Source: Phenylobacterium sp. RIFCSPHIGHO2_01_FULL_69_31 (GTDB lineage Bacteria > Pseudomonadota > Alphaproteobacteria > Caulobacterales > Caulobacteraceae). Taken from it: 64,000 bases of DNA. Location of the stretch: contig NZ_MHXN01000007.1 in NCBI RefSeq assembly GCF_001824475.1, forward strand, positions 131,611-195,610, given 5' to 3'. Shown here one piece after another: positions 1-64,000 of this stretch (position 1 is its first letter; each line of letters opens with the position of its first letter). Made by a program: the position numbers and the translations under genes. The notes beneath the pieces were generated by a model, which saw nothing but the letters and a program-made list of their open reading frames with translations, searched no databases and had not been told where the DNA came from.

Positions 1-1124
<1,124 letters not shown>

Positions 1125-1129
1125 GGGTC

Positions 1130-1393
1130 ATGGCCGAGAAGCTGCACTTCTCCCTGGTCTCGCCGGAACGAGAGCTTTTCTCGGGTCCGGTGGACCAGGT
1201 GGACGCGCCGGGCTCCGAGGGCGACTTCGGCGTCCTGGCGAACCATGCGCCGTTCATGACCGCGCTCAAGGAAGGCGCGGTGCGGGTCCACAACAACGGG
1301 ACCGTTAAGGTCTATCAGGTGCGCGGCGGGTTCGCCGATGTGACCCCGGAAGGGCTGACGATCCTGGCGGAGCACGCCGTCGAGGCAGCCTGA
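1130..1393 (+). CDS. atpC: F1 ATP synthase subunit epsilon
   Basis: Epsilon subunit of the F1 central stalk, 87 residues, starting ATG five bases after the atpD stop. It begins with the typical LHFSLVSPERELFSG strand, followed by VDAPGSEGDFGVLANHAPFM, the conserved beta-sandwich signature. The protein stops after the N-terminal beta-sandwich (about 85 residues) and lacks the C-terminal helical hairpin that inhibits ATP hydrolysis in longer bacterial epsilons (about 135 residues). Short epsilons of this kind are usual in Caulobacter relatives, so this is probably native and not a truncation. It is the last gene of the atp operon. Confidence 0.96.
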   Translation: MAEKLHFSLVSPERELFSGPVDQVDAPGSEGDFGVLANHAPFMTALKEGAVRVHNNGTVKVYQVRGGFADVTPEGLTILAEHAVEAA

Positions 1394-1491
1394 GCGGCAG
1401 GGGATATTATTGCCGTAAATTAGACGCCTTAGGGCCTTGCCTAGGGCACCTTGCTCAAGTTTCATGCCGGCCGAAAGTCAGGGGAACTTCC

Positions 1492-2199
1492 ATGCGTATC
1501 GCCCTCTCCAGCCTGATCCTCGTCGCCGGGATCGCGACCGCCGCCCAGGCGCAGGACCCGGCGGCTCAGCCGGCCCCGCCCGCTGCGCCGACGACTGCCG
1601 CGCCGGCTTCTGCCACTCCGGCGCCCGCCGACGCCGCCCAGCCCGCGCCCGCAGCTCCGGCCGCCGAGGCCCCGGCCGCGCCGCCGGCCGAGCCTGCGCC
1701 CCCGCCGCCGACCCTGCCCACCAGCGGCTACGGCTTCGAGGCGATCCAGGTGATCGAAAAGATCTGCATCCCCGCCGTCCGGGGCCAAGGGGTCGATCCG
1801 GTGGCCAAGGCCAATGGTTTCAAGATGAACCGCCGGGACCAGACCTGGGCCAAGCCCTTTGGGACCGAGAACAAGGCCTATCAGGTCATCGTGTTCCCCT
1901 CCGGCTCCAACAAGTCGGTCTGCAACGTCGAGCTGCGCTATCCGGTCGGCGCGGCGGAGGACATCGCCAAGGCGCTCAACGTCTGGGCCTTCGTCCAGCA
2001 GCCCCCGCTCGATCCGACGGCCAACTACACCCAGCCGCAGGATCCGGATGGCCTGAAGCGCGTCCGTCGCTCGTGGGAATATCTGACGACCAACCGCTCG
2101 ATCGGCCTGAACTATTCGACCGTTCGCAAGCCTGACGACAGCCAGGTGAACGCGAAGTACGACATGGGCACGCTGCAGTACCAGGAACGCACGTTCTGA
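1492..2199 (+). CDS. secreted Pro/Ala-rich hypothetical protein
   Basis: 235-residue protein of unknown function. Residues 1-20 form a Sec signal peptide ending near AAQAQ. A low-complexity Ala/Pro linker follows (about residues 22-78), then a globular part of about 155 residues beginning near SGYGFEAIQVIEK with two cysteines (ICIPAV, VCNVEL) that could form a periplasmic disulfide. The start has a purine-rich upstream stretch (CAGGGGAACTTCC). It follows atpC by about 100 bases and its stop TGA overlaps the CTG that opens the next small gene. I do not recognise the globular domain; it may be a lineage-specific cell-envelope protein. Confidence 0.8.
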   Translation: MRIALSSLILVAGIATAAQAQDPAAQPAPPAAPTTAAPASATPAPADAAQPAPAAPAAEAPAAPPAEPAPPPPTLPTSGYGFEAIQVIEKICIPAVRGQGVDPVAKANGFKMNRRDQTWAKPFGTENKAYQVIVFPSGSNKSVCNVELRYPVGAAEDIAKALNVWAFVQQPPLDPTANYTQPQDPDGLKRVRRSWEYLTTNRSIGLNYSTVRKPDDSQVNAKYDMGTLQYQERTF

Positions 2200-2441
2200 T
2201 CGGCCTGACGGACGCCGCGGGCCTCTTCGGCGTCCTCCTGGTTCTCGTCGCCTACGCGGGCGCGGCGCTTGGCAAGCTCGATCCCGAGAAGCCCGCCGCG
2301 CTCCTCTGCAACCTGCTCGGCGCGGGCCTCATCCTTTGGGGTCTGCTCACGCAGGACTTCAACTTGTCCGCCACCGTCATGGAGAGCGCCTGGGCCGCCG
2401 TCGCGCTCGCGGGACTGCTGATGCGGCGGACGACGGCCTAG
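2196..2441 (+). CDS. small membrane protein, CBU_0592-like
   Basis: An 81-residue frame with no ATG, GTG or TTG after the preceding in-frame stop; the first usable codon is CTG at 2196, which overlaps the TGA of the upstream gene as CTGA. The translation begins IGLTDAAGLFGVLLVLVAYA and continues with two or three hydrophobic segments separated by KLDPEK and TQDFN. This matches the pattern I know for the CBU_0592 family of 80-90 residue membrane proteins (LTDxxGxxGVxxxLxAY ... LDP...NLxGAxLIL). Its stop TAG shares the palindrome CTAG with the convergent hydrolase gene. Function is unknown. The family call is good; the CTG start is inferred. Confidence 0.65.
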   Translation: MIGLTDAAGLFGVLLVLVAYAGAALGKLDPEKPAALLCNLLGAGLILWGLLTQDFNLSATVMESAWAAVALAGLLMRRTTA

Positions 2442-3190
2442 ACTTCGACCCGAACCCGACTCTCGAGCCAGCCGAGCGCGGTCTCGGCGACGTCCTCCCA
2501 GCCCTCCTCGCCGATCAGCCAGTGGCTCATGCCGGGCATGACCCGGAACTCCGCGCCGATGCGGTCCGCGGTCTGACGCACCGTCGCGGCGGGATGGACC
2601 ACGTCGCGGTCGCCTGCGATGGCCAGCGACGGCATCGGCAGGCGGCCGACGCCCACGCTGGTGGTCATGAAGGGATCGAGCCACCAGTTCAGCACCTCGC
2701 GCACCGCCCGCCCGCTCTCGGGCACGAGCCGGTCCAGAATCCTGTCGCGCAGGGCCTTGGGCGTGCGATCCAGGCTATGGTGACGCATCAGGTGCCGGTC
2801 GGGCGACACGGCGCTGGACCAGAACGGGTCGGCCAGGTGAACGCCAAAGGCGGTGATGGCCTCTTCGATGGACGAGCCGGTGACGCCCCACGGCGGGGAC
2901 GGGGCCAGCAGCACCAGGGCGCTCGCCTCGATCCGGCGGGCGGCCATCTGGCACACTAGCCCGCCCATGGAATGGCCGACCAGCACCGGCGGCTCCGGCA
3001 GTTCGGCGCACAGCTTCGCCAAGCTGCGGGCATAGTCCGACATGGAGAGACCCGCGACGCCGCCGCCGGGTCCGTGGCCTGGCAGGTCGGGCGCCAGAAC
3101 CGTCCAGCCCCGCACCTCGAACGGTGCGCGGAAGACTTCGAAGGCCCAGCCGCCACAGAAGGCGCCGTGCGTCATCACGACCGTCGGCAT
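2438..3190 (-). CDS. alpha/beta fold hydrolase
   Basis: 250-residue cytoplasmic hydrolase without signal peptide. Visible elements: HGAFCGGWAF oxyanion region (residues 8-17), DLPGHG (about 35-40), the nucleophile elbow GHSMGG (about residues 92-97, Ser nucleophile), a cap region rich in Ala and Trp, the acid near AGDRDVVHP and the histidine in MSHWLIGEEGW. Complete catalytic triad, so probably active on a small ester or similar substrate; the substrate cannot be told. Last gene of the minus-strand block, about 75 bases downstream of rppH and convergent with the CBU_0592-like gene (shared CTAG). Confidence 0.9.
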   Translation of the reverse strand: MPTVVMTHGAFCGGWAFEVFRAPFEVRGWTVLAPDLPGHGPGGGVAGLSMSDYARSLAKLCAELPEPPVLVGHSMGGLVCQMAARRIEASALVLLAPSPPWGVTGSSIEEAITAFGVHLADPFWSSAVSPDRHLMRHHSLDRTPKALRDRILDRLVPESGRAVREVLNWWLDPFMTTSVGVGRLPMPSLAIAGDRDVVHPAATVRQTADRIGAEFRVMPGMSHWLIGEEGWEDVAETALGWLESRVRVEV

Positions 3191-3264
3191 AGGGTTTCCC
3201 TGCTCCCCCCGGAGCTGTCTCGAACGGCCACCCTAACCCGAACCTGCTAAGGACGGGTGAGGAT

Positions 3265-3753
3265 TCAGGCCTTGGCGCTCCGTGTCGCGGCGAAGGGGGC
3301 AAAGGCCTCGGCGACGGCGTCATAGGCCGCCCGCTTGAACGGCACGATCAGTTCGGGCGCCTCGGCGAGATAGCCCCAGCGCCATAGGTCGAACTCGGGC
3401 GGATGGTGGGCCGCCAGGTCGAACTCGGCCTCCTCCCCGTCGAAGCGGAAGGCGAACCATACCTGTCGCTGGCCTTTCCAGCCGCGGGCCAATTCCCGCG
3501 TCACCAGGGGCGGGAAATCGTAGGTGAGCCAGCCGTCGGTGCGGCCGAGGTAGGTGACGCTGGTCGCGCCCGTCTCCTCCTGCAGCTCCCGGCGCGCCGC
3601 GTCCTCCAGGGCCTCGCCGTCGTCGACGCCCCCTTGCGGGAACTGCCAGTTGTGCGGCGGCGGCGTGCCGGCCCGGCGGCCGAGCCAGACCCGCCCATCG
3701 GGATGGAACAGCACCACGCCGACGTTCGGTCGGTATTCGGAAAGGTCGGTCAT
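3265..3753 (-). CDS. rppH: RNA pyrophosphohydrolase (Nudix)
   Basis: RppH removes pyrophosphate from the 5' triphosphate of mRNA, which opens the transcript to RNase E-type decay. 162 residues, the usual length. The N-terminus YRPNVGVVLF and the WQFPQGG approach to the Nudix box are diagnostic. The box Gx5Ex7REUxEExGU is complete, from G41 through E47, R55-E56 and E59-E60 to G62. The ATG overlaps the stop of the upstream polysaccharide deacetylase gene by four bases (ATGA), so the two are probably translationally coupled. This pairing is common in alphaproteobacteria. Confidence 0.95.
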   Translation of the reverse strand: MTDLSEYRPNVGVVLFHPDGRVWLGRRAGTPPPHNWQFPQGGVDDGEALEDAARRELQEETGATSVTYLGRTDGWLTYDFPPLVTRELARGWKGQRQVWFAFRFDGEEAEFDLAAHHPPEFDLWRWGYLAEAPELIVPFKRAAYDAVAEAFAPFAATRSAKA

Positions 3754-4892
3754 TTCCTGACGGTGAGAGCCGAGGCGGGCGCGAGCTGGAAGCCCCTCTG
3801 TTCCACCTCATTCGCCCAGGACGCAACCTTCACCAGCGTGACCGGATAGGCGAAGCCGGACCCCAGCGCCTGGCCCCGCTGAAGGGCGCCGCCTTCCAGG
3901 GCCATCAGCTGCTGGTCGATGGCCGGACCCGAGAGCTTGTCGTCGATCACCCGTTCGGCCGTGGCGCGGGCCATGCCGCCGCCGCGGCGCGCCGCCGAGC
4001 CATCGTCGATAAAAGCCAGGCCCCTGCCCTTCACCGAGCTGGCGAAGGCGTTGTAGGCCACGTCCGTGGCGAGGAAGCGCGAGCCCAGGTAGTTCGTCAG
4101 GCCGAAGTAGCCTGTGGCGCGGGAGAGAATCCACTCCAGCTTCTTCACCGTCTCCGGCGGCTGGCCGCCGGCCATCAGGGTGTAGGGGCCAGGATCGTTG
4201 TCGGGGTAGTCCACCGGCTCCATGGGCGTCTCGAGCAGCACCTCGTGGCCGTGGGCGCGCGCCATGTCGATCCAGCCCTGCAGGCCTTCGGCATAAACGC
4301 TGAACGAGAGGGTGATCTCGGGCCGGAGGGTCTCGATGGCCTGACGGGTCGTGCGGGCGTTGAGCCCCAGGCCGCCCATGACCAGGGCCACCTTGGGCCG
4401 CCCGTTGGCCTTGAACGGCCTGGCGTAGGCCTCGGCCGGCGTGCGGCCATCCTGGGCGATGATGGGAAGCGGGCCGCCCGGCCCGGGGGCGTAGAAGCCC
4501 GTGATCGGCGCCACCGGCAGCGCGGTCCCGGCGACCGCCGGGGCGGCTGCGGGCTTGGTCCCGCTGAAATAGCTGGCCGCCCCGGGCGCCAGCGGGCGCT
4601 CGGAGAGACGCACCACGTCCTTGTAGACGTGGGCCTGCCCGTGCAGCGGCTTCAGGGCCTCGCGCCAGCCCGCAGGGGCCGACCGCAACGGCTGGTCCAG
4701 GGGGATGCGCACGTGGTCCGGCCCGGCGCCCATGGGCCCGAGGAGGTTCACCAGCGCGACGATTGCGCCGGCGAACAGCACGCCCGCGCCGGCGAGACCG
4801 GCGGCCGGACTCTTCAGCACGGCGCCCAGGTCGACCTTGGGGGCCTTGAAGCGGGGAAGGGCGATGGTGGCCACGGCAGCGGAGCTCCTCAC
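3750..4892 (-). CDS. divergent polysaccharide deacetylase family protein (YibQ/DUF610)
   Basis: 380-residue protein with one N-terminal membrane anchor (LAGAGVLFAGAIVALVNLL, about residues 33-51), a Pro/Ala-rich linker, and a C-terminal divergent polysaccharide deacetylase domain starting near PKVALVMGGLGLNARTT. Further family marks are ITLSFSVYAEGLQGW, HGHEVLLETPMEPVDYP and FIDDGSAARR. The proteins are thought to act on peptidoglycan or surface glycans in the periplasm, but activity is not well established. The start is GTG at 4892; a second GTG at 4874 has a better placed AGGAG and could be the real one. Sits downstream of the ctpA terminator and upstream of rppH. Confidence 0.88.
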   Translation of the reverse strand: MRSSAAVATIALPRFKAPKVDLGAVLKSPAAGLAGAGVLFAGAIVALVNLLGPMGAGPDHVRIPLDQPLRSAPAGWREALKPLHGQAHVYKDVVRLSERPLAPGAASYFSGTKPAAAPAVAGTALPVAPITGFYAPGPGGPLPIIAQDGRTPAEAYARPFKANGRPKVALVMGGLGLNARTTRQAIETLRPEITLSFSVYAEGLQGWIDMARAHGHEVLLETPMEPVDYPDNDPGPYTLMAGGQPPETVKKLEWILSRATGYFGLTNYLGSRFLATDVAYNAFASSVKGRGLAFIDDGSAARRGGGMARATAERVIDDKLSGPAIDQQLMALEGGALQRGQALGSGFAYPVTLVKVASWANEVEQRGFQLAPASALTVRK

Positions 4893-4964
4893 CCTGGAGC
4901 CTCGCCGAACATGGTTAACGCGGTCTCAATCCAGACCTGCGCTCGCACGCCGCAGCGGGCCACG

Positions 4965-4992
4965 AAAAAGGGCGGCCCCGCGGGACCGCCCT
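4965..4992 (-). terminator. intrinsic terminator after ctpA
   Basis: On the minus strand a GGGCGG/CCGCCC stem (plus-strand arms 4970-4975 and 4986-4991) closes on a GC-rich loop and is followed at once by five T residues (plus-strand AAAAA at 4965-4969). It lies 27 bases beyond the ctpA stop, the right place and orientation for a rho-independent terminator separating ctpA from the deacetylase gene. Confidence 0.85.
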
Positions 4993-5018
4993 CTTCCTGT
5001 GCGAACCTGGGGAGCCGC

Positions 5019-6410
5019 CTACTTCTGCGTCGTCTGCGGCGGCTTCACCTCGGCGACCTTGGCCTTCGAGACGATCTCGGCCAGGCGGGCGGTGGGCTTG
5101 GGCAGCTTGGGCGTGGCGGCCACGGAGCCGTAGCGCAGCACGTCCTCGGCGCGGGCGATCTGGAAGTCCTTCTTCTCGTCGAAGCTCTCCGGCGGCGCCT
5201 CGGCCGGCTCGTGGGCGCCGCGGCGCACCTTGCCTTCGTCGGCGTTGAGCGCGTTCTTGAAGCTGGCTTCCGAGAACTGGTAGGCGCGGTTGGCGATAGC
5301 CTGGGCCTCGTCGCGGGTCAGCGCGACCTCGAGATCCGGCTCGATGCCGGTCTTCTGGATCGAGCGGCCGGCCGGCGTGTAGTAGCGGGCCGTGGTCAGC
5401 TTCAGCGCCCCGTCGATGCCGCCGCGCAGCGGGATCACCGTCTGCACCGAGCCTTTGCCGAAGCTGGTGGTGCCGACGAGTTCGGCGCGCTTGCGGTCCT
5501 GCAGGGCGCCCGCGACGATCTCCGCCGCCGAGGCCGAGCCCGAATTGATCAGAACCACGATCGGCATGCCGCCGGTGATGTCGCCGGTGCGGGCGTTGTA
5601 GCGCTCGACGTCGCGCGGATCGCGACCGCGCTGGGAGACGATCTCGCCGCCTTCCAGGAACAGGTCGGAGACGCCGACGGCCTGGTCGAGCAAGCCGCCC
5701 GGGTTGTTGCGCAGGTCGAGGATCAGGCCCTTGGCCTTGGGGTTCTTGGCGCGCGCCTCGGCGAAGGCCTGCTCGGCCTCGTCGGTCGTCTTCTCGTTGA
5801 AGCTGCCGATGCGCAGGACGATGTTGTCGCCCTCCAGCCGCGCGGTGGCCGACTTCGGCTTGATGATCTCGCGGACCAGCTTCACGTCGAACGGATCCGA
5901 CTTCTCGCGGGCGATGGTCAGGGTGACGGTCTCGCCGGGACGGCCGCGCATCTGCTTGACCGCCTCGGTCACGGTCAGGCCCAGCACGCTCTCGCCATTG
6001 ACCGCGGTGATGTAGTCGCCGGCCTTGACGCCGGCCTTGAAGGCGGGCGTGCCGTCCATCGGCGAGATCACCTTGACCACGCCGTCTTCGCTGGTGACCT
6101 CGATGCCCAGGCCGCCGTACTCGCCGCGCGTCTGGTCGCGCATATCGTCGAAGCTCTCGGGGTCGAGGTAGCCGGAGTGCGGGTCGAGCGAGGTGAGCAT
6201 GCCGTCGATGGCCGCCTGGATCAGCTTCGTATCGTCCACCTCGGTGACATACTGGTTCTCGACGGTGTTCAGCACGTCGCCGAACAGACCGAGCATCCGG
6301 TAGGTCTTGGCCCGCGGCTGCGCGGACGCCTCGGCCTGCTGGCTGACGTAGGCCATGGAGCCGGCGCCGAGAACGAAGGCCGACGCGCCGATGAGGAGAT
6401 ACTTCTTCAT
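5019..6410 (-). CDS. ctpA: S41 family carboxyl-terminal processing peptidase
   Basis: Periplasmic serine protease of the CtpA/Prc family, 463 residues from the ATG at 6410 (MKKYLLIGASAFVLGAGSMA signal segment). The open frame runs upstream but that part does not look like protein. Order: signal peptide, N-terminal helical part with TVENQYVTEVD, PDZ domain (YGGLGIEVTSEDG to AVNGESVLGLT), protease core with GLILDLRNNPGGLLDQ, the catalytic serine in INSGSASAAEIVAGALQD and the lysine in GTTSFGKGSVQT. Substrates are envelope or peptidoglycan-associated proteins. It follows envC by about 90 bases, a pairing widely conserved in proteobacteria, and is closed by a strong terminator. Confidence 0.95.
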   Translation of the reverse strand: MKKYLLIGASAFVLGAGSMAYVSQQAEASAQPRAKTYRMLGLFGDVLNTVENQYVTEVDDTKLIQAAIDGMLTSLDPHSGYLDPESFDDMRDQTRGEYGGLGIEVTSEDGVVKVISPMDGTPAFKAGVKAGDYITAVNGESVLGLTVTEAVKQMRGRPGETVTLTIAREKSDPFDVKLVREIIKPKSATARLEGDNIVLRIGSFNEKTTDEAEQAFAEARAKNPKAKGLILDLRNNPGGLLDQAVGVSDLFLEGGEIVSQRGRDPRDVERYNARTGDITGGMPIVVLINSGSASAAEIVAGALQDRKRAELVGTTSFGKGSVQTVIPLRGGIDGALKLTTARYYTPAGRSIQKTGIEPDLEVALTRDEAQAIANRAYQFSEASFKNALNADEGKVRRGAHEPAEAPPESFDEKKDFQIARAEDVLRYGSVAATPKLPKPTARLAEIVSKAKVAEVKPPQTTQK

Positions 6411-6501
6411 AGCCAGGCTCAGACTCCCTTGGACGAATGCCCGTCCTTTATGGAGCGCGCCGAAACGACGGTTTTGAGGCCGTATCAGCCCGCTTTCTTG
6501 T

Positions 6502-7344
6502 TCAACCCCGGTTCTTTCCCAGCCATTTGGCTGGGTCGACGGGCGAACCCTGCTCGCGGACCTCCAGATAGAGCTCCGATGTCGCTTGGCGATCATCGGT
6601 AGCCCATCCGACAGGCTGACCCTCCGCGACGGATTGTCCGACCTGAACCGATGTTCTTTCGAGACCAGCAAGCACGAGATGATATCCGCCGGCTAGTCTT
6701 AATATCACGATGACGTCCCAGCCCTTTACGGGGCCCACGTATTGAACAAGGCCCGCCGCGGGGCTCACGGCCCTCGCGCCCTTCGCGGCGGCGAGCGTCA
6801 GGCCGTTCGAACGCCCGCCCCCGGCAAGGGGATCCCCGAACCGCCGGACGACGGCGCCGGCGACCGGCATAAGCAGCCGGTCGGGCGGGGTCAGCTCGGT
6901 CGCATCGGCGCTCACTGCGCCCCTAAGCCGCAGGCCCGCGGAGGAGTCAGGGGCAGGAAGGGCGTCCGCCGCCAGGCTATCCCGCTCGAACAGCGCCTCG
7001 CTCTGCACGGCCGCCAGCCGGCGCTGGCGCATCACCTCGGTGGCGCCCTGCGCATAGCCTTGAGCCCGGCCGGCCAGATCGGGGGTGAGCGCCTTGACCA
7101 GGATCGCGGCGCGCACCGCGTCCTTGGCGTCGTCGGGCGAGACCAGCAGCGCCGGCGGCGGATCGCGCTTCATCAGTTCCAGCACCGACAGCAGCCGCGA
7201 AAGCCGGTGCATGTTGGCGCCCTGATCCACCGAGAGCTCGGTCTCGGCCAGGTTCAGCCGCTCAAGCCGCGCGTTGGTGGCGGCCCACGCCGCCGCGCTC
7301 AGCCCGAGGGCCGCCAGGGTTCCGAGAAGGAGAATCCGCCGCAT
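6502..7344 (-). CDS. EnvC-like murein hydrolase activator (degenerate LytM)
   Basis: 280-residue exported protein; the ATG at 7344 shares one base with the rlmH stop (TGATG). It has a signal peptide (MRRILLLGTLAALGLSAAAW), an N-terminal helical, coiled-coil-prone region (residues 25-150) and a C-terminal LytM/M23 domain. Where active M23 enzymes have HxxxD and HxH zinc ligands, this protein shows SNGLTLAAAKGARAVSPAAG and ELYLEVREQG, so the metal site is lost as in EnvC. It should therefore activate periplasmic amidases during cell separation instead of cutting peptidoglycan itself. Shorter than E. coli EnvC (about 420) because the coiled coil is shorter. Confidence 0.88.
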   Translation of the reverse strand: MRRILLLGTLAALGLSAAAWAATNARLERLNLAETELSVDQGANMHRLSRLLSVLELMKRDPPPALLVSPDDAKDAVRAAILVKALTPDLAGRAQGYAQGATEVMRQRRLAAVQSEALFERDSLAADALPAPDSSAGLRLRGAVSADATELTPPDRLLMPVAGAVVRRFGDPLAGGGRSNGLTLAAAKGARAVSPAAGLVQYVGPVKGWDVIVILRLAGGYHLVLAGLERTSVQVGQSVAEGQPVGWATDDRQATSELYLEVREQGSPVDPAKWLGKNRG

Positions 7345-7808
7345 CAGTCGCGATGATAGGGCGATCCGGCGAGAATGGAGACAGCGCGATAGACCTGCTC
7401 GCACAGCATTGCCCGCGCGAGGGCGTGGGGCCAGGTCTGGGGCCCGAAGGCCAGGGTCCCCTGCGCCGCCTTCACGATCTCCGGGTCGAGGCCGTCGGCG
7501 CCGCCGATCAGGAACACCAGACGGCGCACGCCGCGATCCCGCAGCGTCCCGATCTCCTCGGCGAAGGCGCGGCTGGCGCGGGCCTTGCCGCGCTCGTCGC
7601 ACGCGATGACGTGGCTGTCGGCGAGGTGGGGCCGAAGCGCCTCGGCCTCGGCCGCCTTGCCGGGCTTGCGGCTCTCCACCTCGACCACCTCGACCGGCCC
7701 GAGGCCCAGGGAACGGCCGGCGGCGGTCGCGCGGTCGACGTAGAGTTTCACCAGCTCGGTCTCGGGCGAGCGGCTGAGCCGGCCGATGGCGACGACGGCG
7801 ATCTTCAC
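7344..7808 (-). CDS. rlmH: 23S rRNA (pseudouridine1915-N3)-methyltransferase
   Basis: SPOUT-class methyltransferase that modifies pseudouridine 1915 in helix 69 of 23S rRNA. 154 residues, the family length. Diagnostic parts are the N-terminal MKIAVVAIGRL strand, VIACDERGKARASRAFAEEI, the SAM-binding knot around FLIGGADGLDPE and the C-terminal LCEQVYRAVSILAGSPYHRD. The last element is nearly invariant in RlmH. The stop overlaps the envC start by one base. In many alphaproteobacteria rlmH follows rsfS directly; here asd and an amidase gene lie between them. Confidence 0.96.
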   Translation of the reverse strand: MKIAVVAIGRLSRSPETELVKLYVDRATAAGRSLGLGPVEVVEVESRKPGKAAEAEALRPHLADSHVIACDERGKARASRAFAEEIGTLRDRGVRRLVFLIGGADGLDPEIVKAAQGTLAFGPQTWPHALARAMLCEQVYRAVSILAGSPYHRD

Positions 7809-7812
7809 GCGG

Positions 7813-9204
7813 TCAGGTCAGGGCCGGCGGGGCCTTGAAGCCCCCGAACTCGCGCTCCAGCAGGCGGGCGAAGGCGATGGTCGTGCGGTCCTCGAGGTAG
7901 GGGCCGATGATCTGGGCGCCGATGGGCAGGCCGCCGCGGGTGAAGCCGATCGGCGCCGCCGTGGCGGGCAGGTTGGGCAGCAGGGCCACGCCCGGCCAGG
8001 CGATCTGGTTGAAGTAGGGCGTGGCCTGGCCATCGATGTTGAGGATGCGCCGCGCTCCGTCCGGCTCATCCACATGTTCGAACGCCACGACGCCGAACGT
8101 CGGCGTGATCACCACGTCGAAGCTCGCGAACAGCACAGCCCAGCGGCGGCAGAACATCACCTGCGCGTCGAGAGTGTTCATCCACTCGTGGGCGTTCATG
8201 GTCGTGCCGCCGGGCGAGCCCCTGGACATGGCCGCGCCGACCAGCGCCGAGAAGACGGCGTGCTGGGCGGCGAGGTCGGGCAGCAGATCGCTGGACCGGT
8301 CCACGCGCGCGCCCAGGTCGTCCAGGCGGCGCGCCAGGGCGTCCAGGGCGTCGCGGATCTCGTGGTCCGTCGCCGCCGCGGGATGCTGGTCCAAGACCAG
8401 CACCCGATAGTCGGCAAGCTCCGCGTGGCGTGGCGGCGGCAGGTTCAGGGCGTAGGCCTTGGCCTCGTGTGGCTCCGGCCCCGCGACGACGCCCAGCGCC
8501 AGGTCCAGGTCGGCGGCGCTGCGGGCGAGCGGGCCCACGACCGCCAAGGCGATCGGCCCGCCGTCCAGGCCGGGCGGCGCGTGTCCACGGGTCGGGACCA
8601 GGCCGTAGCTCGGCTTATGGCCGTAGACGCCGCAGAAGGCGGCCGGGACGCGGATCGAGCCGCCGATATCCGAGCCGAACTCGAGCGGAGTCATGCCGGC
8701 GGCGAGCGCGGCGGCGCTGCCGCCCGACGAGCCGCCCGGCGAAAGGCCAAGGTCCCACGGATTCTTCGTGCGGCCGTACACCGGATTGGTGCTCTGCCAG
8801 TCGGCGAGGAACGGCGGCACATTCGTCTTGCCCAGGATGATCGCGCCCGCCGCCTTGAGGCGGGCGACCGCCACGGCATCCCGCGGCGCGACCCAGCCGC
8901 TGAAGGCCGGGCTGCCCCAGGTGGACGGCAGGCCTTCCACCTCGTTGCTTTCCTTGACCGTCATCGGCAGGCCCAGCAGCGGGGTGCGCTCACCCCGCGC
9001 CAGGGCCACGTCGGCCGCCCGCGCAGCCTGTCGGGCCCGACCGAAGTCGCGGACGACGACGGCGTTGATCGCGCGGTCGCGGTCCTCGATGCGGGCGATG
9101 GCGGCGTCGGTCAGATCCAGCGCGCTCGCCTGGCCGGCGGCGAGCGCCGCAACGATCTCGCCGGCGGTCCGGTCCAGCAGGTCAAGGCTGAGCGTCTCGG
9201 ACAT
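7813..9204 (-). CDS. amidase signature family protein
   Basis: 463-residue amidase-signature enzyme, cytoplasmic, no signal peptide. The catalytic Ser-Ser-Lys triad is visible: Lys in PMTVKES near residue 83, the Gly/Ser-rich SPGGSSGGSAAALAAGM segment, and the nucleophile Ser in GSDIGGSIRVPAAFCG. The C-terminal LPIGAQIIGPYLEDRTTIAFARLLE is typical for this family of small-molecule amidases. It hydrolyses an amide bond, but the substrate is not predictable; it is not GatA, as no gatB/gatC is present. The stop lies four bases before the rlmH start. It and asd look inserted between rsfS and rlmH. Confidence 0.92.
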   Translation of the reverse strand: MSETLSLDLLDRTAGEIVAALAAGQASALDLTDAAIARIEDRDRAINAVVVRDFGRARQAARAADVALARGERTPLLGLPMTVKESNEVEGLPSTWGSPAFSGWVAPRDAVAVARLKAAGAIILGKTNVPPFLADWQSTNPVYGRTKNPWDLGLSPGGSSGGSAAALAAGMTPLEFGSDIGGSIRVPAAFCGVYGHKPSYGLVPTRGHAPPGLDGGPIALAVVGPLARSAADLDLALGVVAGPEPHEAKAYALNLPPPRHAELADYRVLVLDQHPAAATDHEIRDALDALARRLDDLGARVDRSSDLLPDLAAQHAVFSALVGAAMSRGSPGGTTMNAHEWMNTLDAQVMFCRRWAVLFASFDVVITPTFGVVAFEHVDEPDGARRILNIDGQATPYFNQIAWPGVALLPNLPATAAPIGFTRGGLPIGAQIIGPYLEDRTTIAFARLLEREFGGFKAPPALT

Positions 9205-9273
9205 CTTTGGGTTCTCCTCAAGACAAGGGTGGCCCGCCGGGCCGGGGCAAGTCCAGTCCGGCGAGTCGCCACC

Positions 9274-10344
9274 TCAGGAGGCGCCCACCAGCTCGCGCTG
9301 GCGCGCACCTTCCGACGCCGTCGGGAGCAGCCGCTCGGCGATCTGGACCGCGTTGAGCGCGGCGCCCTTCAGGAGCTGGTCGCCGGCCACGAACAGCGCC
9401 AGCGACCGGCCCGTGGGATCGCCCAGGTCGCGGCGGACCCGGCCGACCAGGACGTCGCCCTGCCCCTCCGCCTCGCACGGCATGGGGAAGTGGTTGCGCG
9501 CCCGATCGTCGATGACCCGCACGCCAGGCGCGGCCGCCAGGACTTCGCGCGCCAGGTCGGGATCCACCGGGCGGTCGAACTCGAGCGTCAGCGCGATGGC
9601 GTGGGCGCGCAGCACGGGCACGCGGATGCAGGTGACCCCGATCGGCAGGTCAGGCGTGTCGAGGATGCGGCGGCATTCCTCGATCACCTTCAGTTCCTCG
9701 CCGTTGTAGCCGCTCTCGGGATCGACGTCGGCGTTGTGGCTGAACAGGTTGAAGGCGTAGGGGTGCGGCAGGACCTGGGGCGCGAACGGCCGGCCGGCCA
9801 GCGCGGCCTCGGTGGAAGCGCGGAGCTCCTCCATGGCGGCAGCGCCGGCGCCCGAGGCGGCCTGGTAGGTCGCCATCTGCACGCGCTTCAGATTGAAGGC
9901 GCGGGCCAGAGGCGCCATCGCCACAGCGGCGATGATCGCCACGCAGTTGGGGTTGGCGACGATGCCGTGGTGCTCTGCCAGCGCCTCGGCGTTCACCTCG
10001 GGCACCACCAGCGGGCAGTCCGGATCCATGCGGAAGGCCGAAGAATTGTCCACCACCACCGCGCCGGCGGCCACGGCCTTGGGTCCGTAGACCTTGGACA
10101 GGCCGCTCCCCGCCGAGAACAGGGCGAGGTCCACGCCCTCGAAGCTTTCGTCGCCCAGCGCCTCGACGACCAGGGTCTGGCCCCTGAAGGCGATCTCGCG
10201 GCCCGCCGAGCGCGGCGAGGCCAGCAGCTTCAGGCTGGACAGCGGGAAGCCGCGCTGCTCCAGGCAGCGGACAATCTCGACACCGACGGCGCCGGTGGCG
10301 CCGACGATGGCGACGCGGGGATTTGCGGGAAGGGAATGCGGCAT
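9274..10344 (-). CDS. asd: aspartate-semialdehyde dehydrogenase
   Basis: Second step of the aspartate pathway: reduces L-aspartyl-4-phosphate to aspartate semialdehyde, precursor of Thr, Met, Ile, Lys and diaminopimelate. From the ATG at 10344 the protein is 356 residues. Visible: NADP fold GATGAVGVEIVRCLEQRGFP, the phosphate-binding DNSSAFRMD, the catalytic Cys134 in IVANPNCVAIIAA, GAGAAAMEEL and the C-terminal DQLLKGAALNAVQIAE. The C-terminus runs about ten residues past the usual end. Upstream lies a Thr-rich leader frame with alternative hairpins, so expression may be controlled by threonyl-tRNA supply. Confidence 0.97.
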   Translation of the reverse strand: MPHSLPANPRVAIVGATGAVGVEIVRCLEQRGFPLSSLKLLASPRSAGREIAFRGQTLVVEALGDESFEGVDLALFSAGSGLSKVYGPKAVAAGAVVVDNSSAFRMDPDCPLVVPEVNAEALAEHHGIVANPNCVAIIAAVAMAPLARAFNLKRVQMATYQAASGAGAAAMEELRASTEAALAGRPFAPQVLPHPYAFNLFSHNADVDPESGYNGEELKVIEECRRILDTPDLPIGVTCIRVPVLRAHAIALTLEFDRPVDPDLAREVLAAAPGVRVIDDRARNHFPMPCEAEGQGDVLVGRVRRDLGDPTGRSLALFVAGDQLLKGAALNAVQIAERLLPTASEGARQRELVGAS

Positions 10345-10390
10345 GGCTCTACGTCTCCTGGTTTGCGGAGGCGCGAGGTCTGGCTTCTCG

Positions 10391-10424
10391 GAAGAGGCTG
10401 CCCCGCGCGTCGGCGGGGCTCTTC
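10391..10424 (-). terminator. candidate attenuator hairpin before asd
   Basis: Minus-strand hairpin with GAAGAG and CCCCGC on the 5' arm pairing with GCGGGG and CTCTTC on the 3' arm. In plus coordinates 10413-10418 pairs with 10401-10406 and 10419-10424 with 10391-10396, with a four-base bulge (10397-10400) and a six-base loop, 12 pairs in all. It is not followed by a T tract. It lies 16 bases after the stop of the Thr-rich leader and 47 bases before asd. Bases 10411-10419 are also perfectly complementary to 10465-10473 inside the leader, giving a mutually exclusive antiterminator helix. Confidence 0.55.
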
Positions 10425-10439
10425 GGGATCGTGCCGGCT

Positions 10440-10520
10440 CTAGACCACGCACGTACCCGTCGACGCCCCGCCGGAGCGGGTCGTTTTCAGGGTAATCGTA
10501 ATGGTCATGACAGCGGTCAT
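10440..10520 (-). CDS. putative threonine leader peptide for asd attenuation
   Basis: A 26-codon frame ATG (10520) to TAG (10440), 96 bases upstream of asd. It encodes MTAVMTITITLKTTRSGG followed by ASTGTCVV: eight Thr and two Ile codons, concentrated in codons 2-14, which resembles the E. coli thrL peptide in composition. A weak AGG sits 8-10 bases upstream of the first ATG; a second in-frame ATG is at 10508. The segment coding for the SGG part is perfectly complementary to an arm of the downstream hairpin. Stalling at Thr codons would leave that segment free to block the hairpin and allow asd transcription. Peptide and mechanism are inferred. Confidence 0.6.
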   Translation of the reverse strand: MTAVMTITITLKTTRSGGASTGTCVV

Positions 10521-10564
10521 CGCCGCGCCTGTAGCGGGCGCGGGCGTGACTGTAAAGCGTGCGG

Positions 10565-10987
10565 CTAGTTCGCGGCCGCGACGCCCCGGTGACCGGAGTC
10601 GACCGACCAGATCTTCTCGATGTTGTAGAAGCTGCGCACTTCCGGCCGGAACAGGTGGACGATCACATCGCCGGCGTCGATCAGCACCCAGTCGGCGCTG
10701 GGCATGCCTTCGACCCGGCACTTGCCGTAGCCGGCGTCCTTGAGGGCGCGCAGCAGGTGGTCGGCCATGGCGCCCACGTGACGGCCCGAACGGCCGGACG
10801 CGACGATGAGGCCGTCGGCCACCGGACTCTTGCCCTTGATGTCGATGAAGACAACGTCCTGGGCCTTGTCGTCTTCCAGGCGGGTGAGGATCAGGTCCTC
10901 CACCCCACCGTTGCGGCCTTGGACATCCAGCGAGGTCGCGGCGTCGGCCGGGGCCTCTTGCGCACGCGGCGCAGATTCAGCGTTCAG
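10565..10987 (-). CDS. rsfS: ribosome silencing factor RsfS
   Basis: Binds ribosomal protein uL14 and blocks subunit joining when nutrients are scarce. The core LILTRLEDDKAQDVVFIDIKG, then VASGRSGRHVGAMADHL, then SADWVLIDAGDVIVHLF is diagnostic. There is no ATG or TTG. A GTG at 10903 would give 112 residues but has no clear ribosome-binding site and leaves no N-terminal tail. A CTG at 10987 has AAGGAG (10996-11001) exactly eight bases upstream and adds 28 protein-like residues with no stop, so I chose CTG; GTG remains possible. Lies between nadD and asd. Confidence 0.88.
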   Translation of the reverse strand: MNAESAPRAQEAPADAATSLDVQGRNGGVEDLILTRLEDDKAQDVVFIDIKGKSPVADGLIVASGRSGRHVGAMADHLLRALKDAGYGKCRVEGMPSADWVLIDAGDVIVHLFRPEVRSFYNIEKIWSVDSGHRGVAAAN

Positions 10988-11100
10988 CGGGGTAACTCCT
11001 TTTGTCCTCGCTGGCCGACCCTATCACACGACAGGCCTTCGGTCAGCCGCCGTCACGAGACATCAAGCCGCAAGGGGGGGGCCGTGTTCCGCCAAGCGCA

Positions 11101-11751
11101 TCAGCGCGGCTTGCGAGCCCTGAGCGCCGTGGAGGACTGGAAGTTGAAACGGCCGAACAGGAAGACCCAGGCCGGGGTCTTCGACGTGGCCAGGCGGAAG
11201 GCGGAGCGGGTGGGCGTGCGAAAGCGCGCGAAGCGCTGCGCGGCCGGCGAGAAACGGCTCTTCAGCGAGATCCAGGGCCGCGACACCACCGCCACTGGCA
11301 CCTCGTGCATGATCTGTGTCCATCCCTTCCAGCGATGGAACGTCGCCAGGCTGTCGGCGCCCATGATCCAGACGAAATGGACGCCGGGATAACGCGCCTT
11401 CAGCGCCCGGATGGTGTCGATGGTGTAGTTCGACCCCAGCCGGGTCTCCACGGCCGAGACGATCATGCCAGGCCCCTGGGCCAGCGCCCTGGCGCCGGCG
11501 ATCCGTTCGGCAAGGTCCGCGGTCTCGTGCCGCGACTTCAGGGGGTTCTGCGGCGAGACCAACCAGATGACCCGGTCGAGCCCCAGACGGCGCTTGGCCG
11601 TCTCCGCCACGTGCGCGTGACCGTCGTGGGCCGGGTTGAACGAGCCGCCGTAGAGCCCGACCTTCATGCCGGGGGTGAGGCTGAAGCCCAGCCGCTGCGC
11701 CTGGGGGCGGCCGGCGACGGGCGCGCGGCGCGCCGGACCTGCGAACCACAT
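11101..11751 (-). CDS. nadD: nicotinate-nucleotide adenylyltransferase
   Basis: Adenylates nicotinate mononucleotide to deamido-NAD in NAD synthesis. 216 residues. The nucleotidyltransferase signature GGSFNPAHDGHAH lies near residues 35-47, followed by WLVSPQNPLK, the NYTIDTIRAL substrate segment and WIMGADSLATFHRWKGW. The final SxTxIR motif of the family is degenerate here (FNFQSSTALRARK). The ATG at 11751 gives an unusual basic extension of about 28 residues; MKVGLYGG could be an internal start. The start is nine bases after the proA-like stop, so it is in the same operon. Confidence 0.94.
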   Translation of the reverse strand: MWFAGPARRAPVAGRPQAQRLGFSLTPGMKVGLYGGSFNPAHDGHAHVAETAKRRLGLDRVIWLVSPQNPLKSRHETADLAERIAGARALAQGPGMIVSAVETRLGSNYTIDTIRALKARYPGVHFVWIMGADSLATFHRWKGWTQIMHEVPVAVVSRPWISLKSRFSPAAQRFARFRTPTRSAFRLATSKTPAWVFLFGRFNFQSSTALRARKPR

Positions 11752-11760
11752 CCGCTCAGG

Positions 11761-13329
11761 TCACCGGGCGCGGGGCGGGGTGGGCGCGCCCCCGCGGTCG
11801 AGGTGGGGGTCGGCTTGCCGGACGCGCGCGCGGACCGTGAACACCCCGTCGCCGGCAAGCACGCCGCCGCGGGCGAACAGCCGCCCGTTCTCCCAGTTGG
11901 ACAGGCCCAGCTCAGGGCGGTTCAGCGCGTACTGACCGTCCACCCAGCGGGTGAAGCCATCGCCGACAAACGGCGCATCGATGGTGGCGTAGAAGCGCTC
12001 GTGTGCGCCGAGATCCTCGGAGATCAGGGCGGCGGCGAAGCGTGGGCTGAAGGCGTTGAACAGGGCGACCGCCTCGGCCGCGTCGTCCACGATCTTCAGG
12101 CTGACCTCGGGGGTCTCCTCCCACTCCCACTCGCGGCCGAGGTCCGCATCGGCGATAGGCTCGGCCAGCGGCTCCTCGACAGGGCCCTCCGCCCGGATGA
12201 CCGTGGCGCGGGCCGTGCGCCAGCGCTCCGGCAGTCGGTCGAAATCCGCCTCGGCGATGTGCAGCTTGCAGCCGCGACGCCGCTCGCCCGCCCGCTCAAG
12301 CGCCTCAAGGAACACCGGGACCAGCCGGTCCGCCGCCTCGCGCACGATGCAGCAGACGTTGAGCGTGTTGCAGACCTTGCGATCCAGCGAGTGATAGACG
12401 GCGGCGTAGAACCGGTCGGAATCGGCGGTGGCGTCGGCGACCATCCAGGCGCCCCCCGTACCGTGCAGGCTGACCGGCGTGCCGGCCTGCCGCGCGATGG
12501 CGCCCAGTTGGCTGACCGCCGGGCCCGATCCGCGCGCCACGGCCAGGGCCAGGCGGCTGTCGGCGAACATGGCCCAGCCGGCGGCATGGGCGGCGCTGTC
12601 GACCAGCACCGCCGCACCCTCCGGCAGGCCCGCCGCGTCCAGCGCCGGGTCCAGCGCCTCGGCCACGATGGCCCGCGCCGTGCCCAGGGCGTCTGACCCG
12701 ATGCGGAAGACGACGGTGTTGCCCGCCCGGATCACCCCGGTGGCGTCGGCGAAGACGTTGGGCCGGCCCTCGAACACGAAGCCCGTGACGCCCAGCGGCG
12801 CCATGACCTGTTCCACCGACCAGCCCGTATGGCGCACCGTCTCCAGCACCCGGCCGCGCGGTGGCTCGGCGTCGCGCCAGGCGCGCAGGCCAGCGACCAT
12901 GTCGGCCCGCATAGCGTCGGTGGCGATCAGGCGGGTGGTGGAGCGGCCGCGGGCCCTGGCGCTTTCCACGTCCGTGGCGTTGGCGGCCGCTATGGCGGCC
13001 CAGACCGCATCGTCCTCCAGCCTGGCGGCGAACGCCTCGAAGAAGGCGGTGATGGCGGCGTCCGAGACCTCGCTCATCCGCGCGAAGGCGGCGACCGCGC
13101 GCCCGACGGCGGCCTCGGCGGCGGCATGCTCCCGAGCGGGAATATGCAGCAGGTCACCGGTGTCCTGCACCACCACCAGGCGGTCGCCGGGCCGGAACGC
13201 CGCGGCGAGCTCGGGCGTCACGAGGGCGACACGGTCACCTGCGAAAGGTATCGCCTGACCGGGTGCGAGCGCTTCCAGCCGTCCGGTCCGGACGGGCTGC
13301 GCCTCCCTGCCTGACGAACTGCCGTCCAC
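11761..13329 (-). CDS. proA: glutamate-5-semialdehyde dehydrogenase-like protein with N-terminal extension
   Basis: NADP-dependent reductase of gamma-glutamyl phosphate, second step of proline synthesis, placed directly after proB. 522 residues from GTG at 13329, against about 420 for normal ProA. The ProA-like core begins around residue 86 (MSEVSDAAITAFFEA); FEGRPNVFADATGVIRAGN and the catalytic Cys320 in LDRKVCNTLN are visible. The first 85 residues look like real protein but match no domain I know. The C-terminal region (EWEWEETPEVSLKIVDD) also differs from standard ProA. A diverged ProA is the best call; another acyl-phosphate reductase is possible. Confidence 0.8.
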   Translation of the reverse strand: MDGSSSGREAQPVRTGRLEALAPGQAIPFAGDRVALVTPELAAAFRPGDRLVVVQDTGDLLHIPAREHAAAEAAVGRAVAAFARMSEVSDAAITAFFEAFAARLEDDAVWAAIAAANATDVESARARGRSTTRLIATDAMRADMVAGLRAWRDAEPPRGRVLETVRHTGWSVEQVMAPLGVTGFVFEGRPNVFADATGVIRAGNTVVFRIGSDALGTARAIVAEALDPALDAAGLPEGAAVLVDSAAHAAGWAMFADSRLALAVARGSGPAVSQLGAIARQAGTPVSLHGTGGAWMVADATADSDRFYAAVYHSLDRKVCNTLNVCCIVREAADRLVPVFLEALERAGERRRGCKLHIAEADFDRLPERWRTARATVIRAEGPVEEPLAEPIADADLGREWEWEETPEVSLKIVDDAAEAVALFNAFSPRFAAALISEDLGAHERFYATIDAPFVGDGFTRWVDGQYALNRPELGLSNWENGRLFARGGVLAGDGVFTVRARVRQADPHLDRGGAPTPPRAR

Positions 13330-13389
13330 CCTAACGACCCCATTTGCTCAGGTTGAGCCTTACTCCCTACGCCCCCCGGGCGGCGGGGG

Positions 13390-16093
<2,704 letters not shown>

Positions 16094-16112
16094 CGGCGTT
16101 CGCTTACCAGTC

Positions 16113-16649
16113 CTACGCCAGCCAGACCATCATGCGGGTGGGCACGGCCTGGCCGTTTCGGCCTGCGCAGGGACGGGGCTCGACGTCGCCGGTGTAGAGG
16201 AAGCCGGCCTTGCACAGCACCTGGCTCGAGGCGCGGTTGTCGGCGAAGTGGCCGGCCCACACCACGTTGCGGCGCCAGTCCCCCTTGGCCCAGCGCAGGG
16301 CGCCCGTCACCGCCTCGGTAGCGTAGCCGCGGCCCCAGAACGGGCGGCCGAACCAGTAGCCGAGCTCGGATCGGCCGGGCGCGCGCTCATGAAAGCCCAG
16401 CACGCCAACGACGCCGAACTGCCGGTGCTCCACGGCGAACACCGCCTCGGTGCGGGGATTCATCCGCGCCACCGAGCCTACGAAGGCTTCGGCGTCGTCC
16501 TGGCCATAGGGGTACGGCAGCCGCGAGGTCATCCCCGCCACGCCCAGGTCATTGGCCAGTTCGGCGATCGGGGCCACGTCGGCCGCGGTGGGCCCACGCA
16601 GCAGCAGCCGCTCGGTGGCGACCGCGGGTCTCACGTCCAGTGCACACAT
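16113..16649 (-). CDS. GNAT family N-acetyltransferase (RimJ/RimL type)
   Basis: 178-residue acetyltransferase of the RimJ/RimL branch. It starts with MCALDVRPAVATERLLLRGP, continues with GVLGFHERAPGRSELGYWF and the acetyl-CoA binding segment WGRGYATEAVTGALRWA, and ends with the family's KAGFLYTGDVEPRP. The substrate may be a ribosomal protein terminus or a small molecule; nothing in the sequence decides. A strong inverted repeat separates it from rpmA upstream, so it may have its own promoter before running into bioY. Confidence 0.9.
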   Translation of the reverse strand: MCALDVRPAVATERLLLRGPTAADVAPIAELANDLGVAGMTSRLPYPYGQDDAEAFVGSVARMNPRTEAVFAVEHRQFGVVGVLGFHERAPGRSELGYWFGRPFWGRGYATEAVTGALRWAKGDWRRNVVWAGHFADNRASSQVLCKAGFLYTGDVEPRPCAGRNGQAVPTRMMVWLA

Positions 16650-16689
16650 CTCGTACCTCCCGGCGCTCTGGCGGCGCCCTGAAACGACA

Positions 16690-16719
16690 GCGGGGAGCCC
16701 GGCTGACCGGACTCCCCGC
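16690..16719 (-). terminator. hairpin after rplU-rpmA
   Basis: Inverted repeat of 13 bases with one mismatch (GCGGGGAG... / ...CTCCCCGC) and a four-base loop, 67 bases beyond the rpmA stop. There is no T tract beyond a short GTTT, so it may act as a transcript end stabiliser or an atypical terminator. A second hairpin lies between it and rpmA. Confidence 0.5.
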
Positions 16720-16735
16720 GAAAGGTCGTCTTATG

Positions 16736-16770
16736 TCCGGTCCGCCTTAATCTGGTGAGGCGGAACCGGA
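16736..16770 (-). repeat. inverted repeat directly after rpmA
   Basis: Arms TCCGGTCCGCCT (from 16736) and AGGCGGAACCGGA (to 16770) can pair over about 12 bases with one bulged A, around a ten-base loop. It starts 15 bases beyond the rpmA stop and forms a tandem with the hairpin at 16690-16719. Together they probably define the 3' end of the rplU-rpmA transcript. Confidence 0.45.
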
Positions 16771-16785
16771 GAGAGGAGGGTCCGC

Positions 16786-17061
16786 CTATTCGGCTGCGAC
16801 GATCTTCTCGGCCGGGACCACCGTGGCGTAGGTTCGGTTCTTCGCCTTGGTCACGAACCGCACCGCGCCGGTCACGAGCGCGAAGAGGGTATGGTCCTTG
16901 CCCATGCCCACGTTCTCGCCCGGCCAGAACTTGGTGCCGCGCTGACGCACGATGATCGAACCGGCGTTGATGGCTTCGCCGCCGAACTTCTTCACGCCGA
17001 GGCGCCGACCAGCCGAGTCGCGGCCGTTGCGCGACGAACCACCGGATTTCTTGTGAGCCAT
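16786..17061 (-). CDS. rpmA: 50S ribosomal protein bL27
   Basis: 91-residue bL27 starting [20 protein letters not shown], the classic N-terminus whose tail reaches the peptidyl transferase centre. [21 protein letters not shown] and [15 protein letters not shown] follow. No cleavable N-terminal extension of the Firmicutes type is present. It lies 34 bases after rplU, the standard rplU-rpmA pair. Two inverted repeats after the stop probably end the transcript. Confidence 0.98.
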
Positions 17062-17095
17062 AGGTCGCTCCTGTCCTTAACTGATCGCCGCCCGA

Positions 17096-17755
17096 TTACT
17101 CGGCGGCGTCGTCCTTCTTGGCGGCGGCCTTCTTCGGCGCCGCGGCTTTCTTTTCGCCGGCTTCGGCCTTGGGAGCCGCGGCCTTCTTCGGCGCGGCGGC
17201 CTTGGCTTCGGTCTCGACCGGAGCGTTCACCTGAGCGGCGGCGGCGGCTTCCTCGACCACGTCGGCCTTCGGAGCCTTGGCCTTGGCGGCGGGCTTCTCG
17301 GCCTTGGCCGCCGGGGCGGCCGCGCCGGCCTTCAGGGCCTTCTTCGAGACGTTGAGGGTCGCGAAGTCCAGGCCGCGGGCGCGGGCGTCGAGCTCGGCCT
17401 TGGTGGTCAGGCTGACCGTGCCGTCCCACTTGGTCTCCTTGCCGCCGGCGGTGATGCCGGTGACCTGAAGAACCGTCTCGGCCTGGCGGTGACCGCGGGT
17501 GCGGCGATAGCCCTGGCGACGGATCTTCTTGAAGATCTTCACCTTCTCGCCCTTGCGGGTCTCGATCAGGGTCGCGGCGACCGAGGCGCCGGCCACGAGG
17601 GGCGCGCCCACCGTGACAGCTTCGCCATCGCCCAGCATCAGCACGTCGCCGAACGCCACGGCCGCGCCGGGTTCGCCTTCGAGCTTCTCGACAACCAGGA
17701 TGTCACCAGGCTGGACCCGGTACTGCTTGCCGCCGGTCTTGATCACCGCGTACAT
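17096..17755 (-). CDS. rplU: 50S ribosomal protein bL21 with long Ala/Lys-rich tail
   Basis: The bL21 body is residues 1-100: MYAVIKTGGKQYRVQPGDIL, FKKIRRQGYRRTRGHRQ. The protein is 219 residues, roughly twice the bacterial norm, because of a C-terminal extension of low complexity dominated by Ala, Lys, Pro and Glu (APKKAAAPK-like units repeated). Residues 105-140 (ETKWDGTVSLTTKAELDARA) look folded, and the tail after about 145 does not. Long L21 tails occur in alphaproteobacteria; the job of the tail is unknown. Cotranscribed with rpmA. A GCCCGC/GCGGGC hairpin in the 5' leader could be regulatory. Confidence 0.95.
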   Translation of the reverse strand: MYAVIKTGGKQYRVQPGDILVVEKLEGEPGAAVAFGDVLMLGDGEAVTVGAPLVAGASVAATLIETRKGEKVKIFKKIRRQGYRRTRGHRQAETVLQVTGITAGGKETKWDGTVSLTTKAELDARARGLDFATLNVSKKALKAGAAAPAAKAEKPAAKAKAPKADVVEEAAAAAQVNAPVETEAKAAAPKKAAAPKAEAGEKKAAAPKKAAAKKDDAAE

Positions 17756-17969
17756 CGTTCGCGCCTTCGGAGTAGATATGCAAAACGGAATGCGCCCGCA
17801 GGAGAGCCCGCGGGCGAGAGGTGGGGCGTTATATACGCCGAAGGCCGAGAGTCAACGGCGGGCTGGGGATTGGCGGCGCCGGGCGGCCAGTTCGGTGCGC
17901 CGAGGCCTGCGATGGCAAATGATGCGGCTCGACCCAAGTCGGAAGTTCGGTGCGTCCGCCTGGCGCCGT

Positions 17970-18920
17970 TTATCGTGTGAGGGAAGGTCGGCTTCCTGCA
18001 TCTAACCCATCGATGTCGGCGACAGCCTGCCCACCGTGGCGACGCGCGAAGTCGATAAATGCCTTGAACGCAGCGGTCGGGTTGCGCCGACTAGGGTAAT
18101 AGAGGCTCAAGGGCGGCAGCGTCGGCGTCCAGTCCTCAAGCACACGGACAAGGCGGCCTGCATCGATGTCGTCTCGCACGTCGGACTCCATCGCCAGGGT
18201 GAGACCAACGGACGCCAGCGCCGCGGTCCGGGCGAGGCTCGCTTCGTCGAGAGTAAGACCGCCTTCCACGTCGATATGGACCGCCTCCCCATCCTTCTCT
18301 AACGGCCAGCGATAGATCGCGCCATTGGGAAGCCGGACGCGGAGACAGGTGTGCGCGGTGAGGTCCTGCGGAATCTTTGGCGTCCCGCGCGCCTCCAGAT
18401 AGCTCGGCGCGCCAACCACCACATTGCGCCGGGCGCCACCCAGCGGCAGGGAGATCATGTCGACGGGCACCAGGTCTTCGCTGCGCACGCCAAGATCGAA
18501 GCCGCCGGCCACGATGTCCACCAGGCGCCCCTCCGTGACGATGTCGATATGGACCTGGGGGTGCAGGCGCTGGAACGGCAAGACGAGCGAGGAAAAGATC
18601 TCGCGCGCCGCCGTTGGAAAGGCGTTGATGCGCAGCGTGCCGGATGGCGTGGCCTGCTGGGAGCGGGCAGCCTCCATCGCCTCATGAATGTCGCGGACGG
18701 CGGGAGCGACCTGGTCGACGAACCGCTGACCGGCCTCGGTAAGGGACACGCTTCGCGTCGTGCGATTGAAAAGTCGTACGCCGAGCGCGCGCTCCAGCTT
18801 TCCGACCGCGTTGCTGAGGGCCGTGGTCGAGACCCCGAGCTCAACCGCCGCCGCACGGAATTTTCCCCGCCGGGCGACCATGAGAACGGCGTCCAGCTCA
18901 GTCAGGCTATGCTGCGCCAT
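17970..18920 (-). CDS. LysR family transcriptional regulator
   Basis: 316 residues from the ATG at 18920. The N-terminal winged helix reads [20 protein letters not shown] then [26 protein letters not shown], typical of the group that regulates neighbouring oxidoreductases. The C-terminal effector domain (about residues 95-300) is complete. An in-frame ATG at 18980 would add 20 residues but lacks a ribosome-binding site and would include DNA-site-like repeats. It is divergent from the NTF2-like/SDR pair and probably controls it. Two direct copies of TTGTCCCGAT in the spacer are candidate operators. Confidence 0.92.
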
Positions 18921-18961
18921 TGTCCCGATATCCGCGATGAGTCGTCCTGTTTTGTCCCGAT
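18920..18961. promoter_or_regulatory. direct repeats in LysR/SDR divergent spacer
   Basis: TTGTCCCGAT occurs at 18920-18929 and again at 18952-18961, 32 bases apart, which is three helical turns and places both copies on the same DNA face. They lie between the divergent LysR gene and the NTF2-like/SDR pair. Binding by the LysR protein is an inference from position only. Confidence 0.35.
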
Positions 18962-19049
18962 TATGCCTCCGCTTGTCCATGGCTAACTTGGCTGGCAAGC
19001 GCACCCGCCGCCGCTTCCGGTGGCGAACGCCGCAAGCAGGACAGGACCG

Positions 19050-19379
19050 ATGCCGCCCGAACTTCCCTCCCCGATCGCCGCCTACGTAGCGGCCAACGCT
19101 CAGCTCGATGTCGACGGCATGCTCCGGCCGTTCACGGCCGACGCCGTCCTCCGCGACAACGGCGCGGTCTTCAACGGCCGCGCTGAAATCCGCCGTCTGC
19201 TCGAAGACGCGGTCGTTCCCGCGAGGGCGATCTTCGCGCCGGAGACCGCGCATCAGGACGGCGGTCATGTCGTCGTCGAAGGCTCCGCCTACGGCGACTT
19301 TCCGGGAAGCCCGATCCGCTTCACCTATCGCTTCACGCTCGAAGGCGACGCCATCAAGGCTCTGGAGATCACGGCATGA
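19050..19379 (+). CDS. nuclear transport factor 2 / SnoaL-like protein
   Basis: 109 residues from the ATG at 19050 with AGGA just upstream. Sequence [20 protein letters not shown], then [24 protein letters not shown], is the N-terminal helix and strand pattern of NTF2-like SnoaL proteins; [19 protein letters not shown] is the closing beta sheet. Such small cone-shaped proteins act as isomerases, dehydratases or binding partners. Its stop overlaps the SDR start by four bases (ATGA), so the two are coupled and probably act on the same substrate. Confidence 0.88.
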
Positions 19380-20164
19380 CCCGCAAGTGTGACCCAACCG
19401 AGTTCGCCGGCAAGCGCGTGCTCATCAGTGGCGGCACCAAGGGTCTGGGCCGCGCCACCGTCGATCGCTTCCTGGCTGGCGGCGCGCGGGTGATCACGTC
19501 CGCCCGCGGAACATTGGAGCCCATCGATGGCGTGGAGTTCGTCCAGGCGGACCTGACGACGGCTGAGGGCGGGGAAGCCCTCGCGAAGGCGGCGCTGGAA
19601 CGTTTGGGCGGCGTCGACATCCTGGCTCACGTCATCGGCGGCTCGACGACGCCGGGCGGCGGCTTCGTCGCCCTGACGGACGATCACTGGCTGTCCGAGC
19701 TGAACCTCAATCTTCTGGCCACGGTCCGGCTGGATCGGCTTCTGATCCCGCAGATGATCGAGCGCGGCGCCGGGGCCGTGGTGCATGTCACCTCCATCCA
19801 GTCGGTCCTGCCGCTGCCGGAAGCGACCACGGCCTACGCCGCCGCCAAAGCCGCGCTCAGGACCTACAGCAAGTCGATCTCGAAGGAGCTGGGGCCGAAG
19901 GGCGTGCGGGTTAACGTCGTCTCCCCCGGCTGGATTATGACCGAAGCAACCACCGACTTCCTGGAACGTCTGCAGGCCGCCAATGGCGGCACGATCGAGG
20001 AGGCGCGGCAGGCTGTGCTCGACGGTCTGGGGGGTATCGCCATTGGCCGTGGCGCCGAACCCGACGAGGTGGCCGACCTTATCGCCTACCTGGCTTCCGA
20101 TCGCGCCGCCGCGATCCACGGCGCTGAGTTTGTCATCGACGGTGGCACAGTCCCTACCGTCTAA
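19376..20164 (+). CDS. SDR family oxidoreductase
   Basis: 262-residue short-chain dehydrogenase. Cofactor loop [18 protein letters not shown] near residues 14-31, NxxS-type catalytic region [11 protein letters not shown], the active-site YAAAK (about residue 159-163), and the C-terminal [19 protein letters not shown](P)-dependent oxidation or reduction of an unknown alcohol or ketone. Coupled to the NTF2-like gene by a four-base overlap and divergent from a LysR gene that may regulate both. Confidence 0.93.
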
Positions 20165-20328
20165 CGCCATGAGCGCGCCGGCTTCGGTCTTCGATCGAGA
20201 ACAGGCGCGCTCCAGCTGGATATGAGACGTCCGCATTTCAGCCCGTATCTGGCTTGAGCGGCGAGTGACCGCTCGGCGCCATGACCGGCCGCGTCGCCAC
20301 GCAGCCTCTTCGCCCCACGCCTCCGCTC

Positions 20329-21252
20329 TCAGTCCCGCCGCCTCGCGCCGGGGTGCGGGTTGAGTTGGCCGAGGGTCTTGCTGGCAGCGCCCAGGACGCG
20401 GCTGGCGGCGCGGGGGTCGGCAGCGAGGCGGTCGGCGTGGGCGACGGCCTGGTCCGCGATCATCCAGTCGCGGAACTCGCAGGCGCGGGCGACCTCAGCG
20501 GCGAAGTCGGGGCGGGTGCGAACCCATTTGTAGAGGGTGAAGAGGCTGGGCATGTCCGGCTCGCGGCCGAGGGCGGCGAGCGACGCGCCATCGACGATGC
20601 GGCGGGTGACGCGCCGGGTGATCCTGGGCGAGCAGAAGGCGGCGGCGCGGGCGCGGCCACGGGCCTTGTGACCGTATTTCATCGCCGACCGCAGCGCGGC
20701 GTCGAACTCGGGATCGGCCTTGCGCCACCGCTGGAGCCCGATCGGGCTGGGCAGGGTGGGGTCGCGGCCCAGCTCGGGCAGGGTCGCCCCGCGCAGCACC
20801 GCCAGCATGATCCGGTCGGCCACATCCTGGTCGAAGCGCAAACGCGCGCGGCGGCGGCCGTATCGGCGGCGGCTGGGGTCGGCGAAGGCCTTGGCGGCTT
20901 CGAGCTCGGCGGCGAAGTCGGGGTTCTGCCGTTTCCAGGCGTTCAGCATGCGGCGGTGGGGGCGGCCGGGCTGGCGCAGCAGCCAGCCCAGCGGCTCGCC
21001 CAGCCGGATGCGGTGGAGGAGGTCCTGGGCTGCGGCTGCGTCGAAGGGATAGCCTTCGCGCCGGCGGCGAAAGTTCCGGCCCTGGACGAGAGCCTCCGAG
21101 ATGTAGGAGTTCTTCTTCGCCCACGCGCGGATCGTGGGGCGGCTGGGCCAGCCGGGCGTGGCGCAGATCTGGTCCAGGGTCTGACCGTTGGCGAGACGAA
21201 AGAAGAGGTCCCCCGAGATCTGCTCGCAGTAGGCGGGGTCATATTTGGTCAT
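20329..21252 (-). CDS. terminase small subunit-like four-repeat HTH protein
   Basis: 307-residue basic protein built of four degenerate repeats of about 65-75 residues (near 9-55, 72-125, 144-200 and 214-268). Each has a G-x-x-L...P...P-x-x-x-x-x-x-W-x-x...F/I pattern, for example GREPDMPSLFTLYKWVRTRP and GRDPTLPSPIGLQRWRKADP. This is the helix-turn-helix repeat seen in Sf6-type phage terminase small subunits, which bind packaging-site DNA. There is no large terminase, portal or other phage gene nearby, so it is a lone gene: a domesticated phage relic or a nucleoid or regulatory protein. Starts ATG at 21252. Function unknown. Confidence 0.75.
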   Translation of the reverse strand: MTKYDPAYCEQISGDLFFRLANGQTLDQICATPGWPSRPTIRAWAKKNSYISEALVQGRNFRRRREGYPFDAAAAQDLLHRIRLGEPLGWLLRQPGRPHRRMLNAWKRQNPDFAAELEAAKAFADPSRRRYGRRRARLRFDQDVADRIMLAVLRGATLPELGRDPTLPSPIGLQRWRKADPEFDAALRSAMKYGHKARGRARAAAFCSPRITRRVTRRIVDGASLAALGREPDMPSLFTLYKWVRTRPDFAAEVARACEFRDWMIADQAVAHADRLAADPRAASRVLGAASKTLGQLNPHPGARRRD

Positions 21253-21348
21253 GCCGCAACGCTACCATCGTCGGCGCGAAACGAGAACATTAAGCGAACA
21301 CTTCCTCGGCCATAGCGCGCGGGCAGGCGGATCGCCTATGAGGCGGGG

Positions 21349-21711
21349 ATGCAGACCCGGATCACCTGGGCCGGGCGGGCCGCCCTGGTGCTGGTCCTCG
21401 GCGTGGCGCTGGCCGGCGCGCTGGATCCGCACCACAACGCGGCGCGCAACGTGCCTACCCCCGACGTCATCGAGCACGTGGCCTATGGCTACCTCCTGAC
21501 CCTTCTGACCATCGCCTCGTTGCCCCGGGTGAACCCGTGGCTGATCGGCGCCGCCTATCTCGGCGTGGGCGCCGGGTTCGAGGTGACGCAGATCTGGGGC
21601 CTGGTGTCGGGCACGTTCCAGTGGCGGGACCTGGCGTCGAACACCGGCGGGGTGGCGGCGGCGCTGGCGCCGTTCGCCCTAGCGCGGCGTAAGGGCGGGG
21701 GCCGGCGATGA
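21349..21711 (+). CDS. VanZ-like small membrane protein
   Basis: 120 residues with three to four hydrophobic segments: ITWAGRAALVLVLGVALAGA, then PDVIEHVAYGYLLTLLTIAS, then a Trp-containing helix. The PDxIEHxAYGYLL motif and later DLASNTGGVAAAL resemble the HxxxY and DxxxNxxG elements of VanZ-family proteins. A second protein of the same build is encoded at 57791. Function is unknown outside vancomycin-resistance VanZ. Its stop overlaps the next start (ATGA). Confidence 0.7.
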   Translation: MQTRITWAGRAALVLVLGVALAGALDPHHNAARNVPTPDVIEHVAYGYLLTLLTIASLPRVNPWLIGAAYLGVGAGFEVTQIWGLVSGTFQWRDLASNTGGVAAALAPFALARRKGGGRR

Positions 21712-22019
21712 GCGGCCCCGGCGCCGAGGAGGAGCTGTACCTCATCCTGGCCACCGCCGCGGCCGGGCCGACCACGCGGTATCCGGCCGGCGAGCGGCGC
21801 CGGATGCTGGTGTTCGCCCGCGCCGCCTCGCACGACCAGGCCCTGGCCGTGGCGACGGGCGGCCTGGCCGAACAGGGCTGGGGCGAGCCGGGGTTCGAGA
21901 AGGCGGGCATCGTCGAGCTGGGGCCGCACCTGTCGGCCGAGGACCGCGCGCCGGCCGAGCACGCCATGGCCCACGGCTGCGCCATCCGGGTCTATCCGCG
22001 CCCGGGCGACGCCGTCTGA
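21708..22019 (+). CDS. hypothetical protein
   Basis: 103-residue soluble acidic protein coupled to the VanZ-like gene by a four-base overlap. It contains MLVFARAASHDQALAVATGG and a C-terminal HGCAIRVYPRPGD. No signal peptide or membrane segment. I do not recognise the family; composition and codon use match the neighbours, so it is likely real. Confidence 0.65.
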   Translation: MSGPGAEEELYLILATAAAGPTTRYPAGERRRMLVFARAASHDQALAVATGGLAEQGWGEPGFEKAGIVELGPHLSAEDRAPAEHAMAHGCAIRVYPRPGDAV

Positions 22020-22095
22020 GCACCGCGATCTGCTTGCGCCCGGCCGCAGGTTCCCTCAATCAGTCGGGAGCGTGTTGCGAGAGGGAAGCCAGGCC

Positions 22096-22842
22096 ATGCG
22101 GACCATGACCGACGGGCGGTGGCCGGGGATCGCGCTGGGCGCGGCGGCCGCGATGCTGCTAGTGAGCTGCTCCGGGGAGAAGACGCCGCCGGCCAAGGCC
22201 GCGCCCGAGGCGACGCCGACGCCCGTGGCGGTGGCTCCGCCCGCCACCCTGCCCGCTGCGCCCATGCGTCCGGAGGGCGCCGACGCCATCGATGCGGCCC
22301 TGGCGGGCGCCCAGGCGTTCAACGCCAAGGCCCTGACCGACCTGGCGGCCATCGAGCGGGCCGAGAAGCGCATCCGGGACCAGGCCGGCCGGGCGCTGGA
22401 GGCGGCTCGGCGCGGTGATGCGGGTCGCGTGACGGCCGCACGCAACGATGCGGAGACGACTCATCGCGGGCTCGCCGACAGCCTTGCGGCCTTCCGGACG
22501 GCAGCGGCCGAGCAGCAGGCGGCGGTGACGGCGGCGCTGGCGCTCTGCGGCCCCTCCGCCCCGGCGCCCGGCGCGACTGCGGGGCCGGTGACCCCGCCGC
22601 CTCCGCCTGTGAAGACGCCGCTGCCGGGCGCGCCGGCCACCGGGCCCGCAGGCCCGGCCGTGGTCGACCCGACCGCGTACCAGGGCTGCGCGGCGCTGGC
22701 CGCCGAGCAGACCCTGCTGGCCCAGAACATTGAGGCCGTGGGCGCCCGCTACCAGGCCGCGGAGGCGTCTTATCGGCAGGATCGCCCGAGGCTGGAGGAG
22801 GCCGCCGCCACGGTGGCGCTGGGCAAGCTGGGATCCTTGTAA
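22096..22842 (+). CDS. putative lipoprotein with Pro-rich linkers
   Basis: 248 residues from the ATG at 22096. A GTG 24 bases upstream is possible, but GAGGGAAG and AGG favour the ATG. Residues 12-28 form a lipoprotein signal with lipobox LLVSC, so it is probably anchored in the outer membrane. Then come a Pro/Ala linker, a helical Ala/Arg-rich segment (about 60-150) that may form a coiled coil, a second Pro/Gly linker and a helical C-terminus. No family recognised. Confidence 0.7.
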   Translation: MRTMTDGRWPGIALGAAAAMLLVSCSGEKTPPAKAAPEATPTPVAVAPPATLPAAPMRPEGADAIDAALAGAQAFNAKALTDLAAIERAEKRIRDQAGRALEAARRGDAGRVTAARNDAETTHRGLADSLAAFRTAAAEQQAAVTAALALCGPSAPAPGATAGPVTPPPPPVKTPLPGAPATGPAGPAVVDPTAYQGCAALAAEQTLLAQNIEAVGARYQAAEASYRQDRPRLEEAAATVALGKLGSL

Positions 22843-23093
22843 ACCGCCGGGCCGAACCTAAATAAGTTCCGATCGCGCTGGCGTCCGTTCCCCCTCGGAC
22901 AGCGAGCGACGGGTGTGCGGCCCTGGCGCCTTAGATGGCTGCCGGGGCCGCCTTCGTTTTGGGGCTATGCAGGGCGGGTCGCGAGGACGGGCGGGCCGCG
23001 AGCGGGGCTGAGGGCGCGGGAGCTTACAGACGAGACCCGGGCCGACCGCGTTTGGCCCGATACCCCCTCCCACGGCCTCGGCGCCGACCGCGG

Positions 23094-23276
23094 CTAGATG
23101 TGCTTTGCGCGGGCCAGGGGCTGGTCGGGAACCGCAGGCGCGGAGATCGACGCCTGCCAGTCGTCCGTGGCAAGGGTCGGCGGAGCCAGCATCCGGCCCA
23201 GCGCCAGATAGCTCGCGAAGCCCACGAAGAAGGCGACGCAGGCCAGGACGAAATAGGGCTTGAGCACGTCGTTCAT
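23094..23276 (-). CDS. small single-span membrane protein
   Basis: 60 residues from ATG at 23276: MNDVLKPYFVLACVAFFVGF and on into SYLALGRMLAPP, one clear transmembrane helix at residues 8-28, then a short periplasmic or cytoplasmic Pro/Ala tail ending AKHI. The frame is open further upstream, but that part is Arg/Pro-rich and unlike protein. Function unknown; real but modest support. Confidence 0.5.
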   Translation of the reverse strand: MNDVLKPYFVLACVAFFVGFASYLALGRMLAPPTLATDDWQASISAPAVPDQPLARAKHI

Positions 23277-23562
23277 GAGGCTGACCGCAGGCTCCCTATG
23301 GCCGGTTGCCTGAGGTTCAACGGGCGCCCACGGGGACGGTTGCGGCGCCGCTCGCCATTGTTTTTGGAAGGCCCGCCGCACGAGCCCGGGTGTTGCGATC
23401 GCATTGCCGCCGTTGAGCGTCACGGGCGCCTTCCTCGTCTGCCGCAGCCAGCTTGGCCGTAAGGTTCCTGCATGCAGGTACGGCGCCAGGAGGCCGCCGG
23501 TTTCACGCCGGCGCATTGACGGGGCGCAAGCGGCCGGCGCGCGGTGAGGCGTTTTCAAAGTT

Positions 23563-23581
23563 GCGAACGATTCTCATTGCG
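23563..23581 (+). promoter_or_regulatory. Fur-box-like site
   Basis: GCGAACGATTCTCATTGCG matches the 19-base Fur consensus (GATAATGATAATCATTATC) at about 11 positions, including the central GATT..TCATT core. It lies 69 bases upstream of the Fiu/PiuA-type receptor start, which is where an iron-repressed promoter would be expected. This spacer (23277-23649) is the longest gene-free stretch in the window. Confidence 0.6.
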
Positions 23582-23593
23582 CGACGTCATGTC

Positions 23594-23625
23594 GCGACTT
23601 AAGAACGCCTCGCATTCTTAGTCGC
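23594..23625 (+). repeat. inverted repeat in receptor 5' leader
   Basis: GCGACTTAAGAA (23594-23605) and TTCTTAGTCGC (23615-23625) pair over 11 bases with one bulge, around a nine-base loop. It lies between the Fur-like box and the receptor start at 23650 and is AT-richer than its surroundings. It could be an operator or an mRNA hairpin. Confidence 0.45.
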
Positions 23626-23649
23626 AACACGCCGAGGGGCGCGGGGGAT

Positions 23650-26022
23650 ATGGTGAGAGTTGGAGGCGGCATCGCCGCGCGGAAGAAGCTGGCCATGACC
23701 TGCGCGCTCGCAGGGCTGGCGGGGCTGTCGCTGGGCGGGGCGGCGAAGGCGGTGGAGGCCGACGGGGCGGCGATCGCCACGGCCGATGCGGATTCGGCCG
23801 GCACGGTCTCGGGCATCGAGGTCGAGGGCAAGCTGACCAAGCAGAACAATCCGAAGGTGACCGCCAAGCCGCTGGACAACCCGCAGACCGTGACCGTGGT
23901 GCCGCGGGGCGTGATCGAGGCCCAGAACCTGCTCTCGCTGCGCGACATCCTGTCGACGGTGCCGGGCATCACCTTCGGCGCCGGCGAGGGCGGCGGCGGC
24001 TTCGGCGACTCCATCAACCTGCGCGGCTATTCGGCCAACAACGACATCACGGTCGACAACGTCCGCGACAGTGCCCAGTACACGCGCTCCGACCCCTTCA
24101 ACCTCGAGCAGATCGAGGTCACCAACGGCGCCAATTCGGTCTACTCGGGCGCAGGCTCGGTGGGCGGCACCATCAACATCGTCTCCAAGCGGCCGACGGG
24201 CCGGAACTCGACGGTCGTCAGCGGCGGCGTCGGGACCGAGAACTACTGGCGCGGCACGGTCGATGCGAACCACGTGGTCGGCGACAATGTGGCGGTGCGC
24301 CTGAACGCCATGGTCCACCGGAACGACGCGCCGGGACGGGACGTCGAGGAATTCAAGCGCTGGGGGATCGCGCCGTCGATCACCATCGGCCTGAACGGCC
24401 CGACCCAATTCACGGCCATGTACTTCCACCAGGAAGATCGGAACCTGCCGACCTATGGCGTGCCGTTCTACAACGGGCGGGCCGTGCCGGGCGTAGATCC
24501 GGAAAACTACTACGGCTATTCGAACGTCGATAAGCAGGACTCCGACGTCGACATCCTGACCGGGATCATCGACCACGACTTCGGCAATGGGCTGAAGCTG
24601 CGGAACCTGTCGCGCTATCAGAAGGTGACCCAGCTCACGGTGGTGAATCCGCCGCAGGGGACCTACTGCCTGGCGAACGGCCAGAAGCCGGTGGCCTGGA
24701 GCCAGTCGACCACCGCCACCAACATAACGGGCTACACCGCCTGCCTTCCCACCGATCCGGCGCCGGGCTTCTACCAGCCCAGCGGGCCGCGCGGGAACCT
24801 GCGCGATACCGAGAACACCCTGCTGTACAACCAGATCGACCTGACCTGGGACGGCGAGCTGGGCGGGATGCGTCACACGGTGGTGTTCGGCGTCGCGTTC
24901 CTGGACGAGGACTTCCACCTCGACACCGGCAACGTCTTCCGCACCGCGACGGGCGCGACGGTGGCCCTGCCGCCGATGAACATCGCCAGCCCGAACAACA
25001 CCTACACGGGCCCGATCAACTTCATCCAGGCCAGCGCACAGGACGGCGACCGCCGGAACCAAGCCGTCTATCTGTTCGACAACATCGTCATCAACGAGCA
25101 GTGGTCGATCAACGGCGGCGTCCGGTGGGAGCACAACGAGGGCTCCAACTCCACCGACACCTATTCCACGGTGGTGGGCCCGACATTGGGGACCGTCACG
25201 CCCGGCCCCAGCTTCAAGGTCGACGACAACCTGCTGACCTACCGGATCGGTGTGGTCTACAAGCCGATCCCGAACGCCAGCCTCTACGTCTCCTACGCCA
25301 ACTCAGAGACCCCGAGCCAAGCCACGGTCAACGGCCAGGGCGCCTGCGTCGTGGCGACCTGCACGGTCGACCCGGAGAAATCCGAGAACATCGAGATCGG
25401 CGCCAAGTGGGACATCCAGGGCCGGCTGTCGCTGACCGCGGCGATCTTCCGCAACGAGCGGACCAACTACCGTGTGGCGTCCAACGATCCGCAGCAGCCG
25501 GACCAGCAACTGGACGGCAGCGCCCGGGTGCAAGGCGTCACGCTCGGCGCCTCCGGCCGGATCACCGACGCCTGGTCGATCTTCGCCAACTACACCTACC
25601 TGAAGTCCAAGGTGCTCCAGGGGGTCGACGACGTCTTCGCCGCCCAGGGGCGCGATTTCACCCGGGGTGACGACCTGCTGCAGGTGCCGGACCACGCGTT
25701 CAGCCTGTTCACCACCTATGACCTGCCGCACGACATCCAGGTCGGCTACGGCGTGACGTACCAGGGCGAGTACTACCTGACCCAGCACGCCCTGGTGACC
25801 GGCGCGACCACCGCCGTCCGCACCACGATCCCACGGGTGAAGGCGCAGGACTATTTCGTGCACCGGGCCACAATCGCCTGGTCGCCGACGGAGCAGCTTG
25901 AGCTGCGCCTGAACGTGAACAACCTGTTCGACAAGGCGTACTACACGCGGGTCCGCAACAACGGCTGGGCCATGCCGGGCGATCGCCGCAATGCGACGCT
26001 CACCGCCAACTACCGGTTCTGA
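23650..26022 (+). CDS. TonB-dependent catecholate siderophore receptor (Fiu/PiuA type)
   Basis: 790-residue outer-membrane receptor. N-terminal signal region (basic segment, then MTCALAGLAGLSLGGAAKA), plug domain with NPQTVTVVPRGVIEAQNLLSLRDILSTVPGITF-type elements (TonB box region near residues 55-75), RGYSANNDITVDNVRDS, then a 22-strand barrel ending in LTANYRF with the C-terminal aromatic residue. The plug sequence and the immediately downstream PiuC/YbiX hydroxylase identify the Fiu/PiuA group, which imports iron bound to catechols. A Fur-like box lies upstream. Uptake needs TonB-ExbB-ExbD energy; exbD genes occur at 50595-51588. Confidence 0.92.
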   Translation: MVRVGGGIAARKKLAMTCALAGLAGLSLGGAAKAVEADGAAIATADADSAGTVSGIEVEGKLTKQNNPKVTAKPLDNPQTVTVVPRGVIEAQNLLSLRDILSTVPGITFGAGEGGGGFGDSINLRGYSANNDITVDNVRDSAQYTRSDPFNLEQIEVTNGANSVYSGAGSVGGTINIVSKRPTGRNSTVVSGGVGTENYWRGTVDANHVVGDNVAVRLNAMVHRNDAPGRDVEEFKRWGIAPSITIGLNGPTQFTAMYFHQEDRNLPTYGVPFYNGRAVPGVDPENYYGYSNVDKQDSDVDILTGIIDHDFGNGLKLRNLSRYQKVTQLTVVNPPQGTYCLANGQKPVAWSQSTTATNITGYTACLPTDPAPGFYQPSGPRGNLRDTENTLLYNQIDLTWDGELGGMRHTVVFGVAFLDEDFHLDTGNVFRTATGATVALPPMNIASPNNTYTGPINFIQASAQDGDRRNQAVYLFDNIVINEQWSINGGVRWEHNEGSNSTDTYSTVVGPTLGTVTPGPSFKVDDNLLTYRIGVVYKPIPNASLYVSYANSETPSQATVNGQGACVVATCTVDPEKSENIEIGAKWDIQGRLSLTAAIFRNERTNYRVASNDPQQPDQQLDGSARVQGVTLGASGRITDAWSIFANYTYLKSKVLQGVDDVFAAQGRDFTRGDDLLQVPDHAFSLFTTYDLPHDIQVGYGVTYQGEYYLTQHALVTGATTAVRTTIPRVKAQDYFVHRATIAWSPTEQLELRLNVNNLFDKAYYTRVRNNGWAMPGDRRNATLTANYRF

Positions 26023-26076
26023 ATCCCCCCACAGGACCGGCAGGCGCTGTCAGGCTTCGGCCCGACGGCGCGTAAA

Positions 26077-26109
26077 GCGCCCCGCCTCTGCTGCTCGCAG
26101 GCGGGGCGC
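26077..26109 (+). terminator. strong hairpin between receptor and piuC
   Basis: GCGCCCCGCCT (26077-26087) and AGGCGGGGCGC (26099-26109) form a perfect 11-base stem with an 11-base loop, 55 bases after the receptor stop and 22 before the hydroxylase start. No long T tract follows, so it may reduce readthrough into piuC or protect the receptor mRNA. Confidence 0.5.
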
Positions 26110-26130
26110 CATTCGTTCTAGGGTTTGCTC

Positions 26131-26814
26131 ATGATGCTGCATGTTCCGGGCGTGCTGTCGCCCGACGCGGTGCGCGACCTGCGCGCCTTCATCGACGCCG
26201 CCGCCTGGGAAGACGGCAACGCAACGTCCGGCAAGCAGTCGGCGCTGGCGAAGGCGAACCGGCAGTTGCCCGAGGCGTCGGACGCCGCCCGGCAGGCCGG
26301 CGCCCGGGTGCGGGAAGCCGTGACCCGCAGCCCGCTGTTCATGGCCGCCGCCCTGCCCCACACCGTCTATCCGCCGCTGTTCAACTGGTATGGGCCGGGC
26401 CAGACGTTCGGCGACCACGTGGACAATGCGATGCGCTTCCAGCGCGACCAGGGCATCCGGGTGCGCACCGACCTGTCGGCGACCCTCTTCCTGGCAGGGC
26501 CGGACGACTACGACGGCGGCGAGCTGGTGGTGGAGGACACCTATGGCGCGCACGAGGTGAAGCTGCCGGCCGGGGACCTGATCCTCTATCCGGCCTCCAG
26601 CCTGCACCGGGTCACGCCGGTCACCCGGGGCGAGCGGGTGGCCAGCTTCTTCTGGATCCAGAGCCTCGTGCGCGACGACGCCAAGCGGACCCTGCTGTTC
26701 GACATGGACGTGGCCATCCAGACCCTGGCCCAGGACGCAGGGCTCGGCGCCCCGGCCATCGTCTCCCTGACCGGGACCTACCAGAACCTGCTGCGGATGT
26801 GGGCCGAGCTGTAG
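26131..26814 (+). CDS. PKHD-type Fe(II)/2-oxoglutarate hydroxylase (PiuC/YbiX)
   Basis: 227 residues from ATG at 26131, which has AGGG seven bases upstream (an upstream TTG is less likely). The family length is about 225. The double-stranded beta-helix carries the metal site HxD in [10 protein letters not shown] (about residues 94-100) and the distal His in [20 protein letters not shown], where the Arg binds 2-oxoglutarate. PiuC/YbiX genes accompany Fiu/PiuA receptors, and their exact substrate is still unclear; it may process the imported siderophore or protect against catechols. Probably co-regulated by iron with the receptor. Confidence 0.94.
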
Positions 26815-26905
26815 GGCCGGTTGCGGGCGGGAAACGCGAAGGCGCCTACCCGGCCGCGGGAAAAGCCGTTATCCCGCGCCCGACCTAACGCCACGGAGAC
26901 CTCCC

Positions 26906-28096
26906 ATGCCGCTCGACTCTGGCGCGCCCCAGAAGACCTACCGCTGGGATGACCCGCTCGACCTGTCCTCGCGCCTCTCGGAAGAGGAGCGGATGGTCTG
27001 GGAGGCCGCCCGCCAGTACGCCCGCGAGAAGCTCTTGCCCCGGGTGGTCTCGGCCTATGCCGAGGAGCGGTTCGACCGCGAGATCATGACCGAGATGGGC
27101 GAGCTGGGCTTCCTGGGCCCGACGCTGCCCGAGGAGTACGGCTGCGCCGGCGTGAATCACGTCGCCTATGGCCTGATCGCCCGCGAGATCGAGGCGATCG
27201 ATTCCGGCTACCGCTCGGCCATGAGCGTGCAGAGCTCGCTGGTGATGTATCCGATCTATGCGTTCGGCTCGGAGGAGCAGAAGCGCAAGTACCTGCCCGG
27301 CATGGCCGCCGGCCGCATCATCGGCTGCTTCGGCCTGACGGAGCCGGACGGCGGCTCGGACCCCGCCTCGATGCGCACGACGGCGAAGAAGGTGTCGGAC
27401 GGCTACGTGCTGAACGGCGCGAAGATGTGGATCACCAACTCGCCGGTCAGCGACGTGGCCCTGGTCTGGGCCAAGCTGGACGGCAAGATCCGCGGCTTCC
27501 TGGTGGAGCGCGGGACCAAGGGGTTCGAGACTCCGCAGATCAAGAACAAGCTGTCCCTGCGCGCTTCGGTCACCGGCGAGATCTCGCTCAGCGACGTCCA
27601 CGTGCCGGAGGACGCCATGCTGCCGGGCGTTGAGGGCCTGCGCGGGCCGTTCTCGTGCCTGAACAAGGCGCGCTACGGCATCGCCTGGGGCGCCATGGGC
27701 GCGGCGGAGTTCTGCCTGCACGCCAGCCGCGACTATGTGTCCAGCCGCAGCCTGTTCGGCCGCACCCTGGCCTCGCGCCAGCTGGTACAGAAGAAGCTGG
27801 CCGACATGTCGACCGAGATCGCCCTGGGCTTCGAAGGCGCGCTGGCGCTGGGCCGGCTGATCGACGAGGGCGCCTGGGTTCCGGAAGCCATCTCGATGCT
27901 GAAGCGCAACAACTGCGGCAAGGCGCTGGATATCGCCCGGGTCGCCCGCGACATGCACGGCGGCAACGGCATCTCGGGGGAGTACCACGTGATGCGGCAC
28001 GCCTCGAACCTGGAAACGGTCAACACCTACGAGGGCGCGCATGACGTGCACGCCCTGATCCTGGGACGGGCCATCACGGGCGAGAGCGCCTTCTAA
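26906..28096 (+). CDS. gcdH: glutaryl-CoA dehydrogenase
   Basis: 396-residue FAD-dependent acyl-CoA dehydrogenase that oxidises and decarboxylates glutaryl-CoA to crotonyl-CoA in lysine and tryptophan breakdown. Features: the [17 protein letters not shown]-terminal domain, [17 protein letters not shown] substrate and FAD loop, [18 protein letters not shown], and the catalytic glutamate in [17 protein letters not shown]. The Arg in SMRTTA and the [15 protein letters not shown] segment are those of GcdH in place of general acyl-CoA dehydrogenases. It stands alone between piuC and a sensor kinase; no partner genes are next to it. Confidence 0.93.
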
Positions 28097-28229
28097 GCTG
28101 CGGAAAAGGCGGCGGTAAAGTCGGGTACGCGACAAAACGCCGATTTTTGGCACAACCTTAAATTTACACTCCCCGCGTACCCCTGCGTCAGCTTAGTCCG
28201 CCGACCGGCGACAGGCGCGGGGAGAACGC

Positions 28230-30587
28230 ATGGCTCGGAAGAGCGCTCAAGGCGCCGCCGACAGGGCCCAGATGGCGCAGTGGCTGTTCGACAACAGCCG
28301 CGACCTCATGCAGGTCGTCGCGCCGGATGGAACCCTGCTGCAGGTCAACCAGGCCTGGGCCGACTTCACCGGCCTGAGCCAGGAGGAGCTGGTCGGCCGA
28401 TCGGTCTTCGACTTCTGCCATCCCGAAGAGATCGAAGGCATCCGCGCGCGCGCCGACGTGGCGCAGCCCGGCGACGTGAGCGAGGCCGAGGTGCGCCTCA
28501 AGGATCGACATGGGAAGTGGCGCTGGGTCGCCGCCCGCCGCCAGGTCATGGAGAACGGCGCGCATATCGGCAGCATGCGCGACGTCACCGACGAGCGCAC
28601 CTATCGCGCGGAGAGCGAGGAAGCCCGGCGGACCCGCAAGGCCCTGGGCGCCGCCGCCGGCATCGGCGTCTGGGAGTTCGACCCGCGCAAGGACGTCATC
28701 TGGTGGTCGGACGAGATCGTCGAACTCGTCGGCCTCGACCCCTCGGTCGAATGGACCGCCGAGCGCTTCTATCAGATCGTCCACCCGCGCGACCGGGCGA
28801 AGATGGCCCAGATCATGACGGACGCCGTCGCCAACGGCGGCGACATGCGGATCGAACACCGGATCCGCGCCCGCGATCGCTGGCTGACCATGCGGGTCAC
28901 CGTCCGGACCGAACGGATCGCCAGGGGGTTCCACGCCCTCAAGGGGATCTCCGAGGACATCACCGAGCTGGCCGAGGCGCGCGATGCGGCGCGCAAGGGC
29001 GAGCAGACCGCCCGCAAGGCCCGTCGCGAGGCCCAGGCCCTGGCCGGTCGCCTGGCCCTGGCGCTCGAAGCCGCCGAGGCCGGCGTCTACGAGATCGATC
29101 ACGTGGGCAAGACCTTCTGGTGCTCGCCGGAGTTCGAACGGATCACCGGCCGCAAGAACTCGAGCTACGAGGAAGCGACCGAGCTCCGCTATCCCGGCTT
29201 CCACGTGGACGACCTGCCGCACGTGCGCGCCTCGTTCCGCGCTCTGCACCGCGGGGACAAGAACTCGGGCGAGAGCTTCGAGGCCCGCATCGTGCGGCCC
29301 GACGGCAGCGAGCGCTGGGTTCGGGTGTTCCATCACCTGGTCAAGTCGCGCAACGGCCGCTGGCTGAAGGCGGTCGGCCTGGTGCAGGACTGCGACACCC
29401 TCAAGCGCCAGGAGATCGCGCTGAAGGAGGCTCAGGTCGCCGCCGAGGCCGCCGCCGAGGCGAAGGCGGCCTTCCTGGCCAATATGAGCCATGAGATTCG
29501 CACGCCCATGAACGGCGTGATGGGCGTGTTGCATCTGCTTAAGAACGAGCGGCTGACCGACGACGGGCGCGGCCTGCTGCGCGAAGCGCTGTCCTGCGGC
29601 CAGATGCTGGCCGAACTGCTGAACGACGTCATCGACTTCTCGAAGATCGAGGCAGGACGCCTGGAGCTGGCTTGCGAGCCGGTGGACCCGGCGATGCTGG
29701 TCGAGGGCGTGGTGCGCCTGCTGGAGCCCCAGGCCAAGGCCAAGAACCTGCAGTTACTGGTCGACGCCGACCCGGCGCTCGGGTGGGTCAGGTCCGACCC
29801 CGTCCGTCTCCGCCAAGCCCTGTTCAACCTGGTGGGCAACGCCGTGAAGTTCACCGAGGCCGGCCGCGTGGTGGTGCGCTGCCGGCGCCCCGAACCCGGC
29901 GTGTTGCGCTTCGAGGTGGAGGACACCGGAGTGGGTATCCCGGAGGCGGCCCAAGACCGGCTGTTCGAGCGCTTCAACCAGGCCGACGCTTCGACCACTC
30001 GCAAGTTCGGCGGCTCCGGCTTGGGGCTGGCCATCACCCGCCGGCTGGCGGAGATGATGGACGGCGACGTGGGCTTCAGGTCCGTCGAGGGCCAGGGCTC
30101 GACCTTCTGGATCGAGGTGCGCGCCGACGCGGCCGAAGCCCAACAGGAGGCGGCCGAAGCTCTGGACACCCTGCTGGACGGCGTGCGCGTGCTGGTGGTC
30201 GAGGACAACCCCACCAACCGGCTGATCGCCACCAAGCTCTTGGAGAACCTGGGCGCGGCGGTAGAGACGGCGGCCGACGGCTACGCGGGCGTGGACGCTG
30301 CGGCCCGCGGCGGCTTCGACCTCATCCTCATGGACATCCAGATGCCCGGCATCGACGGGTTGGAGGCCGCCCGCCGCATCCGCGCCCTCGGGGGCGCCGC
30401 CGCGGCGACGCCGATCGTGGCCCTGACCGCCAACGTCCTCGCCCACCAGCGGCAAGCCTATCTGGACGCCGGCATGGACGGGGTGGTGGGCAAGCCCATC
30501 GCGCCCGGACTGCTGCTGGCCGAGATCGCCCAGGCCGCCGCCAACCGCGACGTGCCGGACAGCGAAGCCGACACCGCGGCGGCCTGA
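28230..30587 (+). CDS. hybrid sensor histidine kinase with three PAS domains
   Basis: 785-residue soluble hybrid kinase with no transmembrane segment. Order: PAS1 (about 12-125), PAS2 with PAC (130-255), a short coiled linker, PAS3 (270-390), HisKA with the phospho-accepting His in FLANMSHEIRTPMNG (near residue 420), HATPase_c with NAVKF N-box (about 532), EDTGVGIP and GGSGLGLAI, and a C-terminal receiver (656-770) with VVEDN, the phospho-Asp in LILMDIQMPG and the ALTAN switch. No output gene adjoins, so the partner is unknown. The PAS domains suggest a cytoplasmic ligand, light or redox cue. Confidence 0.93.
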   Translation: MARKSAQGAADRAQMAQWLFDNSRDLMQVVAPDGTLLQVNQAWADFTGLSQEELVGRSVFDFCHPEEIEGIRARADVAQPGDVSEAEVRLKDRHGKWRWVAARRQVMENGAHIGSMRDVTDERTYRAESEEARRTRKALGAAAGIGVWEFDPRKDVIWWSDEIVELVGLDPSVEWTAERFYQIVHPRDRAKMAQIMTDAVANGGDMRIEHRIRARDRWLTMRVTVRTERIARGFHALKGISEDITELAEARDAARKGEQTARKARREAQALAGRLALALEAAEAGVYEIDHVGKTFWCSPEFERITGRKNSSYEEATELRYPGFHVDDLPHVRASFRALHRGDKNSGESFEARIVRPDGSERWVRVFHHLVKSRNGRWLKAVGLVQDCDTLKRQEIALKEAQVAAEAAAEAKAAFLANMSHEIRTPMNGVMGVLHLLKNERLTDDGRGLLREALSCGQMLAELLNDVIDFSKIEAGRLELACEPVDPAMLVEGVVRLLEPQAKAKNLQLLVDADPALGWVRSDPVRLRQALFNLVGNAVKFTEAGRVVVRCRRPEPGVLRFEVEDTGVGIPEAAQDRLFERFNQADASTTRKFGGSGLGLAITRRLAEMMDGDVGFRSVEGQGSTFWIEVRADAAEAQQEAAEALDTLLDGVRVLVVEDNPTNRLIATKLLENLGAAVETAADGYAGVDAAARGGFDLILMDIQMPGIDGLEAARRIRALGGAAAATPIVALTANVLAHQRQAYLDAGMDGVVGKPIAPGLLLAEIAQAAANRDVPDSEADTAAA

Positions 30588-30669
30588 CCTCAATCCCGGG
30601 GCTTCCGGCTGTCTTGCGTGCGGCCGCCTGTCCGCTACGGTCCCGCGCTTCGTTGCGTTGGGGACCATC

Positions 30670-32481
30670 ATGGATCGCAGGCTCTTCCTCCAGGGCGCCG
30701 CGGGTGCGGCCCTCTTCACCGCCCTGCCGGCGCAGGCGCAGGGACAGGGCGAGGACCAGAAGCTTCGAGCGCTGCTGGACCGGTTCTGGGACGAGCAGAT
30801 CGACGAGGCCCCGGAGGCCGCCACCAGCCTGGGCCTGGACGTGGGCGCCCGCGCGGGCCTCCGGGCGAAGCTGAGCGACTATTCGCCGGCCGGGCGCGAT
30901 GCGATGTTCCAGCGGACCAAGGGGCGGCTGACACGGCTGAAGGCCATCGACCGCGCCCGCCTGGGGCCTGCCGCGCAGATCGACTACGACGTCGTCCGCT
31001 ATCAGTACGAGACGGCGGTAACGGGCGGCGAGCGGTTCCGCTTCGGCGAGGGCGCCTCGGCCAGCTTTTCCTACGCGCCCTATTCCCCCTATGTAGTGAG
31101 CCAGCTTTCCGGGCCCTACCAGGCGCTGCCGGACTTCCTGGATTCCAAGCATCCGGTGGCGAGCGCGGCCGACGCCGACGCCTATCTGCAGCGCCTGCGC
31201 GGGTTCGCCACTGCGCTGGACGCCACGACCGCTAGCCTCAAGGCCGAGGCGGCGCGAGGCGTGCTGGCGCCCGGCTTCCTGCTGGAGCAGGCGAGCACAC
31301 AGCTGGGCAAGCTGGCGTCGTCGGACGGCCTGGCTACGGCCTTCGCGAAGAAGGCGGCCGCGGCGGGGGTTGCGGGAGACTGGAAGGCCCGTGCCGACGA
31401 CATCCTGGCCAAAGCGGTACGGCCGGCCGTCGAGCGCCAGAAGGCGGCGGTGGACGCCCTGCGCAAAACTGCCAGCGACGACGCGGGCGTCTGGAAGATT
31501 CCCGACGGCGAGGCCTACTACGCAGGCGCGGTGGCCTATCAGACCACCACGGCGCTGAAGCCGGAGGAGATCCACCAGCTCGGCCTCGATCAGGTGAAGG
31601 CGCTGACCGCCCAGATCGATACCTTGCTGCGCGCCGAGGGCCTGACCGGCGGCACGGTCACCGAACGCCTGGTGGCGCTGAACCGCCGGCCGGACCAGCT
31701 TTATTCCAATACCGACGCCGGCCGCGCCGAACTGCTGGCCTATCTGAACACCCGCGTCGCCGACATCGAGAAGCGGCTGCCCCGGGTGTTCGCCACGATC
31801 CCGAACGCGCCGATGGAGATCGTGCGGGTGCCGCCCGCGATCGAGGACGGCGCCGCCAACGGCTACGCCCAGGGCGCCTCGCTGGACGGCAAGCGGCCGG
31901 GGCGGTTCTACATCAACCTCAAGGATACGGCGGAGTGGCCGCGCTATTCCCTGCCCAGCCTGGCGTTCCACGAGGCCTATCCGGGCCACCTCTGGCAGGG
32001 GGCGATCGCCCAGCAGTCGACCGACATCCCGATGCTGCGGCGGCAGGGCGGCGGCTTCTCGGCCTATGGCGAGGGCTGGGGCCTCTACGCCGAACAGCTG
32101 GGCGACGAGCTCGGCTGCTACGACGACGATCCCCTGGGCCGGATCGGCTATCTGCAATCGATCCTGTTCCGCGCCGTGCGGCTGGTGGTGGACACCGGCC
32201 TGCACGCCAAGCGCTGGAGCCGGGAGAAGGCCACCGACTACATGGTCGAGGCGACGGGCCGGCCGCGGGGCGGGATGCAGCGCGAGATCGATCGCTACTG
32301 CGTCTGGCCGGGGCAGGCCTGCAGCTACAAGGTGGGCCACAACGAATGGGTCCGGCTGCGCGAGGACGCCCGCGCCCGCCAAGGCGAGCGCTTCGACATC
32401 AAGCAGTTTCACGAGGTTCTGCGCCGCGGGCGCATGCCGCTGGTGGTGCTCGAGCGGGTGGTGAAGACGACGCTGGTGTGA
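30670..32481 (+). CDS. DUF885 family exported metallopeptidase-like protein
   Basis: 603 residues from the ATG at 30670. The N-terminus MDRRLFLQGAAGAALFTALP carries a twin-arginine signal ending AQAQ. The long helical DUF885 fold follows, with the family signature RPGRFYINLKDTAEWPRYSL and then LAFHEAYPGHLWQ near residue 433, whose HExxxGH arrangement resembles a zinc site, and SAYGEGWGLYAEQLG, which supplies the downstream Glu. Family members are thought to be periplasmic peptidases. Next to an MFS transporter, an M19 dipeptidase and a TonB receptor, it fits a peptide-scavenging role. Confidence 0.88.
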   Translation: MDRRLFLQGAAGAALFTALPAQAQGQGEDQKLRALLDRFWDEQIDEAPEAATSLGLDVGARAGLRAKLSDYSPAGRDAMFQRTKGRLTRLKAIDRARLGPAAQIDYDVVRYQYETAVTGGERFRFGEGASASFSYAPYSPYVVSQLSGPYQALPDFLDSKHPVASAADADAYLQRLRGFATALDATTASLKAEAARGVLAPGFLLEQASTQLGKLASSDGLATAFAKKAAAAGVAGDWKARADDILAKAVRPAVERQKAAVDALRKTASDDAGVWKIPDGEAYYAGAVAYQTTTALKPEEIHQLGLDQVKALTAQIDTLLRAEGLTGGTVTERLVALNRRPDQLYSNTDAGRAELLAYLNTRVADIEKRLPRVFATIPNAPMEIVRVPPAIEDGAANGYAQGASLDGKRPGRFYINLKDTAEWPRYSLPSLAFHEAYPGHLWQGAIAQQSTDIPMLRRQGGGFSAYGEGWGLYAEQLGDELGCYDDDPLGRIGYLQSILFRAVRLVVDTGLHAKRWSREKATDYMVEATGRPRGGMQREIDRYCVWPGQACSYKVGHNEWVRLREDARARQGERFDIKQFHEVLRRGRMPLVVLERVVKTTLV

Positions 32482-32538
32482 CGGCAAAGTTCCGCGCTAT
32501 GCGGGATCGCACAAGTCCTTGGGGAAGGAAGACAACGT

Positions 32539-34194
32539 ATGGCGGAGATCGCCGCGACGGACGCTGGCCAGAAGCCGACGTCGCTACGGACCGTGGTGGC
32601 CGCTTCGTCCGCAGGGACGACGTTCGAGTGGTACGACTTCTTCGTCTTCGGAAGCCTGACCGGCGTCATCTCCAAGACCTTCTTCACCGGTCTGCCTGAG
32701 ACCGCCGCCCTCGCCGCGGCGCTGGCGCTGTTCGGGGCGGGCTTCCTGTTCCGGCCGCTGGGCGCGCTGGTGTTCGGCCGCATCGGGGACAAGGCGGGGC
32801 GCAAAGGCGCCTTCTTGGCCACGGTGCTGCTGATGGGCGGCGCCACGGTCGCGATCGGCCTGCTGCCCAGCTACACCCAGGCCGGCATCATCGGACCGGC
32901 GCTGCTGATCCTCATGCGGATCATCCAGGGCTTCGCCCTGGGCGGTGAGTACGGTGGGGCGGCGATCTATGTCGCCGAGCACGCGCCGGCCAACGGGCGC
33001 GGCCGGGCGACCAGCTGGATCCAGACCTCGGCGGCGTTCGGCCTATTCGGAGCGCTGATCGTGATCCTCCTGACGCGCCTGGCGGTCGGCAACGAGGCGT
33101 TCGACGCCTGGGGCTGGCGGATCCCGTTCCTCTTCTCGGGCGTGCTGCTGGCGATCTCGATTTGGATGCGCCTGAAGCTGACCGAAAGCCCCGAGTTCGC
33201 CAAGCTGAAGGCCGAGGGCAACGAGACCAAGGCCCCGTTCAAGGAAGCCTTCGGTCACTGGCCGAACCTGAAGCTGGTGCTGATCGCCCTCGCCGGCGTC
33301 ATGTTCGCCCAGGGCGCCGTCTGGTACACGGCCTTCTTCTACGTCCAGACCTTCATGGAACGGTTCCTGAAGGTCTCGCCCGAGACGATCAATCTGCTGA
33401 TGCTGTCGGCCACGGCGGCCAGCGCGGTGCTGTATGTCTTCTTCGGCTGGCTGTCGGACCGCGTGGGCCGCAAGGCGGTGATGCTGTTCGGCATGATCCT
33501 GATGACGGCCGCCTACTTCCCCGGCTTCCACATGCTGTCCAAGACGCTGAACCCAGCGCTGGCCGAGGCCGAGGCCGCCACGCCGGTGGTGGTGATCGCC
33601 GATCCCGCCGACTGCTCGGTGCAGTTCGACCCCGTGGGCAAGGCCAGCTTCGTCTCCTCCTGCGACATCGCCAAGTCGACCCTGGCCAACGCCGGCGTCT
33701 CGTACCGCAACGAGCCAGGCGTCCCGGGCCAGCCGGCCCTGGTGCGCATCGGCGCCCAGACGATTCCGTCCACCAGCGCCGAGGGCCTGTCGCCGCCGGT
33801 CGCCAAGGCGGTGAAGACCAGCGTCGAGAACCGGCTGAAGACGGCGCTGAGCCAGGCTGGCTATCCGGCCAAGGCGGACCCCGCGCGGATGAACCTGTTC
33901 GGCGCGTTCGGCGTGCTGCTGGTGTTCGTGACGGCCGCCACGGCGCTCTACGGGCCGATCGCCGCCTGCCTGGTGGAGCTGTTCCCCACGCGGGTGCGCT
34001 ACACGGCCATGTCGCTGCCATATCACATCGGCACCGGCTGGGTCGGCGGTTTCGTGCCGTTCACCGCCTTCGCGATCGTCACCACGGTGGGCGACCTCTA
34101 CTCCGGCCTCTGGTACCCGCTGGCCTTCACGGTGATCTCCATCATCGTGTGCCTGATCTTCCTGCCCGAGACCAAGGGCAAGCCGCTGAGCTGA
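32539..34194 (+). CDS. MFS transporter (metabolite:H+ symporter type) with inserted loop
   Basis: 551-residue inner-membrane transporter of the MHS branch. TM1 begins with SSAGTTFEWYDFFVFGSLTG, loop 2-3 shows GRIGDKAGRKGAF, TM4 region GGEYGGAAIYVAEHAP, and loop 8-9 repeats the motif as GWLSDRVGRKAVML. The family usually has 430-450 residues. The extra length is an insert at about residues 332-450, with two cysteines (ADCSVQ, SSCDIA) and a charged helix, after which the last TM segments resume (LFGAFGVLLVFVTA). The substrate is unknown; neighbours suggest peptides or amino acids. Confidence 0.92.
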   Translation: MAEIAATDAGQKPTSLRTVVAASSAGTTFEWYDFFVFGSLTGVISKTFFTGLPETAALAAALALFGAGFLFRPLGALVFGRIGDKAGRKGAFLATVLLMGGATVAIGLLPSYTQAGIIGPALLILMRIIQGFALGGEYGGAAIYVAEHAPANGRGRATSWIQTSAAFGLFGALIVILLTRLAVGNEAFDAWGWRIPFLFSGVLLAISIWMRLKLTESPEFAKLKAEGNETKAPFKEAFGHWPNLKLVLIALAGVMFAQGAVWYTAFFYVQTFMERFLKVSPETINLLMLSATAASAVLYVFFGWLSDRVGRKAVMLFGMILMTAAYFPGFHMLSKTLNPALAEAEAATPVVVIADPADCSVQFDPVGKASFVSSCDIAKSTLANAGVSYRNEPGVPGQPALVRIGAQTIPSTSAEGLSPPVAKAVKTSVENRLKTALSQAGYPAKADPARMNLFGAFGVLLVFVTAATALYGPIAACLVELFPTRVRYTAMSLPYHIGTGWVGGFVPFTAFAIVTTVGDLYSGLWYPLAFTVISIIVCLIFLPETKGKPLS

Positions 34195-34197
34195 AAT

Positions 34198-34310
34198 CCT
34201 CCCCCATCGGGGGAGGGGGATCGCGAAGCGGTGGAGGGAGTCCGCTCAAAACGCGGCTGAGGACCCCCTCAGTCGGCATTCGCCGACAGCTCCCCCGACG
34301 CGGGAGCAAT
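34198..34310. repeat. intergenic palindromic element
   Basis: A 113-base element fills nearly all of the space between the MFS stop and the M19 dipeptidase stop. It contains CCTCCCCC-AT-CGGGGGAGG (34198-34216), a G-rich GAAGCGGTGGAGGGAGTCCG part and GTCGGC-ATTC-GCCGAC (34272-34287) followed by AGCTCCCCCGACGCGGGAG. Mosaic elements of this look are dispersed in Caulobacteraceae genomes as far as I know. Between convergent genes it may end transcription from both sides. There is only one copy in the window. Confidence 0.6.
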
Positions 34311-34313
34311 TGG

Positions 34314-35633
34314 CTACTTCGCCGTCCCGTCCAGATCCGCGAGTTTGGCGTAGGACGGCGGGGTCGTGGCCTGCAGCTTCTTCGCCACCGTCTCGGCCTC
34401 GCGTAGGGCGCGCAGGACATTGCCGCCCGCCAGCTTGCCCAGGTCCTCGTCGGACCAGCCGCGGCGCGCGAGCTCGGCCAGCAGGTCGGGGAACTTGTCC
34501 ACTCCGTCCAGACCCACCGGCGTGTCGCCGATGCCGTCGAAGTCCGAGCCGATGCCCACGCAGTCCACGCCGCAGACCTTGGCCAGGTGCTCCACGTGGT
34601 CGGCCACCTGGGCCAGGGTGGCGGGCGGGCCGGGGTTGGCCTTGTCCCAGGCGTCCATGGCCGCCTTGGCGCGCTCGGGCTGGCCGATGTAGAGGCCCCC
34701 GAACGGCGGGGAGTTGTAGCGCGCCTGCTCGGCCGAGCGGTCGGCGGCCCAGCGGTTGCGCGCCTCCGACACATAGGTCGTGGCGAAGTTGACCATGACC
34801 ACGCCGCGGTTCGCCTTCACCAGCGCCAGCACGTCGTCCGGCACGTTGCGGGCGTGGTCGGCCACCGCCTTGGCCCCGGAGTGCGAGAAGATCACCGGCG
34901 CCTGGGTCGCGGCCAGGGCGTCCTTCATCGTCTTCTCGGACACGTGGCTCAGATCGACCAGCATGCCCAGCCGGTTCATCTCGGCCACCACCGCCTTGCC
35001 GAAGGGGGTCAGGCCGTTGTGGGTGGGGTTCGCCGTGGCGCTGTCGGCCCAGCGGTTGTTGATGGCGTGGGTGAGCGTCATGTACCGCGCGCCGGCCGCA
35101 TACATCTGGCGCAGCACCGGCAGGCTGTCGTTGATCTGGTGCCCGCCCTCGATGCCGATGAGGGAGGCCACCTTGCCGGCCTTATGGGCGCGGACCACGT
35201 CGTCGGCGGTGTAGGCCATCTCGAACACGTCGGGATAGCGTGTCGCCATACCCTTCACGATGTCGATCTGTTCCATCGTCATCTGCACGGCGATGGGGCC
35301 GTCATACTGCGGGGATATGAATACAGACCAGAACTGGCCGCCGACCCGGCCCTTCTTCAGGCGGGGAATGTCGGTCATCAGGCCGATGGAGCCCGGTCGA
35401 GGTCCCTTCAGCTGGGAGGTGTCGGACCGCAGGTCGATCTTGCCGACGTCGCCCCCCGCCCGGCCGCGGATCTCGCCGGGCAGGTCGTTGTGGCCGTCGA
35501 TCAGCGGGGTCTTGGCCAGCACCTTGTCGACCCGCGCGGCGATCTTGGGATCGGCCGCCTGCGCCCCCGCAGAACCGGCCCATGCCAGGACCGCCATTGC
35601 GGCTCCGCAGGCCGCCGCCATCTTCAACGCCAT
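34314..35633 (-). CDS. M19 family membrane dipeptidase
   Basis: 439 residues from the ATG at 35633. Signal peptide MALKMAAACGAAMAVLAWAG ending AGAQA. The zinc-binding marks of renal-dipeptidase-like enzymes are present: DGHNDLP near residue 45, the bridging Glu in GIEGGHQIN, YMTLTHAINN, DLSHVSEKTM, IFSHSGAKAV, and the GIGSDFDGIG region near the C-terminus. It cleaves dipeptides, possibly including D-amino acid-containing ones, in the periplasm. Its start is 78 bases beyond the stop of the TonB receptor on the same strand, so the two may be cotranscribed. Confidence 0.94.
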   Translation of the reverse strand: MALKMAAACGAAMAVLAWAGSAGAQAADPKIAARVDKVLAKTPLIDGHNDLPGEIRGRAGGDVGKIDLRSDTSQLKGPRPGSIGLMTDIPRLKKGRVGGQFWSVFISPQYDGPIAVQMTMEQIDIVKGMATRYPDVFEMAYTADDVVRAHKAGKVASLIGIEGGHQINDSLPVLRQMYAAGARYMTLTHAINNRWADSATANPTHNGLTPFGKAVVAEMNRLGMLVDLSHVSEKTMKDALAATQAPVIFSHSGAKAVADHARNVPDDVLALVKANRGVVMVNFATTYVSEARNRWAADRSAEQARYNSPPFGGLYIGQPERAKAAMDAWDKANPGPPATLAQVADHVEHLAKVCGVDCVGIGSDFDGIGDTPVGLDGVDKFPDLLAELARRGWSDEDLGKLAGGNVLRALREAETVAKKLQATTPPSYAKLADLDGTAK

Positions 35634-35711
35634 AGGAATACGCCCCTCAATCCAGACCACCAGCATGCAGAGGTCGCCGGGCCGGTCAACGCACGGCCGG
35701 CCCGGCGACGA

Positions 35712-38048
35712 TCAGAACTCCGTCGACAGGGTCACCTGCACCGTCCGCCGCGGCCCCGGCCGGAAGAAGGCCGGCGTGCTCACGGTAGTGCTGATCGTGC
35801 CGAGGTAGTCCTCGTCCAGCAGGTTGTCGACGTTGACCCGGGCCTTGACGTTCTTGAGGTGACCCCAGTCCACCCCGTCACCCAGGTCGAGGTAGGCGGC
35901 GAGGATGGTGTAGCCGCCCGTGGTCTCGGTGTTGGTGAAATTGGTGTAGCGCTTCGAGATGGTCCGCGCCGAGAGGTTGAAGATCGCGCCCTGCACCGGC
36001 TCGAAGGTCACGCCGCCCTGGAACAGCCACTCGGGGAAGTCGGGGACCTTGTTGCCGGCGATCAGGAACGTGGCGAAATTGTCTTTGAATTCCGAGATGT
36101 TGTACGAGACGTTGGCGTTGAAATAGACCTTGCCGCCGAAAAGCTCGGGCTTCCACTGGCCGCTGAACTCGGCGCCCTTGGCCTCCACCGCGCCCACGTT
36201 CTGGAAGAAGGTCTCGGTGGTGGTGCTGCCGGGCACCGGCGAGGCGAAGGACTGCAGCCGGTTGTCGAACTTGGTGAAGTAGGCGACCAGCGAGGCGTTG
36301 AACGTGGGCCGATTGGTGCGCACCCCCAGTTCGTAGTTCTTCGCCTTCTCGGCGTCAGGGCCGGGGGCCAGGGGGCTGGCGGCCGAGAAGATGTCGTCGG
36401 CGCCGCGCGGCAGGGCCATGTTCTCGGAATAGGAGGCGAAGACCTGGTCGCGGTCTGTAACCGACCACACCGCGCCGACCTGGGGCAGGAAATAGTCCTT
36501 CCAGTTGTCGGTGATGGTGGGCGTGCGCCGGTTGATGAAGTCGGCGGGGTTCCGGTAGCCGCTGATCTCGTAGTCGATGTCCAGGCCCTTGAAGCCCACG
36601 TCGACCTTCAGGCGGTCGTCCAGCAGGCTGATGGTGTCCTTGACGAAGACCTGCAGGGTCTTGCGGTTCGAGGTGTAGTCGCGCTGGAGGTGCACCGGCT
36701 CGTTGAACAGCGGCGCGCCGTCGGGGTGGCCGTTCTCGACGTTGTAGCGCTGCTGGGTGCGGTGATAGTCGTCGTCCTCGTACCAGGCGCCAGCCTGGAT
36801 GGTGTTGATCCCCCACCGCCAGGTCAGATTGCCGTTCACGCCCTTGCGCGTGCCGTCGATGGTGGACAGGCCGTACTGGATGCCGCGCGGTGCGAACAAG
36901 CCCGGCACGATCAGGCGCTCGGCGTTGTAGTTGGCCAGCGAGGTGGCGTAGGCCTCGGGCGAGACGCCATAGCCTTCCTTGTCCTCGTAGTAGCCCGTGA
37001 CGGAGACGTCGACCGCCTCGCCCAGCGGCGTCTTCAGGGTCAGGGCGTAGAGGTGATCCTCGCGGCTGTTGACCGCGAACTTGTAGTACTGGCTGTAGTT
37101 GCTGTTGGAGTACGGCACGCCCGCCGCCGTGATCGGCAGGGACGTGGCCGTGGCCGCCGAGCCCGCCGCGCCCGGGACCGGAATGTAGCCGAGGTAGGCG
37201 AAATCACGCCCGCTGCGGCCGAAGATGTCCCCTGCCGTGCCGGCGTACTGCGCCTTGGTGATCGAGGGGCTGTCGTAGTCGAAGTACTTGTTGTGCACGG
37301 TCTGGAAGGTCACCGAGCCCTCGCCGAACCGGTAGCGCAGCTGGCCTTCGTAGTGGTCGCGGTCGATGGTGCCGGGTCCCCGCCACAGCTCGCCGGAGAC
37401 GGTCGAAAAGCTGCCGAAGGCGGAGAAGCCGTTGTGCTCGCCGGTATCCAGGCGGACGAAGGCGCGCAGCAGCTCGTCGCTGCCGCGGCTGTAGCTGACG
37501 CGGCCGCCGAACTCTTCGGCCGGGCCGCGGCTGATGTAGCTGACGATGGGCCCCAGCGAGGCGTAGCTCGCGAGGGACACATCGCCCGAGCCGGCCGAGG
37601 CAGTCACCCGGGCCAGGTTCTCGTTGTCCACGTAGCGGTAGATGGGCGAGCCCCCGAACTGGTCCGAGCGGCCCATGGGCACGTCGTCGAGCAAGAAGCC
37701 GATCTGCTGGAAGTTGAAGGCCCGGACGGAGACGGAGTTGCCGAACTCGTACATCCCCAGGGCGTCATTGGCCTGGACGTTGAAGCCCGGCAGGCTCTCC
37801 AGCATCTTCAGCCCGGTGATGCCCGCCGGCGCCGACAGCAGGGCGTCGCTGGTGATCGAGACCGTGGCGGTGGCGTGATCCGTGCCGATGGCGACCGTGG
37901 CCTCGGACACCCGCGAGCCGGTGACCACCAGTTCCTCGATCTCGGGCGGCCGGGTTTGAGCCATGGCCTGCGAGCCCGCCAGGGCGCCCAAAAGCGCGCC
38001 GACGCTCACCATCCCTCGTGCAGCCTTCGCCTTGAATATGCTGTCCAT
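35712..38048 (-). CDS. TonB-dependent receptor
   Basis: 778-residue outer-membrane receptor. A basic signal peptide (residues 1-30, SQAMAQ), TonB-box-like EIEELVVTGSRVSEATV, plug with ITGLKMLESLPGFNVQ and VSVRAFNFQQIGFLLDDVPMG, then the barrel ending VQVTLSTEF with terminal Phe. The plug reads like receptors for organic nutrients in Caulobacterales, not like siderophore receptors. Together with the downstream M19 dipeptidase, the DUF885 peptidase and the MFS transporter it may take up peptides, but the ligand is not determined. Confidence 0.92.
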   Translation of the reverse strand: MDSIFKAKAARGMVSVGALLGALAGSQAMAQTRPPEIEELVVTGSRVSEATVAIGTDHATATVSITSDALLSAPAGITGLKMLESLPGFNVQANDALGMYEFGNSVSVRAFNFQQIGFLLDDVPMGRSDQFGGSPIYRYVDNENLARVTASAGSGDVSLASYASLGPIVSYISRGPAEEFGGRVSYSRGSDELLRAFVRLDTGEHNGFSAFGSFSTVSGELWRGPGTIDRDHYEGQLRYRFGEGSVTFQTVHNKYFDYDSPSITKAQYAGTAGDIFGRSGRDFAYLGYIPVPGAAGSAATATSLPITAAGVPYSNSNYSQYYKFAVNSREDHLYALTLKTPLGEAVDVSVTGYYEDKEGYGVSPEAYATSLANYNAERLIVPGLFAPRGIQYGLSTIDGTRKGVNGNLTWRWGINTIQAGAWYEDDDYHRTQQRYNVENGHPDGAPLFNEPVHLQRDYTSNRKTLQVFVKDTISLLDDRLKVDVGFKGLDIDYEISGYRNPADFINRRTPTITDNWKDYFLPQVGAVWSVTDRDQVFASYSENMALPRGADDIFSAASPLAPGPDAEKAKNYELGVRTNRPTFNASLVAYFTKFDNRLQSFASPVPGSTTTETFFQNVGAVEAKGAEFSGQWKPELFGGKVYFNANVSYNISEFKDNFATFLIAGNKVPDFPEWLFQGGVTFEPVQGAIFNLSARTISKRYTNFTNTETTGGYTILAAYLDLGDGVDWGHLKNVKARVNVDNLLDEDYLGTISTTVSTPAFFRPGPRRTVQVTLSTEF

Positions 38049-38202
38049 CGCCCCCTCGCGTTCGTTGTCTCAGGGGACAAGGGGCGACGCCGAGCCAGTG
38101 CGACAAGGACGTGACGGCGCGCGCTAGGGGAGAAAGGCACGGTCGGTCGCTTTATGACCAACGGATGACCGCCAGGCGCCGCGTTCGTTGGCGCCCGGGG
38201 GC

Positions 38203-39087
38203 TCAGGAGGCGATCGGCAGGATCTCGGTCGTGACGCCCGCGGCCTGCAATGCGGCCTGTTCGGTACGCCAGGACGAGCCGGTGATCAGGCGGGCCACGG
38301 TCAGGCCCTCGGCGGCGAAGCCGGCCAGCTCGTCGTGGGTGCGCCCTTCGAACCGCTCGGCGTCGCGCCGGGCCAGGCTCAGGACGTCGGGATGGGCTTC
38401 GGGGTCGCAGACCAGCACGTCGGCGGCTGCAAGCGCCCGCACCGCCCGCAGGGTCAGGAGGTCCGCCGGGCCCCGGGCGTCCACGTACTGCACCCGGCCC
38501 GCCAGTGTCGGACTGTCAAACAAGGCGGCGCGCAGACGCTCGCGCGCGCCGTCCATGTCGCCTTCCATGGCCGCTTCGGCGGCGGGTCCGGCCAGGGCGG
38601 CGCGCAGGAAGCGGCGGCGGGCGTTGGCGTCCGGCAGCGCGCCCCGCACCTCATCCTGCATCGACCGGAAGAGGGCGGCGATCCGGCCCGTTCCCTCGGG
38701 CACGCGCGCCTCGATGTCGTGGCGCAGCATGGTGGCCAGCATGGGCGAGGCGCCGCCGGTGCCGATGGCGGCCACCACCTCGCCCCGGTCGATGACGGCG
38801 GGAGTGGTGAAGTCGCAGAGCGCCGGCCGGTCGACGACGTTCACCGGCACGTTCGCGGCGCGCGCGGCCTCGGCGGCCGCTTCGGCCCACCGGTCGTCGG
38901 CGCCGGCGACAAAGGCCAGGGTCACGCCCGCGTACGCGCGTGGATCCAGGGCGTCGGCGCCGGTCAGCCGCAACACCGTCGCGGGCGAGCCTTCGAACAG
39001 GCGCGCCTTGGCCTCGGCCGCCTCGCCCTCGCCCGCGATGGCCACCGAGCGGCCGGCCAGCGGAAAGAAGGCGGGGAAGGCGTCCAT
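38203..39087 (-). CDS. CysG-N-like protein with truncated methyltransferase half
   Basis: 294 residues. Residues 1-150 resemble the precorrin-2 dehydrogenase/sirohydrochlorin ferrochelatase domain of CysG: FFPLAGRSVAIAGEGEAAEAK for NAD, then VNVVDRPALCDFTTPAVIDRG and AIGTGGASPMLATMLRHDIE. The C-terminal 95 residues match only the first half of an uroporphyrinogen-III methyltransferase (ADLLTLRAVRALAAADVLVCD), with the SAM loop changed to DARGPAD, and stop where the second half should begin. It may make siroheme or its precursor with a separate methyltransferase. One base separates it from the cytochrome c gene upstream. Confidence 0.82.
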   Translation of the reverse strand: MDAFPAFFPLAGRSVAIAGEGEAAEAKARLFEGSPATVLRLTGADALDPRAYAGVTLAFVAGADDRWAEAAAEAARAANVPVNVVDRPALCDFTTPAVIDRGEVVAAIGTGGASPMLATMLRHDIEARVPEGTGRIAALFRSMQDEVRGALPDANARRRFLRAALAGPAAEAAMEGDMDGARERLRAALFDSPTLAGRVQYVDARGPADLLTLRAVRALAAADVLVCDPEAHPDVLSLARRDAERFEGRTHDELAGFAAEGLTVARLITGSSWRTEQAALQAAGVTTEILPIAS

Positions 39088-39088
39088 G

Positions 39089-39427
39089 CTACTTCAGGGT
39101 CTTGAGGTAGCCGATGATGGCGGCGCGGTTCTCGTTGTTGGCGACCGAGATCATCATCTTGGTCCCCGGGGCGAACGCGGTGGGGCTCTTGAGGTAGGCG
39201 TCCAGGTTGGCGTCGGTCCAGGTCCCGCCCTTGTTCTTCAGCGCCGGAGAGAACGCGAACGGTCCCTCGGCGATCTTGCGCCCCGCGACGCCGGCGAGGC
39301 TGGGCCCCATCGGCGAGCCGCCGTGGCACATCTTGCACTGCAGGTTGAACAGTTGCTGGCCGTCCGCGGCCAGGGCCGGCGCGGCGGCGAGCGAGAGGAC
39401 CAGAGCGGCGGCGGCGGCGCGAAGCAT
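39089..39427 (-). CDS. small class I cytochrome c
   Basis: 112-residue periplasmic c-type cytochrome. Signal peptide residues 1-20 (ending APALAA), heme motif CKMCH near residues 31-35, and an axial Met in GTKMMISV near residue 90. Fold pattern of cytochrome c552/c2. It probably passes electrons to a terminal oxidase, and may accept them from the molybdenum hydroxylase encoded divergently at 39557-42270, as cytochromes often do for IorAB-type enzymes. The CysG-N-like gene follows after one base. Confidence 0.93.
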   Translation of the reverse strand: MLRAAAAALVLSLAAAPALAADGQQLFNLQCKMCHGGSPMGPSLAGVAGRKIAEGPFAFSPALKNKGGTWTDANLDAYLKSPTAFAPGTKMMISVANNENRAAIIGYLKTLK

Positions 39428-39556
39428 GCAGTCTCCTGAATTTCGTAAGGCCGGTACGGATTACCCTTGGGCGCCTTCCCAGGCAAAGGCGGGAATTTAC
39501 GGCGCGGTCTGAACAGCGTTAGGATCGAAGCCAAATCAGTCGGACGGAGCGGCCTC

Positions 39557-40054
39557 ATGGCGACCACGGTGGATGTGAACGGGCGGCCCCTGAACGTCAA
39601 CTCGCCGCCCGACACACCCCTTCTCTGGGTGCTGCGAGATGAACTGGGGCTGACTGGCACGAAATACGGCTGTGGCATCGCCCAGTGCGGGGCCTGCACG
39701 GTGCTGGCGGACGGCCAGCCGATCCGTGCATGCCAGACGCCGATTTCCGCCATCGGCGCCGCGAAAATCACCACGATTGAGGGTTTGGGCGGCAATCACC
39801 CGGTCCAGCAGGCCTGGGTGAAGCTGGATGTGCCGCAGTGCGGCTACTGCCAGTCCGGCCAGATCATGAGCGCCACCGCCCTCCTGGCGTCGAACCCGAG
39901 CCCGGACGATGCGGCGATTACGGGGGCTATGGACGGCCACATCTGCCGCTGCGGGGCCTATCAGCGCATCCGCGCCGCCATCAAGGAAGCCGCCGCCATG
40001 CCGGCCACCGCCGCCGAGCCCGCCGCCGCGCCCGCGGCGACCCCGGCCGCCTGA
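39557..40054 (+). CDS. (2Fe-2S) subunit of molybdenum hydroxylase (IorA type)
   Basis: 165 residues from ATG at 39557. The N-terminal plant-type ferredoxin domain carries [21 protein letters not shown], binding the first 2Fe-2S cluster. The C-terminal helical domain carries [10 protein letters not shown] and [11 protein letters not shown] for the second. An Ala/Pro tail follows. This is the small subunit of isoquinoline 1-oxidoreductase-like or aldehyde dehydrogenase-like enzymes. No FAD subunit gene is present, as usual for the IorAB group. It lies 11 bases before the large subunit gene. Confidence 0.94.
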
Positions 40055-40065
40055 GGGGAAGCGCC

Positions 40066-42270
40066 ATGAACAAGCCCCTCAAAGAGATCGTCGCCACCGC
40101 CAGCCGCCGGGACGTCCTGGTGGTCGGCGCCACCCTGGCCGGCAGCTCCCTGCTGGTCGGCTGTTCGCTGCCCGACATGCTTTCGGCGGGCTCGAAGATC
40201 GAGGTGGGCGCCTTCGGCCCTTTCCTGAAGTTCGCGCCGGACGGAACCGTCACGGTCATCTCCAAGCACATCGAGTTCGGCCAAGGTAACCACGCAGGGC
40301 TTGCGGCCATCGCCGCCGAGGAACTGGACGCGGACTGGAGCCGGGTGAAGGTCGAGCAGGCCGCCGCCAACGCCAAGCTCTATGGCAACGTCAACATGGG
40401 CGGGACGCAGGGCACCGGCGGCTCGTCCGCCATCGCCAACTCCTGGACCCAGCTCAGGACGGCGGGCGCCGCGGCGCGGGCCATGTTCGTGTCGGCCGCC
40501 GCCGCCAAGTGGGGCGTTCCGGCGGCGGAGATCACCGTCTCCAACGGCGTCATCGCGCACGCCTCGGGCAAGCAGGCCGGGTTCGGCGAACTGGTGGCGG
40601 ACGCCGCCAAGGTCACGCCGCCCGAAAAGCCCACGCTGAAGGATCCCAAGGCCTTCACCCTGATCGGCACCGATCGGGTGCGCCGCAAGGACGCCCAGGC
40701 CAAGAGCGACGGCACGGCGCGCTACACCCAGGACGTCCGGCTGGAGGACATGCTGGTGGCCATGGTGGCGCACGCGCCGAAGTTCGGGGCCAAGGTGAAG
40801 TCCTTCGACGCCACCGAGGCGAAGAAGGTCCCCGGCGTGGTCAATGTCTATGAGATCCCCACCGGCGTGGCGGTGGTCGCCAACTCCACCTGGTCGGCCA
40901 AGCTCGGCCGCGATGCGCTGAAGGTGGAGTGGGACGAATCCAAGGCCGAGACACGCGGGTCGGCTGAGCTTCTCCAGGAATTCAAGGACCTGGCCTCGGG
41001 CAAGACCGCCGCGCCCGACGATGAGAAGAAGGGCTGGAAAGGCTTCGATTCCAAGGGCGACGCGGCAAGGGCGGCCGCCGGAACCGCGGCGGTCGAGGTC
41101 GCCTACGACTTCCCCTACCTCGCCCACGCCACCATGGAGCCGATGAACTGCGTGGCCATGGTGGGCAAGGGGCCGACGAAGCTGATCTTCGGCTCGCAGA
41201 CCCCCACCCTGGACCAGCTCAACACGGCGCGGGTCGTGTTCGCCCTGCCCGGCTCGGTCGAGATCGAGACCCTGTTTGCCGGCGGCTCGTTCGGGCGCCG
41301 GGCGACCTTCCAGTCGGACTACGTGGTCGAGTGCGTCCACATCGCCAAGAAGGTGGGCAAGGGCCGGCCGGTGAAGCTGGTCTGGACGCGCGAGGACGAC
41401 ATGCGCGCCGGCTACTACCGGCCGCTGGTGCACCACGCCGTGCGGGTGACCACGGATGCGGAGGGCTTTCCGGCGACCTGGCGGCACCGGATCGTCACCC
41501 AGTCGATCATGAAGGGCGCACCGCCCGGGTCGCCCGGCGGCGGCGGCGTCGACTTCACCGCCGTCGAGGGCGCGATGGGGTCGCCCTACCTAAAGGCCAC
41601 GCCCATCGTCGACGCCCAGCTCATCACGCCGGACGCGGGCGTGCCGGTGCTGTGGTGGCGCTCGGTAGGGGCGACCCACACGGCCTATGTGATGGAGCAC
41701 ACCATCGATCAGCTCGCCAAGAAGGCGGGCAAGGATCCCGTGGCCTACCGTCAGGCGCTCTACCAGAAGGCTGGGGCCAGCCGGCACTTGGCGGTGCTGA
41801 ACCTGGCCGCGGAAAAGGCCGGCTGGACCACGCCCGCGGCCGACGGCTGGACCCGGGGCGTAGCGGTCCACGAGAGCTTCGGCTCGGTGGTGGCCCAGAT
41901 CGCAGAGGTGAAGCTGGAAGACGGGACGCCCAAGGTGGGCCGGGTGGTCACCGCCATCGACTGCGGCACGGCCATCTCGCCCGACCAGATCGCAGCCCAA
42001 ATGGAAGGCGGGACCTGCTATGGCCTGTCGGCGGCGCTGTTCGGGAACATCACCCTGACCGGGGGCGTGGTCGACCAGGGCAACTTCGACACCTATCGCG
42101 TGCTGCGGAACTCCGAGGCGCCCACGGTCGAGACCTACATCGTTCCCTCCACCGCCCCGCCCAGCGGCGTGGGCGAGCCTGGCACGCCGGTCATCGGTCC
42201 CGCCGTCGCCAACGCCCTGCTCGCCATCACGGGCCAGCCGACCCTGAGCCAGCCGTTCGTGAAGACCTGA
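40066..42270 (+). CDS. molybdopterin subunit of xanthine dehydrogenase family (IorB type)
   Basis: 734 residues from ATG at 40066 with GGGGAAG upstream. The start MNKPLKEIVATASRRDVLVV holds a twin-arginine motif and a hydrophobic stretch ending in a Cys (SSLLVGC), so the enzyme is exported, possibly as a lipoprotein. Family marks: HIEFGQGNHAGLAAIAAEEL, GGTQGTGGSSAIANSW, LFAGGSFGRRATFQSDYV and VPVLWWRSVGATHTAY, with GVGEPGTPVIGPAVANAL near the catalytic Glu. Hydroxylates an N-heterocycle or oxidises an aldehyde; substrate unknown. Electrons could go to the divergently encoded cytochrome c. Confidence 0.93.
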   Translation: MNKPLKEIVATASRRDVLVVGATLAGSSLLVGCSLPDMLSAGSKIEVGAFGPFLKFAPDGTVTVISKHIEFGQGNHAGLAAIAAEELDADWSRVKVEQAAANAKLYGNVNMGGTQGTGGSSAIANSWTQLRTAGAAARAMFVSAAAAKWGVPAAEITVSNGVIAHASGKQAGFGELVADAAKVTPPEKPTLKDPKAFTLIGTDRVRRKDAQAKSDGTARYTQDVRLEDMLVAMVAHAPKFGAKVKSFDATEAKKVPGVVNVYEIPTGVAVVANSTWSAKLGRDALKVEWDESKAETRGSAELLQEFKDLASGKTAAPDDEKKGWKGFDSKGDAARAAAGTAAVEVAYDFPYLAHATMEPMNCVAMVGKGPTKLIFGSQTPTLDQLNTARVVFALPGSVEIETLFAGGSFGRRATFQSDYVVECVHIAKKVGKGRPVKLVWTREDDMRAGYYRPLVHHAVRVTTDAEGFPATWRHRIVTQSIMKGAPPGSPGGGGVDFTAVEGAMGSPYLKATPIVDAQLITPDAGVPVLWWRSVGATHTAYVMEHTIDQLAKKAGKDPVAYRQALYQKAGASRHLAVLNLAAEKAGWTTPAADGWTRGVAVHESFGSVVAQIAEVKLEDGTPKVGRVVTAIDCGTAISPDQIAAQMEGGTCYGLSAALFGNITLTGGVVDQGNFDTYRVLRNSEAPTVETYIVPSTAPPSGVGEPGTPVIGPAVANALLAITGQPTLSQPFVKT

Positions 42271-42365
42271 AGCCTGCCCGGCCGTTGAACGAGCTGTGCG
42301 GTTCCCGGTGAACCAATCACGGTTTCGTGCGCTTCTGTCGGGCAGACCACTCAGGAGAGACACCA

Positions 42366-42662
42366 ATGCGTATTGCGACCCTCGCCATCGCCGCCCTCGG
42401 CGCAATGAGCCTCGCCGCTTGCAGCCAGCCGGCGGAAAAGGCCGCTGAAGCCCAGGCCGACGCCGTCGAGGCCAAGGCCGAAGCCACCGCGGACCAAATG
42501 GGCGCCCAGGCCGACGCCATGAAGGCAAACGCGGAGGCCGCCGCCGACTCCATCGAGGCGAAGGGCGAAGCCGCGGCCGAGAGCCTGGAAGCCAAGGCCG
42601 AGGCGACCAAGGAGGCGGCGGAGAAGAAGGCCGACGCCATCGAAGACGCCGCCAGGAAGTAG
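42366..42662 (+). CDS. small Ala/Glu/Lys-rich lipoprotein
   Basis: 98 residues from ATG at 42366 (AGGAGAG upstream). Lipoprotein signal MRIATLAIAALGAMSLAAC with lipobox LAAC, then about 78 residues of nearly pure Ala, Glu, Lys and Asp forming a continuous amphipathic helix with repeats such as AEAKAEAT and ADAIE. No aromatic residues occur in the mature part. Such proteins are abundant envelope components of unknown function, perhaps stress-induced. A strong terminator follows directly. Confidence 0.85.
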   Translation: MRIATLAIAALGAMSLAACSQPAEKAAEAQADAVEAKAEATADQMGAQADAMKANAEAAADSIEAKGEAAAESLEAKAEATKEAAEKKADAIEDAARK

Positions 42663-42686
42663 GCCGTCACCGCGACGAAGCGGAAG

Positions 42687-42722
42687 AGGCCCCGGAGCTC
42701 AGCCGAGCTTCGGGGCCTTTTT
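42687..42722 (+). terminator. intrinsic terminator
   Basis: Stem GGCCCCGGAGCT (42688-42699) pairs with AGCTTCGGGGCC (42706-42717) with one G-T wobble, a six-base loop, and then five T residues (42718-42722). A textbook rho-independent terminator 25 bases after the lipoprotein stop. It also lies beyond the convergent TonB receptor stop. Confidence 0.92.
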
Positions 42723-42769
42723 CATGACAGCGATGCCCGTCGATCCGGGGGCACGCGCCGCCGCGAGGC

Positions 42770-44722
42770 TCAGAAGCTGTAGGCATAGCTCACGTGCAGG
42801 GTGCGGGGAACGCCCAGGAAGCGGTAGAGGAACCGCTGGGTCGATAGGTCCGCAAGCGCCGAGCCCACCCGGGTGGCGTAGCCTTCGTCGAAGGCGTTCT
42901 CCAGGCGCGCCGTCACGCGCTGGCGCCGCGCGCGATCAAGGAAGACGTGGGCGGCCATGTCGACCACCACATAGTTCCCATAGTTCACGCGCCCGAAGCC
43001 GGAGGCGGTCTGATGCACGTCGCCGGTCCAGAGCAGGCTCGCTGAGGCGCCGAAGGGGCGATCCGCGGGGTCGTACGCGAGCGAGGCCTTGGCCTGGGCC
43101 TTGGGGATTCGGTCGAACTGCTGGCCGGAGCCCTCGGCGCGGGTGCGGGTGTAGGCGTACGAGGCGCGGGCCGTCACGCCGACCGCGAGGGCCGCCGAGC
43201 CGCTGAGCTCGAATCCCCGGGTGCGTACGCGCTGATCCACGTTGACGTAGAGGCCGTCGGGAAACGCGGGCCGGTCGTAGACGTCGACGATCAGGTCGTC
43301 GATGCGGCGGGCGAAGCCGGTGAGCTGCCAGGTGAAGCGGCCGCCCTGGCCGCCGATTGCGAGACTGCCGCCGAGGCTCTCCTCGGGCTTCAGGTCCCGG
43401 TTGCCGGCGGCGCAGCAGGGGTCGAAGGCGTAGAGCTGTTCGGCGCTGGGAAGGATGAAGGAGGTCCCCAGAGTCCCCTCCAGATACAGCGCCGGGGTCG
43501 GATCCCAGCGGCCCGACAGGTTCCAGACCGCCTTGTCCGCGCCGCCCGTCCGGTTGAAGCGGACGCCGGCCGCCAGATGGGCGTTGCGGATCAGGTCGTC
43601 GGTGGTGCGCACCTGGGCGACGGCGGCGTGCACCGTCTCGGTGCGGGGCGCGATCAGCAGCACCTCGTCGCGGCCGTTGAAGTTCTGAAAGTCGTAGCCG
43701 AGCTGGTATTCCAGGCCCCGGTGCAGGTTCAGCTTCGCGAGGACGCTGGCGCCATAGTCCTCGTAGCCCCAGTAGGTCAGGTCATCGACGACCACCGGCG
43801 GGGCGGCCGGCTGGCCCGGCACGTTGTTGACCGTCGAATAGACGCTGTCCCAGTCGTGGTAGTAGCCCTTCACTGAGATCCCCACCCGGTCGCTCGCCGT
43901 CCAGTCCAGGCTGGCGCTGGCGATCTCCTCGTCGCGGTCGTTGAACGACAGGCGGGTCAGGCGGGGGCTCGGGTAGTCCAGACGGGCGTCGGTGTGCTGG
44001 TAGTAGAGATTGGCCGAGAGCGACGGCGCCAAGTCGAAGCCCAGCTTGCCGCCGAAGCTGACCACGTCGTAGCCCCGCTTGCGGGCCGTCGAACTGGGCT
44101 GGAAGACGTCGAAGGTCTTGTAGCCCTCGGCCTCGTCCTTCGAGACCCAGGCCACGAACCGCCCCGGACCCGCCGGGCCGCGCACCATGGCGCTGGCGTG
44201 GACGCCTTGGTTGGTGTCGCCGCCGACCGTGACGTTTCCGCCCGGTTCGTCGGCGTAGGCTCTGGTCACCACATTGATCGCCCCGGCCGCCGCCTGCGTT
44301 CCGTAGAAGAGCCCCTGGCCGCCCTTCAGCACCTCGATACGCTCGATCATGCTGGCCGGCAGGGTGTCGGCGGGGCTGGTCGAGGTGTAGAGCCGGTTGT
44401 TGATCCGCACGCCGTCAACCAGCCAGAGCACGTCGCCCGTGCGCGAGCCCTGCAGCGAGATGTCGACGTAGCTGAACGGACCGTTGCGGGGGGAGACGAA
44501 CAGACCCGGCGTCTGCATCTGGAGCGCCTGTGAGACGTCGACATAGGCGTTGCGGCGGACCGTCTCGGCGCCGATGACCTCCAGGTCACTGCCGTACCGT
44601 GACAGCTCCTGCGGCAGGCTCTCCTCCAGCCGGGCGGTGACCACCACCTCGTCCACGTCGGCGGCGCGCGCCGCCCCAGTCAGCAAGCTCGCCGCCGCGC
44701 CCAGCAGCCAGATCGTGCGCAT
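42770..44722 (-). CDS. TonB-dependent receptor (vitamin B12/iron-type plug)
   Basis: 650 residues from the ATG at 44722, preceded by AAGGGGG at eight bases; ATGs further upstream are worse placed. Signal peptide MRTIWLLGAAASLLTGAARA, TonB-box-like DEVVVTARLEESLPQEL, plug with VIGAETVRRNAYVDVSQALQ, VLWLVDGVRINNRLYTSTSP and IERIEVLKGGQGLFYGTQAAAGAINVV, then the barrel ending HVSYAYSF. Compact length and plug type resemble BtuB/CirA-like receptors. Divergent from a membrane-bound winged-helix regulator that may control it. The ligand is unknown, and no cobalamin riboswitch is visible upstream. Confidence 0.91.
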   Translation of the reverse strand: MRTIWLLGAAASLLTGAARAADVDEVVVTARLEESLPQELSRYGSDLEVIGAETVRRNAYVDVSQALQMQTPGLFVSPRNGPFSYVDISLQGSRTGDVLWLVDGVRINNRLYTSTSPADTLPASMIERIEVLKGGQGLFYGTQAAAGAINVVTRAYADEPGGNVTVGGDTNQGVHASAMVRGPAGPGRFVAWVSKDEAEGYKTFDVFQPSSTARKRGYDVVSFGGKLGFDLAPSLSANLYYQHTDARLDYPSPRLTRLSFNDRDEEIASASLDWTASDRVGISVKGYYHDWDSVYSTVNNVPGQPAAPPVVVDDLTYWGYEDYGASVLAKLNLHRGLEYQLGYDFQNFNGRDEVLLIAPRTETVHAAVAQVRTTDDLIRNAHLAAGVRFNRTGGADKAVWNLSGRWDPTPALYLEGTLGTSFILPSAEQLYAFDPCCAAGNRDLKPEESLGGSLAIGGQGGRFTWQLTGFARRIDDLIVDVYDRPAFPDGLYVNVDQRVRTRGFELSGSAALAVGVTARASYAYTRTRAEGSGQQFDRIPKAQAKASLAYDPADRPFGASASLLWTGDVHQTASGFGRVNYGNYVVVDMAAHVFLDRARRQRVTARLENAFDEGYATRVGSALADLSTQRFLYRFLGVPRTLHVSYAYSF

Positions 44723-44829
44723 TTGCATCACCCCCTTGGGTCGCGCCGCGATCTGCCGTCGCGTCCCCACCTTTGCGGCCGATAGGGCGCTCGTCGGCAG
44801 AGGGCCCGTACTTTACCGTTTTCTTGCCC

Positions 44830-44847
44830 GTTACAGGGGGTTACAGG
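44830..44847 (+). promoter_or_regulatory. tandem GTTACAGG repeats in divergent spacer
   Basis: GTTACAGG occurs at 44830-44837 and 44840-44847, a period of exactly ten bases, 26 bases before the winged-helix regulator start and about 110 bases upstream of the divergent TonB receptor. The pattern fits a tandem site for an OmpR/ToxR-like protein, which binds such phased direct repeats. Confidence 0.35.
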
Positions 44848-44872
44848 AGAGGCGAAGAGTCGAAAGTCGGGT

Positions 44873-46078
44873 ATGAACGGGCAGCGATCCGAAGCCTTGG
44901 CGGCACAGGTGGCGCGGGTCCGCGAGAGCGGAATCCTGGGCCGCAGCCACGGCCTCGCGCGGCTGTTCGACTATCTGGCCGATCCGGCCCGCGACGGCCG
45001 CACACTGCGCGAGGCGGACGTGGCCCATGACGTCTTCGGCCGCGAGCTCGACCTGTCGGGCGACGCCTCGGTGCGCGTGTATGTCCACCGCCTGCGCAAG
45101 AAGCTGGACGAATTCTATGCCGGCGCTGGCGCAGGCGAACCTCACCGGCTGGTGATCCCTGTGGGAGAGTACCGGCTCGACTTGGTCGGGCGGCCGACGC
45201 CGGCGGACTCTCCGCCTTCCGCGGCCGCGCTGCGCCGGCGCTGGGTGGCGCCGGCCATCGCCGCGGCCCTCGCCCTGGTGGTCGCCAACATCGCCGCGTG
45301 GGCCTTCCTGGCGCGGGAGACCAGCCCTTCGCGCGACCTGGCGCGGGCGGCCGCCTCACCGCTCTGGGCCGGGATCGGGCGCGAGCGGCCGGTCGTCGTC
45401 GTCTTGGGCGACTACTACATCTTCGGCGACACCGACCGTGGCGAGGGGCCCAAGCGCATGATCCGGGCGTTCGAGATCAACTCGCCCGCCGAGCTCGACG
45501 CCTGGCTGATGGACAACCCGGAATTCCAGGGCCGCTACGTCGACCTCGACACCTACTACACGCCCGTGGGCGCCACCCTGGCCCTGCGGGAGATCATGCC
45601 CTTGCTACGGCAGGCTGCCGGGGACGCCGACCGGGTGCGCGTGACCACCGCTTCGCACCTGACGCCCGACCTGATGAAGAGCGCCGATATCGTCTACGTG
45701 GGCTACCTGTCCGGGCTGCGGATCCTGCACCAGCCGGTGTTCGAGCGCTCGCGGTTCACCATCGGCGCGACCTATGACGAACTGGTCGATCGAACGACGG
45801 GGCAGACATTCGTCTCCGGAGCCGGCGCGGCCTCGGCCGATCGTCCCAACCGCGACTATGGCTATCTCGCCGCCTTCCGCGGACCCGCCGGCAACCGGTT
45901 CGTGATCGTGGCCGGCGCCCGCGACATCGGGGTGATGCAGATGGCCGAGGTGGCCAGCGATCCGAACACGTTCCGGGCGCTGAAGACCGGACGGGACGCC
46001 CCGCTGGAGGTCCTCTACGAAGTCGACGGCGTGGGGCGCACCGCCCTGGGGGCGCGGCGGGTGACGGCTTCGCCCTGA
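44873..46078 (+). CDS. membrane-anchored winged-helix regulator (ToxR/CadC-like layout)
   Basis: 401 residues. Residues 20-105 form a winged-helix-like domain with LREADVAHDVFGRELDLSGD and VRVYVHRLRKKLDEFY, typical recognition-helix content. A single membrane helix follows (about residues 124-144, WVAPAIAAALALVVANIAAW), then a periplasmic domain of about 250 residues (RPVVVVLGDYYIFGDTDRGE ...). This is a one-component regulator that reads a periplasmic signal. It is divergent from the TonB receptor at 42770, so it probably senses the imported ligand or its result. I do not recognise the sensory domain. Confidence 0.75.
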   Translation: MNGQRSEALAAQVARVRESGILGRSHGLARLFDYLADPARDGRTLREADVAHDVFGRELDLSGDASVRVYVHRLRKKLDEFYAGAGAGEPHRLVIPVGEYRLDLVGRPTPADSPPSAAALRRRWVAPAIAAALALVVANIAAWAFLARETSPSRDLARAAASPLWAGIGRERPVVVVLGDYYIFGDTDRGEGPKRMIRAFEINSPAELDAWLMDNPEFQGRYVDLDTYYTPVGATLALREIMPLLRQAAGDADRVRVTTASHLTPDLMKSADIVYVGYLSGLRILHQPVFERSRFTIGATYDELVDRTTGQTFVSGAGAASADRPNRDYGYLAAFRGPAGNRFVIVAGARDIGVMQMAEVASDPNTFRALKTGRDAPLEVLYEVDGVGRTALGARRVTASP

Positions 46079-46129
46079 ACCTCCCCGCGCCACAGCCGTT
46101 CTGGCGGAGAGATCGCCAAGGAGGCCATC

Positions 46130-46504
46130 ATGACCGCCAGGAAGCCCGCGCACCCACTGATCCCCGCCGACCGCGTCAACGGCACGGACGTCGTCAGCAA
46201 GGCTGGTGACAAGCTGGGCAAGATCGAGGACGTGGCCATCGAGAAGGTCTCCGGCGAAGTCGCTTACGCGATCCTGTCGTTCGGTGGCCTGCTGGGCCTG
46301 GGCGCGCGTTATCATCCGGTGCCGTGGCGCCTGTTGAAGTACGACGTCGACAAGGGCGCCTATGTGATCCCCCTCGACAAGGCCGACCTCGAGAAAGCGC
46401 CGACCATCGACGAAGCGGAGCTTTCGGGCTGGAACGACAGCGTCAGCCGCGACGCCATCTTTGGCTACTACTCGAGCTATGGCGTCGGTCCCTACTGGGG
46501 CTAG
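46130..46504 (+). CDS. PRC-barrel domain protein
   Basis: 124 residues, start ATG with a perfect AAGGAGG seven bases upstream. LIPADRVNGTDVVSKAGDKLG then IEDVAIEKVSGEVAYAILSF and HPVPWRLLKYD are the strands of a PRC-barrel, the fold of the photosynthetic reaction-centre H subunit and RimM. The C-terminus is aromatic (YYSSYGVGPYWG). Small stand-alone PRC-barrel proteins are common in alphaproteobacteria and of unknown role, possibly stress-related. Confidence 0.88.
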   Translation: MTARKPAHPLIPADRVNGTDVVSKAGDKLGKIEDVAIEKVSGEVAYAILSFGGLLGLGARYHPVPWRLLKYDVDKGAYVIPLDKADLEKAPTIDEAELSGWNDSVSRDAIFGYYSSYGVGPYWG

Positions 46505-46590
46505 AAGCGCCTTCAGCCGCTGTTCAGGCGCGCCACGCGAGAGATGTTGCGCCTCATCCCGCCATCGCCCATCAACGTACCTGAAGCCCA

Positions 46591-46998
46591 ATGCAGAGAC
46601 TGATCTACGCCGCCGCGGCGACAATCATCCTAGCTACCGCTGCGCAGCCCGCCGCCGCCGAGACCCGCGGCGTCGCCGCCGCCTTCGGCAATACGGTCAA
46701 GGCGCTCTATCCCGACGGCAAGCACCAGTGGCTGTGGTTCAAGGCGGACGGCACCTGGGAGGCGTTCGGCCGGCGCGGGAAGTGGTCGTCCGGCAAGTGG
46801 TCGCAGAAGGATGAGGGCAAGGTGTGCCTGAAGCAGGCGCGGCCCGTCGCCATCCCGTTCAAATACTGCACCGACTTTCCCGCCCATGGCGGCGTGGGCG
46901 CGGTCTGGACCTCGAAGAGCATGGAGGGCCACCCGATCAAGGTCACCGTGGTGCGAGGTATCCAACGTCCCACGGGCGCGGCGGCCGCGGCGCCCTAG
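46591..46998 (+). CDS. secreted hypothetical protein
   Basis: 135 residues with signal peptide MQRLIYAAAATIILATAAQP, cleavage near AAAE. The mature part is Trp-rich (WLWFKADGTWEAFG, GKWSSGKWSQKDEGKVCLKQ) with two Cys (VCL, KYC) likely in a disulfide and looks like a small beta-barrel or lipocalin-like domain, but no family is recognised. Its stop shares CTAG (46995-46998) with the convergent beta-lactamase-like gene. Confidence 0.75.
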   Translation: MQRLIYAAAATIILATAAQPAAAETRGVAAAFGNTVKALYPDGKHQWLWFKADGTWEAFGRRGKWSSGKWSQKDEGKVCLKQARPVAIPFKYCTDFPAHGGVGAVWTSKSMEGHPIKVTVVRGIQRPTGAAAAAP

Positions 46999-48113
46999 TC
47001 GGCAGTCTGGAAAGCGTCGTCGCGCATCCATTGCTCGGCGACCGCCCGCGTAATCGCCTGCATGAAGGCCAGCCGCTCGGGAACGGGCTTTCGCGTGTGC
47101 CGCATCATCACGGCGACGGCATAGACGTGGCCGTCCGGGGCGGTGATCAGCCCCACGTCGTTGATGCCCACCGAGGCGCCACGGAAGTCCTGGCCGGTGC
47201 CGGTCTTGTGCGCGATCGTCCACCCGGCGGGTAGGCCGCCCTTGAGGCGCCGCGGACCGGTTCGGGCTTGGGCCATCAGGCCGATGAGCCACTCGGTGGA
47301 CTGCGGAGACAGCAGCTCTCCCCGCGACAGCGCCGCCAGAGCGGTGGTGACCTCGCCCGGCGCCGCCCCGTCCAGCGGATCGGCGAGATAGGCGTCCATC
47401 GCTGCCTGGCGCGTGGCCATCGGCAGCGCTTCGCGCGCGGCCTGGAAATTCCACCCGATCCCGTAGTCCGCCTGCCAGACGAGGCCGGCGGTCAGCGCCT
47501 GGAGGTCGCGCTCGTAGGCGCCGACCTTGACGCCGGTGAGGCCCATGCCCTCCAGCGTGGCGGCGACGCCTTCCGGCCCACCCAGTTCGCGCATCAGCTT
47601 GTCGTTGGCGGCGTTGTCGCTTTCCACCAGGGCGCGGCGCAACAGGTCGGAGATCGGGGTCGCGTATCCACCGGCCCCGATCCGGTAGGATACCGGCTGG
47701 TAGAAGACGGAACGGTCCTCTTCCGTCAGCGTGACCCAGCCGTACGGATCGAGCCGCCCCTCGTCGGCCGCCTTCATCACGGCGATGGCGACCCACAGCT
47801 TCGAGACGCTCTGCTGGGGATAGGGCCGTTCGTGATCGACCCCGGCGGTCCAGCCCTGGGTCACGTCGGTGACCGCGATGCCCACCTCCTCGCCATAGGC
47901 GGCGGCCAGTTCGTCGAGCCGGGCCTGCAGGGCGGCGGGCGCTGGCGGGGCCTGCTTGCGCTGGATCTCCAGGCGGGCCGCCGTCAGCGGGGCCGAGGCG
48001 AGCCGGACGGCGCGGTCCGCCGACACCAGCCCGCCGGCGAGGGCTGCAGCAGCCACGAGGCCGCCAAGGACGATGCCCCTGCCGCCTCGGAAATATCGCA
48101 CCCACTGCGCCAT
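46995..48113 (-). CDS. class A beta-lactamase-like serine hydrolase
   Basis: 372 residues with an N-terminal membrane anchor or signal (GIVLGGLVAAAALAGGLVSA) and a helical spacer before the catalytic domain. Motifs of class A enzymes: SxxK as QQSVSKLW, SDN as ESDNAAN, and KTG as AHKTGTGQ. The omega loop is unusual: the ExxLN motif reads AYERDLQ, so the deacylating Glu may be present but Asn170 is Gln, and about 20 extra residues follow. Could be a true beta-lactamase of low activity or a peptidoglycan-related serine hydrolase. No regulator of ampR type is adjacent. Confidence 0.85.
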   Translation of the reverse strand: MAQWVRYFRGGRGIVLGGLVAAAALAGGLVSADRAVRLASAPLTAARLEIQRKQAPPAPAALQARLDELAAAYGEEVGIAVTDVTQGWTAGVDHERPYPQQSVSKLWVAIAVMKAADEGRLDPYGWVTLTEEDRSVFYQPVSYRIGAGGYATPISDLLRRALVESDNAANDKLMRELGGPEGVAATLEGMGLTGVKVGAYERDLQALTAGLVWQADYGIGWNFQAAREALPMATRQAAMDAYLADPLDGAAPGEVTTALAALSRGELLSPQSTEWLIGLMAQARTGPRRLKGGLPAGWTIAHKTGTGQDFRGASVGINDVGLITAPDGHVYAVAVMMRHTRKPVPERLAFMQAITRAVAEQWMRDDAFQTAD

Positions 48114-48135
48114 ACGGGCGGAACGCTCCAGCTAC

Positions 48136-49089
48136 TCAGTCGTGCGCGTGGCCGTGGTGATGACCGTGCGCCTCGCCGCTTTCGCGGACTTCGACCGTCA
48201 CATGGGAAAGCCCCGCCAGTCCAGCCAGGCGGGCGCGGTAGGTCGCCACAGGCTTGGGGTCCGCCGCCGCGATGACCGCAATCACCGCGTGGTGCCCGGG
48301 CCCCAGGCGCCAGAGGTGCAGGTCGATAACCCGTTCGCCTTCGTCGGAGAGCCGGCGGCGCACCTCGGCGGTGAGTTCGGGCGAGGGATTGATGTCGACG
48401 AGGGCAGCGCCGGCCTTGCGCAGCAGGCTCCAGGCGAACTGGGCCACCAGGAAGGCCGCCAGCAGGCCCGCCAGGGGATCGGCGAAGCCCAGGCCGAGCC
48501 ACTGGCCCGCTCCGATGGCCAGCAGGGCCAGGACCGATACGGCGGCGTCGGCGCTGAGGTGCAGGTGCGCGGCCGACAGGTTCAGGTCCCCCTGCGGGTC
48601 GTTTCGGGACGCGGACACGCCGGTGGGCTTGAGCAGCCAGATGCAGACGAGATTGACCAGGAGGCCCCCCGCAGCGATCGGCAGGGCGCCGTGATAGTCG
48701 ACCGCGGCGGGGTTCAGGAGCCGCGCAATACTCTCGATGCCGATGAGAACCGCGGTGACCGCCAGCACGACCGCATTCGCAAAGCCGGCCAGGTAGCCGA
48801 TCTTGCCGGTGCCGAAGCTGAAGGCGGGGTTCTCCGCATGGCGCCGGGCCAGGGCGTAGGCGGCCGCCGCCACAAGCAGAGCGGCCACATGCGCGGCCAT
48901 GTGCAGCCCACTGGCCATCAGCGCCATCGAGCGGGTGGCGGCGCCGCCGGCCACCAGGGCGGCCAGGGTCGCGGCGCAGATGCCGGTGACGATCCACGTC
49001 CGTCGTTCGTTCCGGCGGTGGTCCGCGCCCAGATAGGTGCGGTCGTCGCGGAAGGCGTCGAGCGGCTCGGGGCGTTCGGCGGTCGTCAT
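48136..49089 (-). CDS. cation diffusion facilitator family exporter (DmeF-like)
   Basis: 317 residues with six transmembrane helices. N-terminus LGADHRRNERRTWIVTG is typical of the DmeF branch. Metal site residues are HMAAHV in TM2 (replacing HxxxD) and HLHLSADAAVS in TM5 (HxxxD). The cytoplasmic domain ends in a His-rich tail (EAHGHHHGHAHD). Exports Zn, Co or a similar divalent metal. The ATG at 49089 has no ribosome-binding site; a Zur-box-like palindrome lies two bases upstream and its minus strand carries TATAAA seven bases before the ATG, so the mRNA may be leaderless. Confidence 0.9.
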   Translation of the reverse strand: MTTAERPEPLDAFRDDRTYLGADHRRNERRTWIVTGICAATLAALVAGGAATRSMALMASGLHMAAHVAALLVAAAAYALARRHAENPAFSFGTGKIGYLAGFANAVVLAVTAVLIGIESIARLLNPAAVDYHGALPIAAGGLLVNLVCIWLLKPTGVSASRNDPQGDLNLSAAHLHLSADAAVSVLALLAIGAGQWLGLGFADPLAGLLAAFLVAQFAWSLLRKAGAALVDINPSPELTAEVRRRLSDEGERVIDLHLWRLGPGHHAVIAVIAAADPKPVATYRARLAGLAGLSHVTVEVRESGEAHGHHHGHAHD

Positions 49090-49090
49090 G

Positions 49091-49105
49091 TGTTACTTTA
49101 TAACA
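49091..49105. promoter_or_regulatory. Zur-box-like palindrome
   Basis: TGTTACTTTATAACA is a nearly perfect 15-base palindrome (TGTTA-N5-TAACA) close to the alphaproteobacterial Zur consensus TGTTATANTATAACA. It lies between the CDF exporter (start at 49089) and the CobW gene, both metal-related. It overlaps a possible minus-strand -10 element, so binding would block the exporter promoter and perhaps also the CobW promoter. Confidence 0.6.
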
Positions 49106-49207
49106 TCAAGTTCAGAGAACACTAGCGCGCAATCGGGGGCCCTGGGAACCGCCTCGGCGCCCAGAACGGCACTTCATAAGTCACGCCATGCCGCTTACAT
49201 GACGGGC

Positions 49208-50302
49208 ATGAGCGAGACCCTCTCCACCAAGATCCCCGTGACCGTGCTGACCGGCTATCTCGGCGCCGGCAAGACCACGCTGCTGAACCGCATCCTCTCC
49301 GAGGACCACGGCAAGAAGTACGCCGTCGTCGTCAACGAGTTCGGCGAGGTGGGGATCGACAACGACCTGATCGTCGGGGCCGACGAAGAGGTCTTCGAGA
49401 TGAACAACGGGTGCGTCTGCTGCACCGTGCGCGGCGACTTGATCCGGGTGCTCTCGGGCCTGATGAAGCGCAAGGGCCGGTTCGACGGGATCATCGTGGA
49501 GACCACCGGCCTCGCCGACCCCGCCCCGGTGGCGCAGACCTTCTTCGTCGACGACGACGTCCGCGCCCGCACCGAGCTGGACAGCGTCACCACCGTGGTC
49601 GACGCCAAGCACCTGCCGCTGCGGCTGAAGGACTCCCGCGAGGCGGCCGAGCAGATCGCCTTCGCCGACCAGATCATCCTGAACAAGACGGACCTTGTCA
49701 GCGAAGCGGAGCTGGCCGAGGTGGAGCGGGCGATCCGGTCGCTCAATCCGATGGCGCCGATCCGCCGGGCCCAGCGCTCGAACGTGCCGCTGGACGCCAT
49801 CCTGGGCCGCCACGCCTTCGACCTTGCTAGGGTGACCGAGCTGCAGCCCGATTTCCTGAACCCCGCCCATGGCGAGGCCGGCCACGTGCATGACGAGCAC
49901 TGCGACCACGATCACCATGACCACGGGCACGTTCACGACGAGCATTGCGGGCACGACCACCACGATCACGGCCACGCTCACATCCACGACCACGTGGCCG
50001 AGAGTGGCATTTCGTCGATCTCGCTGACGGCTCAGAAGCCGATCGACGGCAATAAGGTCACCGCCTGGCTCAACAATGTGCTGCAGACCCAGGGCGTCGA
50101 CATCCTGCGCGCCAAGGGGATCCTGGACGTGAAGGGCGAGGAGCGCCGCCTGGTCTTCCAGGCGGTCCACATGATCCTCGAAGGGGATTTCCAGGGCCCG
50201 TGGAAGGCCGGCGACAATCGCTACTCGCGGCTGGTGTTCATCGGCCGAAACCTCAACGAGGACGCGCTGCGGGCCGGCTTCGAGAGCTGCATCGCCGCAT
50301 AA
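49208..50302 (+). CDS. CobW/ZigA-type GTP-binding metallochaperone
   Basis: 364 residues from ATG at 49208 (49199 is also possible). P-loop GYLGAGKTTLLN near residues 16-27, the metal-binding CxCC in NNGCVCCTVRGDL, VETTGLADPAPV, and NKTD. A histidine-rich insert of about 40 residues (HDEHCDHDHHDHGHVHDEHC and on) separates the G domain from the C-terminal CobW_C domain. Proteins of this group deliver zinc to client enzymes when zinc is scarce. The Zur-like box upstream and the divergent CDF exporter fit a zinc role; a cobalt role is less likely, as no cobalamin genes are present. Confidence 0.92.
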   Translation: MSETLSTKIPVTVLTGYLGAGKTTLLNRILSEDHGKKYAVVVNEFGEVGIDNDLIVGADEEVFEMNNGCVCCTVRGDLIRVLSGLMKRKGRFDGIIVETTGLADPAPVAQTFFVDDDVRARTELDSVTTVVDAKHLPLRLKDSREAAEQIAFADQIILNKTDLVSEAELAEVERAIRSLNPMAPIRRAQRSNVPLDAILGRHAFDLARVTELQPDFLNPAHGEAGHVHDEHCDHDHHDHGHVHDEHCGHDHHDHGHAHIHDHVAESGISSISLTAQKPIDGNKVTAWLNNVLQTQGVDILRAKGILDVKGEERRLVFQAVHMILEGDFQGPWKAGDNRYSRLVFIGRNLNEDALRAGFESCIAA

Positions 50303-50309
50303 GGCGGCC

Positions 50310-50495
50310 TCAGGCGGCGATCGGCTGGCCGGCGACGCGGCGGAGAAGCTGGGCGGCGACGATCTCGGGGCGGAGCATCCCGCACCACACCGCCGTTCGC
50401 CCGCCGCGCCATTCCAGGATCAGCCGCCGGCCCTCGAGCCGGTAGCGCCCGCGGTGGATAGCGTGACCCACCGTCGCTTCGATCGTCTGCCACAT
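50310..50495 (-). CDS. small hypothetical protein
   Basis: 61 residues, ATG at 50495 to TGA at 50310, ending seven bases from the CobW stop. Sequence includes HRGRYRLEGRRLILEWRGGR and MLRPEIVAAQLLRRVAG, basic with Trp residues and beta-strand-like start. No ribosome-binding site is evident. Possibly a small conserved protein of Caulobacteraceae; no family recognised and the call is tentative. Confidence 0.45.
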   Translation of the reverse strand: MWQTIEATVGHAIHRGRYRLEGRRLILEWRGGRTAVWCGMLRPEIVAAQLLRRVAGQPIAA

Positions 50496-50594
50496 CGCTG
50501 CGCCTTTGCGCTGGTCTCGAGGGTCGTTCTGACCCTGCTCCCGGCCAAGGTTAAGCTGCCGGAGTTGCGCCGCGATTAATGATGAACGGCCAAG

Positions 50595-51012
50595 CTAGAA
50601 TTCCTCTCCCACCAGCCCGACCTTTTCGAAGCCGTGGGCGCGAAGGCGGTTCATCACGCCCATGAGGGCGCCGTAGCGCACGCCCTCGTCGGCCCGCACG
50701 TAGATCCGCTGGTCCGTAGGACGGGTTCCGGCGCCCGCCGCGACCACGGCCGGCAGGTCCTCAAGCCCGACAGCCCGCTCCCCGACATAGACCTGTCCCG
50801 ACAGGGTCAGGGTGACGATCACGCGCCTGCGCGGGGGTCGGGGCGGCCTGAGCCTGGGGGAGGTCCACCTTGACCGAAACGGTGGAGACCGGCAGCGCGA
50901 CCATGAAGATGATGAGCAGCACCAGCATCACGTCGACGAAAGGGGTCACGTTGATCTCGGCGTTCTGGCTGACGTTCCAGGCGTCGTTACGGGCGGAAAG
51001 GGAAGCGGCCAT
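50595..51012 (-). pseudogene. exbD: exbD-like gene interrupted by a one-base frameshift
   Basis: ExbD/TolR subunit of the energy module for TonB receptors. The start is ATG at 51012 with a strong AGGAGG. Residues 1-63 hold the N-terminal tail, the single membrane helix with the key Asp ([20 protein letters not shown]) and part of the linker. At 50823 there is one base too many: the first frame runs out as random sequence, while the following frame from GTG at 50822 continues the family sequence ([14 protein letters not shown] ... GEEF). Total 418 bases, not a multiple of three. Compare the intact paralogue at 51145. A true mutation, a sequencing error and recoding are all possible. Confidence 0.85.
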
Positions 51013-51039
51013 CTGCGTCCTCCTAATAGGTGATGCTTG

Positions 51040-51051
51040 TAATATATTATA
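51040..51051 (-). promoter_or_regulatory. AT-rich promoter/palindrome before split exbD
   Basis: TAATATATTA (51040-51049) is a perfect palindrome and overlaps a consensus -10 TATAAT on the minus strand (51046-51051), 34 bases upstream of the exbD start. Such an AT block stands out in this GC-rich sequence and may combine a promoter and an operator. The match to Zur is poor. Confidence 0.4.
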
Positions 51052-51085
51052 GATGTAATTCGCAACAAGGCCGGAAATGCGCGCA

Positions 51086-51120
51086 AAGAAAAAGCCCGCC
51101 GGAGTGTCCTCCGACGGGCC
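51086..51120 (-). terminator. intrinsic terminator after intact exbD
   Basis: On the minus strand CCCGTCGGAG/CTCCGGCGGG forms a stem with one mismatch and a four-base loop, followed by TTTTTCTTT. It lies 25 bases beyond the exbD stop and isolates that gene from the split exbD copy downstream. Confidence 0.85.
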
Positions 51121-51144
51121 TTCCCAAATCTCGGTACGAAGGGC

Positions 51145-51588
51145 CTAGAGCTCTTCGTTGATCAGGGCCACCTGATAGAAGCCGTTGCCCTGCAGGTCGT
51201 TCATGACGCCCATGAACTCGCCGTACAGCACGTCCCGATCGGCGCGGATGTAGACGCGCTGCTCGGTCGGCGGAATGGCCGGGTCATCGACCTGGAGGCG
51301 GGCCGACAGGTCCGACGCCAGACGGTCCAGGGTCGTGGCCTGTTCACCGATGAAGATGCGCTGGCCGCGCTGGATGTTGATGAGCGTCGGCTCCTTGACC
51401 ACCGTGCCAGGGGGCGGCGGGATCGCGGGCGGCAGGTCGAGCTTGATCGACACCGTCGCCGCGGGGATCGACACCATGAAGATGATGAGGAGCACGAGCA
51501 TGACGTCCACGAAAGGCGTCACGTTCATGTCAGAGTTCTGGCCGAGGTCGAATTTGGATCCGCCCCCTCCGCCAACCTTTGCGCCCAT
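51145..51588 (-). CDS. exbD: biopolymer transporter ExbD/TolR
   Basis: 147 residues. N-terminal cytoplasmic tail with a Gly-rich stretch, one membrane helix with the proton-path Asp in [20 protein letters not shown], a Pro-rich linker (LPPAIPPPPG) and the periplasmic ExbD domain ending YQVALINEEL. It forms the TonB-ExbB-ExbD motor that energises receptors such as those at 23650, 35712 and 42770. No exbB or tonB is adjacent, which is unusual. It is closed by its own terminator, and its frameshifted paralogue follows. Confidence 0.94.
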   Translation of the reverse strand: MGAKVGGGGGSKFDLGQNSDMNVTPFVDVMLVLLIIFMVSIPAATVSIKLDLPPAIPPPPGTVVKEPTLINIQRGQRIFIGEQATTLDRLASDLSARLQVDDPAIPPTEQRVYIRADRDVLYGEFMGVMNDLQGNGFYQVALINEEL

Positions 51589-51751
51589 ACGTCCTGGTTC
51601 CTTACCCTAGGGCCCGCGCAGACCGGGCCTCTCGCGGGGACCATTGGCAAGCCGCCGGGAGCTTGTAAAGCCGAAAGCGCCGGAACGTCGTTCCCCTTTC
51701 GAAATCGCCCCGCGCTTGCCCGCCGGCACGCCGCCTCCTAGGAAGCGCGCC

Positions 51752-52720
51752 ATGACCTTCAGCTTCGACGCCTATGTCACGGCCGCCCATTTCGACCGCG
51801 CGGGACGCGCCGCCTTCGCCCTCGGCGACGGCACGGTGCGCTTCGAGAGCGGCGAGTCGGTCGAGGCGCACGACGGCGCGGTGCTGTCCGCCTGCCTGCC
51901 CCCGAAGGGCGAAGGCCTGCTCACGGGCGGCGACGATGGGCGGGTGGTGCTGTCGACACCGGCGGGCGCCCAGGAAATCGCCAGCCTGCCTGGAAAATGG
52001 ATCGAGTCGGTGGCCGCGAGCGCCGAGTCGGGGCTGATCGCCTTCGCCGCGGGCCGCGAACTGCATGTGCGCGACCCCGCCGACCCGGCGTTCGCCCGCG
52101 TCTTCGCGCACGAAAAGTCCGCAGCCGACATCGCGTTCGACCCCAAGGGCCGACGCATCGCCGTGGCCACCTATGGCGGCGTCTGGCTCTGGTACGCGCG
52201 CATCGCCGACCAGAAGCCGGTAATCCTGAAATGGGCCGGGAGCCACATCGCCACGTGCTGGAGCCCCGACGGCAAGTTCCTGGTCAGCGCCATGCAGGAG
52301 AACCAGCTCCACGGCTGGCGCGTGGCCGACGAGAAGAACATGCGCATGGGCGGCTATCCGTCCAAGGTGCGCAGCCTGGCCTTCATGTCCAAGGGCGCCC
52401 TGATGGCGACCTCGGGGGCCAACGGCGCTGTGTGCTGGCCGTTCGCGGGCGCCACGGGGCCGATGGGCAAGCAGGCGGCCGAGATCGGCTACGACGAGGC
52501 GGCGATGACCACGCGGATCGCCGCCCGTCTCGACCGGACCTGGCTGGCCGCCGGCCTGGACGACGGCCGGGTCTGGGCCGCGGACGTCACCGGCGAGCGG
52601 CTCGTCCCCCTCAAGTCCGAGAAGGGCGCCGCCATCTCCGCCCTCGCGATGAGCCCGGACGCCACCCGGGTGGCCTGGGGCGACGAGGACGGGAACGCCG
52701 GCGTCTCGGAGATCGCCTAA
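51752..52720 (+). CDS. WD40 repeat protein
   Basis: 322 residues from ATG at 51752 with AGGAAG nine bases upstream. Seven weak WD40-type blades can be followed, each with a hydrophobic strand ending in Trp or Phe: GLLTGGDDGRVVLS, IAFDPKGRRIAVATYGGVWLW, TCWSPDGKFLVSAMQENQLHGWR, GALMATSGANGAVCWPF and SPDATRVAWGDEDGNAGV. No signal peptide, so cytoplasmic scaffold. Function is unknown. It is divergent from exbD. Confidence 0.88.
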   Translation: MTFSFDAYVTAAHFDRAGRAAFALGDGTVRFESGESVEAHDGAVLSACLPPKGEGLLTGGDDGRVVLSTPAGAQEIASLPGKWIESVAASAESGLIAFAAGRELHVRDPADPAFARVFAHEKSAADIAFDPKGRRIAVATYGGVWLWYARIADQKPVILKWAGSHIATCWSPDGKFLVSAMQENQLHGWRVADEKNMRMGGYPSKVRSLAFMSKGALMATSGANGAVCWPFAGATGPMGKQAAEIGYDEAAMTTRIAARLDRTWLAAGLDDGRVWAADVTGERLVPLKSEKGAAISALAMSPDATRVAWGDEDGNAGVSEIA

Positions 52721-52779
52721 GGATCGCAGTTCGTCCTGCCGCGTTGTCTGGTGGTCCCACCGCCTGACCGGAGCCGACG

Positions 52780-53007
52780 ATGCGAACCAACCTGGCGATC
52801 GCCGCCCTCGTCTATCCCATGGTCCAGGCCGTGGCCTTCGGCGCCGGGCTGCTCATTCTCCTGGCCCTCGGCGCGCCGCCGGCGGCCTTCGCGCCCGTCA
52901 TCGCGGCCACCTTCGTCGTGTCCGCGCCCATCGCCCTGCTCATGGCCCCCCGGCTCCGCTCACGGGCCTGGAAGCGGCGCCACGCACTGAGGCTTGTGCG
53001 TTCCTAG
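52780..53007 (+). CDS. small two-span membrane protein
   Basis: 75 residues: two hydrophobic helices ([20 protein letters not shown] and [18 protein letters not shown]) and a strongly basic C-terminus ([18 protein letters not shown]) that should stay in the cytoplasm. It follows the WD40 gene by 59 bases and ends eight bases before the convergent alanine dehydrogenase stop. No family function is known to me. Confidence 0.7.
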
Positions 53008-53014
53008 CGGCGCT

Positions 53015-54127
53015 CTACGCCCACGCCCCGTAGGGATCGGCGAACGGCTTGCCCAACGCCTCGGCGACGGCGGGGTGCGTAACCTCGCCCGCGAGCACAT
53101 TCAGGCCCTTGGCCAGGTGACGGTTCGTCTTCAGCGCATCCAGCCCCTTGTCGGCGAGCAGGAGGCCGAAGGGCAGGGTCGCGTGGACGAGGGCTTCGGA
53201 CGACGTCCGCGGGGCGGCGCCGGGCATGTTGGCGACGCAGTAGTGGACCACGCCGTCGACCGTATAGGTCGGCTCCTTGTGGGTGGTGGGCCGGCTGGTC
53301 TCGAAGCAGCCGCCCTGGTCGATGGAGACGTCCACCAGCACCGAGCCCGGCTTCATCTTCGAAAGGTGCTCGCGCTTGACCAGCGTCGGGGCCGAGGCGC
53401 CGGCGGTCAGCACCGCGCCGATCACCACGTCGGCCTTAAGCACCTCCTCGTCCACCGCGTCCTGGGTGGAATAGCGGGTCAGGACACGGCCCTGGAACAT
53501 GTTGTCCAGCTCGCGCATCCGGGGGATGGAGCGCTCCACCACCACGACCTCTGCCCCCAGGCCCGCGGCCATGCGGGCGGAGTTCATGCCCACGACGCCG
53601 CCGCCCAGCACCAGCACGCGGGCCGGCGGCACGCCGGGCACCCCACCGATCAGCAGGCCCATGCCGCCGTTGTGCTTGAGGAGGGTCTCGCCGGCCGAGA
53701 AGACGGCGATACGGCCCGCGACCTCGGACATCGGCGCCAGCAGCGGCAGGCCGCCCGCCGCGTCGGTGACGGTCTCGTACGCCACGCCCGCGCAGCCCGA
53801 GGCCAGCAGGCCTTCGGCCTGGGCGGGGTCGGGCGCCAGGTGCAGGTAGGTGAAGAGGATGTGGTCGCTCTTGAGCCGCGCCCATTCGCCGGGCTGCGGC
53901 TCCTTCACCTTCACGATCAGCTGAGCGCCGGCGAAGACCGCCTCGGCGTCGGGCACGATGTTCGCGCCTGCGCGCACATAGAGGGAATCGGCGTAGCCGG
54001 CGCCGATGCCGGCCCCGGCCTCCACCAGCACGTCATGGCCGTGGGAGACGTACTCCCGCACGGCCGTGGGCGTCAGCCCCACCCGATATTCGTCCGGCTT
54101 GATCTCGCGGGGCACGCCAACGCGCAT
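53015..54127 (-). CDS. ald: alanine dehydrogenase
   Basis: NAD-dependent oxidative deamination of L-alanine to pyruvate and ammonia. 370 residues, the family length. [20 protein letters not shown] start, substrate-site Lys in [13 protein letters not shown], His in [13 protein letters not shown]-binding [20 protein letters not shown], and [20 protein letters not shown] with [18 protein letters not shown]. Single gene, convergent with a small membrane protein. Serves alanine use as carbon and nitrogen source. Confidence 0.96.
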
Positions 54128-54260
54128 GTTGTGACCTCCCAGGGTCTGTTATTGCGATTGGGAGGGCATTTGGGGGAATGGCGTTGCCGGGTCAAGCAGG
54201 GAAGGTGGAATGGCCGGACGGCGCCGGACTCATCCCACCCTCGCCACCTCGCAGGAGATG

Positions 54261-54686
54261 CTAGTGCGCCGCCGGGGTGTTCTCGGAGATTTCTTCGAGC
54301 GTCTCGCCCACCTTCTTGGCGCCGTAGTCGACCGCGATGTCACCGAGGGAGACGATGCCCGCCATGCGGCCCTGATCGTTCAGCACCACCAGGCGGCGAA
54401 TCTGCTTCGCGCCCATCTTGGCGGTGGCGTCGGCGACGTTGTCGTCCTCGCGGCAGGTCTCCACGCCTTCAGTCATGACCTGCGCCACGGGGGTGTCGAG
54501 GCCCAGGCCCTCGGCCACCACGCGGATCACGATGTCGCGGTCGGTGACCAGGCCCACGACCTTGCCGTCGTCGACCACCGGCACCGCGCCGCTTTCGATC
54601 TTGGCCATGGTCTTCGCCACCTCGGCGATGGTGGATCGGGGCGTGGCGGTGACCACCTGGGCCGTCATGACTTCGCTGATGTTCAT
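54261..54686 (-). CDS. tandem CBS domain protein
   Basis: 141 residues from ATG at 54686 with GGAGC upstream. Two CBS domains (about 8-62 and 73-130): MNISEVMTAQVVTATPRSTI, VPVVDDGKVVGLVTDRDIVI and RLVVLNDQGRMAGIVSLGDI. The RDIVIR motif of the first domain is the nucleotide-binding site. Such stand-alone CBS pairs bind AMP or ATP and modulate partner proteins. No partner is encoded next to it. Confidence 0.9.
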   Translation of the reverse strand: MNISEVMTAQVVTATPRSTIAEVAKTMAKIESGAVPVVDDGKVVGLVTDRDIVIRVVAEGLGLDTPVAQVMTEGVETCREDDNVADATAKMGAKQIRRLVVLNDQGRMAGIVSLGDIAVDYGAKKVGETLEEISENTPAAH

Positions 54687-54846
54687 AGTCGGAGCTCCTT
54701 CGGCACTTGTCGGCCACAAGAACCCCTGCCGAGCGGCGCCGTTCCAACGACCGCGCGCAACCTCGATAGTTCAATAGTCATTCAAATCTGAATGAAATCC
54801 CTGAGGGATGGAGCGCCGCCGAAATCCCCGTCGGCGGCGTTGGCGG

Positions 54847-55455
54847 TCAGGCGGCCGCGTGGGCCCGGCGAAACCGGAGCATGGCGCCCGCCGCGCCAAA
54901 GCCGAGGATCATGAGGCCCCAGCTGGCCGGCTCGGGCACCAGGGCGGCGATGCCGCCCAGGCGAATCTGGCTCACGTCGTCCAGGTCGGCATCCGACATG
55001 ATGACGATGCTCTGGATATATTGGCCGGACGTGGCCAGGACGCTGAACACGTTGCCGCCGTTCGCCGCCAGGCTGAAACCGCCGCCGAACGCATTGCCGA
55101 ACTGATCGTAGGCGAAGATCGTCGTCGTCCCGGCGTCGGCGGCGTCCAGGTTGAACTGGGCGGCCGTGAACGCCAGGCCGGCGTCCGCGAGGGTGAACAG
55201 CAGGAAATTGAAGGTTCCCGCCACCGCCTCGAGGCTTTGGCCCTGAACCACGAGGCTTTCGGCCCCGTTGAAGGTGACCTCTGCGTCCGCTGGGCCGACC
55301 ACGCCGGTGATCAGGAAGCCGGTGTCCCCGTTGTCGAAGTTCACCGGGTCCAGCGCGCCGGGGGCGGCGCCTTCCAGCACCGTTATGTCCGCCAGCGCGG
55401 GTGAGGCGAGCGACAGCGCGAAAGCCGCCGCGGCCAGGGTAGATCTCAATCTCAT
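54847..55455 (-). CDS. PEPxxWA-CTERM sorting domain protein
   Basis: 202 residues from ATG at 55455. Signal peptide MRLRSTLAAAAFALSLASPA ending ALAD, a beta-rich secreted domain (GALDPVNFDNGDTGFLITGV ...), and a C-terminal sorting signal VPEPASWGLMILGFGAAGAM followed by LRFRR. This tripartite tail is the PEPxxWA-CTERM type, which is handled by exosortase systems in bacteria that make exopolysaccharide. No exosortase is in the window. Role of the mature domain is unknown. Confidence 0.9.
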   Translation of the reverse strand: MRLRSTLAAAAFALSLASPALADITVLEGAAPGALDPVNFDNGDTGFLITGVVGPADAEVTFNGAESLVVQGQSLEAVAGTFNFLLFTLADAGLAFTAAQFNLDAADAGTTTIFAYDQFGNAFGGGFSLAANGGNVFSVLATSGQYIQSIVIMSDADLDDVSQIRLGGIAALVPEPASWGLMILGFGAAGAMLRFRRAHAAA

Positions 55456-55622
55456 GGCGCCGATCCTTTGTTGCGTGCGGTTGGCGCCCCCCACACCCTC
55501 ACGCTAGCGACCGTTTGCTGCACTGCAATGACAATCGGCGGACGAGTCGCTGCACCGCAAAATTGCCGGCGACATGGGCGCCGTGCGGCCAGTTTATCGG
55601 CGATCGGTGGCGGGAGCGGCCG

Positions 55623-56324
<702 letters not shown>

Positions 56325-56393
56325 GCGCGCTTGCCTTCACCTAGGGTGCGAATGCTAGGCGCGATTCGTGAGCCTGAGGTCAATGAGCCAGCC

Positions 56394-57059
56394 ATGAACG
56401 TTTCAGACGCCATCGCGCACCGCATCTCGGTCCGCGCCTTCACCGACCAGGTCCCCGCGCGGGCCGTCGTCGCCGACATCCTGGAGAAGGCGGCCCGCGC
56501 CCCCTCCGGCGGCAACCTGCAGCCCTGGCGCGTCTATGCGCTGAGCGGCCAGCCGCTGGCCGCGTTCAAGGCTGAGGTGGCGAAGAACCCCATGGGGGAG
56601 ACCCCCGAATACGACGTCTATCCGCCATCCCTCTGGGACCCGTTCCGCACGCGCCGGTTCGAAAACGGCGAACAGCTCTACGCCTCGGTCGGGGCCGCGC
56701 GGGAAGACAAGGCGACCCGGCTCCGCTGGCTGGCGCGCAACACGGAGTTCTTCGGCGCCCCGGTGGGCCTGTTCTTCTGCCTCGACCGCAAGCTGGGGCC
56801 GCCGCAGTGGGCGGATCTCGGCATGTACATGCAGAACGTCATGCTGCTGGCCGTGGAGGCCGGGCTCGACACCTGCGCGCAGGAGTTCTGGGCCCGCTAC
56901 CCGCAGACCGTGGGCCGGGCGCTGGACCTGCCCGCCGACCACATGGTCTTCTCGGGGATGGCGCTGGGCTACCGCGACCCCGAGCACCCCATCAACGCCT
57001 GGCGCTCGACCCGCGACGCGGCTGAAATCTGGCTGGAACTGAAGGGCTTCGAAGCTTGA
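56394..57059 (+). CDS. nitroreductase family protein
   Basis: 221 residues from ATG at 56394. FMN-binding Arg segment AHRISVRAFTD, then AARAPSGGNLQPWRVYALSG, DLGMYMQNVMLLAVEAGLDTC and a C-terminal FSGMALGYRDPEHPINAWR. This is the oxygen-insensitive NAD(P)H nitroreductase fold, acting on nitroaromatics or quinones in assays; the physiological substrate is unknown. Its stop overlaps the TTG start of the lysoplasmalogenase-like gene (TTGA), so the two are coupled. Confidence 0.92.
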   Translation: MNVSDAIAHRISVRAFTDQVPARAVVADILEKAARAPSGGNLQPWRVYALSGQPLAAFKAEVAKNPMGETPEYDVYPPSLWDPFRTRRFENGEQLYASVGAAREDKATRLRWLARNTEFFGAPVGLFFCLDRKLGPPQWADLGMYMQNVMLLAVEAGLDTCAQEFWARYPQTVGRALDLPADHMVFSGMALGYRDPEHPINAWRSTRDAAEIWLELKGFEA

Positions 57060-57709
57060 GCCGCATCGTCTTCTGGGCCGCCCTCGTCGGCGGGATCTCT
57101 TACGTCGGCGGCTGGTTCCTCGACCTGCCGCCAGGCTGGAGCACGGCCTGGAAGGGGACCGGCGTCGGCCTGCTGGCGCTGTACGCCGCGCTGAACGCCC
57201 GCAGCCTGGACGGCTGGCTGCTGGCGGTGGTGATGGCGTTCGGCGCCCTGGGCGACGTCCTGCTCGAGACCCACGGCCTGGTCACCGGCGCCCTCGCCTT
57301 CCTGGCTGGCCACCTGACCGCCATCTGGCTCTATCTGAAGAACCGCCGCCCGGGCCTGGCCGCGCGTCACTGGGCCATCGCGGCTCTGCTGCTCGTGATC
57401 ATCCCCGGAATCGCCTACCTGCTGCCGCCGGACCGGGCCGGAGCGCCCGGCATCGCCCTCTACGCCGCTGGCCTTGCGGCCATGACGGCCGCAGCGTTCC
57501 TCAGCCGCTTCCCACGCACGCTGGTGTTCGCGGGCGCCCTGATGTTCGCGGTGTCCGACCTGCTGATCTTCCTCCGCACGGGGCGGCCCGCGCTGGACGG
57601 CTTCCCCATGGGCCTCGCGGTCTGGGGGCTCTATTTCGGCGGCCAGGCGCTGATCGCCACAGGCGTGGTGCGGACCCTGCGCGGCGCCTCATTGCAGGCG
57701 CCGCGGTGA
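57056..57709 (+). CDS. lysoplasmalogenase family (YhhN) membrane protein
   Basis: 217 residues starting TTG at 57056. Seven to eight hydrophobic helices, with family marks SLDGWLLAVVMAFGALGDVLLE, LVTGALAFLAGHLTAIWLY and FAVSDLLIFLRTGRP followed by YFGGQALIATGVV. YhhN/TMEM86 proteins hydrolyse lysoplasmalogen vinyl ethers in animals; the bacterial role is unclear. Translationally coupled to the nitroreductase gene. Confidence 0.9.
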   Translation: MSRIVFWAALVGGISYVGGWFLDLPPGWSTAWKGTGVGLLALYAALNARSLDGWLLAVVMAFGALGDVLLETHGLVTGALAFLAGHLTAIWLYLKNRRPGLAARHWAIAALLLVIIPGIAYLLPPDRAGAPGIALYAAGLAAMTAAAFLSRFPRTLVFAGALMFAVSDLLIFLRTGRPALDGFPMGLAVWGLYFGGQALIATGVVRTLRGASLQAPR

Positions 57710-57790
57710 CGAACAGCTAACCAACGATCTTCAACGGGCCTTCACCGCATCCGGTCATGGTTTGGCGACTCTGCCGGACCCAGGACCCCC

Positions 57791-58249
57791 ATGCGGCTCA
57801 CGCCCCACAAGCTGATGATGCTGCTGCGCGCGGGGACCGTGGCCGCGGGCCTGTCCGCGGTGGTCGCGCTGACGGGACCGTTCCGGTACGGCGACCTCAA
57901 CCTGCCGTTCCCCGACACCGTGGCGCACGCGCTGCTGTTCTACGGCCTGACCCTGACAGCGGCGGGCGCCTTGCCGCGCTCGCGCGCCTCCGACGTCGCG
58001 CTGGCCTTCCTGGGCCTGGCCGTGGCCAGCGAGGTCGCCCAGGCGATGGTCGGGCGCGAGATGTCGCTCCGCGACCTGTTCGGCGATGCGGTCGGCGTGA
58101 CGGCGGCCTACCTGCCGGTGGCGATGGGCCGGTTGCGCGAGCTGGTGCGGACGCATCCCCACGCCAGCTTCGCCGAGCTGCGCCGCATGGACCGCCGCCA
58201 GCCGCGGACAGCCCGCTCGCCGGCGCCGGCGCCCGACACCGCGAGCTAG
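57791..58249 (+). CDS. VanZ-like membrane protein
   Basis: 152 residues, about four hydrophobic helices. LPFPDTVAHALLFYGLTLTA and MSLRDLFGDAVGVTAAYLPV give the DxxxHxxxF/Y and DxxxNxxG-like elements of VanZ proteins (Asn is replaced by Asp here). Same architecture as the 120-residue protein at 21349, but with a charged 40-residue cytoplasmic tail. Function unknown. Its stop shares CTAG (58246-58249) with the convergent gene. Confidence 0.75.
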   Translation: MRLTPHKLMMLLRAGTVAAGLSAVVALTGPFRYGDLNLPFPDTVAHALLFYGLTLTAAGALPRSRASDVALAFLGLAVASEVAQAMVGREMSLRDLFGDAVGVTAAYLPVAMGRLRELVRTHPHASFAELRRMDRRQPRTARSPAPAPDTAS

Positions 58250-59013
58250 ACGCCGTACTCGGCGGCGAAGCTGTCGATCGAGGCCTCCGTCGCGAGCACG
58301 CGGAGGGGGAAGGCCAGCCACGGCGCTTCCGGATCGAGATCCGCCAATCTGGCCACCAGCGTATCTCGCGCCGCGGGCCGGATCCGCTCGTGCGCGTCGA
58401 TCAACTGGCCCCAGCTCGACGTGCCGTTCAACCGGAGCGGCCCCTCTGCGATCGCGCGCGAGGCGCCGTAGTCGGCTGGGAACAGGCGGCGGTAGGCTTC
58501 CAGGTTGTAGAGCCACGACTTGCCGCGGATGCATGTGGCCTCGGGATGGACGGTGCGGACATGGCGCACCAGGGCGGCAAGTTCAGTCCGGCGCCTCGCG
58601 ATCTTGGCCGTGGCCAGCGGTCCGCCGTGCTCGTCCGTGTCCTGGTTGTTGAAGTGCAGGCGCACCGCACCGTCCTCCGACGGCGCCTCGCAGGCAAAGC
58701 AGCCGAACTGCCGCTGGCCCTGCAGCGGGAGCACCTCGTCGGCGCCGCGCACGAACGCGGCCAGGGTCACTGCCAGCCGCGCCGGATCATCTGGCGCCGC
58801 CTCCAGGGCGCGAGCGTAGCCCAGCCAGCCGGGGGCGGGGGCTTCTCCCAGCACCTTGACCCCGAAGCCGAGGCGCCGATGCAGGTTGGTGAACTGCAGC
58901 ACCGCATCGCTCAGCGGCGTTCCCGTCAGTTCGGCTATGCGCCCGGCCAGCCGAAGCTGGGCGTGGAAGTAGGGCGCGAGGCGGTCGGCGCGCAGATGGC
59001 GGTTGGAGGTCAT
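58246..59013 (-). CDS. hypothetical protein
   Basis: 255 residues from ATG at 59013 (upstream open frame is not protein-like). Soluble, with no signal peptide. Notable parts are RQFGCFACEAPSEDGAVRLH, FNNQDTDEHGGPLATAKIAR, HPEATCIRGKSWLYNLEAYR and NGTSSWGQLIDAHERI. The mixture of Trp, His and acidic residues suggests an enzyme-like fold, but I do not recognise the family. Convergent with the VanZ-like gene. Confidence 0.72.
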   Translation of the reverse strand: MTSNRHLRADRLAPYFHAQLRLAGRIAELTGTPLSDAVLQFTNLHRRLGFGVKVLGEAPAPGWLGYARALEAAPDDPARLAVTLAAFVRGADEVLPLQGQRQFGCFACEAPSEDGAVRLHFNNQDTDEHGGPLATAKIARRRTELAALVRHVRTVHPEATCIRGKSWLYNLEAYRRLFPADYGASRAIAEGPLRLNGTSSWGQLIDAHERIRPAARDTLVARLADLDPEAPWLAFPLRVLATEASIDSFAAEYGV

Positions 59014-59101
59014 GGCGCCTGCTCTAGCGCGCCCGGAAATAACGCCGCAACATTCCGGCCGACGCTTGGCGTCCACACAACAGAACGAGCGGGAGGCTCC
59101 C

Positions 59102-59956
59102 ATGTGCGACGATATCCACGAAGGCCTGATCCACGATCCGACCGTCTCGCGCCGGACCTTTGGGCTGATGTCCGTGGCCGCCGCCGGCGCGGCCACCTCG
59201 GCCTATGCCGCCGACGTGGTCGAGAAGGACGTGGAGGTGAAGACCGCCGACGGCGTCGCGGACGCGGCGCTCTACTATCCCGCCGGGAAGGGAAGCTGGC
59301 CGGCGGTGCTGATCTGGTGCGACTTCCTCTCGCTGCGACCGGTCTTCCGCGAGATGGGACGGCGGCTGGCGAGCGCCGGCTACGTGGTGCTGGTCCCCAA
59401 TTTCTACTACCGCTCGCGGAAGGCCCCGGTGTTCGACGGGGCCTTCGATTTCGCCAACACCGAGCACCGCGCCAAGATCGCGCCGATGCGGGCCGCCTTG
59501 ACGCATGAGGCCGTACAGCGGGACGCGGCCGCCTATGTCGAGTTCCTGGACGCTCAGCCGCAGACGGACCGGAAGAAGGGGATCGGCGTGCAGGGCTACT
59601 GCATGGGCGGGCCGCTCACCTTCGCCACCGCGCTCGTGAAGGCGGACCGGGTGCGGGCGGCGGCTACGTTCCATAGCGGCGCCCTGGTCACCGCCGACCC
59701 GCAGAGCCCGCACCTGGGCATTCCCAGGACCCAGGCCGCCTATCTCATCGCCACCGCGGAAAACGACGACAAGCAGCGGCCGCAGGAGAAGGACCAGCTA
59801 AAGGCCGCCTTCGTCGAGGCGAAACGGCCGGCGATCGTCGAGGTCTATCCCGCGAGCCACGGCTGGTGCGTGAAGGGCAGCCCCGTCTACAACGAGGCCG
59901 CGGCCGAAAAGGCCTGGGCCGAGCTGCTGAAGCTCTACAAGTCGAACCTGGGCTGA
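59102..59956 (+). CDS. dienelactone hydrolase family protein, Tat-exported
   Basis: 284 residues from ATG at 59102 (GGGAGG upstream). The N-terminus has a twin-arginine motif, SRRTFGLMSVAAAGAATSAY, so it is exported folded. The alpha/beta hydrolase domain shows the Cys nucleophile in GYCMGGP (residue about 167), as in dienelactone hydrolases, with Glu in WCDFLSLRP region and His in SHGWCVKGS. Acts on a lactone or ester; the substrate is unknown. Ends seven bases before the convergent M28 peptidase stop. Confidence 0.92.
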   Translation: MCDDIHEGLIHDPTVSRRTFGLMSVAAAGAATSAYAADVVEKDVEVKTADGVADAALYYPAGKGSWPAVLIWCDFLSLRPVFREMGRRLASAGYVVLVPNFYYRSRKAPVFDGAFDFANTEHRAKIAPMRAALTHEAVQRDAAAYVEFLDAQPQTDRKKGIGVQGYCMGGPLTFATALVKADRVRAAATFHSGALVTADPQSPHLGIPRTQAAYLIATAENDDKQRPQEKDQLKAAFVEAKRPAIVEVYPASHGWCVKGSPVYNEAAAEKAWAELLKLYKSNLG

Positions 59957-59962
59957 CGGCCG

Positions 59963-61324
59963 CTACTTCGGCGCGCCGCCCCGCTCGAACGTGCCGGCGG
60001 CGCCCGGGAAGACCACCGGGCTCTCGTAGCCGTCGGCGCCGATCGCGCTCACGCCGAAGAACCAGTCGTCGATGATGACGCCCGGCAGCTTCGCCTCGCC
60101 CGTCGTTCCGGCGAGGCGGGAATAGCGCCACTGCGGATCGGTCGTGGACCGCCACCAGACCCGGTAGGCGGCGGCGTCCGCGGCCGGCTTCCACTTCACG
60201 GTGGTGTCGGGACTGACGGCGCCGGCGATCTCGACGCCCGTCGGCGGGGCCGGCGCCATGGCGAGTGCGGCCATGGTCGCCACGTTCAGCCGCGTGACCT
60301 GCGCCAGGTAGGCGAAGTCGACGCCGTCGATGGTGTCGCCGTACTTGATCCCGTTCTCGGTCCGCAGGTCCTGGTGCTGGCGGGTGTAGTTCTCCACCGC
60401 CTCGGTGATCCGCACGGCGGGGAAGCCGGCGCGCAGCATCTCCACCTGGTCGCCACCGCGGCCGAAGCGGTCGGTGCGATAGACCATCACCACGTCGAGG
60501 TTGGTCAGGTAGCGGTCGGCGACGCCGTCCATGAACCGGGCCAGATTGCGCGACGGACTGTCGACCTCGCCGCCGTTGTAACGACGGCGGTTGGCCTCTT
60601 CCGGCGTCTCGGTGGAGCGCGTGCCCTCCGAGAAGACCCGCACGTGGGTGTTGTCGCGCACGCCGCCGAGGCCCTCGGTGTTGCCGATGATGTCGTTGTT
60701 GAGGTTGGCCTCGACCCGCCAGCCCTTGCTGACGGCGAAGTCGGCCAGGATCTTGCCGCCCAGCAGGCCCTGTTCCTCCCCGGCCAGGGCTGCGAACACG
60801 AGCGTGGCGGGGAACTGGTGCTTGCAGAGCACCCGAGCCGCCTCGATCACCGCCGCCGTGCCCGATCCGTCGTCGTTGGCCCCCGGCGCGTCGGCGGTGA
60901 AGTTTTTCGCATCGGTGACCCGGCTGTCGTAGTGGCCGGAGATCACGATCACCCGGCTGGGATCGCTGGTCCCGGGCAGGATGGCGACCACGTTCATCAC
61001 CTCCGTCGGCCCGGCCAGCCGCTCGGCGGTCATCACGCGGGACGGCGTCTCGACCGTCAGCCTGCCGCCGCAGTCCTTAGAGGCCGCCTGGAACTCCGAA
61101 GCGATCCAGCGACGGGCGGCGCCGATCCCGCGCTTGTCGGACTTGGTGTCCGAGCCGGTGTGGCGAGTGCCGAACGAGACCAGTTTCTCGATGCTCGCCT
61201 TCTGGCGGGCGGGCGAGACCGCGGCCGCGACCTCTTTCAGCAGCGGCTGTTCGCCGCCGAGGGGCTGAGCCTGAGCGGTGCTGGCGACGAAGGCGGCGGC
61301 GAACAGGGGGATGGCGATGCGCAT
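59963..61324 (-). CDS. M28 family zinc aminopeptidase with C-terminal Fn3-like domain
   Basis: 453 residues from ATG at 61324. Signal peptide MRIAIPLFAAAFVASTAQAQ. The M28 catalytic domain binds two zincs: GHYDSR (His/Asp), GANDDGSGTAAVIEAA (bridging Asp), AGEEQGLLG (Glu-Glu), and DIIGN, with the last His in YTRQHQDL. An immunoglobulin-like or Fn3 domain of about 90 residues closes the protein (PPTGVEIAGAVSPDTTVKWK). A secreted or periplasmic aminopeptidase that releases amino acids from peptides. Stop faces the DLH gene. Confidence 0.94.
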   Translation of the reverse strand: MRIAIPLFAAAFVASTAQAQPLGGEQPLLKEVAAAVSPARQKASIEKLVSFGTRHTGSDTKSDKRGIGAARRWIASEFQAASKDCGGRLTVETPSRVMTAERLAGPTEVMNVVAILPGTSDPSRVIVISGHYDSRVTDAKNFTADAPGANDDGSGTAAVIEAARVLCKHQFPATLVFAALAGEEQGLLGGKILADFAVSKGWRVEANLNNDIIGNTEGLGGVRDNTHVRVFSEGTRSTETPEEANRRRYNGGEVDSPSRNLARFMDGVADRYLTNLDVVMVYRTDRFGRGGDQVEMLRAGFPAVRITEAVENYTRQHQDLRTENGIKYGDTIDGVDFAYLAQVTRLNVATMAALAMAPAPPTGVEIAGAVSPDTTVKWKPAADAAAYRVWWRSTTDPQWRYSRLAGTTGEAKLPGVIIDDWFFGVSAIGADGYESPVVFPGAAGTFERGGAPK

Positions 61325-61344
61325 GCCGCGACCATACCCAAAGC

Positions 61345-62070
61345 TCAGGCCGGCGAAAGCCTGTGCGCGCGCAGCGCCTCGTAGTGCGGGCGCGCCGCCT
61401 CGGCGATGCGGCGCAGTTCGTCGGGCAAGGTGGGCGCCTCTCGCTCGCGCGGCGCCTCGAAGCCCGTGGAACGCTCGACGGCATCGTACCAGGCGGGCGC
61501 CCAGACCCCGTCGGAGTCGCGGCGGCCGGCGGGCCAGCTCAGCATCGCCGCGTCGAAACCTATGCCGAGGGCCGCGCAGAGCGCCTGCAGCATGCCGCGC
61601 GGGTCGGCCAGGACGTCCGCGCCCTGCACCACCGGCGGCGCCCGCCCCAGCCGGTCCGCCTCGCGCTCGAAGAGCTCGCGCTGCCGGACGACGCCGATGT
61701 CGTCCAGCGTCACCGCGGCGCGCTTGACCGTGTAGGACGCCAGCACCTCGGCCGGGTCGCGGATCAGGAAGGCGTTGGCCCGGCCTGCCGACCAGTCCAG
61801 ACCGAAGCCGGGCAGCATGTGGTGGGTCATGTGCTTTTCGTAGACGAGCGGCCCGTCGAGCGCGTCCAGGCCGGCGACGACCTCGGCCCAGTTCTGCGGC
61901 TGGAACTCCAGCACCGCCGCACGCATCGGGTGATCCAGGCCTGTCCGCGCCAGATAGGCCGCATAGAACGGTTCGTCGATCACCCGGCAATCGGCCCGGT
62001 TCTCGAAGCTGCGCATCATGGCCGTGGAGATGTTCCGGGGCCCCGACCACATGGCGATCCGCACCGTCAC
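61345..62070 (-). CDS. sulfotransferase-like protein
   Basis: 241 residues starting GTG at 62070, which overlaps the aminotransferase stop as GTGA. The N-terminus VRIAMWSGPRNISTAMMRSF is a PAPS-type phosphate-binding loop as in sulfotransferase-like P-loop proteins; VYEKHMTHHMLP and FLIRDPAEVLASY are the matching core and 3'-phosphate motifs. Proteins of this type are often linked to class IV aminotransferases, but their reaction is not established. Translational coupling suggests joint function. Confidence 0.82.
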   Translation of the reverse strand: MTVRIAMWSGPRNISTAMMRSFENRADCRVIDEPFYAAYLARTGLDHPMRAAVLEFQPQNWAEVVAGLDALDGPLVYEKHMTHHMLPGFGLDWSAGRANAFLIRDPAEVLASYTVKRAAVTLDDIGVVRQRELFEREADRLGRAPPVVQGADVLADPRGMLQALCAALGIGFDAAMLSWPAGRRDSDGVWAPAWYDAVERSTGFEAPREREAPTLPDELRRIAEAARPHYEALRAHRLSPA

Positions 62071-62978
62071 AGGCCGGCGTCCTCGTCCTTCAGCGCCTCG
62101 TAGGCGGCGCGCAGGCGGCGGGTCATGGGTCCGGGAAGCGCCTCGGGCAGGGCGTGGCCGTCGATGCTGCGCACGGGTGTCAGGCCGCCGAACGTCCCGG
62201 TCACGAACGCCTCGTCCGCCTCCGCCACGTCGGCCAGATCGAAATCGCCCAAGGTGATCGGGATGTCGTGGCGGCGGCACAGGGCGATGACGTTGGCCCG
62301 CGTTACGCCGTTGAAGCAGTAGTCACCGGTCGAGGTCATCACGCGGCCGTCCCGGACCCAGAAGAAATTGGTGGCGTTGCAGCTCGACACGAAGCCGTTC
62401 GGGTCCAGCATCAGGGCCTCGTCGCCCCCCTTCTCGATCGCGTCCAGCAGGGCGCGGATGAGCGCCAGCCGGCTGTGCGAATTCAGCCGCATGTCGAACA
62501 TCTCGGCCGGCGTGCAGAGGATCGACGACGTGGCGAGGGCGAGGCCCTGGGTCAGGATCTCGGGCGACGGCTCCTTGTACTCGGCCGTGATGACGATGGT
62601 CGGCTTGCCCAGCCAGTTGCGCGGGTCCTGGTTGACCGCCTTCTTCTCGCCGCGCGTCACCATGAGCCGCAGGTGCGCGCCGTGCGCCATGCCGCTGGCG
62701 TCCAGCGTGCGCTGGATCTCCGCCGTCAGCTGGGCCGGCGTCATGCCGATGTCGAGGGCGATGGCCTTCAGCCCCTCGTACAGCCGCTCCAGGTGGGTCT
62801 CCAGGAACAGCAGCCGCCCCTTGTGCAGCCGCAGACCCTCCCACACCCCGTCGCCCAGGACGAAGCCCGCGTCGAAGACCGAGACCCGCGCCTGGTCCTT
62901 CGGGACCAGCTGGCCGCTGACATAGACCTTGAGATCGGCGTTCCGAGGGTCCGCCGCGAAATCCTGACTTCCAGCCAT
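62067..62978 (-). CDS. class IV aminotransferase-like protein
   Basis: 303 residues from ATG at 62978, preceded by AGGAAGGGG. Fold type IV elements: FDAGFVLGDGVWEGLRLHKG, HLERLYEGLKAIALDIGMTP, EALMLDPNGFVSSCNATNFF, and VTGTFGGLTPVRSIDGH. Related to branched-chain and D-amino-acid aminotransferases. However, the stretch FDMRLNSHSRLALIRALLD, where PabC has the PLP-binding Lys (KHLNRL), shows Asn-Ser-His-Ser-Arg and no lysine. Either the family uses another residue or it is not a standard transaminase. Coupled to the sulfotransferase-like gene. Confidence 0.85.
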   Translation of the reverse strand: MAGSQDFAADPRNADLKVYVSGQLVPKDQARVSVFDAGFVLGDGVWEGLRLHKGRLLFLETHLERLYEGLKAIALDIGMTPAQLTAEIQRTLDASGMAHGAHLRLMVTRGEKKAVNQDPRNWLGKPTIVITAEYKEPSPEILTQGLALATSSILCTPAEMFDMRLNSHSRLALIRALLDAIEKGGDEALMLDPNGFVSSCNATNFFWVRDGRVMTSTGDYCFNGVTRANVIALCRRHDIPITLGDFDLADVAEADEAFVTGTFGGLTPVRSIDGHALPEALPGPMTRRLRAAYEALKDEDAGL

Positions 62979-63086
62979 GCCCCTTCCTAACGCGCCGCCC
63001 GCGCCTGTCATCCGGGTTTCGCGAAGCGCGCTTTCCGCAATGGCCCGGGGGAGGTAGAGCGCGGGGGCGTTGACAAGGAGTTTTGC

Positions 63087-64000
63087 ATGATCGGCGGATC
63101 GACGGCGGAACGGGAGCTCGCGGAGCTCAAGCCCTGGCCCAACCCGGCCCCGGCCATCACGCGCGAGGAGCGGCTCGCCCGCCTGGCCAAGGCGCAGTCG
63201 CTGATGACCACCGACGCCCTGATCATCGGGGCCGGCGCCTCGCTGCGGTACTTCGCGGGCGTCGGCTGGAACGCCACCGAGCGGATGGTGGCCATGCTGC
63301 TGCCGAAGCGGGGCGAGCCGGTGATGATCTGCCCCAGGTTCGAAGAGGGCTCCTTGCGGGCCTCGCTGGGGATCGAGGCGCCGATGCGCCTGTGGGAAGA
63401 GCACGAGAACCCCGCCGTCCAGGCCGCGCAGGTGTTGGCGGAATGGGGCGCGGGATCTCTCGCCATCGACCCGGCCCTGGCCTTCGCCATGTTCGACGCC
63501 CTGCGGCTGGCCGCGCCGGAGGTGGTGATGGTCAACGCCGCTCCGGTGGTCGACGGCTGCCGGTCGATCAAGTCGCCGGCCGAGCTGGCGCTCATGAGCC
63601 AGGCCAAGGCCATGACGCTGGAGGTCCACCGCCGTGCCGCCCGCATCCTCGCGCCCGGGATCACCACGGGGGAGGTTCGGCGCTTCATCGACCAGGCGCA
63701 CCGGGCCCTGGGCGCCGACGACGGCTCATCCTTCTGCGCGGTCCAGTTCGGCGAGGCTTCAGCCTATCCGCACGGGTTGCCGGGCGAGCAGAAGCTGCAG
63801 GACGGCGACCTGGTGCTGATCGACACGGGCTGCCGGGTCCAGGGGTACAACTCCGACATCACCCGCTCCTACGTCTTTGGCCAGCCGACCGAGGACCAGT
63901 TGCGAGTCTGGCAGGTGGAGAAGAAGGCACAGGCCGCCGCCTTCGCCGCCGTGAAGCCGGGCGTGCTCTGCGAGGAAATCGACGCGGTGGCCCGTCGGGT
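63087..64000 (+). CDS. M24 family metallopeptidase (Xaa-Pro type), 3' partial
   Basis: Starts ATG at 63087 with AAGGAG six bases upstream and runs off the right edge after about 304 residues. The N-terminal creatinase-like domain (residues 20-165, LIIGAGASLRYFAGVGWN) is followed by the pita-bread catalytic domain with SIKSPAELALMSQAKAMTLE, SAYPHGLPGEQKLQDGDLVL and IDTGCRVQGYNSDITRSYVF, which provide the first His and the two Asp metal ligands. The remaining His and Glu ligands lie outside. Probably a cytoplasmic Xaa-Pro dipeptidase or aminopeptidase. Confidence 0.93.
   Translation, partial: MIGGSTAERELAELKPWPNPAPAITREERLARLAKAQSLMTTDALIIGAGASLRYFAGVGWNATERMVAMLLPKRGEPVMICPRFEEGSLRASLGIEAPMRLWEEHENPAVQAAQVLAEWGAGSLAIDPALAFAMFDALRLAAPEVVMVNAAPVVDGCRSIKSPAELALMSQAKAMTLEVHRRAARILAPGITTGEVRRFIDQAHRALGADDGSSFCAVQFGEASAYPHGLPGEQKLQDGDLVLIDTGCRVQGYNSDITRSYVFGQPTEDQLRVWQVEKKAQAAAFAAVKPGVLCEEIDAVARR

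Follow-up and report, generated by a model that had tools for sequence, protein, structure and literature searches.

A conserved leader-peptide switch in front of an alphaproteobacterial asd gene, most likely acting on translation

In the window (the whole 64,000-nucleotide stretch of DNA analysed here) the asd gene is preceded by a real, conserved leader-peptide switch, which we consider rather likely to be an attenuator that senses amino acids of the aspartate family (threonine foremost, with lysine and isoleucine) and controls the translation of asd. The product of Asd is the branch-point compound for lysine, diaminopimelate (cell wall), threonine, isoleucine and methionine, and the progress of the ribosome along the leader probably sets the amount of Asd that is made. 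Comparison of related sequences brings out the peptide, its codons, five helices and a promoter-like spacing, and the corresponding elements of the window are as follows.

10551..10556, minus strand: -35-like TTTACA of a putative leader promoter (TT[TG]AC is conserved in the family)
10528..10533, minus strand: -10-like TACAGG, 17 bases behind the -35-like element (sequence; position of TA in the family)
10440..10520, minus strand: leader peptide frame MTAVMTITITLKTTRSGGASTGTCVV, probably leaderless (sequence, family alignment)
10476..10480, minus strand: region 1 (CCCGC), partner of region 2 (1:2 in the swap test, p = 0.0008)
10465..10473, minus strand: region 2 (CGGCGGGGC), partner of region 1 or, alternatively, of region 3 (2:3 in the swap test, p = 0.0004)
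10391..10424, minus strand: hairpin 3:4 with its outer extension (folding; swap test 3:4, p = 0.006)
10411..10419, minus strand: region 3 (GCCCCGCCG), pairs perfectly with region 2
10401..10408, minus strand: region 4 (GCGCGGGG), partner of region 3 or, alternatively, of region 5 (4:5 in the swap test, p = 0.0002)
10367..10378, minus strand: region 5 (CCTCGCGCCTCC), partner of region 4 or, alternatively, of region 6 (5:6 in the swap test, p = 0.0002)
10351..10358, minus strand: region 6, the asd Shine-Dalgarno stretch GGAGACGT (sequence, swap test)
9274..10344, minus strand: asd, aspartate-semialdehyde dehydrogenase (NCBIfam TIGR01296)

The leader frame, its gene and its putative promoter

A sequence-only reading of this DNA had taken the gene directly behind the leader to be asd, and this was borne out by a match to NCBIfam TIGR01296 of 382 bits (cut-off 324) for the gene starting at 10344. 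The order on the minus strand is rsfS, leader, asd and an amidase-like gene, rsfS and asd being identified by NCBIfam. The Thr-rich frame described in that reading was also confirmed by the sequence: MTAVMTITITLKTTRSGGASTGTCVV has 26 codons, from the ATG at 10520 to the TAG at 10440 on the minus strand, with eight Thr and two Ile codons and additionally one Lys and two Met (start Met counted). An 885-codon ORF on the plus strand (window positions 7786–10443) overlaps asd and the amidase-like gene in antisense orientation and is probably a by-product of the high GC content.

The leader reaches a density of eight Thr, Lys or Ile (T/K/I) in 12 residues. That a chance frame merely adjoins a chance hairpin in GC-rich DNA draws some support from random 395-base segments of the window, 10 of 1500 of which (~0.7%) hold a small frame with at least seven T/K/I in 12, but it is contradicted by the conservation and covariation described below, and we give it practically no credence; leader frame and hairpin together are no accident.

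A poor ribosome-binding site had been listed as a weak point, and indeed none is present before the leader frame, as expected if the mRNA starts at the start codon. Between rsfS and the frame lies TTTACA-17-TACAGG, and in 98 of 100 family sequences TT[TG]AC is found 35–38 bases ahead of the leader start codon, the spacing expected if transcription starts at this codon; a TA dinucleotide mostly lies 12–15 bases ahead of it. A generic promoter scan of the region reported no promoter. The leader transcript is predicted to begin at or beside the leader start codon.

Conservation of the peptide within the family

The 220 bases before asd found matches in 84 of 299 family genomes at E ≤ 1e-6, own genome included (245 of 299 at E ≤ 0.1, many of these being short matches). 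We compared 100 distinct upstream sequences from loci picked by Asd similarity in the genus (L083–L111) and by DNA similarity (L112–L199); L143 and L200 were dropped, having no asd. The loci picked by DNA similarity are biased toward presence of the leader, and the 29 picked by Asd similarity alone are free of this bias, though they are those that scored best (the analysis covered 30 of the 48 places where an Asd of the window kind occurs, own genome included). A peptide of 23–29 residues from one aligned start was present in all 100 sequences (79 ATG, 21 GTG), and relatives without the frame, which according to the earlier reading would have spoken against a leader, were not encountered (0/100, most of them picked by DNA similarity and 29 by Asd only). 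The distance from the start codon to region 2 was 53, 56 or 59 bases in 98 of the 100 and 55 in the other two. Residues 2–14 were 32% Thr, 13% Lys and 12% Ile; a Lys codon occurred at codon 9 or later in 99/100, two codons behind this conserved Lys being mostly Thr, and Ile/Met and Thr/Ile usually stood before it. The same reading had looked to a family alignment for conserved Thr codons and for compensating changes in helices 2:3 and 3:4, and the alignment has both.

Codon usage in the leaders was also unusual, AAA making up 164 of 173 Lys codons in family leaders versus 7 of 537 in asd genes, and ATT 133 of 152 Ile codons versus 45 of 728, while the choice of Thr codons hardly differed between leaders and asd genes; outside the family the shift to AAA was weaker (35/77 in leaders versus 21/170). 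As ATT and ATC are read by the same tRNA, low structure could underlie the codon preference of the leaders, and low RNA structure may be a factor in the choice of both AAA and ATT, an explanation that is incomplete. With the conserved Lys codon as the anchor, codons 2–13 had no third-position excess (82/70/71; 41 synonymous, 123 not), which argues against selection for one particular amino-acid sequence.

The missing third-position bias would also suit a metabolite-binding riboswitch or a protein-binding site of which the small frame is a by-product, but under that explanation it is hard to see why the frame is open in 100/100, why the distances from start codon to region 2 differ by multiples of three in 98/100, or why Thr/Lys richness recurs in other families. 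A search of Rfam gave no match at E ≤ 1 to the window region and none to seven loci, and the riboswitch reading, which this also counts against, was rejected as very improbable.

Alternative helices between the leader frame and asd

The GC hairpin noted in the sequence-only reading was confirmed by folding, with arms GCCCCGC (10419–10413) and GCGGGGC (10406–10400) lengthened by GAAGAG/CTCTTC; its energy is -20.2 kcal/mol (z -2.2), and 5 of 200 shuffles did equally well. The 9-base complement within the frame is exact, 10473–10465 pairing perfectly with 10419–10411, and the stretch 10490–10400 folds at -54.9 kcal/mol (z -4.4), which none of 200 shuffles equalled. The mutually exclusive 2:3 and 3:4 proposed before asd are both kept in the family with compensating changes. 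The conserved block extends past hairpin 3:4 in the family alignments: near the Shine-Dalgarno site, most family members have CCCCGCGC as a possible partner for the 3' arm GCGCGGGG, and CCCCGCGC runs on as GCGCCTCC, which is able to pair with GGAGACGC of that site. A chain of alternative helices (1:2, 2:3, 3:4, 4:5 and 5:6) spans the distance from the frame to the asd Shine-Dalgarno stretch, each being kept despite sequence change. Other clades have new letters with the same pairing, e.g., 5:6 is CCTCCGG/CCGGAGG in L102 and 4:5 is GGCTGGGGTC/GACCTCGGCC in L104, while the L090 group has C-G replaced by U-A in 4:5 and L186 has an A-U pair in 1:2.

In a swap test with 13 cluster representatives, all five helices scored low p values (1:2, 0.0008; 2:3, 0.0004; 3:4, 0.006; 4:5, 0.0002; 5:6, 0.0002), which are only guides because the clusters are related, and the control pairs gave 0.85 (2:5), 0.27 (2:4), 1.0 (3:6), 0.84 (1:6) and 0.017 (4:6). 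An earlier version of the test, with 98 of the 100 rows and poorly cut segments, found 4:5 weak (-19.2 within versus -18.4 swapped); the final test is not blind to this one, because segments were lengthened after inspection of the clades. Pairing was also counted in an alignment of 46 sequences, the quality of which is low for some groups at regions 5 and 6. The off structure had 89.6% of its cells paired (43–53% in slid versions) and the on structure 91.3% (42–56% in slid versions), both exceeding all 500 shuffles. The covariation score rose above the shuffles for the on structure only, the off structure having no covariation beyond them in these 46 sequences.

The predicted ribosome stalling, folding order and effect on asd would run as follows. 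The mRNA would begin at or beside the leader start codon. With ample charged tRNA, the ribosome would reach the stop codon and cover regions 1 and 2, so that 3:4 forms, 5:6 masks the Shine-Dalgarno stretch and Asd production stays low. Under a shortage of charged Thr-, Lys- or Ile-tRNA, the ribosome would stall at about codons 6–12 over region 1, whereupon 2:3 and 4:5 would form and free the asd Shine-Dalgarno stretch; an untranslated leader would form 1:2 and enter the off state.

Leaders before asd in other families

A scan of 18 named loci (of 80) turned up Thr/Lys-rich frames with at least seven T/K/I in 12 before asd in 15, including those of Acidisphaera, Marivivens, Litoreibacter, Rhizobium and Bradyrhizobium. 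Among 24 loci of the class outside the family that were picked by Asd alone (E ≤ 1e-90), 15 have a Thr/Lys-rich peptide before asd, L229 is doubtful, and L233–L235, L238, L239, L241, L243 and L244 have no leader; further asd leaders, in G462, G453 and G478, came from a search with a covariance model. The richness in Thr and Lys recurs across families though the peptides otherwise differ. The earlier proposal of a Thr leader is right as to the Thr richness but too narrow: Lys and Ile codons are also present, and other families have such leaders.

For 30 outside loci (three leader-bearing Bradyrhizobium loci being left out) the segmentation required CCC and GGG in the arms, an earlier finder having at several loci picked out 4:5 as 3:4 and overlooked the terminators of L009 and L240. 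Eleven of the 30 (e.g., Bradyrhizobium and G329) have at least six T in the nine bases behind the stem, L009 and L240, identical between stop and start, yet counting twice among these, and 19 do not. The 19 U-poor loci passed the swap test for 3:4 (0.0001), 4:5 (0.0011) and 5:6 (0.0001), with all six controls above 0.15, and 2:3 was not significant in them (p 0.19; p 0.034 with 16 loci under the earlier segmentation). Where a U-tract is present (11 loci), the test supports 2:3 and 3:4 but neither 4:5 nor 5:6; three controls (2:4, 3:6 and 2:6) are likewise low there, at 0.015–0.034.

Transcription termination or Shine-Dalgarno control

The absence of a T tract after the hairpin, a weak point conceded in the sequence-only reading, is general in the family: at least six T in the nine bases behind the stem occur in 1 of 99 sequences (L096), and a terminator scan found none on the leader strand. 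Transcription termination, the output assumed in that reading, was thus not sustained, and 4:5 and 5:6 point to the Shine-Dalgarno site. Under classical transcription attenuation, 3:4 would terminate despite its poor tail, or Rho would, a stall would prevent this via 2:3, and 5:6 would be a side feature. This would agree with the conservation of 2:3 and 3:4 and with the true terminators behind like peptides at 11 of the 30 outside loci and at L096; we nevertheless think it unlikely, and dropped it as first choice, because in the other 98 family sequences the U-tract is missing while 4:5 and 5:6 are kept, and at the outside loci these two helices are not detectably kept where a U-tract is present.

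Control of translation, which we prefer, was assessed from the cost of opening the Shine-Dalgarno stretch. With folding of the local stretch, which presupposes that region 3 has been captured, this cost falls from 7.6 to 4.9 kcal/mol in the on state of the window and drops likewise in 77 of 97 family rows (mean 1.9 kcal/mol); taken by family cluster it falls in 8/13 (mean 0.6, p 0.27). Folding of longer leaders gave a fall in 19/27 (mean 1.0 kcal/mol). A control with region 2 scrambled, however, needs no more energy to open than the on state does (mean difference -0.01), contrary to the prediction of the model. Also against the model, the on-state fold of the window retains the CUCC/GGAG core of 5:6. 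Outside the family, the cost falls in 19/19 U-poor loci (mean 4.2 kcal/mol) and in 6/11 with a U-tract. These two groups do not differ in fold energy from hairpin to start codon (p 0.32), and they do differ in paired bases in the Shine-Dalgarno zone (8.9 vs 5.8 of 14, p 0.0016). L230–L232 combine a T-rich tail with a large drop in opening cost and may be hybrids of both outputs. The opening costs thus speak strongly for control of translation at the loci of other families and in the window, and unevenly among the family members; in this genome the output is most likely translational.

The leader and the two kinds of asd

Besides the window asd (9274–10344), the own genome carries a second one of another lineage (G000:C14:67498-68496), and only the window gene is preceded by the leader. 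The second gene, the canonical paralogue, was without a leader in all 20 genomes of the genus (20 genes), the best T/K/I count being 6 of 12, and a covariance model run on the own genome gave the asd leader as the sole strong match (147 bits, the next being at most 25 bits). In a tree of 58 Asd proteins (L182 was omitted as too short), the window Asd groups with other alphaproteobacterial Asd, and leader-bearing Asd from other family members form a separate group; support is 98/93 for a set of 38 rows that includes the first group but not the second, and 100/100 for the second group. Asd from other phyla sit between these two leader-bearing groups, and the leader-bearing L242 takes a third position. 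The gene rsfS adjoins asd of the window kind, within about 1.5 kb, in 5 of 28 tested loci, and was found beside none of the second kind within that distance. The leader DNA before both leader-bearing Asd kinds is alike (79% in G010 and 76% in G011 over about 147 bases). As far as such likeness can tell, it seems that the leader stayed with the function as asd changed, and either direction of exchange is possible.

Relation to known systems

In E. coli, thrL encodes a Thr/Ile leader peptide with no Lys codons, and an intrinsic terminator controls thrABC. The asd leader resembles thrL in the Thr and Ile codons of its peptide and in the exclusive helices 2:3 and 3:4; unlike thrL it has no U-tract behind 3:4, has a Lys codon and is without an Rfam match at E ≤ 1.

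The closest published finding is SEP5 of Sinorhizobium meliloti, a small frame like that of the asd leader, which has six Thr codons and three for Lys and lies in the 5'-UTR of what is termed aspartate dehydrogenase there; its translation was shown by Ribo-seq and Western blot, the authors suggest a possible leader peptide, and it is described as conserved only in Sinorhizobium (PMC10117765). The available description mentions no attenuator structure, unlike the leader described here (PMC10117765). Going by this description, SEP5 may be the same as the Rhizobium leaders L007, L221, L223 and L224, and the asd leader suggests a function for it. The available text of the same source describes trpL/peTrpL of S. 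meliloti as a leaderless alphaproteobacterial leader frame, as proposed here, but with Trp codons and transcription attenuation (PMC10117765). In Caulobacter crescentus, the model organism of the presumed family, the ilv and trpS leaders are small leader frames for other amino acids, and no asd leader is named in the available part of that account (PMC4117421). A sequestor hairpin on the Shine-Dalgarno site replaces the terminator in the translational T-boxes of actinobacterial ileS, which differ in sensing tRNA directly, with no peptide (PMC1262725, as available in part), and the ermC leader likewise has a Shine-Dalgarno sequestor and is said, in the portion available, to have no amino-acid specificity (PMC2965389). 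Nor is any asd leader named in the available portions of PMC4287350, PMC2965389, PMC8632094, PMC1273637 and PMC1262725; an earlier prediction elsewhere is possible.

We speculate, with about even confidence, that a widespread alphaproteobacterial leader family senses the charging of Thr, Lys and Ile tRNAs jointly for the aspartate branch, its output having been switched between termination and Shine-Dalgarno sequestration with the peptide kept, and the module having been kept while asd was exchanged for deeply diverged Asd lineages. If true, one element without an Rfam match would account for asd control in many alphaproteobacteria, one sensor with two readouts (termination and sequestration) would be open to comparison, multi-amino-acid sensing by a single peptide would become testable, and a leader would have outlived the exchange of its gene.

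Three further loci came to light as minor observations. L247, in the own genome (G000:C9:5873-6023), has a His-rich small frame, MTRTAHHHGHHHPTLAGSAGGLVA, and a similar hairpin before a gene resembling hisZ or hisS; in L269 (G480), a gene resembling dapA is preceded by a small frame that contains Lys, MQILKSKKTSPPGARGFVCA, and by a hairpin with a T-rich tail; and in L272 (G459) a hairpin resembling a terminator accompanies the small frame MFAQMHARKNAAMTRSGGPCGEFVR.
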